Shown here one piece after another: positions 1 to 64,000 of a stretch of 64,000 bases of DNA. The stretch is from the NCBI GenBank assembly GCA_963931925.1, contig OZ007569.1, positions 14,637,545-14,701,544 on the forward strand. Reading direction: 5' to 3'. The notes under the pieces are model-generated. The model made no database searches, was not told the origin of the DNA, and worked only from the letters and a program-made list of their open reading frames with translations. Source of the DNA: Onchidella celtica (Eukaryota > Mollusca > Gastropoda > Systellommatophora > Onchidiidae). The translations under genes were made by a program, and so were the position numbers. Every line of letters begins with the position of its first letter. Position 1 is the first letter of the stretch.

Positions 1-602
1 AGTACTTACTTTAGCCGGTACGTTTTGCATTGTTTTGCCGTATGTGTTCGATGCACACAGTGCAACTTAGGGCGGCGTTGTAGTAACGAAAAAATGGCAC
101 ACAAAAAAAAAGAACGCAATGTAATAATGGGAAGAAATAATGATCTCCCTCTCCTCTTTTATCATCCTGTTCCTTTCTTCTAATATTTCATTTCTCCACT
201 AACGTCGTATGATATTTTATCAGCTCTTGTCCTATTTTTTCCTCTTACTCTTCATTTTTCTACGCCATTTCTGTAATTATCGCCTGGGGGCCTTTATATC
301 AGCGCCAACAGTGCCTAATCACTTTTCTGCTGTTTTCAAACTATCTCGTAAATACAAAGCCACGAGAAAGAACGTCCACGGATTTATCGATTCCCTAGAC
401 GCCCAAGTTTCCGTAAGACGAAACTAGAGCCTCAGCTCTCTAACGCTGGAGCTTTCTCACTTGACCTTTAGGCTGGGTTTAACGAGCTGTGATGAACAGA
501 ACGAGCTCAGTCTTGACACTTTTTTGCAGTAATGTGATGAACTAATAATTCGAAACTTCCCATTACTTTTCGTGAAAAAAACAAAAAAGGTGGGTGATGA
601 AG
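1..602. other. non-coding stretch, nothing recognised
   Basis: AT-rich sequence with short A and T runs. The open frames here are short, have no recognisable family motif, and no convincing splice-flanked exon was seen. Confidence 0.5.
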
Positions 603-783
603 ACCCAGAGTCCAAGAACTCGGTGTGGCCGGGGGTTCTAGAAGATGTCAGGAAGTTAAAGGCCGAGAGTCAAGAACTCGATGTAGCCGGGGGTTCTAGA
701 AGATGTCAGGAAGTTAAAGGCCGAGAGCCAAGAACTCGATGTAGCCGGGGGTTCTAGAAGATGTCAGGAAGTTAAAGGCCGAA
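603..783. repeat. 58-bp minisatellite, about 3 copies
   Basis: Units start near 603, 661 and 719, and a fourth begins at 777. The period is 58 bp. Units 2 and 3 are nearly identical; unit 1 differs by a few substitutions and small indels. Each unit carries a TTCTAGAA palindrome preceded by a GGGGG run. The frame is open through the array, but only because 58-bp units rotate through frames; nothing suggests a protein. Confidence 0.9.
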
Positions 784-1038
784 ACATCTAATGAAAAAAT
801 CCACTATTCCTCTGAAAATCGTTTCCTGTCTCGCTCCACCTGAGAGGTTTCTTACCACCGTGAGCAGAAAGAGGTGATTTATGGAAACGTTTTCCCAAGG
901 GAAAAAAGAAGGCTATGAAGATTTAACTGTCACGATGGCAACAAATTTGTTAAATGCAATGTCTTTTAATTGCACAACCCACTTGTACTTTTGCGGTCAA
1001 GATTCAATGCCCCCACGCTTCTTAATGTGGTTGAATCA

Positions 1039-1215
1039 CTTGGTCGCCTGGAGGAACAATCATTGTGGACCGGAAGACAGAATAATTATTGTGCTTACAT
1101 GGCAGTATGGGGATATACTAATCTGGCCATGATGGGGGAATCATACTTGGCTCGAAGGGGGGAACAATTACTGTAGTCACTTAGCTTGGATGGAGAATAA
1201 TCATTGTGGTTACTT
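1039..1215. repeat. degenerate tandem repeat, period about 35 bp
   Basis: Related segments of the form CTTGG...GGA(A/T)AATCATTGTGG recur at about 1039, 1146 and 1180, with more decayed copies between them. The spacings (107 and 34) fit three and one units. Copies are only roughly 65-75% alike, so this is an old minisatellite. Two overlapping open frames here are by-products of it. Confidence 0.55.
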
Positions 1216-3628
1216 GACAAATACAAAGCATTTATGGTAGTCAAAGGTGAGAAAAACAAAAGAGTGTTTGGATTTGAGCGTATGATCGGGCTTAAATTCG
1301 TTATCTTTTAATGAAACCAGGGAGGAAAGATAGGTAATGTCTTGCACTAATAAATTACAAGTTCGTTGTTTTTTTTTAACGCTGCGGCAGTATCTGACAC
1401 TTTCTTCCAAGGCGATCTCCAGCATTACTGCCATGGAGTCTGTGAACGGAATAGTGTCAAATCTATTCGTCAGAAACTAAGGCCACCACACCAAATAAAG
1501 CAATAAACTTTAAGTGGATTTAGGTCGTTACTTTTGGAAAATATGACTTTACGACAATTTTGCACAACTAACGCTTTCCCGCTCTATTCAGTACTACTTC
1601 TCCAACAATTCGTGCACGTATTCGATAGCTTAGTCCGTTACAGTCTACCGTCTGGGGTATAGGGATACGTCAAGCATACTGATCAGAAAGAGCAAGCCAG
1701 ACTCATTCATATTTGTCGAATGCGAATCTTACTTTATGGAGCAAAACCGAAAGTTCTTTTCATGTAGCCATTTCAGACGATTTTATTACTTTCATTGCTA
1801 TCATCAAATTTCTGTCTTTCCTGCTTCTTCTGAACTTTTTAGAATTTAATTCCAGGAGGCACAAACAACCTCTTATCTTAAATCATTTTATATTTCTACG
1901 AAAGAGAACCGAGGGCCATTCTCTCAATGTAATTGTTTTAATGGATGAAAATTGCTCACGCTCAAGCGAATTCATTGCTGGTTTCAAATAAAAGTGAATA
2001 ACGCATTTATTGCCAGTTCACTATTTTCAAACATTGATCACTTTAATCAGACGGTGATCGCTGCACGAAGGGCTGACGGGGAAATCTTTGAAGAATGAAA
2101 GGTATATGTGATACGGCTTTATATGGGCAGGTGCCTTTGATCCGTCCAAGATCACAGAAATATCCATGAGCAATCAACTCCAAGAGTGGGAACAATAACT
2201 GATTGATTATTTTTCTTTACAGTGAGTCTTAAACAAATACCTAGGCGAAGTGGATTGAGAAGGAGACCAGGCTCCCGTGAAATCTTCGATCTTGCAAAAC
2301 TGTCCTGCGAGGCGAACATAATTTGGAAAATTGGAAATCGGGCTGATAACAGGGAGATATAATGACATAATGGTCTTGCTCTGTCGTTGTCAGAAATGAT
2401 TGTAGATAAATGCTCTTTGTTCATGTCAAGGTAACTATTATTTCCCATGTGAATCAAAATTAATGTGTCATCGTCCTTCAAATCCCAAAATGTGCGTGCT
2501 TGGGTCTCCTGCGCGGCTAACTGCACGCACACACTTCACGCACAAGTACAGGTCGGCTAATTTTAGTTTCGGTGTTTTCATAAAGTCTGGCTCATGCTTC
2601 GCTCACGACCATCAACCACCAAGCTTGCTTTTTATTACCGTTGATGCTAACATATTTTTTTTTAACTGCTGCTTCTTTTACTATAACTTTTTCGATCGTT
2701 ATTGTTATGACTATCGGTGGTGGCTATTTTTGGTATTATTTTTTTATGTGTCCAAGGATGACTTTGGTTGTTCTTGAACTTGTTGATATCGTTAGTATTG
2801 CGGTAGTTCTTGTAATAGTAGTTGCTGCTGTTGTTGTGTAGTTCTTTAGTTGTTGTTGCTGATGTTGTCGGTAAGTTCGTTGTTGTTGTTGCGGTGGTGG
2901 GGGTGGTGGTTGCTTCCGATGTCGCTGGGGTTGGAAATTCTCACTGTCACCGTCATCATTATTATTGTTCCTGTTTTTGGTAGTGGTTGTTACTGGTGCA
3001 CTTGCGAAATATAATGTTGATAACATGTTCACTATTTGAGAAGCCTGGATCTTCATAAATATCATGAAAAAAATATTGTAATACCGGGACTTACTATAAT
3101 ATGACCAAGGTCAATCAAACAAAGAAATAACCTGAGCAATATTTTCACAGGAAGAGAAAAATTTGGGAAGTTGTCATCCAGCCATTGTAGTCTGACTTTT
3201 GATTGCGTGAAGCCGCAAGTGATATCTTCTAGAGTCATGTCAGTGCAGACTGTACTGTCCTACATGCCAGGCTCGATAATTTTGCTCGTGACTGATTGAA
3301 GAACAATTGTATATTGTCTGCCAGTGGCGGCGACAACCTGTAACCATGGTGACAGTAACACGGAGGCATGAAAACACTTGTTTTATACATCCCTACAATT
3401 GCTTCCTGCCTTTGTTGGTGTCCTATAAATTGGATGAATCCAACCTGCAAAACGTTATGGTTTCTTCCTTGCCTCTAGATGCTGGTAGCTGGTATAAATC
3501 CTTTTCCTTTTTTTCTTTTTTGGCTTTTCAGTATAATGAACCTACGACAGAAAAAAAGGCTTTAGTGTCTGAGATGTCACCGACTCGTGAGTTCTTTAAA
3601 AACCATGTGAAAAAATTCTTAAGTTGGA
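1216..3628. other. non-coding stretch with GTT-type microsatellites
   Basis: No gene recognised. A compound GTT/GTA/GCT array lies at about 2820-2900. The minus strand is open for about 145 codons from roughly 2590 to 2152. The product has no family motif I recognise, and no initiation or splice context supports it, so it is not called as a gene. Confidence 0.45.
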
Positions 3629-3735
3629 CCCCCCCCCCCCCCCGCTTCGTGTGGGGCTCAAACTGGGTCCTCCTATACCTCACCATTGGGGAGTTGCGCC
3701 GACTTGTCGTAATGCTTTAGCGCTATGTGCAAAAT
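3629..3735 (-). repeat. tRNA-derived SINE-like sequence
   Basis: Read on the minus strand, an A-box-like segment (TAGCGCTAAAGC) near 3722 is followed about 70 bases later by a B-box-like segment (GTTTGAGCCCCAC) near 3650, then a 15-base poly-G (plus-strand C run 3629-3643). The order and B-box resemble a tRNA-derived SINE head, but the A-to-B spacing is longer than in a tRNA and no target duplication was found. It could be a chance resemblance. Confidence 0.35.
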
Positions 3736-3739
3736 AGCG

Positions 3740-4814
3740 ACCGTTAGTCTGCAGTACTGGATGAACTAGACTTCTTGCTTTTCTATTGTCTTTATTGTTT
3801 CCACAGACTTCATCATTTGTTCTTTTCTCAGCTAAAATATCAAACCAGAGATGGTGGTTGTAAAGTAGTACCCCAATTAGCAAAGCTATTTATTTTCATT
3901 AGACTTCTTGTCTCTGCTATCAGAGCACTACTTTAGTGACCTCACACCCACTTCTGATATAATATTAAAGCGACTCATATATGGTCTAACGGTGTGTTTT
4001 ATTATGACAAGAAATATTGCCTCAGAAACATTCTCTTCCCTATGCCCCAGGCTGACGTTCTCGTCAATAATCAATTAAATATTGTTGGTTTTTCTTTCCT
4101 TTCCAGACTTTTTTTTCTTTCCACACGGCCTGTCTAATGAGGAATTACAAATTATATCCAGGGAAAATGTAAAGCGTGGGAACTCCAACATCTGTAAAAC
4201 TCTTCTATTTAACAAAACATCCAAGGTCTGTAATTGGTGCTGCATTTTTTTAATATTACCACTCTCCTCCAGAACTAATTCATTCATGGTTTTCAGTTTC
4301 AAAATTATTTATTTTCTTTCATTTCATTGGTCCATTTTTTTCACCACTCTTTCATTTTCCAGTAAGGAATGGAGCAGGACCCACTAGAAAATGTGGGCAT
4401 GAATTGAAATTATCAAAATGGCACGCGCTTGACGATTTTTTACATCGTTCATTCACTTCTCTCGGGGGTTTCACAGAACAGAAACATTTTAAAGGAAAGG
4501 TGTTGGATAAAATGTATAATTTTTCTTGAGTTAAGAAGCTGTTTAGACAAGTACAGTAACATGTACTTTAGCAAGCTTCGGCTCAGACATGAAACGTGTA
4601 ATTATACAACTAACAGTGCAAGCTCCCCGAATGGTCAGTCTGTGAAACGCGTATAACAAAGTTAACTAATTTATTTGAATACATTTTGCATAACCTCGTT
4701 TTGTTTTGTGTTTGCATTTTGTTCTGTCAGTAACCTAATCCTAATTTTTTAGGACAGTAAATATTAGGTTGTAAAGTGAATAACTGGAGGTTGCTGCATC
4801 GAATAGTCAGCCCA
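3740..4814. other. non-coding stretch, nothing recognised
   Basis: AT-rich sequence. Several overlapping open frames of 60-100 codons exist, but their composition (Phe/Ser/Lys-rich) is what AT-rich DNA gives by chance. No repeat or RNA gene seen. Confidence 0.5.
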
Positions 4815-4974
4815 GGTCTCTCTCTCTCTTTCTTTCTCTCTCTCTCTCTTAATCTCTTTCTCTCTCCCTTTCTCTCTTTTTCTCTCTCTCTCCCCCTTTA
4901 ACTCCTCTATATCTGTTAATTAGAGCAGACTCGTCTATATGCTCTAGTCTCAGCATCCCCCATTCTCCCTTATG

Positions 4975-5015
<41 letters not shown>

Positions 5016-5223
5016 CCTCTTTCTTTCTCTGTCTTTCTCTCTTTTTCTCTCTTCCTCTTTCCCTCTCTCTTTCTCTCTCTCTCTCTCTCTTTCTCCACCC
5101 CCCCTTTATCTCCCGTATATCTATTCGTTAGAGCAGACTCGTCTAAAACAATGTTCTAGTCTCAGTATCCCCCTCTCTCCCTTACGATCTCTCTCTCTCT
5201 CTTCCTCTCTCTTTCTCTGTCTT

Positions 5224-5257
<34 letters not shown>

Positions 5258-5310
5258 CGCCTCTAGATAAGACTCATCTAATTGCTTTAATCTCAGCATC
5301 CCATCGCGAT
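4815..5310. repeat. CT microsatellites nested in a larger tandem repeat
   Basis: Three pyrimidine arrays (about 4815-4895, 4980-5100 and 5190-5258) alternate with a related unique segment: GAGCAGACTCGTCT, then TCTAGTCTCAG and a C-rich stretch. That segment recurs at 4923, 5131 and, more diverged, 5269. The arrays therefore belong to a higher-order repeat of about 140-210 bp rather than being independent. A Ser/Leu-rich open frame across it (4972-5553) is a by-product. Confidence 0.8.
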
Positions 5311-6036
5311 GTCTCCTTACCACTTCTAAGGAGACTTCAAAGTCTCCTTCTATGTCTGGCCTGCTTCGCCATGCATAAGTCGGCAGACTTAAGGACCCGG
5401 CGTAGACGACACCAGTGGCGGCATAATTATATTACGTATACTGCACCAGTGTTTTTCATAATATTTCGCCAAAGCTCCGTGCACCGGCGGGAGACAGCAA
5501 AGATCTCCAGGTTACGAAAACCATTACACCATCACCACGAGCCTGTTGCATGAGCCAGTATAAAGTTCTACGTATTTTTTTTTCTTGATTATCGGGAGTG
5601 CAAGAAATGGGAGCAACTACTACCTTATCATCTCCCCTTTCCCCTTAAGGTATATAATTATATCCCTTTAATGTATTCGTTTCTCTAGTTTTTCTACCAG
5701 TCTTGTATACATGACAGTTTACTTCCTTATTCAACCTTTTCAAAAGTCATCAAACCCTGTCTTTTTTGTTGTTGTTGTTGTTTTGTTTTAGATAATTTCA
5801 GCTGATTATTTGGTTTCATCGTTACTCGATTCATTGTTGTTGTTGTCGTTGTTTTACTTGCTTTTTTTTTTCTCCGTTTTGTTTTGTTTTTAAATTAAAA
5901 TTTGTACCATCTTGTCCCCTTTCCCGATTTAAGACCTATCCTCTCCTAAAGTAGGATGATCGGATAGGATTCAGAAGACGACACGGTGATAAGGAGGATA
6001 ATAATGATGATGATAATGATAATGATGTTGATGATG
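5311..6036. other. non-coding stretch with short GTT and GAT runs
   Basis: Small GTT arrays lie at about 5768 and 5837, and a GATAAT/GATGAT run at 6001-6036. No gene recognised. If the minus-strand exon at 6131-6283 is real, part of this is its downstream intron. Confidence 0.5.
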
Positions 6037-6093
6037 TTAAGAGGACCGTAGTGTTTTACTGTTCGGCTTTGCAATTAGACTACGGTCCCTTAA
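6037..6093. mobile_element. 57-bp foldback with TTAA ends
   Basis: TTAA at 6037-6040 is followed by GAGGACCGTAGT. The complementary ACTACGGTCCC precedes TTAA at 6090-6093. The stem is about 11-12 bp with one bulge and the loop about 26 nt. Inverted ends flanked by TTAA resemble a piggyBac-type footprint or a tiny internally deleted MITE. A structured RNA in an intron of the adjacent minus-strand exon is an alternative. Confidence 0.45.
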
Positions 6094-6130
6094 CAACAGA
6101 CAAAAAAAAGCACAAAAACAGAATTCTTAC

Positions 6131-6283
6131 CGTAAAGTTTCCTCAAAGCCCTTTTGATATTCTTATCCCAGAAAGAGCGTGACCTGCAGGACGGGAATCT
6201 CCAACACAGAACTCCTACCACTGCGGCAAACACGACCACTGTGATACCTCCTGATATAATCCCTGCTACCTCAGCAGCCGGCA
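6131..6283 (-). CDS. transmembrane-segment exon of an unidentified membrane protein
   Basis: On the minus strand a CCCCAG acceptor ends at 6284 and a TTTACG|GTAAGAA donor lies at 6131/6130. The 153-bp exon is open and phase 1 at both ends, the symmetric class common in cell-surface receptors. It encodes Pro-Ala-Ala-Glu, a Gly/Val/Ala hydrophobic stretch (AGIISGGITVVVFAAVVGVL), then Cys-Trp-Arg and a basic segment with RSRSFWDKNIKRALRKLYG. That is a type I membrane anchor followed by a stop-transfer and cytoplasmic start. I do not recognise the family and could not connect other exons. Upstream exons would lie at higher coordinates. A relic of a duplicated gene is possible. Confidence 0.45.
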
Positions 6284-8816
6284 CTGGGGAGAACAGTCAC
6301 ATGAAGACATAAATGAATGACCGAATGAATTACTGAATTTGAAAAAAGAAAGACGAAAGGATGACAGAAGGCTGAACACGTGATCTGAATTTGTCATGCT
6401 CGACGGTTAGACATGAACAAAACACAACATTTAACTACAGTTAGACAAAAGAAAGGCTATCTGTCACAACAGGCACGAAAGCGATAAATATCTACAAGAC
6501 AATTAGTTGTTCCATTTGATAAATACAGCATGAATTTTAAAAATGAATAGTACTCTCTTTTTTTTAATGTCTTTATTCAGCAAACATTTCTTGTGTGTTT
6601 AATGAATATTTAAGCAGTGAAATAACTACATCAGTGGGTCTGCACACTTCTATCTATCTCGTCAGTGATAATGTGGACACATAAATCATACACTCGTGCA
6701 TAAACACACATAAAGGCCAAAATCTGAACCGTCTTGTGATTCGATCCACACACACACAAATGTCTTTACATTGTAATTTTTTTTTACTTTGCTGAACTGT
6801 CAGTGAATGCAGTTTCGGGATATGCAGGGAAGTTAAGAAGTGAGTCCGCTATCTCCACCAGTTGTGACAAGTCAGTGTGAATTTTTATCATGAACCTGTT
6901 AAACACTTCACTCCTTGTCAAAATGAAGTGATTTCAGCAATTTTAGATTCACTATATGTGTAACATTATACAGCATATAAAGCTTCGGTCTTCTCTTCGG
7001 TGAGGTGGGGCTTATGCTTCACACCACAGGAGTCCAACTGTCAAGTGCCTGCCAGGTCATCATTACTCATACCATTGACGGGGAAACCATACCCTAATAC
7101 TGTCAGAGATGTTCATTTTAAGTTCTTCTTGTGAAGTCTTAATGCCATCATTTCAACCTGTTTAAGCCTCCAACGCCCAGTTCTTTCCCTAACGTTTGAG
7201 TCTGTTAGTTATTCTGTTCATACTGTTCCTTATATTCAGTCGGTTATTCCTTTTACTGCAGATGTGACGCAGAGGCAATGTTATAGGAGGGTGGGTATGG
7301 CCAACAGTTTGGAGCTTGTCCAGCATGACAAAACTAAGAACTCCAGCCTTGGACATGGCATTTCAGATATTATTTTTCAGGTTTATTAAGTCCTTAACCA
7401 CGAGCTTGATGGAAAAAGATAAAGAAAATCGTAGAATTTGGATAAAAATCGCGCATTTAAAATATCATTTTCCTGCTGGGAATATGAACGCCCGACCGAT
7501 GTGGGCTGTAGAGAGGTTCAAGTTTCCAAGCTAAAAATGATACAAAGAAACAAAGAAAATAAAGGAGCTGTGCACGAAAAACAATACAACCGGGTAAGTT
7601 CGAAATATCAGAACGTAACTGGCAACAGTCAGGCAGGGCCAGGAACACAGAGTTCTGGCAGGAAAGCAGCTCTTTGTTGGAAATTAAAACCAGACATGAC
7701 GCAAATCAGAAAATCTATTAGTTTCATTTTTTTCTGTCAAGAGCATCTCCTCCTGATTCAACTAAATTGGGGGGGGGGGGGGGGGGGGGTTACTAGGTGT
7801 GGAAACAAAATTTAATATCTTGACAGTTACGGGAGTGAAGGCATAGCTGGACACCAAAAATAAAATAAAACAACTTGTACAAAAGTCAGCAGGTCAGCCC
7901 AGTACTTCCGTCCTTAAGAGTCTCTAAAACGCACCCGTCTGGGTATTTTAAGACTAATTAAAAGTTGTGGGATTTCTTCGTTCTAGTAGTGACTGATTTT
8001 AGTTCACAAGAGCTTTTTAATGGACCCTATATACCTACTAAAAGGTTTGCAGTTATAGGGATTCATCTAACTAAAGCACAAACTTCTGTTCAGTTGTCAC
8101 AATTACGTGGACTGGATGTACATAAGCCACTCACTCAGAAAAAAAAAAGTGTCTTGACCTTACGGACCTTAAATCAAATTTTGTTAAAATCGGTCACTGT
8201 CAATCAGTCAAACAAATAAAGTAATTAATTTGCAAGGGTAGTTGAAACTAGCCAGTCGCTGATTCCACTAGAAACTGAATAATTGCTGAATTCATTGGAT
8301 CATGATTTTCTTTTATATACTATACTTTGAAAAATGATTTTTATTAAACTTCACTTTCTCAAGTCTGGTAAAAGGAAATAAGGTGAAATATACAATATTA
8401 AGTGTTAATAAATCTGCAAATACTTTCTTTGGCGTTGGCATCCTCTGTATACATCAAATCCTTACTTTAAAACATAGCCATCCAGGACTGATACTTTTAC
8501 ATTGTGAAAGGTCTCCATTTCATTTAATTTCTTTCAAAACCTATTTAGACGCGTTTGAAGTGCACAATCGTTAGTCTTCATGTCAGTGTGAGCCATTTCT
8601 CCTATCTTTCTAGAAATCTGTTATTGTCGTCTACGCACAGTCCGTTTACATGGGTGTATTACATATATCATTAGGCAAGAAAGCAAACCGATTTTCAAAC
8701 TTGCAACATATACAAGATGTATACAATATATACATATATATGTATACAATTTGCACTGAGATAGAGAGAGGCAGAGAGAGAGAGAGTGGGTGAGACAGGG
8801 AGAGAGAAAGAAGCAG
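6284..8816. other. non-coding stretch with a poly-G tract
   Basis: No gene recognised. A 21-base G run lies at 7769-7789. An AG-rich patch at about 8760-8815 leads into the retroposon tail that follows. If the exon at 6131-6283 is real, this is probably intron. Confidence 0.45.
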
Positions 8817-8945
8817 TGTAGTGTGTTGAGCGCTTCGCAGGCGCTCCATTCTGCTCTGTGGTTGACATGTTGCTTCTGTAAAGCGCATAGAGCATTTTAA
8901 ATGGATATGCGCTTTATAAATGCCATCCATTATTATTGTTATTTT
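8817..8945 (+). repeat. retroposon 3' tail-like sequence ending in ATT repeats
   Basis: A segment with GTAAAGCGCATAGAGC, then ATGCGCTTTATAAATG, then CCATTATTATTGTTATTTT matches the style of 3' ends shared by many SINE/LINE families in aquatic animals (a 'GCGCTATATAAATG' motif before an ATT tail). The 5' side merges into a GA-rich microsatellite. Boundaries are uncertain and no target duplication was found. Confidence 0.4.
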
Positions 8946-9720
8946 AACATCTTCTAATGATCTACTTGTTCCCTGATAATTTGACCTGAATGAAACAAGA
9001 ACAGAAGAAAAATCATACAGAGGAAAATTACAGAATTTTATACAGTCGAACAAAAATCTTCATGTCCATCATCGATAATGTTGAGGTTATTACAGCTTGC
9101 CAATGTCTAATGAACCGAAGTGTACGTTTACAAACAAAAATACGGTGCAATGATATGTATTGCTAATGAGAAAGGAAAGTGTGTTTTTATATTTCAGATC
9201 AGAAACATTCCACAAAAGAGTAACAAAATAAATTGGGAACCTCCGACAAAATCTTTCGTAATATACGAGCTCATCGCCACATTCATTCGCAACCTGCATG
9301 AAGTGCACAGCATTTACACAAAGAAATTATTTGTGCAGTTTGAATGGAACTGGATGATGTGCTACCTTCAGGCAATATTTACTTTGAAAATTGACCTCAT
9401 TAATACAGTTAGGAATTGTTGCACTGTAAGCAGTTCTATCACCAGATTATCCTGATATATAAATGCATAGAGAGACAGTTTGCTTCTATAGTGGTTGATG
9501 TAAGGGCAGAAACAAATTTAAAATTAGCCACCATTTCAGGCATGTCTCTCTTTACAGTACGCAAGATGATGCTAAACATTGAGAAGGAAAAAAGTAAGTG
9601 ATTAACAGAGAAGATCAGATTTTTGTTCTGTTCACATAATAAAGTGTTATAACTGAGCAAATAGGAGCAACGGTGTTGTCTTGCACAACAAATTGACAGT
9701 TTCGTTATGATTGTATGTGT
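8946..9720. other. non-coding stretch, nothing recognised
   Basis: AT-rich sequence with overlapping short open frames on both strands. None has a recognisable motif. Confidence 0.5.
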
Positions 9721-9812
9721 CATCATCATCATCAGTTGCCCTGTCTGGAACAGACATTGGCGATCATGGCTCTCCACTCGGATCTGTCATCAGCCAACCT
9801 CAAGAAGGAGTT
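9721..9812 (-). mobile_element. 3' end of a non-LTR retrotransposon coding region, fragment
   Basis: Read on the minus strand from about 9809 to 9732, the frame gives Ser-Phe-Leu-Arg then LADDRSEWRAMIANVCSRQG, ending in a stop. A TGA repeat follows at once (plus strand CATCATCATC at 9721-9734). The pattern LAxDRxxWRxxV near the C-terminus, followed by a TGA-repeat tail, is how several LINE families end. Only about 26 codons remain. It could also be the LINE-derived tail of a SINE. Confidence 0.5.
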
Positions 9813-12718
9813 GTTGTTGTGGCGTTTATTTGTTGTCCATGGTTGTGTGTGTACAGCGTCTAAATTCATGTTTGCTCGTAATGTTCTAATTTACTGGTTT
9901 TCTGTGGGACAGTGAAAGAATACTGGGAAGTTTCCCCTTTATCGTGATGAGGACAATGCTTCAAAAAGAAACAAACGTGAGTTCTCTTCATGGATACAGC
10001 TGACACTTCGGTGTTGTTTTCCTCCACATAGGCGCCTACATTAGCTTCAGGGGTGCCACTGGAATCCCATGAAAGAAACATATCGTTTGTCTTTCTTGCA
10101 TAGATATTGCTTCTGTATCATTCTGATATTTGGTCTCAAAAGATAGATTTCTTGCCCGACAGATATATGTGCAATACAGTTCCTGTTTTGTGTGTGTGTG
10201 TGTATGTGATGTTTATGCACAAAAAACTTATAATTTGGAGTTCGGAGTTTGGGACACAAAAGGGGATAAATTTCTGAGTATGTGTTTCCATCAGATAATC
10301 ACAGAAGTGGCAATAAATCCACGTCGCAAATTTCGGAGTTTCCAGACCAATTTCTCCCAGTTCATGTCTGAGTAATATCGGAGTGTGAGCAAGAGCTTAA
10401 ACCTCGAGCTGTTTCATTGATTGCTGCTTTTTTCCTTTTTAACTCTTTCCCACAAATAAATTCATATTGATTCATCAGTCTGACTAAAATTTCGTATATT
10501 TCTGAGTCACGTTGGCTGGGTCCGATCTCGAAGTGTCCAAACTACCATTGTAAAAAGACAGAAAAGTTGTATGCAACAACTAATACATTCCCCGTGGGTA
10601 ATGAGAAATTCGTCTTCTCAAGATCAGTTAGAACAAAGTCCTCCCTGTTTTTGTACATACAGAGCACCGAAGGCATCTGAGATATCGGTGGCATATCAAA
10701 AGTTATAGCTATTCTCGATGAGGCTCCTGTCGGCCATTAATGTTATTTCTTTCTTTCTTGGAGAGCAAATTGGACTGGTTCTGACAGGTCGTGTGCAACT
10801 ATCTCTGGAAGTTCGGCGAGAATTTAAGACTTCTGTGCAGCGCAATGAAGGTGAACCAATCATGGAATCCACCCTCAATTTTCGAGTTATGTATGTGTGT
10901 TTCTTTTTCTATTCTGTCGGAATTTCAAACTTGCTAAGCTATTTCATGCCAGCTCTGAGTGGGACAGCGAGGAATGGCAGATTGCGCTTTAACATATTAG
11001 ATCTCTAAATCTCTTGATCACACAATAAACTCTTACGATCATGGGCCCCTCCCAACCCCCTCCCGACCCCCTCCCAAACCCCAACACTGTTTTTCTTTTC
11101 AATAAGCCTTCTGAGCACAAGGAATTTTTACTGTCTTCAAAATTACAACCCGTGATACTTGACATTTCCTGCAACTGTTTTTTGTTTGGTTTATTTGTTT
11201 ATATTGTATTATTGTCCTCTTTCATCATTGCTTGATTGGGTCTTTTCTCAGACAGCTTCCTTTGTTGTTTTCTTTTTCTATCGCCTTTCTTGGCACTTTA
11301 TGGTATGAACAGCGAATTACGACAGTGTCTTACGTGTTTTATTATTATCATTACGATGTTATTATTATTAGTTTTAGTAGCAGTATTATTATATGTTTAC
11401 AATAATTCTTACCATATTTTTCCAATTAAATTATTAATTTCGTTCTTGACTGGAAGCGTACAGTATCTGTTAAGCACTTTGCTTTCTCGTCAGTTTTAAG
11501 AAAATGACACGACAGTAAGTTCCCGTGAAACACCTGAAAATATATTATTTTTGCACATTTTGATCATTTTTCTGAGTCTGATGATTCTTTATGGAAATGT
11601 TATGGATTTTTATCTCGTTGAGACACCTATACAATCTTATTTCCGAAACTTTGCCAAGAGTACATCATGTATCAAAAGGCAAAACATTAATTCCAAGACA
11701 ATCCTTTTCAGTATTGTCGTGTGTAGGATTGTTTGTTCGCACATAAACCTTACAATTTGCAGGCCCAGATCGGTGAAATGTTTGACAATAATACGATGTA
11801 CTATCTCATCTTTTGAAATTGAAATTATATTTCTTGGATGTGAACTGCCACCTTCAGAACCACATCGTGGCAGAACTGTTCACGAAAATGTCAAGTGGAT
11901 TTTTTTTTTCAATTTTCAAGTGTTCCAGAGAATGCATTATGTATGTTGGACATTGTGACATCATCCGTTAATACATTCTCTATACTTGTCGGCGTAAATA
12001 GATCTCCGTGCACAAATATTTCATTCTATTCTACTGACAGTAAAAATAAGTTGAAATTAGAAAAAATGTGCGTACTCTCAAACTGAGCAGGGATTCCCAC
12101 TGGAATCTGAAATGATGTTATGAGAAATGCGCTATCATGAGAATAGATCTTATTGACTCCTAAAAATGAGGGCGGGTCTGCTCAGTTTATAACTATTTGC
12201 CGAACAGGAAGATCCTTTCCTGGCAAATCTCTATATTTTAACTGCTCATTTCTCGCTGTCGAACTCATTAAAATGCTCGTTTTCGAAAGGTAACGAAAAA
12301 ATTCTTCAAGCTGTGAAGGTCAGGCTCAAGGTCACCAACAGACCAGGAGTGTGTATTGATATGGGTTCAATGAACTCAGAATTGTGAGACATGGAAAGAT
12401 CATCGTTATTTGTACAATTATCATACCCTTTCCCCTCTCAAAATGTCATATATTGATTAGAGCGTTCCCTTGAACACTCTGAGAATATTGAAAAAAATAG
12501 CAGGGTTTCAAGAACGATGTGGGAGTAAATGGTTTGTATTTTGAAAGCAGAGTGTACAAAATTTGAATCAAAATTGACCAGCTCATGGATCACGTAAGTC
12601 TGTAACTTCATAAAGAGTCCCAGTGCCACATACAGTGTTCACATACGTTTCAGAGTTTTGCTACAGCAGTTATAAAGAATATCTAGAGAGATTAGGCTCG
12701 AAAGATGTGCGTGTTGAC
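9813..12718. other. non-coding stretch, nothing recognised
   Basis: No gene, RNA gene or long repeat seen. A short TG run lies at about 10190 and an ATTATT patch near 11340. The open frames of up to 135 codons lack motifs and look like chance frames in AT-rich DNA. Confidence 0.5.
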
Positions 12719-12957
12719 GCCCACTGTGACCAACAACGTAAAAACTTTTATTTTATTGACAGTCTTCTCACAAAACAAAGATAATGTTCTTCTTTGCTTC
12801 TTATTATGCCAGAAGTAAAACAAAGTGGACATGAATGTGTACTGTGGCCAATAACATAACAACATTTGGTAATTTAATTCACAGAGCTTTTGTCGGAACA
12901 GAACATGTCCTTCTGTATTTCATACTATGCTAAAACAATTAATATGTAGCAAATAAA
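12719..12957. repeat. diverged tandem duplication, unit about 119 bp
   Basis: The segment starting CACTGTGACCAACAACGTAA (about 12720) is repeated in diverged form from about 12839 (TACTGTGGCCAATAACATAA). Both copies continue through a T-rich block, a CAAAACA/CGGAACAGA block and a CTTCTTTGC.../CCTTCTGTA... block, then TTATTATGCCAGAAGT/TCATACTATGCTAAAAC. Identity looks like roughly 65-70%, so it is old. Confidence 0.55.
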
Positions 12958-14584
12958 CAGAAGGATATGTCATTACTTTCGCTGCAGGTTGCAAATAAGC
13001 AATATCACAAGGAAAAAAGGGTGGGCCATCGATCTCTAGATCAATAGATGGTAAAGGTAATATTCTGCTGTGAATGCAAACCTCATAATCAATGTCACCA
13101 TATTCTAAAGTGCTCACGATTACAGAGGTTATTATCCTATACAGAAGGTCACAATTCCCCTAGAGAACTGGTAAATAACACTGAACAGAAATCCATTATA
13201 ATCTTCAGCTTATGAAACACTTATTTGCAATACATAGTATACAGTACGTGTTCCGATTATCAAAGCTATGCCAACCAAGTGCTCTCTGGAGACTGATACC
13301 AACTGATACAATACAAAGAATGGTCAACGATAAATCAGTTCATGAGCAGATCCATTATGAAGTCAGGAAGATTAGAAATCTCACAATAACACCGTTAACT
13401 CAAGTTATGCCACTATTTGATTCTTTTGAAAGGGCATAGCGAGGGACCCGTGCATTTCACGTACTCCATGATATCACGACAAGAGATGATGACGAGGGGC
13501 AGCTCCTACGTCACTATAACATGCCATGCCATTCGGCGAACTGTCTTTCTCCGGTGACATATCAAATGACATGATGTATCGTGAGTGGAAAATAGGTACC
13601 AGTGCCTGCAGGAGTCGTTATCTCACCAAAATAGTATTGTTTATTACCCACCAGCATTACAGTTATAGGTTATTCGCAGATACCCAGTGCAGAACTTGAT
13701 GTTAGTGGAAGACAAACTGCATCCGGACATGATACTATTCTTTCATCGAGTCACACGTAAAAACCGCAGCACCCTTCCATAACGGATGAGACTCCCCTTT
13801 CCGTTGGAAACATCGATAGATGCTTCAGCTCAGAGTAGAGCAATGGAGCGATGCAGTACTACATTTAAAAAAAGTGATTTTTATCGTTTGTTGAATGATA
13901 AGTTTACTTCACACATGGGCAGGTTGTTTCTTGGTTAAATAAACAGATGAAAGCCTAGTATGGGTCTCTAATGTCTTTAGAAAATGATTTTTTGTGCAAG
14001 CAGTGTTATTTCTAGAATGAGCATATAATACTCTGAACCTTACCTTAGAGATGAAGAATGGAATCTAGTAGTTGTAAGTGTCTGTACAATTATCGATTCT
14101 ACTGTTCAGTTCCGAAGTACACCAGTAATAACCGCTTTGCAATCACTCGTTGTAGTGGAAACAGAAAATGGTGTGACGTTTTCTGTTGTCCTTGCTATTC
14201 TAAAGCCAGTTCACTGTCGAAGGGATTGGTACAACTAAAGAAAGATGCAAGAGGAATGAACGAATTGACGAATATTCCAATCGGAATTTCCCCACATGTT
14301 CTAGCTTTCAGTGAATGTTCTCTTTCTCCTTGCCTTACTTTCTTGCTCTTGTCTTGCGGTTATCTCATTTTCCCCCGTGGTCAATTACTGGCCATCACCA
14401 ACATATGTCAGGGGGAGACGAGCAGAATGAACAGTATCTCCCAGTTGATTGCCTCTCTCTACATCTAATTGCTCAAATCTGGGATCATTTGGTCATTTTC
14501 CCAGCCACTGCTGGCTCTGTTCCTTGACCACGTCCAGGTCAATCTCAGTGTTGATTCGGTAAATTATTCTGCCACTTTTCCATC
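12958..14584. other. non-coding stretch, nothing recognised
   Basis: No gene, RNA gene or repeat recognised. Open frames at 13212-13439 and 14058-14468 have no family motif and no supporting splice or start context. Confidence 0.5.
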
Positions 14585-14770
14585 TAGCAATGAGGACTAA
14601 AGTTGTTTTTGTTGGGTTTTTTTGTCGTTGTTGTTGTAGATGGTGTTGTTGTTGTTGTTGTTGTTGTTATGTTGTTTTCGTTGCTCTTTTTGTTGTGATA
14701 GTAGTTATTGTAGTTTTTGTTGTTGTTGTTGTTCTTGTTGTTGTTATGTTTATTGTTGTTGTTGTCTGTT
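14585..14770. repeat. GTT trinucleotide array, interrupted
   Basis: About 180 bp of GTT units with scattered TTT, GAT and TAT interruptions. The Cys/Val/Phe frames on one strand and the Asn/Thr frame on the other are microsatellite translations, not genes. Confidence 0.9.
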
Positions 14771-15549
14771 TCTTGTGCCGCACACTCTACCACTGACACA
14801 TAGTAATTATTGGTTCGTTTTTCTCTTACATCACCCAAAATTGTCATGTTCATAGCGATGTCTGTTGGGAGGGGGGTGGGGGCACGGCCGCTGGGCATGC
14901 GAATTCGCAAAGATCGGATATAATATCCCGAAAGAAGAGTTGAAACTTGTGAAAATGAAACATTTGGCTTTGGAACTTCCGACTAAAGACAAAATAAATA
15001 TTAGTATGTGGTAGGAGCACAAGCTGTGTGACGTCACGTGAAACACATCACACAGACATTATCCTTTCAAGCATTCATTCTATCATCATCTTATTAATAT
15101 TCTTCTCCATAATTGGATTCATATTCCTTGTTATATTCATTCTATCACTCATTTACTCACCCACTTATTCGTTCCCTCTCACATTCATTCACCCATCCAT
15201 CTCTTCAGTCTTTTACACCAATCTAACCAATCCCTCAGGTGAAAACTGCCCTTCTCACTTTTCTGCACTGCGGTTATTCTATAACCTCATATTATCATTG
15301 TCGCAGACCTTTTTACCATAAACAAACGGGATATCCAGCCATCATCGTATGTTATGGGCAATTTCGGACGTATTCTTGCCGTCGTCGGTCGGCCCGGAAT
15401 CTGAAACAATGTGATTTCTAAGCAAACGTACCTCGTAAGATAAGTCAGTATTACAGTATCTTGGACAGCTTGTGCAAGAATGCCTTTGGGAGCTGCTGGG
15501 TCACGGAAAGGACAAAGACATTAAGTATTAGTATAATAATGTTGCTATG
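14771..15549. other. non-coding stretch with a CRE/E-box overlap
   Basis: No gene recognised. At 15029-15040 TGACGTCACGTG combines a perfect CRE palindrome with an overlapping CACGTG E-box; no gene next to it gives it meaning. A 64-bp splice-flanked open segment on the minus strand at 15432-15495 was considered and not called. Confidence 0.4.
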
Positions 15550-15824
<275 letters not shown>

Positions 15825-17690
15825 CAGCGATGTTCAACTATATCTCTAACTGTTCATCACCTAATTGGATTAACATTTTTTTTTAAATCTTAGATTATAG
15901 ATGACCTTGATTAAACAAATCACTAGAAGATGCGCCAGTCTTATAACAGCTGTGAGTATGGGACTACTGTTCGGGTTCTTTGATAAGAATTAAATCTCTT
16001 TAGCTCTCTGGTTCAGACGTAAATTTATGATTTCGTAAAACTGTTTTCTTAAGGTAACCATTACTGTACTTGTTTCAAGCTGTCCATGCATTGTTGGAAA
16101 CGCAGTTACAGCAACACATAGGAAATTACTCCCACTTAACACAAAAACGTCCAACTCGTCTTCATAATTGCCTGAGGATGTCCCGGACTTCTTTTTGTCT
16201 TCCGCAAATGCAAACTCGTTATATTGAATTAGGAAATGAATGAACAGAAACAAAAAGTGGGTTGCGAGAGAGATTTTTTATTTACGATGACGAGAAAGGA
16301 AGAAATTAATCTGTGGAAAACAGCAAAACTTGCTAGTCAAGCGGATCACTATAGGTAAGAAATTAAATAATATTGCATAGTGTAGGTGAATATAATGGGC
16401 AGAAAAGAAATAGGGAGAAGAAACGTGCACTGTTATTGTTCCAAGCCGCTGCTTAAGAAAACAACTGAACTTGATGCTTATGGATATTGTGTTTTGAGAG
16501 GTTTGAACGCGTTCAGATGAGAGAGATGGGACATCTGAGGTGGAGAACACAAAAATGTGTAGGATAGTGATCGTAACAGGCCATGCCATTTTATATCTCT
16601 CCTGGCGTAAGTTTGCTTTTGACGAAATTAACATTTGAGAAGGCGTTGCAGTACGCTTCTGAATTTCCTTACTCCCATTACTGCTGTTAACTTTCAACCC
16701 TTTAATGTTATTGTTGTCGTTGTTGTTGTTTGCTCTTGTTGTTTTTGTTGTCGCTGTTGTCCACGCTGTCACTAATGTTACAGATTTGGCAATAGTTTTA
16801 TCATAAACACCATTGTAAGTTTTGTGACCAGGCAATTTAGTTGCTATTCAGTGCGTCGTCAAATCTACAACACAATTCCGCAAGAAAAATTACCCATAAT
16901 ATAAGGAATACTTAAGTCTAGAGCCAAAAATAGAAATACGCCCATTGGATCGATACTCGAAGATTGAAAAGTTAAGTAATACATTATTGTCGTCAATCTG
17001 TTACTATAACTGGCCTGGGGAGACCAGTCTTCTGAACCCAAAGACGTTATTGATTTATGGTGAGAATATGGACCAATGAGAATTAACTGACTGCTTTCTG
17101 AGCTGAGCTGTTTATGATGTATCAATGCACCAAGGACAGGTGGAATAAAGTATTATGATTTACTATGGCATAATGACACCACACACAAGCATTACTCCAT
17201 ACAAATCGCGACTTAGTGCTTGTTTGTTCCAATTCCACTTTTTGCACAAAAGAGAAATTCGACGTTAAGCGTGCTCGGCTCCTCTATTGTGGTAAGGAAC
17301 TAGCATAAATCGGAAATGTGAAATCGCTTGATAAGTGCCACAGTGCATTTGAAACAAGAGTCAGAGTGTGCATTTATCGTACCTCTTCTACATGCCAAAA
17401 GATCTCCAGTTTTTTTAGAAGATGGAGATACAACAAACAAGAACTATGGTCGCAAAATTGTGTCTGCTGCCTTTGGGATTTAACTTATCTCAACTATTTT
17501 AGTTGTGTACGTTCTTTGGGTGTCGATACGGATCCACGCACTGTGTGACACCAAAATAATTATGGAACTTGAAAATGGTCAAATTTCTGAAAATGATAAT
17601 GTGACCAAGTAGATTAGAACTCCTTCTTGTGCATGGACGTGGACATTTGAGAATCTGTGGGAAAACAAACCATAGCCTTTCGTTAAACGG
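15825..17690. other. non-coding stretch with a GTT patch
   Basis: An interrupted GTT run lies at about 16708-16755. The minus strand is open for 185 codons (16835-16278). An internal Met near 16588 begins a hydrophobic, signal-peptide-like stretch, but no good splice donor follows and part of the frame is microsatellite-encoded Asn, so no gene is called. Confidence 0.4.
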
Positions 17691-18260
17691 TGTTCAAATG
17701 AAGGGTGGGTGGAGGTACCAATCAGTCAGGTTCGGTTCCAGGTCGAGGAATGATCATATCAGTGATATTAACATGGAATCTCAGCCGTTTTTACTGAATA
17801 ATATAACACTTTCGACAGTACTGCAGCAGTGTAATGGGCTGTATATGCTGTGACTTGGCATATTCCCTTTAAGAATCACATACTTTTCCACAAGTTCTCA
17901 AAACCTACATCATTCTCTGTTGAATTACATGTATGTGAAAATCGGTCTTACATGTTTAAATGTTCAAATAATGAGGAGGGGAATGCCAATTAGTCACATT
18001 GATTTTCCGGTCGAGGAATGATAATTGCCGCCGATGATATTGATATGGAATCTCAGCCGCTTTCCCTGAATAATGTAAAAACATCTCCCACTGTAATGCT
18101 GCAGTGTAATGGAATGCTCATGCTGTGATTCAGCCTATTCCGTTCTATACCATGGCAGCCTTTAGATATCACATTCTACTCTTTTATAAGTTCTCAAATC
18201 CCGCATCATTAGATTTTTCTGTTGAATTACATGCATGAGAAAATCAGTCACATCATATTA
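17691..18260. repeat. tandem duplication, unit about 270-300 bp
   Basis: Copy 1 (17691-17960) and copy 2 (17961-18260) share, in order, TGTTCAAAT, GGTCGAGGAATGAT, ATGGAATCTCAGCCG, CTGAATAAT, GCAGTGTAATGG, ATGCTGTGA, AAGTTCTCAAA and GTTGAATTACATG. Copy 2 has an extra block of roughly 30 bp around 18145. No open frame is conserved between the copies, so it is non-coding. Confidence 0.85.
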
Positions 18261-19974
18261 GCTTTTCTTCTTCAAACATGTAAAGCCAGCATCACAGTCG
18301 TTCAGATTGTTAGGATTACTTTTCATATTTATCTTCACCCAGAAAAAAATACAATGTTTTCAGCCATTTTTTAACTAATCTTGTTTCTCGCTGTACTTAT
18401 ATCTGATGAGTTTGACAGACTTGACTGTTCTGCCTATTTTCAAACGTCTGTCAGGATGCGGTAAGTAATTATTACAGTTCTTGGCTATTTAGTTCTGAAC
18501 CAGAAAATCCTTCACTCTTCTTCCGCAGCCCAGAGTCCGTATATTTTCAGATTTATTCAAGCGAAAATATCCCTAGCTTTATTATTTTCTGATAGGCCCT
18601 GCAGATTTTAAATACACGAGGAAGCGAAGGGTGGAAGGAACTCCACACGACAAAGCGGGCCTTGGAATCAGCAGGACTGTGAAAGGACCGGAGGTGGAGC
18701 GGAAAGAGCAAGACAGGGCAAAAATCATTCTAAAATGAGCTTCTGTCAGTCATTCCATACAGGTACCATTTGCTGGTAAATCATATCCTCAGTCTGATCT
18801 GACACTGAACACATTTGACCAGGAACGCCACGACTCTGCGATTCAATAATTACCATCTTCTCTGTATGTAGCCCGAAGTACTGACCTGCCGAGACAATGA
18901 GAGGATGATTATTTCTCTTCTTTTTTTTCTTCTTAAAGACAAATTATTATTTTAAAATTCCTGCATAGTATGCTGATATATAAACAACTCAAAGTTACAG
19001 CATTTTCAGTTTATTTATTTTACGCAGCCATGCCTGTTTATTTATCTTTTGCACACACCAGCTTCAGACTAGTCACATAGATGATAATGGTCCATAGCTG
19101 ACAGGCAGTACCCATATGTTTCTATAAAGAATGTAATAGACAGCCATCATCATTTCTGCCCATCTCACCCCGACCTATCTAAATGCACAAACGTTTTTTT
19201 TCTTTCGACATATAAAAGTACGCGTCATTGGACACAAGTCAGACATTCATAGAATCAAAAGCGTTCTTATCAACATAAAATGGAAGGAGCATTGAACAAT
19301 ACTCCTGTGAATAATCTGATTACATGAAGAAATCTCGGAAACGACTGTCTTCTTTCATCCCTGTCCCATAAAAGAAGCACAGTTCGCGCGAGTTTATTAC
19401 AGAATTATTATTTTATCATCTCTCGTTTCGCTTCTTTTGAGACGCCTACATTTCGCTGACAATGACAGGAGAATTCCCGGTAAACAGACCGATGTTCGTG
19501 ATCATTTCCCACGATTCGAACGATTTCCGAATCTTACTTTGAACGGGGCAGTTGTACGGTTTAGAGTTCTTTATTATCGTCATTGTTATTATCATAATTC
19601 TTTCTCCATTCGCAAGGTCCAAACACTGAGTTTGATGGCCACCAGTTATGAATTATGGACGACATTGCCGAAGGCGAGCTTTTAGTGAGTTGTTGCTTAC
19701 CTCACCGCCTTTCATTTGCGGTGAAGTTTGATGTGCAATGCGTGTCCACTAATGAAGATGACATAATGGAGAGTTTGCTCGCGACAAATGGGCCCATTTC
19801 AGAGCTGTAATTGCTGTAGTCTTGACGTCAGGTTGTAAATGTTGCTCTGACGACGGTGGCAACAGAGCTAATAGTTAACGGCGGTGGGGTGTGCTGAAGT
19901 TGCTGCGGGTTCTTGCTGTTTATTTCAGTGTTCGGGTTGTTTACGTCAAATTGGTTATGCCCGTTAGTGTTGTT
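18261..19974. other. non-coding stretch, nothing recognised
   Basis: AT-rich sequence without repeats or open frames of note. Confidence 0.5.
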
Positions 19975-20110
19975 GCTGCTAGTTCAATCACTGTGTTCTT
20001 GTTCTTGTTGTTGTTGTTGATAATGATGATGATGATAAAGTTGCTGTCGTTGCTATTATTGGTAAAATTGTTATTGTTGTTGTTGTCGATGATAATGTTG
20101 TTATTGATGC

Positions 20111-20165
<55 letters not shown>

Positions 20166-20300
20166 GCTGATGATGGTTTTGACCATGTTGTGGTTGCTGT
20201 GGATGCTGTTCATGGTAGTAACGTTCTCTTACTTACTGCTATTCCTTATTTACATTGGTAATGGTGTTGATGGTGGTGTGGTGGTGATAGTGGTGATGAT
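19975..20300. repeat. compound GTT/GAT/GGT array
   Basis: The core at about 20108-20166 is a nearly pure GTT run of some 19 units. It is flanked by mixed GTT, GAT and GGT triplets out to about 20300. The Leu/Met-rich frame on the plus strand and the poly-Asn frame on the minus strand are translations of the array. Confidence 0.9.
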
Positions 20301-23300
20301 GGTAGTGGAATAGACATCCTGCTAGCAGTGGTAATGGTAGTGATTTGTACTGGAAAGAATCTTGACAGGCCAAGATGAATTGCCAACTACATCAAAGAAA
20401 AACCTAAGGACGAAATTATTCTTATGCCTGGGAACATGACAAGGGTATCTCTTCTTTCAGCCTGGTATGCAGAATGAAATATTTTCCTAATTATCCTCTA
20501 ATCATGAACATTTACCTTATTATATCTGTCATGCTCCAGATGTGCACCCAATTCTTTATAAAGGTAAAGAAAAGTGAAAAAAAGAAGCTAGGAAAAACCT
20601 AAATTTAGAGTGAAACATCTGCTGTCATTTACTGCAGAAATAGAACAGTTTGAGAATCAGCCCATTGTGCACCAGGGACGTTTATTATGAGCTCTCCTAG
20701 GCTATACAGAGTTAATGATAAAACTAGGGTTAAAGCTGTAGAATTAATGATAACAATTATATCTCTAATGGGATTTTTTGGTCAGATTTGCGTATCTCTC
20801 AATGGCATGTTTAAATTGATTAACAGAGTATGGAGATTGTGCCTAGGTATATTGGCCATTTCATGTTAATCAATTATTTTACCCTTGGCCCAGATAAACC
20901 AATATTCCACTTCGCCCTGAATGAAGATATCACATTTCTATCTCGCATGGCAATTTTCTCGTTAGGCCTATCATCCTCTGCGATTTTCACATCAGCCGCA
21001 TGATTCATGCTGACGCCAGTCTCACGACACTGCAGCTCATTGCCCCATTCTTGTTTTTTTTGGACATTTCCATGGAAATGATGTTTTGTTTTAGAAAATG
21101 GACGAGCATGAAGACGTCCATCTTTATTCATGAAGATTGAATCGAACTAGTGTATAATTCTTCAGACTCAGCCTGCTTTTTTTTTTGATTTGGAGTTTGG
21201 GGTCAGCAATGTCAGACCCCAGTGCATAAGATGGCGCCTTTGAAAGTTTGTGTTGCTAATTGCACTGAATGTGTCAAGATGTAATCTGCCGAGGACTCTA
21301 ATGCTAAAACGAGAGTACAACGTTTCTGGTTTGTTGTTTACGTTGTCGTCATTGCTGCTACTGCTCTTAATTTGGATACAAAACTCTAATACTCAAGATC
21401 TGCGCTATTTACATATTAAGTGTGTCTGGCGCTAAACTGAAAAGAGCTCCACATTTTCAAAGTGCAGAGACAAGCTTCATAGCAAGTACACATATCCTCC
21501 GTAATTATATTCATCACTCAGCCAGATTAACTATAATTCATCTGCGCTTTTAGAGTGTAAAATATGTGTTATGTGAATTATAAGTGTGAATTAATTGGGA
21601 AGGTACATTGACAATCACCTAGCGCCTAAAAAAAAAAATAATAATAATAATAATAACGCAGCACACAGATGCACAAGTAAAAAGACATGCCTTGAACCAT
21701 TCATACTGGAGTTAGATGTTCCTTTTTTCTAAGAAAGAAGGGTGAGACCAATTGAATTGAAACCGTGGACATTCTACAATCGTCATCGCTATCAAGTTGT
21801 AACTAATATTAATGGTGAGTGGACCATGAGTTTTGCCGTGGCCTAGTGTGATAGCTGTAGTCGAGGAAGCCTGCATTAATTATCTTCACTTAACATCATA
21901 TTTGGCCACAACCCTTTAATGCTTTCTCAGTGCTGTGTGTTAACAACAGCTGTGACGGAGGGAGCGGGTCTTTTTGTTACCATTCCTTTATGAACGTTTA
22001 CTGGGATTTCCTTACCCGAGGCTGACTGAAATTGAAAAATTCGAATGAATCAAATATGATCTGTAAATATTTCCTAGTTTGTGACTGCATTTAGCTGTTC
22101 TGTGCAAGTAAGTCTAAACAGTAAGCAAAACCCCAGAAAATAGTGCATCATGGCTTAAGATACTAAAAGTGGCTGTGCAGTGTGACCCGTGAACCTCACC
22201 TAGAACATCACAAGGACAAAATGTTTAGCACATGGAGTACATACAATGGATGACATCACCTGCTGTCAGCTACTGTGTCACAGGGCATCAATAATGCATG
22301 AGCGGATTGTATCATTTCACTGAAGAAGCTGACGTTGCCGCGGCCATCATAAATATTGTTCTGGTCCTCATGCGCAGATTTATTTTTTATGTAGGGCTCG
22401 CATTTGTGGTAAGACAGGTGTGTCCTCAGATACTGTCAATTTTTGTCACGCCCGACATTTTGTTTATGATGAAAACCTGACACCATGCTGTAAATGCTCA
22501 AGGCAGCGAGCCTTAATAAAGACAAATCTCTACAACACATGCATCTCGATCCCCCTTTGCACTGACTCATAGATGCTCTTTTATGAATAAATTGAAAGAG
22601 CAATAATATTTGTAGACCTAACATCTCTTTCAATATGACCAATAACAGTAAGTTTAACGAGAGATGGTCTTGTGCTAGACAAGATCCAGATCTTCCAGTC
22701 TTGAACTCACCACGAGGGCAACAAATCCCTCTGCCTCACGGTCACAGTTCGCCCTGTGCTCATGTCAGGCGTCCTTTCTGTGGTCTTCACCAGTAGGTAA
22801 TCGTGCCGCTTAGTCTTTCACATTAGGTTCATTCTGCCATCATAATCCTTGGCAATCACTATTTGGCTAAGTTGTCAGTAAGATGATCTTGCAAACTTTC
22901 CAATGCTGAGTAATTTCAGGGGAAAGCGTGCTTTCATCGCTGATTCGTCCAGACAAGAAGATACTTTAGGATTAGAACGGCCACCCACCAAAAGACAGTG
23001 TGTTTGTTTGTTTGTTTTTTGCCTTTTTTTAATTCTCGATTATTTTCGGAAATCAGTTGCTGTTCCTTTATTCACTGTTTCGTACTATTTGCCTAGTCTT
23101 TTCATAGAGATAAGTAATGAAAATGGCTTTTAATAATACAGATTGGCTCTTGCGAAATAAGCTTTAAATCGGAGTGTCTTAACTGACCTGGCTCTACCTA
23201 GCAATCTGAGTAAATACGGGGGTGTTTTTTTTTCTTCTTATAAAATATAAGCTTCATAACATCATAAACGAACCTAACACCTTTGAAAATTGATTGATTT

Positions 23301-26300
23301 AACATTTTGTTCACCATTAAGTTAGATCAGCGGCATCGGGCACGCTTACTTTGTAAATTAACTTCTCTATGCATGGCTAAAGAGTTTCATCAAATTTTAA
23401 GTCGATAAAAATATGAGTTTCATCCAATTTTGTGGAGAAAAACATTTATTGAAACTAAAATGCGTACCTGAAATGAAAGAAGATTTATTTTAGGAAAACT
23501 GAATAAAATGAAGTGAGCGAAAAAGAATAGACAGATAGATAAATAAAGAAAGAAAGACATGGAGTTGGGCCGTAAAAGAGACAGACAGACAGAGAAAATG
23601 AGCAAAAAAGAAAGAGAGGGAGAAAACTCAGTATAAATCTTGAATGATATTCTCTGTTTTTCCAATCGGAGTTCTCTCTAAGATAAACAATGGCATCGTC
23701 GTTAAACCTTGTGAATGACTAGCTTTTGTTTTCAATGTTATGAAAGCCCAGTGGCCTCTCACAGATAAGCAGGAAGAGATTTTTACTGGTGACACGAAAG
23801 TAATTTGAGAAGATGGAAAGTGGCTTTGCTTAAGGAAAACAGATAGAAGCTCCTGTCCACAAGAATAGATAACAAAATAGAAAAGGGCTTTCTGTGGAAA
23901 GAGGACAATGACACATGCTCTACATTAAACCCCATATAACTGGAAAATCTGGGATATTTGTCCCTTGTATGTCCCAGTTGGCCACGTCTATGCGAAACAA
24001 CAGTTTTTTACAGAAAGATTTAAGGATTTCCTTTCTGCAGCACTCATTGTTTATTTGAAATTTCAGTTCCTCTCGTTGTTTAAATCATTAACTAGGTCTG
24101 ATCCACATTTTAGCAAAATGAAACTATGTTTTATTTGGTTCCTTCAGGCGTTTGGAAAAATTACATTGCCCTTTGGACACACCAGACTTGAGCGCTATTA
24201 AGTTACCACAAAATGCCGTCGCCACATTTGCACTCATATCGCCTGAAATTAAACGTGGAAGCACTCAGTTCACTCGGAGTATTTCTGGACAATTCCCTGC
24301 TCTTAACTGTCCAGTTTTAGTTTGTTCGTCTTATTTGCACGCACGTGTTGCTCTTGTATGTACTGTGTTGCTGTGGCAGGTTTCCGTTCACGAGTCTATG
24401 AAATATGTAGAAATAGTATAATCTTTATTGTCATGGATATTGCAAGACACTGAACAGTTGGGTTAGAGAAAGACGATTTGCCTCATAATTATGTTCAGTG
24501 TCTTCAGCCACCACACAATTTTACTGAAATTTAAACAGATTATTTAACGGAATAGCCATCAGGTAAGTGGTCGGAACGTCCCTCGGAGGTGAATGTTCTA
24601 CTTCAGTCAATATAATATAACAAAGGTATGAGACCAAATGGGAGTCTTGTCAGCAGATTAATTCTAAAAGCTTGGTTCTCTAAACTAATCCTTGAAAAGC
24701 TTATAAACCATCAAACAAGCTGTCCAGAAAAACAAGTTAAGGGGGTACCGTACTAAGCCCGGAATGTCACAGTCAGCTGCTGGCAGACAACAAGTGCACA
24801 CCATAATTTCCTATATTTTCTTAGTTAATCCGGGTAGACCCTACCATACTGAGGGCTTCAGACACAGTCCCTCTTTCCTGGCTGTACATTTTGCTGGCAG
24901 CAACTGGCTGTGTAGTTCCGGGTTTCGTATGATACCCCCCTTTAATGTGCATTATATGAAGATGTTACTTTCTCCAGTACTCTGTTCTCCTGGGAATCAG
25001 GAAGGGTCATGATGACCACGCGTATATCCGTAAAAAAATTGTTGTTTGAAAAAATGCACTACGCTTGTATCTCAAGAGGGCAATGCAGGCATTGTTTACC
25101 ATAGAAGGTGACATTTACAAGCACGGTGTTAAGTCCTCCATTAAGTATAGACTGGATATGGGATAATCACCTGTTGTCAGAACATGCCGATAGATTGATG
25201 TATGAAAATCTGTGGATAATTATCTATGTGAAGAAATAGAAGTGTGAGAAGGATGTGGGTATACAATTATGAATGACGTTGTTTCCATTTGCGACTGTTA
25301 CAATTTGATACATGACGAAACACCCATGCAAATAATACCCGTCGTGAAATGTAAAAACAATAGTTGTCGCGAAGAATCAGATCTTTTAAAAAATTATTTT
25401 TGTCTGGTTTGCTAGTTTTGATCAATATACCTAACATAACTTATCAAACAAGGAAGGTGGGGTGGGGGGGGGGGAGGGGGGTGAGGTCTGATTTAATGTG
25501 ATTAAATCAAATTATCATAGACTCCCACTACCAATGAAGTCTATGCTTTTTCCGGGAGATATTCAGGTTACATTTGTACAATTCTCTCAGGTAAATGTCG
25601 AAGGTCGCAAAATAATATATCATATCGTCGTGTGTAAGTTACCCAAAGTGAGAGAAAAAAATCATTTTGCAAGATGAATTAGTCTGAAGTTGAGATATCT
25701 TTGCTACGTTTTCATCCCGCATAAACCTCGCTAGGATCAACACAAACCAAAACAAAAGAGAAAGAGAAAAAGAGAGAAAATATCGATTTTTCTCTCCTGT
25801 CCATTCATTGTACATATCATTTTCTTTCTAATCTGCTGGCTGGGGTCATTAGCTGAACGTGAACTTCCATCAGTCATTAAGTAGTGTTCACTGGAGTCAT
25901 TTCCAGGCGGTCTGGGACCAAATGATTACTTATAGAATGCTGTTATTCTAGAGATTTCGTGGACAGACGTTCATATATCACGAGTGTCAGATGTGGAAGA
26001 CGAGAGTAAAATGATTTCACCTAATCATACAGGGCAGATTAAAGTTAATATCCGGTAGACGAGACACACTATGTTTCTGTTATTCGAAAAAAAAAAACAG
26101 TCAATAGTTCAGTCTTACAAGCAGGTGAACTGTTCTGACAGTTTCAATATATCGAATTTAATGTCAGTATATTCTGCCATTGAGACCTCCTGTCCTCAGA
26201 AGTGCAATAATATATCTCGCAATTGTCGTGATTTTCATGTGTTAGAAGCATGCCCCAGATGACGTAATAGATATATATTATGCAAATATTTTATTGAACA

Positions 26301-27589
26301 TAGACTTATGAGAATAGGGGTAACATTTAGTATTGATGTCAGCCTACGAAGGACCCCGACCCTCAAGCAAATTGATTCCATGTGTCTTTGCAGGTTGTTG
26401 TTATTTATTTGTATGTTTATTTGTTCAGTATACTTGAAGTCTTATGAGGCACAGTTCACACTATTTTCTTTCATTTTTGAGTTACTTCTTTCTGGAAATT
26501 TTAGCTTCCCCTGCATTCTACGTACATTTGTCATGGAAACATTTGGACCTCATTTTTAAACAGTACACTTTCATATTTTAGCTGCTACATCTTGTACTGC
26601 TACTCTGTTGGGCTCATGGGAGCCGCTCAGCTGATAACAGGGTAGCGAGCACCGCTGCACAGAAATACTCGTGTGGTTAACGCTTCTTTGCTGTGTAGTG
26701 TTCTGTGATCGATAAAAAAAAATAACCCACTATATTCACAAAGTTATATTATTTCTCTACCTTCCGCTAACCACGAAGTGTTCACGGTTGGTAACAAGAC
26801 ATGGTACCAGAGAGTATAGATGTACAGAGAGATCTCACTTCCGCCAAATCGTGAAACTAGGTCGCTGAGGTAAACAAGAAATTGAAGAATTTAAAGACAC
26901 TGTCTTCATTAAAGATCATGTGCATATCTGTTTACTGTGGTTTGTTCATATTTTTGGGCTGATTTAAACTATTTACAGCCGTTTGTAAGCTCTTAAGCCC
27001 CGTGGAAATGCACAAACGGATATTGTTTACCGCAGCGACCTACTTTCCGCTCCATGCTAACAATGGTTTCGCGGAGCCTCCCGTGTCTCGCAGTGCAAAT
27101 CGACCAATAGTGAAACCTCTCTATACATACATACTCGCTGATGGTACCTCGTCACTCAAGTCTCGGTTAATCATATTTTATGCTCACTGTTAACTTGAGA
27201 AGACGAGAGGGGGAAATGTTACTGTTTTTATATCAGTCTAGACCCAAAACAAAGAGAGACAAAAACGTTTTCGCTTTAAGCGGACTGAAAAGTGAAGAGA
27301 CTAACCATAATAGAAAAGACTGTGTTTACTATGCACACTTCCTAAAACTCCTACGCAAATCATGCGGATGGATATTACCCCATAATATTGCACGGGTATA
27401 AACACGGTAGTCCCAGACGTTCAAATATCAAGCACAAAATTACTGTTTGTCTCCATCGACTGACACCATCCCCCTTCAGCTGGGAACTGAACTGCGATTT
27501 GCAGGAGCGGACGGGATGTTTGGGTGGATAAATGGTTTAGAAGACTTACTTGCTCTCTTTAGTTTTAACCACGTTAAAGGAGTCAAAGA
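20301..27589. other. long non-coding stretch, nothing recognised
   Basis: About 7.3 kb without a recognisable gene, RNA gene or mobile element. Small features only: TAGGCCTA at 20963-20970, a short ATA run at about 21639, a GTTT run near 23000, and a G-rich run at about 25460-25485. The longest open frames are under 95 codons. Confidence 0.5.
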
Positions 27590-27790
27590 TGTGTTGTTGT
27601 CGTTGTCGTTGTTGTTGCTGCTGTTGGTGATGCTGCTGCTGATGATGATGGTGATGTCGTCGAAACTTTTTTGCTGTTGTTATTTTTTTTAGCAGTCACT
27701 GTCATTATTGTTATTTTTGTAGTTCTCACTTTTGTTGTTGCCGTTACTTTTACAGTGGTAGTAGTTGCTGCTGTCGTTGTTGTTTTCGTT
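27590..27790. repeat. compound GTT/GCT/GAT array
   Basis: GTT, CGTT, GCT and GAT triplets at 27594-27660, then a decayed GTT/GTC-rich stretch to about 27790. Open frames on both strands here are repeat translations. Confidence 0.75.
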
Positions 27791-30700
27791 CTTTTTTGTG
27801 TCTGCTTGAGTGGTGATTACGATTTTAAAAAAGAAAAAGAAAACAAGCGTTTCAAGGTGTGTTTCGTGCATTTGTTTCTGGATTTTTCACATACCAATCA
27901 CTGAAGAAGATTTACAGATTTACTTACAGTCAAGTTGCAGCGCAGTCGAAGTCTTCAAATTACTAATAATATTATAACATGTCATTGAAGGGGAAGGGAA
28001 AAAGTGGGTGTTATTTAAAATTCCCAATGCCCATGTTCATATCGACGTTCACATTTCTGTTGCCTCAGCTTTTCTTGTTGGGCAAAGTGGGCAGTGAACC
28101 AGCACTAGAGATCTGGAAAAATTGATCCGCATGAATGTTTGATGAGGTTTAAGCTATTTCATTGTGCCCGTTGACATCGCCCACTTCAATTGTTCACAGC
28201 ATACATCGATAGACAGAAAAAAACAGAATGCAGATGATGCGGTGGTAAACGCTTTCAAAATTTCACTGTACGAAATTTTTGTCTTTCGCCGCATCAAACA
28301 GAAATTACCACTGTGAATTTAGACTTCACCAGGCTTTAAAAATACAGCAAAATAATCTTTAAAGCCAGGTCTGAAAGACAATAAACCGCATTTGATTAAA
28401 AAGCAAGCTGTCTTGCAGAGAAAATGTCTATTTTCGTGTCTAAAACACCCAGCGTGACATAGCCGATAAGCTAAACACATTTTCTTTGCTCCTCTGTTGT
28501 GTTCTTGCTGTCCAAATGTTGATCTAAGCCATGTTTTGGTGAATGTCTGTTCGGCGCAAGTGTTTTTTAAAATCCCCGAGGACTGCTCTGCCCAAAAGCG
28601 TTCTAATGGTGAGGCATAAAACTCCCAGGCGTTGACTCGCTCCATCGAGAAGTTAACCCGATGGAGCCGAGATACATTAACAGGAAAAAAAAAGTGTTGC
28701 TGGAGGTTGATAGAATGCAAAACATTCGCCTGAACACAAAACACAAACGTCTGTGCGTTCAAACTTTTCTGAATGTAAAAATACACAAAGATACGAGGAA
28801 CGTAAGTGAATAGCCTGGAAAATCCATGATAATTTGTACATCAGCATAAAATAGGAAATTTCCATTTATATAATGACACAAACCTCCATCTTCCGTTGTC
28901 GAGATATTGATTTATGATGTTCACGTCACTTTCACTTACACGCCGCATCATTTTTCTGATACATGACGTTTATAAGCTCCCAAATCCTTAATTCAACCTA
29001 CAGCATATCGACGGTGCAGAGTAGAACCATTAAGACAAAACCATCCTTGTACAAATTACCGTCTTTCTTGTTCCATTGGAAACACAAAGTGCAAATAAAC
29101 AGTTGCTTTTTTTTTTTTATTATTTCGAGATCTAAACTTGAGGATGTATCTCAAACCACACTAGAGCGTCGAGTGGCATTTATTATGCCAATCAAAGAAT
29201 ACCGACATGATCTGTGTTTATTTATAAAATACAGAGCTACCATTAAAGAAAGGCATAAAAAATTATACTATCTTATCTATTTATCTGGGTCACGAATTGT
29301 ATTTGCAAAGAGGTTTACTTGCTTCATAAACACCGCGTGTCCCAATGTCTACACGATCTTGGGTTTAATGGCTTAAAATTGGTTAGACGACACAAAACTC
29401 CGAAATGCGTACATTCAGATGAAACGTAAATGTCCAGGCTTCCGTACGCTAGACAGATACTTAGCACCGAGGTCTCTGTAAGTGGGAAAACAAACACCTG
29501 GCTGTGTCCTACTCTTCCAGGTTCCGCCTATGGCAGTCAAGCATCACAAATCGAATGTCACGTAGATCTGATAGTAAATGCCACAGATTCCGATACAACT
29601 CGGCTAATTTCACACATGACATTTTACCGCCAAGGTCATCTCTGAGGGTTTGTTGGGATTTATAAGGGCAATTGTCTGGTTTGTTTGGCTCCAGAATGAT
29701 CTGACACAGTTCTTAATTGCTTTCCTACTCATCGTTTGCACTGCTGAAGACCTTGCTTAGTAAATTCAGATTTGACGCGCGTTCTAGTTCTTGAGGCATG
29801 TCTTCGGTGAAATGTCAAGTTATTGTTTTCTTTTTGAATGAGTATTGTTTAAATACATCAGCGGTTCTGAAAATATATAGGCGACGACTCTAAAATTTGA
29901 TATTTTCCTGCCTTTGTATTGGGGTGAGATTGATGAAATTACTCGTAAACATCGCCAGATGGTCCTGGCGGAGTTAAGTTTCACTCGTGTTTTTCAAATT
30001 CACGTAAAATAACGGCAAAGTATGTAAATCCATAGCCCATAATTTTAATCTCATTTTAAGAAATCGGGATTTTTCAACAGGGAGAGGGACGGAGAGAGAG
30101 ACAGAGTGAGAGAGAGAGACAGAGAGGGGACAGAGAGAAACAGGGAGAGGGACAGAGAGAGAGAGACAGTGAGAGGGACAGAGAGAGACCGAGAGAGGGG
30201 CAGAGAGAGAAACACAGACAGTGAGAACCAGATTGTTAGGGCCGGAGCAAAGCTGCCAGCAAAGTGAGTTGGACATGTCAATGAAAGATGTATATGTTCG
30301 ATGCCACGGTGATATGCATGCAATTCTTTCAATGTATTAGCTGATGGCTTTGGCCAGTGGCCCAAATACTTAATGGATTTGTCTCGTTCCCCGAGAAACA
30401 CAACTCTAGCGCTGTAAGAGTATCTTTGGTTTAGGTTTTGAACTAACACGGGCAAGACAAAAGGAATTAGAGAATGAGTCACCGAGTCAGGTTCTAGACA
30501 AATCTGGGGCATGCGGTACAAATGCCTAGAGCAGCGATCCTCAGAAAGCAAAGATTGTCAGCAGAGGAGAGAAGTGTCAGTGATGATGAAAATGATGAGG
30601 AACAAAAGGAAATTATAATAACTTTATTGTTATCAACAGCATCAAGCAGCCTACACTTGCTTTTAAAGAAGAATTAATTAATAAATAGTCTTTGAACAGC

Positions 30701-33700
30701 TTGAATAAAATCAGATGCTGTCATGAACTGCTTAAAGAAGCCCTAAATGTATCACATTTGTCTCCATTCTCTTTTACAGAACCCACCGAAGTAGTCTTTT
30801 TTTTCCTGGCAGTTGTACTATACATACACAATATCAATAAATTCTTCGGCAAAGCTGTAATGTATTCATTACATTGCATATGTACATGTTGACATGTTTT
30901 TGTGAAAATAAAGCTTAGTGATATATCAAATACTACTCTCAAATTATGGGAGGTAAGGACGGTGGCACAAGTATTCGCAGCCAGCAAGATTGAAAAATAG
31001 AAGAGTATTCAAATTATTAGAAAGTGTGTAAAGTATTCTTCTTCGTCTGCGCACTTCGTGTCAGTCGTCACTAGATCAGAAGGCCAGCGACCTGTATGAA
31101 AATGCCGTGAGTTCAAGTTCCCTACAGCTCCGACTGAAGCTCTCTGCGACCAGGCCAGCAGTTTTCTCTTTTGACGTATAGGAGTACAGCTTTATCTTAT
31201 GATCTTCGGTTCGGTTGTGACACCTTTCCAGACTATAAACACCTTTTCGTCCAACATTTCTGTCATTTGTGTACTTTCCTGTTTGGACTTGCTTCCATAC
31301 CCTTTGTTCGATCATGATCTACCGCACAAAGCAGTAGGAGTTCGGAATGAGAGTTTCTCCTAGATTGGCTCCTTTCTCAAGCTATCGAGCCCCATCTGTG
31401 TTAAACTGGACGACATTAAACTAAATGAGAACAAGGAAGACCTGGATCATCAGTCACCACAGGAGATGTGGATACATGTTTTAATGAGCTGATAAAATAT
31501 ATTTCCTAATTGTTTTCTTTCCCTTTTCTTTTTCGATCATTAACTGCCCATATGAAATTCTCATTTCACACAAAGCGTATAGTTGAAAACTACCCCCTGA
31601 GCTCACGCCAGCTGGCTGAATGAACGAAACAAACATTAAAAAAAAGGTACATGAAAGCGAAGAAATCTCTGGGCTATTCATTTATTCATGTAACTGTGTC
31701 TTATGTTTGTTGATTGGAATGTGGCTGATTCCAGAATTCCCGAAGTGATGTCGGCCGTTCTTTTCTTTTCTTTTGCCACGCATGATGTATGCCTGGTTCT
31801 GACCAGGGATTCAGTTTTCCTCATGTCTGAGTCAATTCAGCATGATTGTGTGTGTCATCTTACGAATTTTCGTTGTTGCTGCTCTTTCGTAAGGCAGAAT
31901 ATTGCGTTAGTTTTATCGCCACGAATGTATGTATAGGTCGCGGGGCACTCCTTCGCCCTCACTCGTTCAACAAAACCACACTTACGAATTGCGAGTAAAC
32001 ATCTGATCTCGGCTCTCTGGTGCGTTGATACAAAAACTTGGCCATGCAATATCTGCACCTGTATCTGCAAATTAAGAGAGAGCAAGATAGCAGTTTACAT
32101 GAATGACACATGCTTTCCTCCTGTGCTCATAGATCCAGCAGGGAAGCAAAATCTTGAAGTCATGTATTATATTATTATAGCGGCCTCTTGTCTAAAAGTT
32201 CATTCCTAATTATCGTACGCCAGGGCAACAACCGCAGGGTTCTTAATGATATCAGCTGGTGGTCGGAATGTCCTAAGGGTCAGATGGTCCTGAGATGCTT
32301 GGTGCTGATTGTAGATAAGAGCCGTGGGTGTTTTCCCCACGGACATTCCACCAACGGGCAGTTAGTCTAAGGGACATTTTTGTGTACCGCTTTCTTTTGT
32401 ATTTATATATCGAGGATTGGCAACCTGTATATGACCAAAAATCGTCAAATTGAGAATAACGAATTTGAAATTTGTAATCTTAATTAAAATCCAAACATCT
32501 ACAATAACTTCAACACAGTCACATGAACAGTGTTATTGGGTTGTATAATAAAATCACACATCCTCTATCTTGGATGTCTACAATCATTTAAGAGCAAAGA
32601 ATAAAATTGGACAAACACATTCTCGTTCATAGCCCTCGATATATTGTTAGCGTGCGGGCTAGGCCGTGGTTTAGGATGGAGCTTAGGGCAGGGGTTGAAG
32701 TGTTTGCACTAGGATTAGGATTAGGTCTGAGTTAGACCAAACTGTCTTCGGCGAACGGGAACGACCACTCAAAGACCAAAAGGTCTGAATATAATTTCAG
32801 TAACTTATTCAACAGATCTTGCTAATCCATTTTGTGCATGTACCTGGGGCTGGTGTCACATATGGAAACAAATTCTCATGCGTTTCCTTCGGGAAATAAT
32901 TTACATATGAAATGTGCATTCAAGTCATTTGAAATGTTCATACCAAATTTCAAAGCTGTAACAAGTGCTGCAGTACTGAGAAAACATGTTAATTTTTTTT
33001 TCCAGGTCCTCATATCTGTAAATAGATTTTCGCTGTATCAATTATGATGTGTGAATTCTTTGTTGTTAAATATCAGCCATTTTCTTGACAGCTAATACAC
33101 TAATCGTAAAATCGTTGACTCACGGCAAAGCATGCGCTTTTTCAAAGCCAGAGTAATTACAGCTGAAAAACTTACTGCCATGCACCAGGTGTTGTCAAAT
33201 AATGGCAAGAAATCAATAAAATGAAAATGGATAGACCTAGTTCAACAATCTGCCCATTCTCCGCAAGAAGTAACATGCACTGAAACACTCCACGATGACG
33301 TCATCAAAATTTGTGATACTGTCACTCTAGTGGGTGAGACAAGGGCAATGCCCGTATTTACATTGCGTATTCAGTACAACAGTCGCAACATTGACCGAGC
33401 CTTGATCTCATTTGGCTACAGTATTCATTCTGGGGGTTTCTCTGTCTAATGAAGTTATGGTTTCAAAAATAGTGCTGTCGTGTTTTCGGGGTACCCACGC
33501 GGTAAAACCCTCTTCCATTTTCAGTTTGTGTTTCAAATCCAAAAATACACTGCACGGATGTTTATGAGTGGCGTGGATGTGTTAGTAGTATTAAAGACAG
33601 ATGGTGCAATCAGTGGGGTGTTTGAAGAAAAAATTGGTCACGGACGTAATTTGATAGAAATGCTACTTTAAAAATAAATGTTGTTCCACTGTAAGTCCTG

Positions 33701-34343
33701 CAGGGATGCTTTTCAATTGATTTACCATGGTTGGAATTATGGTAAAAACAGCTGTAGTATCTCCATGCTCAGAATGCGGTATGACAAGTCATAAAATATT
33801 CTAGCAACTGCGGAAAGAGTATTGGCGAAGATATTGACAACAATCGTCCCGGGCGTAATAATAGTGACAGTCAAATCTGGGGTAGCCCTAATATTAGTGA
33901 TTGTATTAGTGGGTGCTAATAGTAGTGATATCGATATAGACAGTTAGACGAAAGAGAAAAGTAACAGTAAAGAACGATGAATGTATTGGAAGCACTTGTT
34001 GTTGTTGCTGTTAGTTCTGTCGTCGTAGTTATTGTAGCAAGGGTGATGCCGGTCATGCATGGGAATGGTAATGCATTTGGGCAATGTAATTTAATGATTA
34101 TGAAATCAATGTAATTTGGGGGAGAGTTAATTTTTTCTTATGTTAGACATTTGTGAATTGAGTCGTACGATTGTAAGTGCAAAAATATTAAGGATGACGA
34201 TGATGCCAGCGGCGACTAAAGTAGTAATGATTAATCCGAAATCTGTGGCCTTCATTGACATCAGAACTTTCCGATGACAGTACACAATTATAATGAAGGT
34301 AGGAACGCTACTCTTTATAATCTGTGTTCTGTTATGTAAAACA
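27791..34343. other. long non-coding stretch with a GA-rich minisatellite
   Basis: A degenerate GGGACAGAGAGA-type array lies at about 30078-30220. A perfect 12-bp palindrome GATGACGTCATC (containing a CRE) lies at 33294-33305, with no gene nearby. The minus-strand open frame of 155 codons (28786-28319) and a plus-strand frame after a good acceptor at about 29521 have no family match I can defend. Confidence 0.45.
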
Positions 34344-34440
34344 AAAGTGTAAATAACAAGCGTTGTTGCCTATCAAACAGAATGTAAATGATAAACTGAT
34401 ATCCGTAAAGCTAAAGTGTAAATAACGAGCGATGATGCCT
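34344..34440. repeat. 69-bp offset duplication, partial
   Basis: AAAGTGTAAATAAC(A/G)AGCG followed by TTGTTGCCT or ATGATGCCT occurs at 34344 and 34413. It looks like the remains of a two-copy minisatellite of about 69 bp. Confidence 0.6.
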
Positions 34441-34649
34441 GTTTGCACACATGCGTGTCTGCGCTCCATACAACAAGGATATTGACTTTGGCCAGGAGAG
34501 ATGAGAAGAGGAAGGAAGTCACGGCAAACTCTAAACAGCGCACAACTCAGATATATGTGTTGTGGTTCAGTGAAGCAAGGATTCGATAATGGCAAAAATA
34601 GATGTCGGCTTCAGTACAGGGACAGAATGGAGATGTTATCTCGTGCTAG

Positions 34650-35249
34650 GGGCAGTGGTTCTCAAACGGGGTGGGGGGGGGGGAGGGGGCACTGACTTCC
34701 CAGGGGAGGGATTTCAAATCTAAGTGGAATTTTAGCTACTTTAGGGGAGGAATTTAGAGAGAAATTTCTTTCGGATGAGGAACTTCTAATGAGAAAGAAT
34801 GTACTGTAACACTGTGTATATAGAAGTGTTATGATCCATTGAAATACTATTTTCTCTTTGCGTTTGATATCAATTAATAAAGAAATTTGGGTTCATAAAT
34901 TGTTTCAATAATTACCACATTAAAAGCACAGTGGTGAAAAAAAATTATTACACCACAAATAAAAAATTGGGGTGGGGGAGGGAGGCGGGGCGGATTGATT
35001 AACTTGGGATGGCAAGGGGAAGAATTTGGCCTGGAACTCTAAGAACCGTTGCACTTGGGGGGGGGGGAGGATGGGGATGGGCAATAGGGAATGGGGGGGG
35101 GGCGGATTGATTAACTTGGGATGGCAAGGGGAAGAATTTGGCCTGGAACTCTAAGAACCGTTGTACTTGGGGGGGGGGGGGGGCGGGAGGATGGGGGATG
35201 GGCAATAGGGAATGGGGGGGGGGGGGGGAGAGGAGAGATTCTTCACTGA
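34650..35249. mobile_element. hAT-like non-autonomous element, candidate
   Basis: CAGTGGTTCTCAAAC at 34653 matches the terminal sequence typical of many hAT-family MITEs. About 600 bp downstream, TTCTTCACTG ends at 35248, sharing the CAGTG end in inverted orientation. The flanks carry GTGCTAG at 34643-34649 and 35250-35256, a candidate target duplication. The TIRs agree only over the first five bases, so the right boundary is uncertain. The interior holds G-rich tracts and a 112-bp tandem duplication; no transposase remains. Confidence 0.38.
34991..35222. repeat. 112-bp tandem duplication, two copies
   Basis: Units start CGGATTGATTAACTTGGG at 34991 and 35103. They are almost identical: one C/T change and G-run length differences. 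Each ends in a long G run, so the duplication probably arose by unequal exchange or slippage between poly-G tracts, or is an assembly effect at those tracts. Confidence 0.9.
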
Positions 35250-38200
35250 GTGCTAGCAAAAGCTCTGTGGACTCAGAGAGACAAGGGAAATAAAATGCAG
35301 ACAGAGCCCTGGAATATTATGCAGTCAATGGATGTTTGTGATTAGGGAGGGAAGGTCGTGCGCTTGTGCGTGTGAGGGACTGTTTGTTTTCCTTATTGAT
35401 AAACCCCCCCCGATAGGTTTGGGCAAATTCGTGGGGACGTGAGCAGCATCGCTGTCTCTTCTTCCGGAAGTGGCAAAGAATAAATGCTGGAATTTTGTGA
35501 GTGAGTGAGTGAGTGAGTAAGAGAAAGACTGGATGAATGCTAGAGTGAAACTCTCCTTTCTTCCTGCTCTCCCCAGCCCCCCCCCCCCCTCGCCCCGCTC
35601 ATCTGTCCATAAACGACGCCTACATGTCTACTGGGAGATCTATATGTTTGTCTATTCTGGATGTATTAATGCGCCAATGGAGAATGAAAGGATATAAACA
35701 CGCTCAGCTGGCTGTCGTATGAAAATGACATGATGGAAATACCATGGCCAATTACTTTTTTTTCTCTAATTATATTTCACATTTTCTGTAAATTTCCTAA
35801 TGTTATTACTTCATAAATTATGGTTAGAAGCCCGTCATGTAAGGGAGGCGATTCCCTCTTCTGCATTTTTTTCTCAATCATTTTTCTTTTCTTAATTTTC
35901 CTATTTTTAAATTACATCGTTGTCTTCTCTTTCTGTAGATCTCACACTGAAACCATGATTACTGTGACATAAATGTCATATAAAAATAGCATTTGTGTCG
36001 CTCGATAGTACAGCAACAGTGACACCGGTAATATTGATGTCTATGCGCACATGGAAAGCGATGAGGTAACCACGACAATGAACTAACGGATTCTCTGTTA
36101 ATTTCATGCACAATGTAATTTTTTTGTTGTCTCAGACCGCAGAGAGCAGAAAATAGAATAACAAACAAAAAAAGTATTGTAAATTATTATAGATCATGAA
36201 ATAATAATTCACTCTCTTCAATTTTCAGCCCATTTTTTGCACATTTTTTCTGAAATTGGCGATGAGAAAATTGAATTTAAACTGCATTACTCTTGAGCCC
36301 ATGCCAGAAAATTGCTGATTTTTATCAAGCTTTGTGTCCCCACAGAAATCATTGGATGCATACATTCCACTAAATGACTTCCTACGCTTGATACAGGAAG
36401 GAATTGCTAAGCATTTCATGTTATGTAATACAGTGGTCCAAACAATAGTATCGTATATATGTCACAATAAATATGAACATTCTTATCAGCCATAATTTAT
36501 AACTGGCTAATGCTTTTATGTTTTAGTGGCTCGACTTTGCCCCGATTAAAGTGCTGAAAGTATTAGCGAAAATGTTTTAAAGATCATTTTGTCCGTCTGT
36601 TTCTGGGATCGATTCAGTGAAAATCGCTGACAAGCGTATGTGAGGTGGGGTGTTTTTTTTTTGGGGGGGGGGGAGGTTGCAGAAGGGGGGAGGGCTTGCC
36701 ATTACATCAATTTTCATCTCAATTGAGGGCAAAATGGAAGGGTGGAGGAGGATATAGATATAGATATCGTTACATTGTCAAAACTTCAGCAATGATATTA
36801 CTATAGAAAATTGGTTGCCATAATCTAGTGGGAACAATTTCCTGCCTCCTTCCTTCTTCCACACATTTTTTTTTTTTCGGTCATTTTCTCTCCCACCCAC
36901 GTATCCCTTGAAAATATATGTTTGGGTACTGCAGATAAATGTCAAGAAATGCGGCAAAATTAGGGTATATTCCAGGGGAGCGTCATAAAAATATTCATAA
37001 TTCCCACTTTTCTGAGGATGCATTAGACTGGATAAGATGAACGAGGGTGGCGAACGAGGCAATGCATACAAAAATATCGTCAGCGAAAGCTTTACGTTTA
37101 GCAGAGAGAGACGTTCTAAGTACGTGTTTTGGTGCGGCCAGACATTTCATATGGGAGAGGCGAGTTCAGTTGGAGGTAATTTATTCAAGGAAAGAAAGAA
37201 AAACTAATTAAACCCCACTTTACTTGGTCTTTTAGGAGAATGGGGATGTAGGTTGACATGACCAGTCTCTCGTCTTCATTGATATGAAAGCTCTTTTTAC
37301 TTTCACACACTCTCTTACATAATGCGCATACCCATTTTTCACTTAATATTCCGATCGTTACAATGACGGTTGGAAGAAACAGTTGTGTCTATATCTCCCC
37401 CACATCTTGTTTTCGTGTTTTTCTTCCACTTGACTTGATCCTATTGGAGACAAGGTCTTGGAATTTCACACAGTATAAAAGTTTGATAGCTTGCTTTCAT
37501 CTTACAAATCCTGAAGTGTTTCAGCAGTAGCACAGACAAGACAAAAGCACGTAGCCCCTTCCGACAAACAAAGATCTTCAATGCCACCAGATATACACAC
37601 AATTGAAAGACGTGATGCAGCGTAGTTTTCAATTGTCCCTTACCACACGCTGCATCATAAAAATGTATGAGGGGTGGAGATGGGTAATCATAACAAAGAT
37701 AGGACAGAAACATCGATCTGCCTGAAATAATGATTCGTGAAGACCTCTCTTATCGGGCTGTTATCTCTCGCACACCAGTAAATTACTTGCAGATTCCCAT
37801 TCTGAAGACAAAATGTATTTAAAGGTATATTTCCGACACACTGCTCAGGATCGGTGCTCTCCCAACACTGGCACCAGATCTATCGCTGTGAGGTGGCAAA
37901 TGATTCATGAGTAAATCCATTGCCAACGAGATTTAGCTGCGGTGTTATATTTTATGGTTAGTCGCAGGTATAACATACTATTGTATTCCAGCCACTGAAA
38001 TCTTTCTTTAAGGGCGTCGTACCAGATTTAAAATGATACTATGCATTCAGACGAACTCCACTGTAAGTGAGATGGCAAAATCTGTGCTACAAAAGTGTTT
38101 TGTTCAAACCAACAATGAAGTCGCATCTGGAATGTAAATTCCGAGAGTGATAAATTGTATGTTCTGTGATGCTCTTTCAACATTCAGAGACACAAGTGGC

Positions 38201-39478
38201 ACTTAGCCAGATCGTAGATACTCTTTTAAAGAATAGGATCGAAAAAATGAACAAAACCACTTTGTCCCTAAAAAAGACTTAAGTCTACGTCTTTTACTTT
38301 CGATCGCCCATAAAACGGACATATGGCCACCTGACCACAGGAATTCTGACTAACTGCAAGTAGGTCAGATATGCAAAACAGTCCTTCTGGCACACTGAGA
38401 TATTTCTCAATCTTTTTTAACCTACATCGTCGCAAGTCACGGTCCGCAAAATAGACCAGTAAAAAATTACCACGTATTGCCTTACCATCCCATTTCCAGA
38501 TGTTAGTCACATTGGATCCTTCACGTAAAGGCTGAAAATCATTTAAATAATGTATGTTCGTTACAGGTCAATCTGATATTAAAGCAATTTTATAATTTTC
38601 TTTTTCCACACCACATTTTAAATGATCAATACATTAGTTACAAAGCAAAATCATCGTTTCAGAAATAAAAATGAAACAAATTCGTAGTGCCAATCGATTG
38701 TAGTTGTCTATCTGACAACAACAAAAACAAACACGAGCTAGTTTAAAATTTCTTTTTAGTGTCATCATTTTATAAAGAAATCGTGAACCGCTTCAAACAG
38801 AAAAACATCTAAGCATTCCACGATGCCTGAACGTTCTTTCTTTTTGTGTTTGTTCATTTGTAATCTTAAACTCTTGAACGCGTTTGGTCGGATGACAAGA
38901 GCATCTAAGTTCATTTTATATCATTTACTGGGAAATTCTATATCATACTCATTGGGCATCTCGAAGGTGGGGTCAAATTTCCTTACAAAGATTAATAACG
39001 AATAATAATAATGATAATAGTAATAATAATAATGTCTTTTTTGTCATAATCATATTTTATCTCATATTTTGTCAGATTACGAGGGATGTCTGGAGTAAAG
39101 TGTCTCTATCCCTTGCCAAGGTTCAATTGTTGTGAATGAATGGCTGCCATACTGAGACGTCGGCATTATTCAGCTAATCTTTTTTCCGTCTTATTTCCGT
39201 CTGGACACGTGACTAGCATGATCTGGTTTATTTCATCTCAAGTACCGGCAGCTCTAAGGTCAGGTTTGATTTGTCGTTATGATGGTGCTTGCAATTTCTA
39301 GTATTGGTATCGACGTAAATAGGGCGGACGAGGAAATAACTGCGAGGGAAAAGACGAATCTTTCACATTAGAGCGGCTGGAGGGACTAGGATTACGATGT
39401 GGGGGAATTGGCTGCGGTCGCTTGGGTGTCAGAAACAGGGGAAAGAATCAGGCAATGATGGCTGTTTTGCTTTTTCTA
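35250..39478. other. non-coding stretch, nothing recognised
   Basis: A GAGT run lies at about 35498-35518, C/G homopolymer tracts at about 35578 and 36661, and a TAGATA run at 36753. A minus-strand open segment behind a TTTTCAG acceptor (38531-38268) is discussed under findings but is too weak to call a gene. Confidence 0.45.
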
Positions 39479-39733
39479 AGGCTCGGGACGCACGATCCGA
39501 TTTTGATCGCCCGACGAGTTGTGTGACGATGTCACAATATTGAGTTTCAATGAGGCATCTGGCACCAGTCAACGTTATTGAAATTCAACGTCTTGATGTC
39601 ATCATTCAGTAAGTCAGCTACTCAAAATTGGCTCGAGCGCCGGCCAAATGGTTGGGCCTCATTGAAACTCAATGTCGTGACCTCATCATCAAACTAGTCG
39701 GCCGATCGAAATCGGCTAGTCTACGCTAGGCCT
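39479..39733. mobile_element. MITE-like element with 78-bp inverted arms
   Basis: The left arm (39479-39556) and the reverse complement of the right arm (39656-39733) align along their whole length. The best blocks are ATTGAGTTTCAATGAGGC, CCGATTT(T/C)GATCG and CCGAC(G/T)AGTT. A third, direct copy of right-arm sequence (ATTGAAATTCAACGTC...) lies inside at about 39578-39645. No transposase and no clear target duplication were found, so the superfamily is open; the GATCG-rich arms recall Harbinger-type MITEs. Confidence 0.65.
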
Positions 39734-42220
39734 CAAGGACGCTGAGGAGACTGAAGAGAATGGTGTGGCAAGACATGGGTCTAGTCTGCTCACTCGATCT
39801 GTGACGTCTGCCAGGGGTGCTTAGAAAGTATGAATAACAACATAGGCTACTAGCGGTGTCAATATACCGACCATTTTGGCATTGGAGTAATAACGTATAT
39901 GAACGCACTGCCGGGAATCTGAATGATAAAAATAATCACTTCGATTTAGGAACTGAAATAATCGTACTTGAAATAATCCTTCTTGACGGGTGATTTTTGT
40001 TTACACATTGTTTCGTTGGCAGGCATGACAGTTGCGAACCATGGCGAAAAAAAAATTATTAATGTTTAGGATGACACGTGTGAAGACTATATCGAGGGAC
40101 TTGATGAGGATTGATGAGGATGATAACTATGGTGATGTCAGTAAAACTGCATGTTGAATGTGCTATATTTCATTTATGATAAAGACTGTGACAATCATAA
40201 GCGTTTTCAAACTCACGAAAGCCTATGTTTATTTTAGTTGACAGAATCTGACATTTTTGTCCCGTACACAGTCTTGAATGTGCAAATGACACTAGGGACA
40301 ATGACCATGTCCGAAACAGCAGTGGTACAATATCTCACCAATTATCTGGTTATAACTTAAAAAATAATATTATTATGGTGTTTATCCACGCAAGTCGTTT
40401 CTGCACTAATTATTTGATACGCGTCATACTGTGCTCGTTTTCCCTTGCAGCTGCGATTTTCCTTTGAAGCCACCCGCCTTTGTCTATGAATCACAACCAG
40501 TCGGGCACAACATGTACATGACAATGGAGACGGCGCTGGAAATAACTTACATTATATACAAGAAATGTAGCCCAAGTTCATTTAATTGACGTTCTAAATC
40601 CGGGCAGCAATAATTTTTATGCTTCAAACACAACAAATCACAATCTAACGAAGTGTTCTGTAACAGAAATCCCATAAATGGAAACTTCCACATACATGTA
40701 CTTTGAAATCTGTTTCAAGCAGGCGCATAACACTTTCGCCCATATGTTTACCAATAATATTGATAAATAGACAATGATGACTTTTGAACCGGGTTTTTAC
40801 ATTTATTTCCGACAAAAGTCCAAACACTGGCCTACATTTGTTACATCACTCAAAATAGGAATGACGTCAAGAATGTGTACTTTTGGAAGTGTGGTGTATG
40901 CAAAACTCGGTGGTTTTACCAAACAAACACGATGACGAAATGTTTTCATTCAAAATGCCCATAATTTCAGGGTCCACCTTTGATGTCAATTGTATCCTTC
41001 CGTATAAAGACAAATCGCAGGGTGAGATCATCTATATAAGGCAAATAAATCCAATTGTTGCTCCCTTTTTGACCCCGTCACTTTTACGATTGGAAGACTC
41101 GTGAACATCGATTCAAAATATGGATTTTGAAAGTCATGAGTGAAATTATTGTAGTTGTAGTGTTCAACTGGAGCGACTAGAAAATTATACCGGTTGCTGT
41201 TCCTTTAGTTAAATACAGAAAGAAATATTATTATCATGTAACCTCTTGCCACCGTGATCATAAGACTGTCTTCGTTTTACAGATAACTGCCAGCTACGGG
41301 TACTGTACGTTTTTGCCAGTCTATAGTCTAGACTAATAAAAGGGAAATTCTACGACGTCTCTGGCATTGCAGAACGATTTTCACATCTCTTCCGCAAGTA
41401 TATAAAATCTTTCAAGTTGCTTCACAGACGTCAAAATACCCTTGTAGCTATTGGCTCGTTCATTATGTTATCTGTGTGTAATCCGTGTTGCCATTGTGTG
41501 CTTTTCTGTCAATCTGTTTTCGCCCACTTCACCATCACCATCAATAAACCTGCTATTTATTTACTCTGAAATCTCTGTTGCGTTTAAGGGATGATAGATT
41601 CCATTGTTTACTTTCCCGTAGGCGGGCGATGCCATCAAACCTAACGGCTCATCATCCATGTAAACGGAAACAATCAAGCGTGAAAGACTGTCATCAAGTT
41701 AAACCACTACGAGACAAAAATCGATTCCCGTGAATATGACTAAGCTAATGTGCGTTGGTCGGAATAAACGTGATCATTTCCCATGGAATCCAAGGCAATG
41801 AATTATTTAAATGAATAATAAAAGATAAGAAATTTGATCATCACGTCTCTAGAGGTTCCAAGGAGGTAATGAAAAGCTAGTGAGAAATAAGCTATTTCAA
41901 ACGATAAATTATTTGGGACTTTGGGGAAACTCCGGAGCTGAGAAAGAAGTAAGAAGCAGAATGGGAGAGGAGAGAAAAAAAAACGCGGGGAAGAAAGGAA
42001 TTAAAAGTCAGGAGTGGCACAGAGAGGTCACCTGAGCTCATGGTAAACACTAGAAAACTAAGTTATCAACTTGATAGAAATGACGCAGGAACAATATGAA
42101 AAGTTCAGAGGAGGCGGATGGAGGAGAGAGCAAAGGAAAAGAAGTACAAGGAAGATGGTTAAAGAACAAACGAAACTGATGCTCATGTATCAGGAGTGAA
42201 ACAGAGCAAGCCTGGTGCAA
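39734..42220. other. non-coding stretch, nothing recognised
   Basis: AT-rich sequence without recognisable genes or long repeats. The longest open frame is 73 codons. Confidence 0.5.
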
Positions 42221-42372
42221 GGGCCAGTCTGGTGGTTCGCCGCCCGTAAATTTTGCGTCCCACTAGCACAATAGGCACTGCCAGCTTCATTCCGCTGAGT
42301 TGCGGTGTGGGCAATGCCTATAGTGTTAATGTGAAACAAAATTCATGAGCGGCGAGCCACCAGTCTGGCGCC
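42221..42372. mobile_element. 152-bp palindromic foldback MITE
   Basis: The left arm 42221-42282 pairs with the right arm 42309-42372 over about 62 bases at roughly 80%. Shared blocks include CTGGTGG(T/C)TCGCCGC, AATTTTG and ATAGGCA(C/T)TGCC. The loop is about 26 nt. The whole element is essentially two inverted arms, as in foldback or tourist-like MITEs. No target duplication is evident. Confidence 0.7.
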
Positions 42373-43779
42373 TACATCAGCCTTCGTCTGTTTCATCCCT
42401 AAACAATAAAGATAAAACTGGTAGATTATAATACGTTTCTCTGTTGCCCAGTATACACAATAACAATATAGACTGTTTAATGTCGAGAAACGTGGCGCTT
42501 GCTAAAATGTATTTACAGACGGTTCAAAAGTAGAAATTATATTTGATATGACTCAAATTTTGTGAACATTTTAAAAACGTCTATTTACAAAGAAAGAAAA
42601 AAAAAGATAAGTGAGGCAAGTAACCCAGGCAATTTTCTAAGATTTTCACAGATAGTGAACAATACAGTGCAATTATGTGTGTTGATGCTTTGGAAAATAT
42701 GGAAATACTTAACATTTGTTGAAAACACGGAGAAACTGATTCAGCGGAGGGTGTTCCATTATCAGAACAGCCGCGGGAAGAGCGAGCGGTTTTCAGAAAT
42801 CTATCTCTAAAAGAATCGAGATGAACGCTAATATGCGAAACAAAACTGATGCAATTTAGACAAACACAACTCAGCCTACAGTTATAGTTTTTTTTTAAAT
42901 CATGTACATGATCTTTATTCAATAAATCTACAGACGGAAACTTAATGGAATGGTAATTCTTCTAAAAAAAAGGATTTCCCATTAGAATATATTTACATAT
43001 TACAATTATAACAATCTTTGTGAACGCTTGATTATTGTATTTTCAGTTTCCACAGACTGAGAATGCCATTTTGTAACCATGATACATTTTTTTTCGTCCT
43101 TTTGATTTTTATCTTTAGGTTTATTTTCTGCTTCGTTTTGTACTTTTTATTGTTCTCGTTGTTGTTCGCCTCTTTACCAATCTGTTCTTATTATTATTTC
43201 ACGACGTCTTCCTCATCATGTAGACTAGGGTCTTTGTTATCATCCTCATCCTCTTCCTGACATTCTCTCTTTAAGTACTTTGCTTTCAATTGCCCTGCCT
43301 CCCCTTGTCGATCTCCGAGGACAAACCAAAAAGAAAAACAAAAGTCTTTTTCCATCTCGTTCTCACAGTGCTCAATTTGTTCATCCTTCTCAGGCTTTTA
43401 CTTTTCACCTCTTTATCTTTTCCTTATCCTCTGGTGTAGTTTTTCTTCTTTTCGTCTTCATTTCCAGCTTTACACCGCCTAATCTGTTCTGTGTGTCTTC
43501 CCGTCTTCCACGTGTGCCTTCAGCCTTGGGCTTACTTCGGACGACCCTGTCTATGGATTGCCTCTTTTTATTGGTTTAATAATTTCCTGCGCTCGCATTT
43601 TTTTGCTTTTTGTTTGTTCCTCTTTTTGTCGTTGAAGCCAGGTAGTTTTTATAGTTCGTTTCCAAAGATTTCGACGCTGGCCAAGGGTTCACTTTCCCTA
43701 TATAATTTTAGCTTGATTTTTTTTTGTGTGTGCACTGTAATTTGTCTTCTGCGCAGTTAGCTCCCGTTTGTGTGTTGCT
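42373..43779. other. non-coding stretch, partly pyrimidine-rich
   Basis: From about 43080 to 43740 the plus strand is rich in T and C, giving overlapping Phe/Leu/Ser frames of 65-99 codons that look like composition effects. No splice-flanked coding segment was recognised. Confidence 0.5.
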
Positions 43780-43885
43780 GTTGTGGTGGAGGTGGTGATG
43801 ATGGTGGTGGTGGTGCTGCTGCTGCTGCTGGTTGTGGTGGTGATGGTGGGGGCTGTGGTGGTGGTGTTGGTGGTGGTAGTCCTAC
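43780..43885. repeat. compound GGT/GCT/GAT array
   Basis: About 100 bp of GGT, GCT and GAT triplets. The Pro/Ala-rich frame on the minus strand is a repeat translation. Confidence 0.85.
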
Positions 43886-46800
43886 TGATGTTATTATACT
43901 CAGTTTAAACATCGATATCAGAACTATTGTTGTGATGAAGCGGTAACAGAAATAAGGGCTAAACAGCGGCAGTAGCAGTAATAGGCAAGGCACAGTGCTG
44001 GCAATGCTTGCATTTGTGATACTGAAAAAAAACAGTTACAAATGTAAAAATGTCGGTGTACTAATACAGATGTTCTTCACTGAAGTTGTAAATGTGGCTG
44101 TGGACGTATTCAGAGCGATTTCTCTTGTTATGTCGAGTTTGCAATGATGTAAGTACAACTTTGGCAATTGTCAGTTATTGAACCCACTGATAAATATCAG
44201 AAACTGCTGAAATAGCGGCTGAACTAACGATGTGATGCAGAACCCCCCCCCCCCCCCACGTAACAGTGAGTTCCTACTATAATAATAAAATTTTGTAAAA
44301 TTTGTTACAGTATTATTTTTTACACCGTAAACAGATATAACTCACACTGAAACAGTTTCACTACGTCAATTTCATCCACTGCCATTATTTAAAATATTGC
44401 TTTGTGACAGTGTCAAAATGATTGTTGTTCTAATTTCCATGTACGGTGAATTTCTCTTTTTTTTTTGTTGTTGTTGTTGTAAAAGTTGATTGTGACAACG
44501 CTACAGTTACAATAGGAGAGATGTTTTCCAAAAATTATTTCTTCTAAAAAGTAAACTAACCAACATCCTCATCCATCCCACAGTCACGTTTGCATAGGTG
44601 AACTTAAAGATAGCGACAACCACTTGCCATGGTAATAATGTCTACCACAAGTGATAATTGTATTTATGAATCTGAGAAGTTTATTGCCGCTTGTCAAAAC
44701 TGTGAGTGCTTCTTCGGTTCAACAAGTTCTTTTGAAAAATATACTGGCTGAGCGGACTCATCGTTTGTAAAAGTATACCTTTATAATCGTTCATAATGAC
44801 TGTATTTTGTTTTTTTTTAAGGCCTTAGTTTGTTCTGATTTTTCTTATATGAGATCGAGTACTCAAAGTTGACAAAATCGTTGATGAAATAATTAAATGG
44901 TAGGTAAAAAAAATAGTCAGTTGACCATTCAATACATAACGGTGTCTTCAATGAACTGCCTTTCTGTTTCTATAGATTTTTATATAATACACATATGTAC
45001 AACGCCAATGCCATAAGATATAGATGGTTTAACTAACTAAACACACCGATACTAAATAAATAGTATCGTGAAACTAGAAAACGACAAACAGATAGATAGG
45101 ACAGTGCATCTAAAGACACGTCATCTATTACATAAAAACACACGGTTTGGAGAAAGGGGTGGATGGACAGACGAGTAAACACACTGACAGATCAGACAAG
45201 CAAAGAGCTGTTCATGCAAGTAACCAGCGAAATAGATGGGCACACAGGGCGGACGGGCACATAGACAGTCATAGAGGGAGAGAAGAGGGAAGACTTTAGC
45301 TATGCATATCGAACAGAAGAAGAGACTGAAACGAAATAAAAAACTTTTGCGAGAATTTTGGTGATTTCAGGCAATAATCCCAAACAAAAACCACAAATAA
45401 ATAATACTAAAACAACGAGAAAATCCCAAACACATTTAACTATCATGCAAGGATAACTACTATGCAGAGACAACTGTCGTGCACAGATAACTACCAGCTA
45501 GCTAAATGGCGTCCATTTCATTAAACTGAGCGATAACGCCAAAAAGCCACGTTAAAAAAAAAAAGACAAAACATAAACGATCATTCAGAGCAAGAACTTA
45601 TTACAATCTGGAGACAGATGACGTGCAAAAACAGATCGTTGAGCCTTACCTGTCACTGGCATGGCGATAAATCGTTTGCCAACAGGGATGAAATACGAGA
45701 ATCCTGCAGTTTATTCCACAAAACAATGACTATTTACACTGGTTAGGCCTGCTGATCCATCATGGAAACATTACAATGAAGCACCCTGCGACAGGGGAAA
45801 TGACCCTCAGAATGAAATAGATGCCTTTCTATATCAGGAACTAATGCCAGATATGAGAAAATTATTAAATCCTGTGTGAAAGAAAGCACATAAAAGTCAG
45901 TGAGTGCTGGTGAATTATTAACAAATGAAATTAATAAAACTGTGAATTGAGAAGAGCCACGATGTCAGTGTATTTAAAGGCTATTGGTATTGTCTTTTCA
46001 GAGCTTATCGCACCTTATATTGGGGCTAGTTTTTGTTGTTGTTGTTGTTGTTTTCCTACATTATTACTAGATTGTATCAGTGTTGTTGCAGATTTTCCTA
46101 TTGCACTCAGGATATTTAGGCATTGTTATTAAAGCCATCGTCCTATAATTATGTTAATCATTATCATTTACAAGTATGTTATTGCCAACTTTTTCTTTCC
46201 CCTATCCAGATTCATCTTTATCTTTTTCCAGTGCACACAGAACTTGTTCTTTCATTAACCATTCAGTTTACTTCCTAATCCAAAATTTCGGAGAACAATC
46301 TCTGGCCTGGAAAATGAATTAATACTTTTAAACTATGTTTCTGGTAATTACATGAAATTTCGAAGATTACACGATTTATTTTCTGTTCAAAATGAGCATT
46401 TGTTTGTTTTCTATCCATTTGTTGTCAAATTGTATGGAACTGGCCTGTGAATAATCTCACCACGATTTATTTTTTCTTGTCGAATTATGATAAATGTCTA
46501 TGAATTTTGTTCCGTTCGAAAACTCTTAGAAGTCCTATGAAATGAAAATATCACTGGAAATCTATCAGAAAGTTTCCAAATGAATTTTAAATACCAATGG
46601 GTTACATGTAAGTAGTCTCAAACTAATAGGTGCACGGAAATTTAAACGCACTCTAATTTATATAATCAGTGATAAGTTTATCCAGCTCATAATGACGTTT
46701 CTTCCTTGCTAATTTATCTTGTCCGTAAATTCTCCGAGGAACAACGAAGAGCTATCTACACAATAGCGTCACTGACTGTGAAGGTAGGATAGCACTTAGA

Positions 46801-49800
46801 GACTGGTCTGCCGGTGGAGAGAGAGTAGCCACCGTGTTGCGACAATGCCAGAGTGACAGCTCGCGATGCCAGCGCCTCGAGTCTTCATTATTGATTTCAT
46901 GCGACAAAGTGAGTTGCCAGTTGGCTCTTTGCGCAGCCAATTTCCTTCTAATTTTCTTGTTGATGTAGTGGTGATGGAGAAAGACGGAAGAGGCAAAGAG
47001 GTGGTCGTGGTGGGGTAGTGATGGTGGGTGGGGATGCTGGTGGTGGTGGTCACGCTGATGGATGAGGAGGTTTAGTTGATAATGATACCACTGTTTGTAT
47101 CTAAGCTATGTTCATCTGCAAAATAATGATATCTTTTTAATAACACCACGAAGAAAGAAAATGAAAATTGCGGGAATGCAGGGGTATCCTTCTGTTATTT
47201 ATTTTCTCTTCCTCACTGACCTGGACTGCCATTACAATAGCTTATTCACCAATGAGTTCCTTAACTTTTTTGTTTCAGATTTAATGTTTGTCTTCAGGCT
47301 AGCTTGCTACTTGATTTATTTTTTTAAAAAAAACATAATTGGCACAGAATTGTGTGTAGTTGACCTGTCAGCAGGCAGAAACAAGGGCCGTCACGAGGAT
47401 GATAAATGACATAGTCTCACGACAGCTCTGTGTATTATGATAACGTATGGGTCAGGGTAACTCAGGTCGAAAGATGTGCATGCTTTAGTGGGGGGGAAAA
47501 AATCAGATTTTCACGGTTGTTTTATTCTTTTTTTTTTTTAAAATTCGGAGTGAACGTAAAAGCACTCTTCGTAGTGCATGTATATGCAGGTATAGATGAT
47601 ATGCCCTGTTTACTGAGACAGAAAATTTGTCATGAATTGATGGAGAAGAAATCTTCAGTCATTAAAGAAAGAGACTCAGCTTTTTGCCATTTCATGAAGT
47701 TATTCTATGTAGTTAAGATTTATTACCGTTGCATGCTGTTTTGGTAGAATGTAAGTATCTCAGACTTAACGACATGAAACTGGTAAGAGTACCAGTAAGC
47801 CTATTGACTGATAATTATTGCCTTAGGCAATGAGAGAGAAGAAAAAACAGACTGGCAGACAGACAGGCAGATCAGCAGACAGACAGACAGAAACACACAC
47901 ACACATGCACAAGTTAGAGACGGAAATGTGTGGACTGCAGAAGTGCTGATGAGAGTTACAATTAGGTTAAACTATAAATACCCGAGACATTTACATAACT
48001 ATTACATATTATACATTTTTAATGTTCTGGCTGCTACACATTTTTTTTATAATGTTATCTTCAGCACAGGCAAAAGCACGTGAATGGATGTGTACTGCTT
48101 TCAATCTTCCTGCAATGATATGGACTTTCAGTTCGTAGCTGTGCTACTTATGGAACCACCACTTGTCTGAAAATTTCGTTACAGTGGCAATAAATGGTTG
48201 CTAGTCCAAAAGTAATTGTTTTCTGCGGTTCTAGACTTGTCACATTCATTTTTTATGAGTTAATATGAAAAGTTTATGGTGTCCTGTCATATTTGCGTCA
48301 TCAGCCATGTGAAAGATTTGATATGCAGGTGGGCAAAAATTGGAACCTGATTTGGCAGTGTCGATTTGTTTGTTTGTGTGTGAGAGAGAGAGAGAGCATG
48401 TGTGTGTGTGTCTGTGTGTGTTTATGCGTGTGTGTTTCATGTTTACCATTGTTCTTTTTATTCTCTGACATTGTATTGTTGTGTAAGGTCAATAGCTAGG
48501 CTACTCCTATCGGTATAGGCGCTGATGCCAGGCGTGACGATTTTGTCGACGTTTTAATCATAGTATTGTTTACAACAGAATTCCTTTACATGATTTGCAT
48601 TTTGATGATGTTAATTTTGCTGAACACGTTTTGTCAAATAACCCAATTTTCCCAAGAATACTTAAGTTTCCAATTTCCATTGTCTTTATCCATCAACTTT
48701 CCCAGCTGTAATGCCTGAGGTTCTGGTGAAGAACTCCTATTGTGTTAATTTAAAATTATGGCATCGGATTGATTTCAGAGAGAATCTAAGTGATTGAATT
48801 AACGTGTTGCCTTGTGGATGATTGATTAAGCCAATCGGCCCATTGATGTCTAAACGAGAGCTGTTCTATCAGCATACTCCATCATCGGCCTCTCCATCTT
48901 TCCTGTTCTCTGACCACACCTTTCACTCTTCACTCTATTCAGGCTGAGTGATGGCATAATCGTGCTGCATAACTCAGCGATTGTAGTGGTGTTAGTGGTG
49001 GTAGTGATGTGTGTGGGTGGAACGTTGGAAAGGGGAGGTCGTCATTCAGCTGTAAATATCTCAGATTGACCTCCAGATTTAGCATAGTCGAACTGGGACA
49101 CCGAGAGTAGAGAAGATGAAGAGGGGGAAACTGTATAATTCTCATATTTTTGTACCTTCGGTGTTGCCCTAGCCAGAAATAAATTTCTATTAGTTCAGAA
49201 GTTGCATCCTTTTTCGTAGTGCGTAACAATTCAATGAACAATAATATGTTCTGCTGTTGTTGTTGTTGTTGTTACTAAGGTTATTGGCTTGTGAATTAAA
49301 AAACTCTTTTCTATTTCATTTCTTTTTTCCGAGCGCCTGATCTAGTTGTTATAGACCAGATACTATTACTCGATTGTAAGCACGATTTAAAAAAAAAAAA
49401 AAAGACGTTTAACAAACACTTTCAATCTAACAATGACTATATGAAACACTTTCTTCAATCTCTATTTCTCAATGAACCCACAGAAGCTGGTTATCGGCTG
49501 ATAGTGATTGAACTCACTTCAACTTAAAAGCCACAAATAGAATGCTCTTTATTTAAAGCTGGAAGATGCATTGTTGTTCGTGTCATTTTGGGCAACTGGG
49601 GGGGAAAAAAAGCCCATCTTCTCAAAACCTGATAAGGACGATTCCTGTAATATCATCTCTCTGCATCTGAATACTTTGTCACACCCCAAAAGGGGTGTCA
49701 ATGTTTCCTGGAGCGGAGGACGCTGTGGAATTGGTGTCAGGTCTGGAAAATCTCCACATACCAGATCTGTGATGCAAAAAATTCTTACTATAGCATGAAT

Positions 49801-50479
49801 GTTGTTTTTGTTTTGTTGTTGTTTTTTTAGGTCACACCTATTTTCTAGACCCACAGAACTGAAAGGGTTCTGCGTAACATCTATGGCACAAGAGATGGCT
49901 TGATTTGATTGTCATATGTTTGGTGTTGATGATTACTATCAATTAGCTGAGCACTAATGAACTCTTCTCAGATCTTCGAATAAACGTCTGTCCATCGCCA
50001 TCTTACTATAATGAGGCTAGAGGGCGACCATGTTTGCACCTAGAATTTGATGAGTAGGCCTACGTGATAAAAAATTATGAAACTTTTGTATACTGCCCTA
50101 ATTTTTTACGATAAATGACATGGTGGATATACCTATTTTGGACAAATTCAATCTTTAGTATTTATTTGTTCAAGATTTTTTTTTTAACCGCATAAAAAGA
50201 GACACATGAGTAAAGTTGAGTAAAGTGGAAAAGTATAATGCGAAATTTCGTTCCTGGCCTCTCTTTAAACATTGCTGGCCAAAAATCAAATTTATTACAT
50301 CTGAGTATTCTATGAGGAAATGTGGTGCCACAACAAGTTCAATTCGTCTTTTCATCGAATCCAAGTGACATCGTTAATTTGACCTAAATCTAGATATACA
50401 GCCTGGGAATCTGTAAGATGTGTCTTTGCTCGGGTCGGCTAGTGAACTTAAAGGAAAAACGTTACACAAGAGCCACCAG
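43886..50479. other. long non-coding stretch with small microsatellites
   Basis: A C15 run lies at 44243-44257, short GTT runs at about 44467, 46031 and 49254, an ACAG/AC run at about 47860-47905, and a GA/GT run at about 48381-48420. TAGGCCTA lies at 50055-50062. No gene recognised. Confidence 0.5.
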
Positions 50480-50545
50480 ATGCAACGTCTAAGCAGTGCT
50501 CCCACTGCAAGGCGACAGAGTGGCGGGTTCGGCCCTTGCACTGGT
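50480..50545 (+). repeat. tRNA-derived SINE-like head
   Basis: GTCTAAGCAGTGCTCCCACT (from 50486) followed by GGCGGGTTCGGCCC (from about 50522) resembles the A-box and B-box of an RNA polymerase III promoter; the GGGTTCGGCCC block is a good B-box. A CTTTTT block follows. No copy for comparison and no target duplication were found. Confidence 0.35.
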
Positions 50546-52535
50546 TACTTGTCTTTCTTCCCTTTTTCAAAATCTTTGTTTAATTTTTTTTTTTCATTGC
50601 AAGCACCCACAGAGCATAAACTTCCAAGAACGCCTTGCTCTTATCATGAATTAATTTACCTAATGCTCTGGTTCCTCCAAGCTTCTACTTACCACGTGCT
50701 TTCACTGGCTGTGGCATCCACATTTCAATTAATGATGATTAAAACAAGTGGATTATAAACATTAAAAATTTTCATGGTGCATTTTCTGCCTTTTGCTACT
50801 GAGAAACAATAATCTCATCAAAACAAACGTTTTATTGCTCAGTCATGAAATTAATCAACAGATAATATTGCTTTGTGACGTGGCCAAAACGGGATGTAAA
50901 TAAAAAATGTGTGCATCTTGTAACACCCATTCTGTTTTGTCTCTATAAATGCTATTGTAAAAGATAATGTTTATCCCATCAGAACTTCAGCATTCATGTT
51001 GTTTTTGTGGCTTTTAACGCACCATTGATCATGGTGGATTCATTTTCCATTCTCTTTTTTATTCGATCTTGAAAAATCAATTCCCTTCATCAAAAGTGTC
51101 CCTTCCGCCTAAAGGCGAAATCAGTAAAGGGCAATCTTGTATAAATCGCTGTATTAATAAAAACATAACTTACGACTCTGCACCTTTTCACGCCTGTCTC
51201 AAGCCCTCCATTAATTGCATTGGCAATTGGACAACTTTCAAGTTACACACTCCTTATTGATCATTATCTATAGGATGCCGACCATTTAGATTCATCCAAT
51301 CATGAAAATTACCAATAATTGTCAATTTTATTTCAATCTTTACCTCCGTTTTACGACATTCTTTGCCCTTCGACTAAATATCGGCAGAGGTATTCATATC
51401 AGTACATATCTAATTTGTTCAGACGGAAACTGGCTGCTGAATCCTGTCGAAAGTATAAAGGACGATTTACACGTTGTAGCGGAACAACTGGGTTTGTCCC
51501 CAACCAACGCCCCTCCAGTGGGTTTTCCCCATGAGTCCATCCTCCTAGTTTGTATGGTATTTTAAGAAAAAAAAAGGAGCAGCTTTCATTAGTAAATTAA
51601 AACCTGAAAGATAAAGCAGGCTTGAGAGATAAATCAACCTTATGTTCATCCCTGGTTTGATCTCCATGGTACAGCCACTGAGAAGTATCAGAAAGGGGAG
51701 AAATAGTCGAGATTTTCGATTAAACTGAACAAATCAGTGGAAATTTCTGTCAGTCACGTTTGTTTCGTACAGTTGAAGCGAAAGTTTCCGCTCCACACTT
51801 CCATGAATGATTCCTGGGTGGTATTTAAGTTTAATCTTTTTTCTTTTCATCCAGCGAAAGCTGGAATGCAAGCCCCTTTTTCACTCATGTCAATCTTTTT
51901 GCGTCCCACGCCCCACTTCAGTTTTCCCCCAAACCATGTGCCCCAGAATGATCGAACAAAATGTACAGGATGACAGTTTATGTATCCTAACGCACTATTC
52001 TGAAGTCCAATGCCCCCACCAAAATACTGCCATGCCCCCCCCCCCCCTTTCCACCTGCTCCTCGCCCTTTGAGAAACAGTGATGTTGACATTTATAGCAG
52101 CGCCCGCATCAAGACGTAACAGTTTTCCCCTTAAACAATTTTAAAAGTACTCTTCAAATGACGGGTATTCTGAGTTCGGTTTTTTTTTTTTTTTCGAGGG
52201 TTGGTTGGAGGGAGGTGGTTTGTTTTGTTTCACTTTCGGCCTAAAGTTTGCTGCTTGTATTTAATAACATGATGTTTGCGTGTTGTCATGCTATTCTTTA
52301 TTAACCTGACGGGGAGAAAAGATTTATTTTACCCTTCAAAAACAATTTCGTCGATATTTTATGATAAGGGTATCAGCGAAATGACAGAAGCTTCTCGATC
52401 GATATTAAAGCATTAGGATAGAGGGAGAGATTGGCAGCCTCGCAAAGAAAATAGCTGCTGTCGTGAGCAGTGTATTGCAATTCGTACATTCCAAATGTTT
52501 GCGTTATTTTGACTAATGTCCTAGTTGTTCTAAAC
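50546..52535. other. non-coding stretch, nothing recognised
   Basis: AT-rich with a C run at about 52027 and a T run at 52182. Open frames of up to 112 codons carry no recognisable motif. Confidence 0.5.
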
Positions 52536-52550
52536 TGTTGTTGTTGTTGT

Positions 52551-52585
<35 letters not shown>

Positions 52586-52762
52586 TTGTTATTGCTGCTG
52601 TTGTTGCTGTTTTTATTTGCTGTCGTTGTTGTTGTTGTTGTTGGTGGTGGTGGTTTTGGCGGTGGTGGTGGTGATGTGGTGGTGGTGATGGTGGTGATGG
52701 TGGTGATGGTGGTAGTAATGGTTGTGGTGATAGAGGTGATGGTGGTAGTGGTGGTGGTGTAA
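52536..52762. repeat. compound GTT/TTC/GGT array
   Basis: About 225 bp that passes from GTT to TTC to GTT to GGT/GAT triplets. The Val/Gly and Phe/Leu frames on the plus strand and the Thr-rich frame on the minus strand are repeat translations. Confidence 0.9.
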
Positions 52763-54120
52763 ATGGACTTTTTTTTCTTGCTTAGAGCCTTATTTTGATT
52801 GATAGCGCCCACTGCTTTTACGGTATTTAGTTGTTTTTCAAATTATTTTTGTTGCAGGCTTTCCAGTATGATCATGACAAACTATGAACAAGACAAAAGT
52901 AGTGGAGGAGGTGTGCACAGCGTCTTTTTCCTGACACCCTCTCTTGTTTCCTCCTCGGTGTACCACCCCACCCCCCACCCCACCCTCGTGTGAATGAACC
53001 GTGTAATGCAACAGTCCGCCTTTTTTTGCATTTTAGCAATCTTTGAGAGCTAAAAAGAGCCCACCCCCACCCCTTTTTCCCCTCCAAAAAAAGTGGGGGG
53101 GAGGGGGGAAGAGAAATCAGGTACCAATTCTTCTGAAGCTAGCTAGCTTTATTATATTATATACTGTCATGAGGCACCAAAAAAAATTCTTCGAGGCGAG
53201 GAGCATCAAAATCTGCAGGAATTTCAGCGTAAATGTCGAGCGGCAAAGAAGAATGCCTGAGGGCTGCGCATAAATACCTTTGACTGTTTGTTTTTTTGTT
53301 TTTGTAGCATACGCAGTACTCCATCGACATGATCGAACGTGAGTGTTCGAATACAATCTTCGATACACATTCCAGGCTACCATGCTATTTAATTCTTTAT
53401 ACATATCTAATGGTCGTGCAATTTCTTCCCTGAATGCAAGTACAATATATTTCCAGACATCACCAATTTCCTGTGATCGATTCTGTCCTACATTGTACTG
53501 CTCTCGATACCCGTGTCACCGACAGTGGCATGACGAGGTGTGAATAGAAATATGATACGGAGAAGAGAGGTTATGAAGGGTGGTGGTGGGTGGGACTGAC
53601 ACTGACATCAGGCTAAAAGGATGGAGGGTGCTGGCATTCGGATGAGGACAAAGGAATGTGGAAAAGCATTAGATGGACGGACATAATGATTATTTCAGCG
53701 GAACCTGAGCTCTCTTCAAGACTTGGTGGTAGTCCAGGGAAGATTATGCTCACAGCACCAGACCTCCGGGGCTGAGGAGTGGCCGCGCGTGTGAGTGAGC
53801 TTGTGGGTGGACACTTGCGGGTGTGAATGAATGTTTGAGAACGTGTGCGGATGTGACATTAATTTTGTTGTGTGTGGATGTAATGGAAACTCTGCTGTCG
53901 TTGTTATTATTTGTTGTTGTGATCTTAGTAAGACTTTATTTTAATGGGTTTTTTCTTCAGATTTTTACTTTTTGTGCTATGGACAATGTCTAGCTTTAAA
54001 TTATTTTTTTCCCTGTTGAGCTGCTGTTGTTGTTCTTGTTTATTAAATTAGATTGGTTAGCGCAATATATTTCTTCAAGAAATTGCTTTCTGAAAATTAA
54101 GCCCATGCAGGTATTAAGAT
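52763..54120. other. non-coding stretch, nothing recognised
   Basis: Contains C-rich and G-rich homopolymer patches near 52965 and 53090. No gene or mobile element recognised. Confidence 0.5.
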
Positions 54121-54184
54121 AGGCTTGGGGATGGGATTTCGACACTTGATTAGATGAGAGCAATAAATTTTACAATTGAGACAA
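54121..54184 (+). repeat. 64-bp direct repeat, left copy
   Basis: Begins AGGCTTGGGGATGGGATTTC and matches 56820-56883 at 63 of 64 positions (T/G at 54171/56870). The two copies are in the same orientation 2.7 kb apart and flank the LINE fragment. Confidence 0.95.
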
Positions 54185-55202
54185 TTGATTATCAGAATTC
54201 CTATTTCAAAATTATTTATTCTCTATCTTTGTAGATTTGTACACACTGCTATCTTAAAGTAGTTCTATAGCCTAGATCTTGTCACATTTATTTTCATCCT
54301 GTCACATGAAAGCCTGTCAAAACATAACATACTCGATATTACTTCATGTATTCGATCATATACGTCTGTTTCATTTCCACCCACAGTATCATTGACGTTA
54401 CCTGCCTTACTATGCTACGTATCCAAAATAATTTACTTATTTCCCTTACCCATTATTTTGATCGGAGAGAAAAATCAAATTGGTGAGTTTAGGGGTAGGA
54501 CAATAGGGGATAACAATTAATATATACACTTGGTAGACTTTCATTTCCAGTGAAGTGAGTGAAGTGTTCACCTCTCACTTTCAAGGCTCCCTATCCATAA
54601 GAACACCGCACACTGGGATGCAGATAACAGAATGAAACTTATCAGTCGCACCACCTACTGCTCTTCTAAAAAAAAAAAACAACAAGAAACTCGCATCCTT
54701 CACCCAGTCCCGGCCCCTCCCTCATTTTTCCAACTGGTACAGGGCGGTATCACAATTCAGGGTCAAGATTGCCTCCTATATGGCTGCATTAATCAGCATA
54801 AACATCTGATGATTTAAAAAATTTCGAGTAAACATGATTGTACATTTTTCTCTGCTTCTGTAATGATTTTTTTTTTAAGGGGGTATTTACAATTATTGTA
54901 CCGAAAATTTTTGGACCAAAATAAATACAAACATACTGCCTTCGGCTCCAATAACTTCCCGGAAGTGATGCATGACAACCAATGAAAATAGGACTGGTAA
55001 CAAAATGTAACCTGATGTGTTGGTCATACCGTGACTCGAGTTTTAATACATTTCCATAACAAGCGCTCACTTCACTTGTGAGAGGTTATGAGATGCGAAA
55101 CTACTGAAGTACATGCCAAAAGAACTAATATCTAATTTTTGTGTAAGTTGAAACAAAGGTGCAGAATATGTTTGCTTCCAACACGGGATGATTCTAAAGT
55201 GG
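54185..55202. other. non-coding stretch between repeat and LINE
   Basis: AT-rich sequence without recognisable coding potential. It lies inside the interval bounded by the two 64-bp direct repeats. Confidence 0.5.
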
Positions 55203-55251
55203 CTAGACTCTAGATCTAGATCTAGGCTAGAAATCTAGACTAGAGCCTAGT
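55203..55251. repeat. CTAG-rich cluster with foldback potential
   Basis: Eight CTAG tetramers occur within about 48 bp, including CTAGATCTAGATCTAGG. The left half can pair imperfectly with the right half. It directly precedes the 5' boundary of the LINE fragment. Confidence 0.7.
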
Positions 55252-55264
55252 CGTTTGGGTTTGG

Positions 55265-56662
55265 GCCTCTTTCTGCCTGGATTTGATTGAAAAACCATTG
55301 CATAAGCCTAGGCAGACTGATACCATCTTATTAGATTTCAGTAAAGCCTTCGATAAAGTGCACCATGCTAGTCTCTTGACTAAACTAAACCATTATGGAG
55401 TTAGAAACAGTAGGCCTACTTTGAAGTGGATTAAGTCTTTCTTAGAAAATAGGACACAGATAGTCGTCGTTGATGGAAAGTCATCCAATCCTGCAGCTGT
55501 TCTCTCGGGAGTACCCCAGGGTACTGTAATGGGCCCCTTACTATTCCTAGTTTATATTAACGATATGCCAAGTAAGATCTCTCCAGGCACTAAATTACGA
55601 CTGTTTGCTGATGATAGCCTCCTCTATAGAACAATAAACTCAAAAGAAGATACGGAAATTTTACAGAAAGATCTAGACAGTCTACAAAAATGGGAGAGGG
55701 ACTGGCATATGGAATTCCACCCCAATAAATGCCAAGTCCTGAGAATTTCAAATAAAAAACACAACATCACCTCAGACTAGGCCTACTTTATACACGACGA
55801 AAAATTGAGCGAAACACATGAGGCTAAATATTTGGGAGTTACATTGGACAGAAAACTTACATGGAACCAACACATTAATAACACATGTAACAAAGCAAAC
55901 GGTATACTAGCATTTCTAAAAAGGAACATCTCTAACTGCGATAGGAAAGTAAAAGAAAAATGCTATAACACCTTTGTGAGGCCCTCCCTAGAGTATGGCT
56001 GCACTGTCTGGGACCCCCACTGTCGAATAAACATAGACCAACTGGAAAGGGTCCAGAGGAGAGCCGCCCGCTTTGTGACAAATGACTATACTAGAAGTAG
56101 TAGTGTAAATAAAATGATGAGAGACCTCGAGTGGACACCATTAGAAGAGAGGAGAGCAAAAAACAAAGTAAAAATATTTTATAAAGGCAGGGAAGGAAAT
56201 ATCCATATCCCACTGAACCACCTCACCATTAATACCAGAGGCAACAGAAGGAATAATATAAAATATAACATCCCAAGCTCACGGGTTAACAGCCATCTTT
56301 ATTCTTTTTACCCTAATGTCATCAGGATGTGGAACAACCTCCCGGCAGAAGTCCAAACACTATCGTCTGCAACGACTTTCGACAATGAATTTAAGAACAT
56401 TATTATCCGTTGCAGCTACCATTGTAACTAAAGTGCGGGTTGTATTTCTGTGCACAATCTGGAAACCAAGAGATATTTATACCAGAGTTATATATACAAA
56501 AGACTTTATACAACTAATATATTTTTAAATGGTCTTAACATCTATGTAAGATTTTACCCTGTTTTTAGCCTCAGAGGAGCGACGTTGAGTCGCATATACT
56601 ATAGTGAAGTTGGGGAATCGTCTTATAGACGAACCAACTATAAAAGAAGAAGAAGAAGAAGA
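55265..56662 (+). mobile_element. CR1/Jockey-type LINE, 5'-truncated, reverse transcriptase with one stop
   Basis: A non-LTR retrotransposon copies its RNA into DNA at a nick. Here the reverse transcriptase core is plain: LLDFSKAFDKVHH (catalytic Asp), SGVPQGTVMGPLLF, FADDSLLY (catalytic Asp pair), NKCQVLRIS and AKYLGVTLD, then the family's C-terminal region (RVQRRAARFV, RMWNNLP) to the stop at 56429-56431. The frame starts mid-domain near 55265, with endonuclease and ORF1 missing, and is interrupted once by TAG at 55778-55780; the same frame resumes immediately. The roughly 230-bp 3' UTR has a stem-loop at 56609-56638 and ends in an AAG repeat (56643-56662). Dead on arrival by 5' truncation, but little decayed otherwise. 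The exact clade within the CR1/Jockey group is uncertain. Confidence 0.93.
56609..56638 (+). other. stem-loop in LINE 3' UTR
   Basis: TCGTCT (56618-56623) pairs with AGACGA (56627-56632) around a three-base loop. An outer GTTGG (56609-56613) pairs with CCAAC (56634-56638). It lies just before the AAG-repeat tail, the position where CR1/L2-like LINEs carry the 3' hairpin recognised by their reverse transcriptase. The role here is inferred from position. Confidence 0.6.
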
Positions 56663-56819
56663 TCTAGTTCGAAAACTGTCTCATTTTCATTTCAGAGGTT
56701 ATGCACAGGCCTATTTGCATCTCTCAAGGTCTGACTGCCATGCACGAGTAAAACTGTGTAGGTAGGAGATGTCAAAAACCTTCAGTGTCAATTACAAGAA
56801 AAACACTATTTTCGTGCCA

Positions 56820-56883
56820 AGGCTTGGGGATGGGATTTCGACACTTGATTAGATGAGAGCAATAAATTTGACAATTGAGACAA
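56820..56883 (+). repeat. 64-bp direct repeat, right copy
   Basis: Matches 54121-54184 with one mismatch. It ends within the target duplication of the neighbouring terminal-inverted-repeat element, so that element inserted at the edge of, or inside, this copy. Confidence 0.95.
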
Positions 56884-57822
56884 GTTTAGGGAGGAGTTCC
56901 GTATGCGTTACATGAAATTTTTACCGTTATTGAGTAAAGCTCACTGTTAGTGTTACACATTGTTCCAGACCTTATGACCAATTATCAATTCATGAACAAT
57001 AACATTTGTAACATACTTGCTAAGAAAACTAGTATAATCCAAGAAAAAAGTCTGAAGTGAGACAAAATCCGAAAACAGCTGCCATTTTGAAACTTACTGG
57101 GGAGAGGTCACAGTAACAGAATTTACAAAAAAGCGCGGCTGGCGAAGGTTTACTGAAACAAAACTTAGTATAGTGTTCACGAATTTAAACTCACAACACA
57201 TGGAATGGTCAGATGGACCTGGGGGTGTCAGGGTCTAGTCAGTTTGTATCAATGGGCGGTAGTCAGATTGACTAATCGGGCGAAAAGGGGCTGGGGTAGC
57301 CACTGGCGATCGACGTACACTCAAGTAGGCCCTCATTAGCTCAGATCGTGCAATCTCCGAGCAGCTGAAATCGGATTGTTTCGCTACTAAGCCGATTCAT
57401 AATTTTTTTAAAGTATGCAAATTAACAAGGTCGGTAACTTTCCGTAATTTAGGTCAAGGTACTGACTGTGAGTATGACTAAATTTTTACCGACAATCTGT
57501 TAACTCACCTGCGTGGCGAAATGGTTATGACATGTGATTTAGGAGCGAAAGGGTGTGGGTGCGGATCCGAGTATTGTCATGATTTATGATTATTATGTAT
57601 GTGTTCTCTTTCAGATGTTTCTAACGCAGAGAAATCGAGATGAAACGGAAGCGAGATAGAGACGGGAAAGAGACACATAAGAGATAGCGAAACATGCCAC
57701 GAAATATTTGTTTCTATTTCTTTAGTAAACCCCCCAAAAATACCTAGCCCCTTTTTTTTTCAACCCCCTCAAAATAAACCCTCTTTAGCATGTAACGCAT
57801 TCGGAACTCCTTCCCAAGTTTA
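56881..57822. mobile_element. 926-bp non-autonomous DNA transposon with TIRs and 8-bp target duplication
   Basis: CAAGTTTA occurs at 56881-56888 and again at 57815-57822, a perfect 8-bp target-site duplication. Inside, the left end (56889-56914, starting GGGAGGAGTTCCG) and the reverse complement of the right end (57789-57814, starting GGAAGGAGTTCCG) match at 24 of 26 positions without gaps. No transposase frame is present, so it depends on one elsewhere. An 8-bp duplication fits hAT, P or Merlin superfamilies; GG-starting ends favour Merlin-like or an atypical hAT, but this is not settled. The interior includes a tRNA-like segment. Confidence 0.88.
57507..57581 (+). repeat. tRNA-like segment (possible SINE head) inside the DNA element
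   Basis: TGGCGAAATGG (from 57514) fits an A-box, and GCGGATCCGAGTA (from 57561) is an approximate B-box, with near-tRNA spacing of about 47 bases. The intervening ATGTGATTTAGGAGCG resembles a Leu/Ser-type tRNA arm. It does not fold into a clean cloverleaf, so it is not a functional tRNA gene. Confidence 0.35.
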
Positions 57823-58339
57823 TTATGAAACATAATCGGTGCTAGAAATTACTGAAAAAGACTTCCGAACACACCTCAAACCACAGTAGGCCTAATGCCA
57901 GATTGCACCTGGCAGGTATCACAAAATGGAGTCCCTGCATCTCCCTTTTTATCTCAAAAATCAGAAGCAAAACCCCTGCACATATTATATATCAAATCAA
58001 AGCTTAAGACCTGGGACTAATATTTTATTAGAAAGATAGTGAAGGTCTTATTTTAGAGAAATTCAATTGTTGTTTAAAAATTACATCATTTTAATCAGGG
58101 GATGTAACTCTAAAAATATTTTTGATGTTGTTATTGTGGTGCTCTGATTTTGCATGTTGATTGTCAGAAATTTACTGTAACAACAAATTACTGAATTAAT
58201 GCAATAGTGACATGAACACACTTTTAGAACAGTTAAAGACAAAATAGAGAAACACATTCCGCATAAATCTTGAAAAGAGAAGACGAAATACTCAATCTTA
58301 GTATTCTGAGGCAATTACTACCTTTGGATTATCAAGGGA
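57823..58339. other. AT-rich non-coding stretch
   Basis: No gene or element recognised. It separates the repeat island from the CpG-richer block upstream of SEL1L. Confidence 0.5.
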
Positions 58340-58830
58340 GACAATTTATTCGACACAGCGTTCGCTAGATCTAGGCGCAGCGTTACATTCCCTTGCGTGA
58401 CCATGGCGCGCGTGTCTGACCGATACACAATTATTCCTACAGAAATAAAATTCTACCATAGAAATAAACTTATTTTCAGTTTGAAATCCAAACCTTGGTC
58501 CTCACGAATGTTTACAGCTACTCCGATGTGCGCCCGGTCACAATGACGGCGCGTAAGACAACGAAGTTTCGCGGTCTCTCGCCGTAACAGTCGGCAGCCC
58601 GATCCCTTGAACCCAACGTATTTTTTGTATTTTTTTTTAACAGATCGTCCTTTTACCGCTGCAATGACGTCCAAATGAGAAAAATATCATCGGCGCTTCG
58701 TTCTGTATAAAAAATATCGATTTTTTTTGCATAGTCTCATCTCCATTAGCCAATTTGCGTGATCCGACGTTCAGACAGACGCCGTTGCGTAAGAAAGCAT
58801 TCTTTGTTATCGGCCCACGTGGGTCGCTTC
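58340..58830 (+). promoter_or_regulatory. CpG-richer block, probable SEL1L promoter region
   Basis: CpG dinucleotides are visibly denser here (GCGTTCGC, GGCGCAGCG, GGCGCGCGTG, GACGGCGCG, TTCGCGG) than anywhere else in the window, in otherwise AT-rich CpG-poor DNA. It lies about 1 kb before the SEL1L start codon. Candidate sites include CCAAT at 58750-58754 and CCCACGTGGG at 58814-58823. No transcription start was identified, and an untranslated first exon near 58830-58990 is only inferred. A divergent minus-strand gene sharing the block is possible; a 73-codon frame at 58674-58453 matched nothing I know. Confidence 0.5.
58750..58769 (+). promoter_or_regulatory. ER stress response element-like site
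   Basis: CCAAT, then exactly nine bases, then CCGACG. The mammalian ERSE consensus is CCAAT-N9-CCACG, bound by NF-Y and ATF6/XBP1. The second half differs by an inserted G. A perfect CCCACGTGGG palindrome with the CCACG core follows 45 bp later (58814-58823). Function is inferred from similarity and from the gene downstream. Confidence 0.35.
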
Positions 58831-59745
58831 TATCGAAAATGCGTGTTTTTCATTTTAATACTGAAATTTAGGTCTTACTAGTTACTTGTAACCAGAAACT
58901 GAACTTGTAGGCTTCATATATGTCACTTGTAGTGGCGAATTTTCACATGCCTCTCAAATAGAGGGAAATAGGGCCGGTCAGAATTGATCACGTGCGGGAT
59001 CAAAAATAACACATAACAAACACAAAATGAAAGTCAAAGTCTTTATTTTAAGTTTTTTATTTCTTGATTTCATAACAAATATTGTGAATATATCAAACAC
59101 AGCATGCAAAGACCATTTGAGGAGTTAATAAATGAGAGAGTAGTGTTAAGTTATCTCGGAGGGTCAGTTTTGTGAAACCTGCCACCTATCATTTAATGTA
59201 TGCAGCAAGTTATTGCCAAGCTGCATGTAGCTGCTCCTAAATCTAGAGGTCCTTGTGGAAATCCTTCAAACCTCCACAGTTTGGAATATTTAATTACTGT
59301 AAGAAAATCTGGCAATGAGGCGCATTTGGAAATTCTCCCAATAAAACAGTAGGGCCTGCTGGTACTGACATTATTATTTCAGTTTTAATCCATCACCAGA
59401 TCTAGTTAGTTTCAGGCAAAGAGCACACGACAAATCTGACATAAAGATGAAGTCATTTTACACTCGAACCACAGTCTATTTATCAGGGATAAATTTATTC
59501 AAGTAAGTCAATGTTTGTCACTCCAGTCATTTTCGTTTCATCCAGCTTGTCACCACATTTTCACTGTATCGGAACTAAATTTTAGCTGCAGTGTAAAAGT
59601 GAAACCCAGAGTTTGAATGCAAATATATGATTGACTCAAGATATGCCTGTCAGTTTATAAGCATCTTATACGTGTGTACAATAAAGTAATTTTGTACTGA
59701 AAATTCCGTTATTACTTGTAATTTTGTATGCATTCCTTGTTACAG
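58831..59745. other. probable 5' untranslated/first-intron region of SEL1L
   Basis: AT-rich sequence between the CpG-richer block and a good acceptor (CCTTGTTACAG ending at 59745). I could not locate a confident first exon or its donor. Confidence 0.4.
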
Positions 59746-59790
59746 ATGGTGCTAGTCTTGGAGTGGGACAGATTTTGGAAGAGTCTATAG
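59746..59790 (+). other. upstream ORF of 14 codons in the SEL1L leader
   Basis: The exon after the acceptor at 59745 would begin with ATG (59746-59748). This opens a 14-codon frame ending in TAG at 59788-59790, two bases before the main ATG at 59793. If this exon is used as inferred, the short frame could modulate translation of SEL1L. The in-frame alternative, coding sequence running in from an upstream exon, is not excluded. Confidence 0.35.
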
Positions 59791-59792
59791 TT

Positions 59793-59898
59793 ATGGCAAG
59801 GAGGATGGCAGGAGAGCTACATCATAAGTATTTGCTTCTGATGTTCATTGTATGTGGCTGGACATTCACGAAGGCAGATGACAAAGTCAATGGCCAAG
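59793..59898 (+). CDS. SEL1L: SEL1L, signal-peptide exon
   Basis: SEL1L (yeast Hrd3) is a type I ER membrane protein that recruits misfolded lumenal proteins to the HRD1/SYVN1 ubiquitin ligase. This exon gives the first 35 residues: a start with basic residues (MARRMAGELHHKY), a hydrophobic core (LLLMFIVCGWTF), then TKADD, a plausible cleavage after TKA. The start was chosen because it yields the signal peptide; a second Met four residues on would also serve. The donor CCAAG|GTAGAA leaves the exon in phase 1, matching the next exon. Identity rests on the Sel1-repeat exons downstream. Confidence 0.82.
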
Positions 59899-60648
59899 GT
59901 AGAATGTTCACACTATCTGTGTGAATACAAATCAGATTTTTTTTTTTTTTTACTTGATTCAAATATTATTCCTGGGCATGAACTACCAATTCATCAGTTT
60001 TTCATGTCATATGAAATTGCCATAGCTGTACTGTAGAAAGTAATACTGTTGCACTAATTCAAGCTGTTGTGGTCATGGTTACATCATGAAACAGGAAAAC
60101 AAAAGAATAGTTTTATGTGAGAGGCACTTATCATCAAATGTGGTTACATATTATTATTTGATATTTAATGATACCATCATAACCACAAGCGTGCTATTGT
60201 TTGAATCATGAAAGGCTTTTCATCAGAGACAGATGAAACAAAATTTATTTTTTTTTAAAGGGAGGCCCAGAGACAACATTGATTATTATTTATTTTTAAT
60301 TTTTAATGGAACATTCTTTCATCGTGTTTGGATAATGTATATTCCTGACATTTTGTCCACTTGCATCCACATTTTGAAATCTGTGAAATAATCAAATTAC
60401 TGATGAAGGACAAAATAAAATGGTAAACCTTGTTCTTCCAAACCTGCATATCTCTCTTTTCTCTGAGTATCAGTTGTTAATTTGTTTTATATATTCTTTA
60501 TTGTGATTTTCTGGAAAATAGCCATCGTTGTCACTGAAAAAATATCTGTGTTATTATATGATTGTGTCACTTATTTGATGTTAAGTGGTTAATGAGAAAG
60601 ATTTGCTATTTATCGCATCTCTAATGCAGAGTTTATTGAAATTGGCAG
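59899..60648 (+). other. SEL1L intron
   Basis: GT at 59899-59900 to AG at 60647-60648. AT-rich with T runs at 59938-59951 and about 60247-60256. No other feature seen. Confidence 0.7.
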
Positions 60649-61692
60649 GTGCTTTTAGTGCATCAAAGAAAGATACATTTGACAAAACAGATTCTCAGAA
60701 AGTTCCGCATGGAAATCAGGGTCAGGAACAGTTTCAGCATCAGCATGTGCCACAACAACAGCATCAGCATGTACCACAACAACAGTATCAGCATGTGCCA
60801 CAACAACAGCATCAGCATGTGCCACAACAGCAGCAGCAGCAGCAACAAGCTCAAGCCCCAGTACAGCCTTCGGATGATGGCCACTTAAAACAGACATCAA
60901 ATCAAGACTCTCCTGGCATACAAAGAAGCCAGCAGCATGAAGCTGGAGTTCCACACCAGCACCTTAAAGATTCTCAAAGCCAAATGGCACAGAATAATGA
61001 CCCTCAAAACAGTGCCATAAATCAACAAAAACAACAGATGCAGCAAAATAGTGGGCATTTTAATCAGCCAGACAGCCCACAGATGTCTCATACAGGTAGT
61101 ACAAATGAACAGCGGCAACAGCCGAATGATGAAGTTCACACTCCACCACCTCAGCAAAGTGGCCAAATGCCTCAGTCTCAACAAAATTCTCAAGACAGAA
61201 ATTCAGACCAGCAAGGTCAACAACCACATGTGTCTCACAGCCACCATAGTCAAAACCCTGGTACCACTGATTCAAATAAACGGATGTCTCCACACCATGA
61301 AAATCCATCTGATGCCCAGCCAGAAATAGAAACACCCCTTCAGGCTCAAAGACACCAAGTGCCACAACAACAGGACAATTATCAGCAAGAACAAGAGATA
61401 GATTCTGCACAAGATGAGTATCAGGAAGATGAAGAAGAAGCTTCTAGTGCTGACAAAGTTGAATTTCAGACCCCACACCCGACACAGTCACCACTGGGGA
61501 CACCCTCAGATTTTAGACAACAGGAGCAACAAAACGTGCAACATCAACAACATGAAGGCAAGGTACCCAGGCCAGAACTACCCAATGCTCATATTATGCC
61601 TCCCGTTTTGCAAGAGGAGGATGAAGATGAAGAGGAAGATGACACAAATGAAGAAGATGAAGAGAGAGAACCTACGCCAGAAGAAATTGAAG
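60649..61692 (+). CDS. SEL1L: SEL1L, long Gln-rich and acidic exon
   Basis: A 1044-bp exon, phase 1 at both ends (acceptor TTGGCAG, donor GAAG|GTGATG), adding about 348 residues to the lumenal N-terminus. In order: a short Lys/Asp start; four copies of the octapeptide QHQHVPQQ running into poly-Gln; about 200 residues rich in Gln, Asn, Ser, His and Pro; then an acidic end with long Glu/Asp runs (EEDEDEEEDD) up to EPTPEEIE. There is no Cys, so the fibronectin type II domain found in this part of vertebrate SEL1L is absent. The region is far longer and more Gln-rich than the acidic region of the human protein. Predicted disordered; its role is unknown. Joining to the next exon gives EEIEAERLFQQGEKL, which aligns with the human sequence just before the Sel1 repeats. 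Confidence 0.85.
60735..60849 (+). repeat. 24-bp coding minisatellite and CAG/CAA tract
   Basis: Four 24-bp units (60735-60830), each encoding QHQHVPQQ, differ by single substitutions (GTG/GTA, CAT/TAT, CAA/CAG). A CAG/CAA tract follows, giving eight further Gln codons overall. The mixed codons suggest the repeat is kept at protein level or is old. Confidence 0.92.
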
Positions 61693-62022
61693 GTGATGTC
61701 CAAACATTTAAAAATGCAGAAAATTTTTTTTAAAGGACCGAATTTATGTTAGCTAAAAAAATTCAATTTTTAGAAAAAAGAAAATAGAAAGATATTGTGA
61801 GAATTGCTGTGTAGAAACTGAGACAGCACATTGTCATAAAATGATGTATTGTTACATGATAAGTAGAACAATAACATAGCAGTAGATATCCATGCAATGG
61901 CAATCTTCTGCTGGAGGTGTGTATTAAGTTTTTGAGAAAAGTGTTTACTGATAAAATTCATTGCTGATTAACCCATGGACAACCTGTAGATTAACCTGTA
62001 TGTATGTGACTCATCTTTTCAG
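61693..62022 (+). other. SEL1L intron
   Basis: GT at 61693 to AG at 62021-62022 (TCATCTTTTCAG acceptor). The open frame of the preceding exon runs on 13 codons into this intron to a TAA at about 61731, so intron retention would truncate the protein before the Sel1 repeats. Confidence 0.7.
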
Positions 62023-62086
62023 CTGAAAGGCTGTTTCAACAAGGCGAGAAGTTGATCAATGCCACCTATTACAAGGAATACAAAGA
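62023..62086 (+). CDS. SEL1L: SEL1L exon leading into the Sel1 repeats
   Basis: A 64-bp exon, phase 1 in and phase 2 out, with donor AAAGA|GTGAGT. It encodes AERLFQQGEKLINATYYKEYKE, matching the helical segment before the first Sel1 repeat of animal SEL1L (human has a corresponding 'TGMKILNGS...' region). NAT is a potential N-glycosylation site. The small size, consensus splice sites and phase match with both neighbours support it. Confidence 0.88.
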
Positions 62087-62486
62087 GTGAGTGGAAAATT
62101 AGGAATGTTAACTGAGGAGAGACTGTAAAAGTAATTGCATAAGATATGGCTATCGCCCCAGTGCAGTTCATTTACAGATAGCAGGCAAGGCTGTGGAAAT
62201 CAAAGCATAACATTTAGTTGGGGAAACCAATTCAGTGTTAATTGTCAATGCTTGTAATTATAAGGATCACTCCAGTTTTTTTATTCATGGAGTAAAGCAC
62301 AGTAAACAAATTAGAAGTTAATTCTTATATATGTATAAGATATTCAGTTTTTCTTTTAACAGACAGCAGATTTGACAGCATTCAGCACATACAACTACAA
62401 CGTATAACTTTCTGGTACTTAGGGAAATGTCCCTTATGTATCACAGTTCATTTGTTGTTGATTTTTATAAATTGTTTCATTTCCAG
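62087..62486 (+). other. SEL1L intron
   Basis: GTGAGT donor to TTTCATTTCCAG acceptor. No other feature seen. Confidence 0.75.
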
Positions 62487-62649
62487 AGCATATTTACTTT
62501 TCCTACGTGCTTCTGAGTTAAACCACAAAAAGGCTAAGGAGTATGTAGCTTTTGGCCATTTGTTTGGAGATTATCTACCTCAGAATGTGACAAGGGCGGC
62601 GGAATTATTCAATGAGTTGGCAGCTGTGGGGTCACCAAAAGCACAAATG
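62487..62649 (+). CDS. SEL1L: SEL1L exon, first Sel1 repeat
   Basis: A 163-bp exon, phase 2 in and phase 0 out (donor AAATG|GTGAAT). It encodes about 54 residues including ASELNHKKAKEYVAFGHLFG, DYLPQN and AAELFNEL, ending GSPKAQM. The FGDYLPQN and GSPK.Q blocks are nearly invariant in animal SEL1L and secure the identification. Sel1 repeats are paired-helix TPR-like units forming the lumenal scaffold that contacts HRD1 and substrate factors. NVT is a potential N-glycosylation site. Confidence 0.95.
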
Positions 62650-63136
62650 GTGAATACTTAACTTTTTTTGTGAGATAAGTAGTGGTTGTGACCTTTCCGT
62701 GTTCAAGATACAGGTATTTTAGAGATTGCTATGATTGTTTTTGATTTTACAAAGTAAATATTTAAAATGGCATCGCACACTGGTGATGTTTATAATAATG
62801 AATGTGAATCAACATATTTGAAAATCACAGTGTCTAAGATTATGAGGATTGTCAAATGTGAGTACTGGTTTATACAGGTAACTATATATTGCAACCCTTT
62901 CTGAATTGGAGCGGAATGTTTGTCAAACATAACAGAACAGCAAATACAGTTTCTACCACCTTATAGTATTAGACAAACTGAATTCTGTAGGTTCTGTAAC
63001 AGTTTTGAATGAGCTAGTACCCAAACACTATGACATGAATTGTTTTTGTTGTCTAGGTTTCATATGTAGATGCTACAATCCAGGCAGATGTAAAGAGTAG
63101 AGGTTTAAATTGCTTTTTATTATTGCAATTCCACAG
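62650..63136 (+). other. SEL1L intron
   Basis: GTGAAT donor to CAATTCCACAG acceptor. No other feature seen. Confidence 0.75.
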
Positions 63137-63190
63137 GGTTTATCTTTCATGTACAGTGCAGGATTTTTGTACAACTCAAGTCAAGCAAAG
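63137..63190 (+). CDS. SEL1L: SEL1L exon, second Sel1 repeat (first half)
   Basis: A 54-bp exon, phase 0 at both ends, encoding GLSFMYSAGFLYNSSQAK, which corresponds to human LGFLYASGLGVNSSQAK. NSS is a conserved potential N-glycosylation site. Donor AAAG|GTGAGG. It is an 18-codon mini-exon; skipping it would keep the frame but remove one repeat helix. Confidence 0.94.
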
Positions 63191-63445
63191 GTGAGGCAAC
63201 TTATAACATCTATTGTGGATCAGATTTAACTTGATTATTTCCACTTTTTCAAGAATATGAGGCAGGAGTTGGTCTGATGTGGGTTTTGACATAATCATTT
63301 TTCAAAGATATTTGACTTTGTGACTGTAAAGACTTTTTTAAAATTATTATTTCATGCTGTGAATTGTAATTGTGATCTCTTTACTCAATATGATGATTGT
63401 ATTAACTGTGGTACTGATCACTAACAGTATTTTCTTTACCATTAG
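63191..63445 (+). other. SEL1L intron
   Basis: GTGAGG donor to CTTTACCATTAG acceptor. No other feature seen. Confidence 0.75.
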
Positions 63446-63505
63446 GCACTGATCTACTCAACCTTTGGTGCACTCGGAGGAGACCCTCTTGCTCAGATGT
63501 CACTG
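63446..63505 (+). CDS. SEL1L: SEL1L exon, second/third Sel1 repeat; gene continues past the window
   Basis: A 60-bp exon, phase 0 at both ends, encoding ALIYSTFGALGGDPLAQMSL; human has AL.YYTFGALGG at this point. Donor CACTG|GTGAGT. The coding exons to here total 1491 bp, 497 residues. Most of the Sel1 repeats and the C-terminal membrane anchor lie beyond base 64,000. Confidence 0.94.
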
Positions 63506-64000
63506 GTGAGTTAGTGTCAAGTTGCCTAAATTAGACAAATTTTTGTTATATGCAGTGAGGAAATGCATTTTCTTATTTTCAAAGGAATTTAACATATTTT
63601 ATCCCTGATCTGATCCTTTATAGTTATCCTCACTATGTGCTTTTCTAGGTTTATTTAAGATCAACAAAAGGATCCAGTATTCAGTAGCAAAACAGTGTCA
63701 TTATTGGCAGAGTCACAGGTGTTACAGATAATTTCATGCATTTCAAACTACAGTGTGTACTGCAGTCATCATCATCACTGTGATTAAACACCAGATGTGA
63801 CAACAATTTAATTTTTTTTAAAATGGCACAAAATTTGACATTGTCCCTTCTGATGATTGTGTTAAAACACCACATTTATTTTTAGATATTACGCACATGT
63901 CAGCAAATTGTAGTGTCACTTTCAGTGTCATTATATTTTTCTTAAATACTTCATGAATACAAAACAGCTGTTAGCAGGTCTTCCAAAAAGTCAGTAATAT
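63506..64000 (+). other. SEL1L intron, incomplete
   Basis: Begins GTGAGT and runs to the window edge without a recognisable further Sel1-repeat exon. Confidence 0.7.

Follow-up and report, generated by a model that had tools for sequence, protein, structure and literature searches.

The LINE copy and its insertions

The window, i.e., the whole stretch of 64,000 nucleotides of Onchidella celtica DNA that was analysed, carries on the plus strand a 5'-truncated LINE copy with a reverse transcriptase domain (RVT_1; PF00078, 8.6e-24) at positions 55310–56662; the extent is that of the alignment to L010, another copy of the same family. Comparison with family copies placed the beginning of homology at AGGCAG, position 55310. 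The family search gave 1468 first-look candidates, of which the best 40 were scored, and the full-length matches were 98–99% identical. The reverse transcriptase domain and the large number of nearly identical copies mark it as a LINE retrotransposon, and the family is young and numerous. For detailed comparison, 29 other copies (L010–L038) were used; they were chosen by score, which biases the set toward copies without insertions. The window copy differed from their majority by four substitutions in approximately 1109 shared bases (0.4% divergence) and by two six-base gaps. The LINE copy is flanked on both sides by a 64-bp repeat, 98% identical (54121–54184 and 56820–56883). Overlapping TAGATCTA units are located directly upstream of it, at 55211–55224, and such runs are common in the sampled sequence.

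Three six-base insertions had been claimed in this copy by the sequence-only reading, and two of them were confirmed. At 55411–55418 and 55778–55785, the window has TAGGCCTA, while all 29 other copies are gapped by six bases and have plain TA, within CAGTACTTTG at the first site and GACTACTTTA at the second; the family consensus, accordingly, does not contain the added bases at either place. At both sites, TA was changed to TAGGCCTA, and any rotation of TAGGCC can be taken as the added unit. A 406-bp query spanning both insertions (best 40 of 879 candidates scored) matched 39 other places, all 394 bases long and, hence, without both insertions. The insertion at 55778–55785 creates a stop codon, as had been proposed (TAG at 55778–55780). 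The reading frame of L010 is open across the region of this stop; one of the two insertions has cut short the reverse transcriptase frame of the LINE copy.

The third claimed site, CCTAGG at 55307–55312, contains no insertion and is the junction of flank and LINE. Homology starts at 55310, so CCT belongs to the flank and AGG to the LINE, and the appearance of GC duplicated around CTAG, by which this site had been explained, arose by chance where the truncated copy joins its flank. The search word for this site was found in 28 of the 29 copies (it was absent from L035), reading ACAACAGGCAGACTG in 27 of them and ACAACGGGCAGACTG in L025. One LINE copy, L023, has TA-GATTC-TA at approximately 2672–2678 of its locus where the others have plain TA; the seven added bases belong to the GA..TC class.

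The same insertion in a second repeat family

A repeat found at L069, which comes from a cluster of TAGGCCTA sites on contig C1, gave 372 first-look candidates, and the best 40 were scored. Among 21 aligned copies of this family, two had CACTGTAGGCCTACACC and 19 were without the six bases; in one of these 19 (L134), the TA was altered. The TA site in question is labelled CTGTACAC. A whole-genome search with the pattern CAGCACTGTAN{0,10}CACCACCA across this TA (TGTACA) found 115 places. The 100 matches listed comprised 94 empty sites, three with GGCC, one with GGC, and two with other changes. When two TAs 1–8 bases apart were required at this position (whole genome, exact flanks), six places were found, with GGCC (three), GGC (one), G (one), and T (one) between the TAs. 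The G between TAs may be a duplication of GTA instead. Such length variants at one TA occurred in the L069 family, and none were seen at the LINE sites. Changes that do not duplicate TA also occur at this position (TACATCACC, TAGATCACC, and TAAACTACC), and L141 and L149 are copies changed without TA duplication. No intact element was present at this TA among 14 matches continuing with A, G, or T.

Two of the copies with an insertion, L069 and L138, share a base that is absent from every other aligned copy and probably represent one event. The nearest relatives of L123 and L139 are copies without the insertion, so at least two independent insertion events probably took place at this TA. Slightly against independence, one base is common to L069 and L123 (also to L131), and another, at the end of the alignment, is common to L069 and L139; as far as the shared bases indicate, the four copies with GGCC or GGC are likely, but no more than likely, to be independent. 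Most copies of the family (L069, L118–L137) also have TAGGCCTA at two further places, inside CTTGC...GCAAG inverted flanks.

Abundance in the window and in the genome

In the assembly (1.14 Gb, 43 contigs), TAGGCCTA was found at 57,668 places vs. 4,983 for the reversed palindrome ATCCGGAT used as a control. Since this control contains CpG, a Markov estimate was used in addition. In 127.8 kb, composed of the window and the LINE loci L010–L068 with repeated 16-mers masked, TAGGCCTA was seen 18 times vs. 0.98 expected (order-3 Markov); at most five of these 18 belong to the window, and two are the LINE insertions themselves. Three further TAGGCCTA words in the window, each a word match only, are located at 57887–57894 (2.1 kb downstream of the second LINE insertion), 50055–50062, and 20963–20970. 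The bare hexamer TAGGCC has an unremarkable count in the window (19 vs. a shuffle mean of 12.4, with 19 reached in 5 of 100 shuffles). Some of the 57,668 words are copies or chance occurrences; copies are included because TAGGCCTA is present inside members of the L069 family and of the LINE family.

Two words built in the same way were also in excess in the 127.8 kb: TAGATCTA (47 vs. 2.1) and TACATGTA (13 vs. 2.7). The former is followed by G in 73% of cases and, hence, occurs largely in runs. The remaining palindromes of the form TANNNNTA were mostly at 0–2.4 fold of expectation in 145.9 kb, the highest being TACGCGTA (1 vs. 0.27). For inserts of three bases flanked by TAs, GGC/GCC (8.5 vs. 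4.0), GAC/GTC (10.5 vs. 6.4), and CAG/CTG (17 vs. 12.6) were in excess, and the leading excesses also included TTA/TAA, AAA/TTT, and CCA/TGG. One-sided products of the TAGGTA type showed no excess (GG/CC is absent from the 14 two-base classes listed), nor did TAGG-N(1–4)-CCTA forms (1.0 vs. 0.8 each); both are products that ragged joining after excision might also yield, and their lack of excess counts against a footprint. One-mismatch neighbors of TAGGCCTA were in moderate excess (37 vs. 24.2, z 2.6), which suggests that older, decayed sites probably exist; any dating from these neighbors depends on this single z value of 2.6.

An all-against-all list of indels in the sampled loci contained 142 gap entries, 14 of them six bases long. 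Three entries were of the TAGGCC class and represent two events (one was entered in two phases), the window copy being part of the sample. No other non-tandem hexamer recurred, which weakly tests the expectation of the sequence-only reading that indels of this hexamer are commoner than those of other hexamers.

Site context and clustering

Sixty distinct TAGGCCTA sites, partly selected for the motif and partly mutually related, were compared with all TAs of the window. After TA, C followed in 41% of the sites and A in 12%; the baseline values were 18% and 32%, respectively. The TAGGCCTA sites, thus, prefer TAC/GTA contexts. The sequence TACTTT, present 3' of both LINE insertions and of a 185-bp inverted-repeat unit of the window, was considered as a general flank and rejected, as it is not general among the 60 sites.

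The first 100 TAGGCCTA sites on contig C1 are clustered: 17 of 99 gaps were shorter than 1 kb, whereas random placement, drawn 5000 times, gave 4.0 such gaps on average and never more than 12. Of these short gaps, 12 were inspected, and at least seven of the 17 fall within the L069 family, tandem copies, or an overlapping pair. On a rough estimate, an even rate would very rarely give two insertions to a copy that differs by four substitutions, which points to bursts.

Search for a source element

Transposases of the Tc1-like type (PF13358; best 150 of 500 candidates scored) include many with open frames of 337–376 aa and no stop. Tc1-like elements at L109–L112 have open transposase frames of 333–352 aa, which suggest recent activity. 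A search for mariner transposases (PF01359; best 150 of 355 candidates scored) listed 148 matches with open frames of at most 319 aa, many containing stops. The ends of four Tc1-like elements, A–D, were read: C and one end of B start with CA, and A and D do not. These CA ends would fit TACATGTA. None of these four, out of 150 PF13358 matches listed, has ends starting with GG.

An element with ends of the form TA|GG...CC|TA was not found by inverted-repeat and 13-mer scans of the sampled sequence or in the four Tc1-like elements. TA-flanked inverted repeats starting with TAGG or TAGGCC formed no family in the sampled sequence besides the 185-bp unit described below, and after low-complexity filtering, no 13-mer starting with TAGG recurred there with three different flanks besides forms of TAGGCCTA.

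The 185-bp unit at 26858–27042 of the window (TA|GGTCGCTG...CAGCGACC|TA) was rejected as a source: all 20 copies compared have it embedded in a longer repeat, and a search by exact pattern for the unit's empty or scarred form gave no matches. The segment 26816–27084 belongs to this longer repeat (1878 first-look candidates, best 40 scored), with flanks conserved in 20 of 20 copies and with the 185-bp inverted repeat TAGGTCGCTG...CAGCGACCTA as its core.

Origin of the insertions

A process adding this hexamer to two-base sites, as had been proposed, is real. Wherever empty copies prove the insertion, at two positions in the LINE and one in the L069 family, the target is TA. Among the processes offered by the sequence-only reading, we favor an excision footprint of a TA-inserting Tc1/mariner-like transposon, a reading that we hold to be somewhat more probable than all others together. 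The empty allele has one TA and the filled allele has two, and within the range of 0–4 bases between the TAs, the variants GGCC, GGC, G, and T were found at one site; it is this spectrum at one TA that favors a footprint. The minimal mobile unit of the same reading may also apply, since no source element was found in the sequence examined.

A Tc1/mariner-type DNA transposon, moving by cut and paste, would insert at TA and duplicate it. On exit, staggered cuts would keep both TAs together with a few bases from the ends of the element, and the break would be sealed by end joining. If the element ended in GG...CC and two bases were kept per side, TAGGCCTA would result. Alternatively, a GGCC end could leave a four-base self-complementary overhang, which by self-annealing would also give TAGGCCTA and would explain the dominance of the full palindrome. 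In the window, one young LINE copy would have been hit two times by such an element and would carry a scar from each visit, the second of which broke the reverse transcriptase frame. The two insertions, the duplicated TA, the equal insertion at one TA of the L069 family with its spectrum of 1–4 bases, the target bias, and the clustering are observations, from which we infer the element, its ends, and the repair.

Excerpts of several studies describe that Tc1/mariner excision leaves a duplicated TA with a few bases between (PMC7913693, PMC9976928, PMC7827188, PMC1925063). According to these excerpts, footprints of the pogo-type element Passer contain 0–4 bp (PMC9976928), and Stowaway/Osmar5 leaves terminal inverted repeat fragments of 1–4 bp inside TA duplications (PMC1925063); the transposase of ISY100, a member of the family, is described in another excerpt as cutting two bases inside the 5' ends (PMC2170065). 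The scars studied here resemble the footprints of Sleeping Beauty, Passer/pogo, and Stowaway/Osmar5 in the TA target, its duplication, and the 1–4 bases between, and Tc1-like transposases are present in this genome. They differ in that most have the full palindrome GGCC between the TAs, the source is a putative element, and the word is very numerous. The local hopping of Sleeping Beauty, given as 5–15 Mb in the excerpt available (PMC2874221), is much wider than the clusters of less than 1 kb found here. In piggyBac, the cut ends are sealed precisely through a four-base overhang that is self-complementary, which resembles the GGCC-end variant of our model; however, excision of piggyBac is described, in the part of the source consulted, as leaving no footprint (PMC3408717), while the scars here are six bases long.

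The ends of Tc1 of C. elegans lead to an expected footprint of the form TA-CA-TG-TA, and the C. elegans Tc1 footprint was reportedly described by Plasterk in 1991. The word TACATGTA, in excess here, has this form, whereas GGCC and GATC would require other ends.

Direct insertion is the most serious alternative, which we give roughly one half of the weight of a footprint. Here, breaks at TA would receive TAGGCC (and, separately, TAGATC and TACATG) from an enzyme or a templated repair reaction, without a large element, and the four inner bases would be copied from a fixed template. It would account for the prevalence of one palindrome without TAGG-N-CCTA variants, for the common form of the three hexamers, and for the very tight clusters. 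It would also agree with the negative search for a source element in the sequence examined and with the small number of repeat families that recur at all in the 212.7 kb sampled. Two observations speak against it: the shorter inserts GGC, G, and T, found besides GGCC at one TA, resemble ragged excision, and two identical ends would give a palindrome as well. We know of no template for direct insertion of TAGGCC.

Mixed causes, with Tc1-type scars behind CATG and with GGCC largely spread within repeat families, appear improbable. The CA starts of element C and of one end of B agree with this explanation, as do the two additional TAGGCCTA places in most L069-family copies and the presence of the word inside LINE copies. 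However, repeated 16-mers had been masked before the count that gave 18 sites in 127.8 kb, and most of the fetched TAGGCCTA sites have their own flanks.

An origin from a TAGGCC microsatellite, through replication slippage or expansion, is very improbable. Repeated units do exist, as TAGGCCTAGGCC was found 596/571 times vs. 6/8 for the control, and the frequent G after TAGATCTA also reflects runs. Nevertheless, the empty alleles consist of TA only and, therefore, offer no pre-existing unit to slip on, which disfavors slippage, and for the proven single insertions, it is refuted. Double units amount to approximately 1% of single ones which, on a rough estimate, is within a few fold of what repeated strikes at TA would give. 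An assembly or sequencing artefact is scarcely credible, considering that two unrelated families carry exactly this hexamer at TA and that one-mismatch neighbors are in excess, as decayed sites would give.

Excision footprints, the explanation preferred here, are a known kind of scar, which takes in this genome an unusual, mostly uniform palindromic form and has a putative maker. Among the literature matches listed, there was no description of the motif or a genome-wide footprint survey of it. We propose, tentatively and with considerable doubt, that a perfect self-complementary four-base scar is left by an element of a new kind that targets TA, or by a scarring reaction in which no large element takes part. 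This proposal extends to at least three scar types (GGCC, GATC, and CATG), with GGCC represented by tens of thousands of words written in local bursts, and to a recent date, since a LINE copy diverged by 0.4% was struck twice. If the scars are footprints, the genome holds a countable record of jumps by departed elements, precise to the base, which could show at what rates, at which targets, and in what bursts they jumped. Scars of six bases preserve the reading frame or, as in the window LINE, place a stop. If no element exists, they would represent a sequence-specific insertion mutation of unexplained cause, occurring at high frequency.

Other repeats

A MITE-like element with ends near TAGTTCTTGTTTGTTC is common to positions 17214–17446 of the window and positions 2755–2995 of L040. 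At 60735–60841, the window contains a 24-bp tandem repeat, CAGCATCAGCATGTGCCACAACAA, which is possibly coding.
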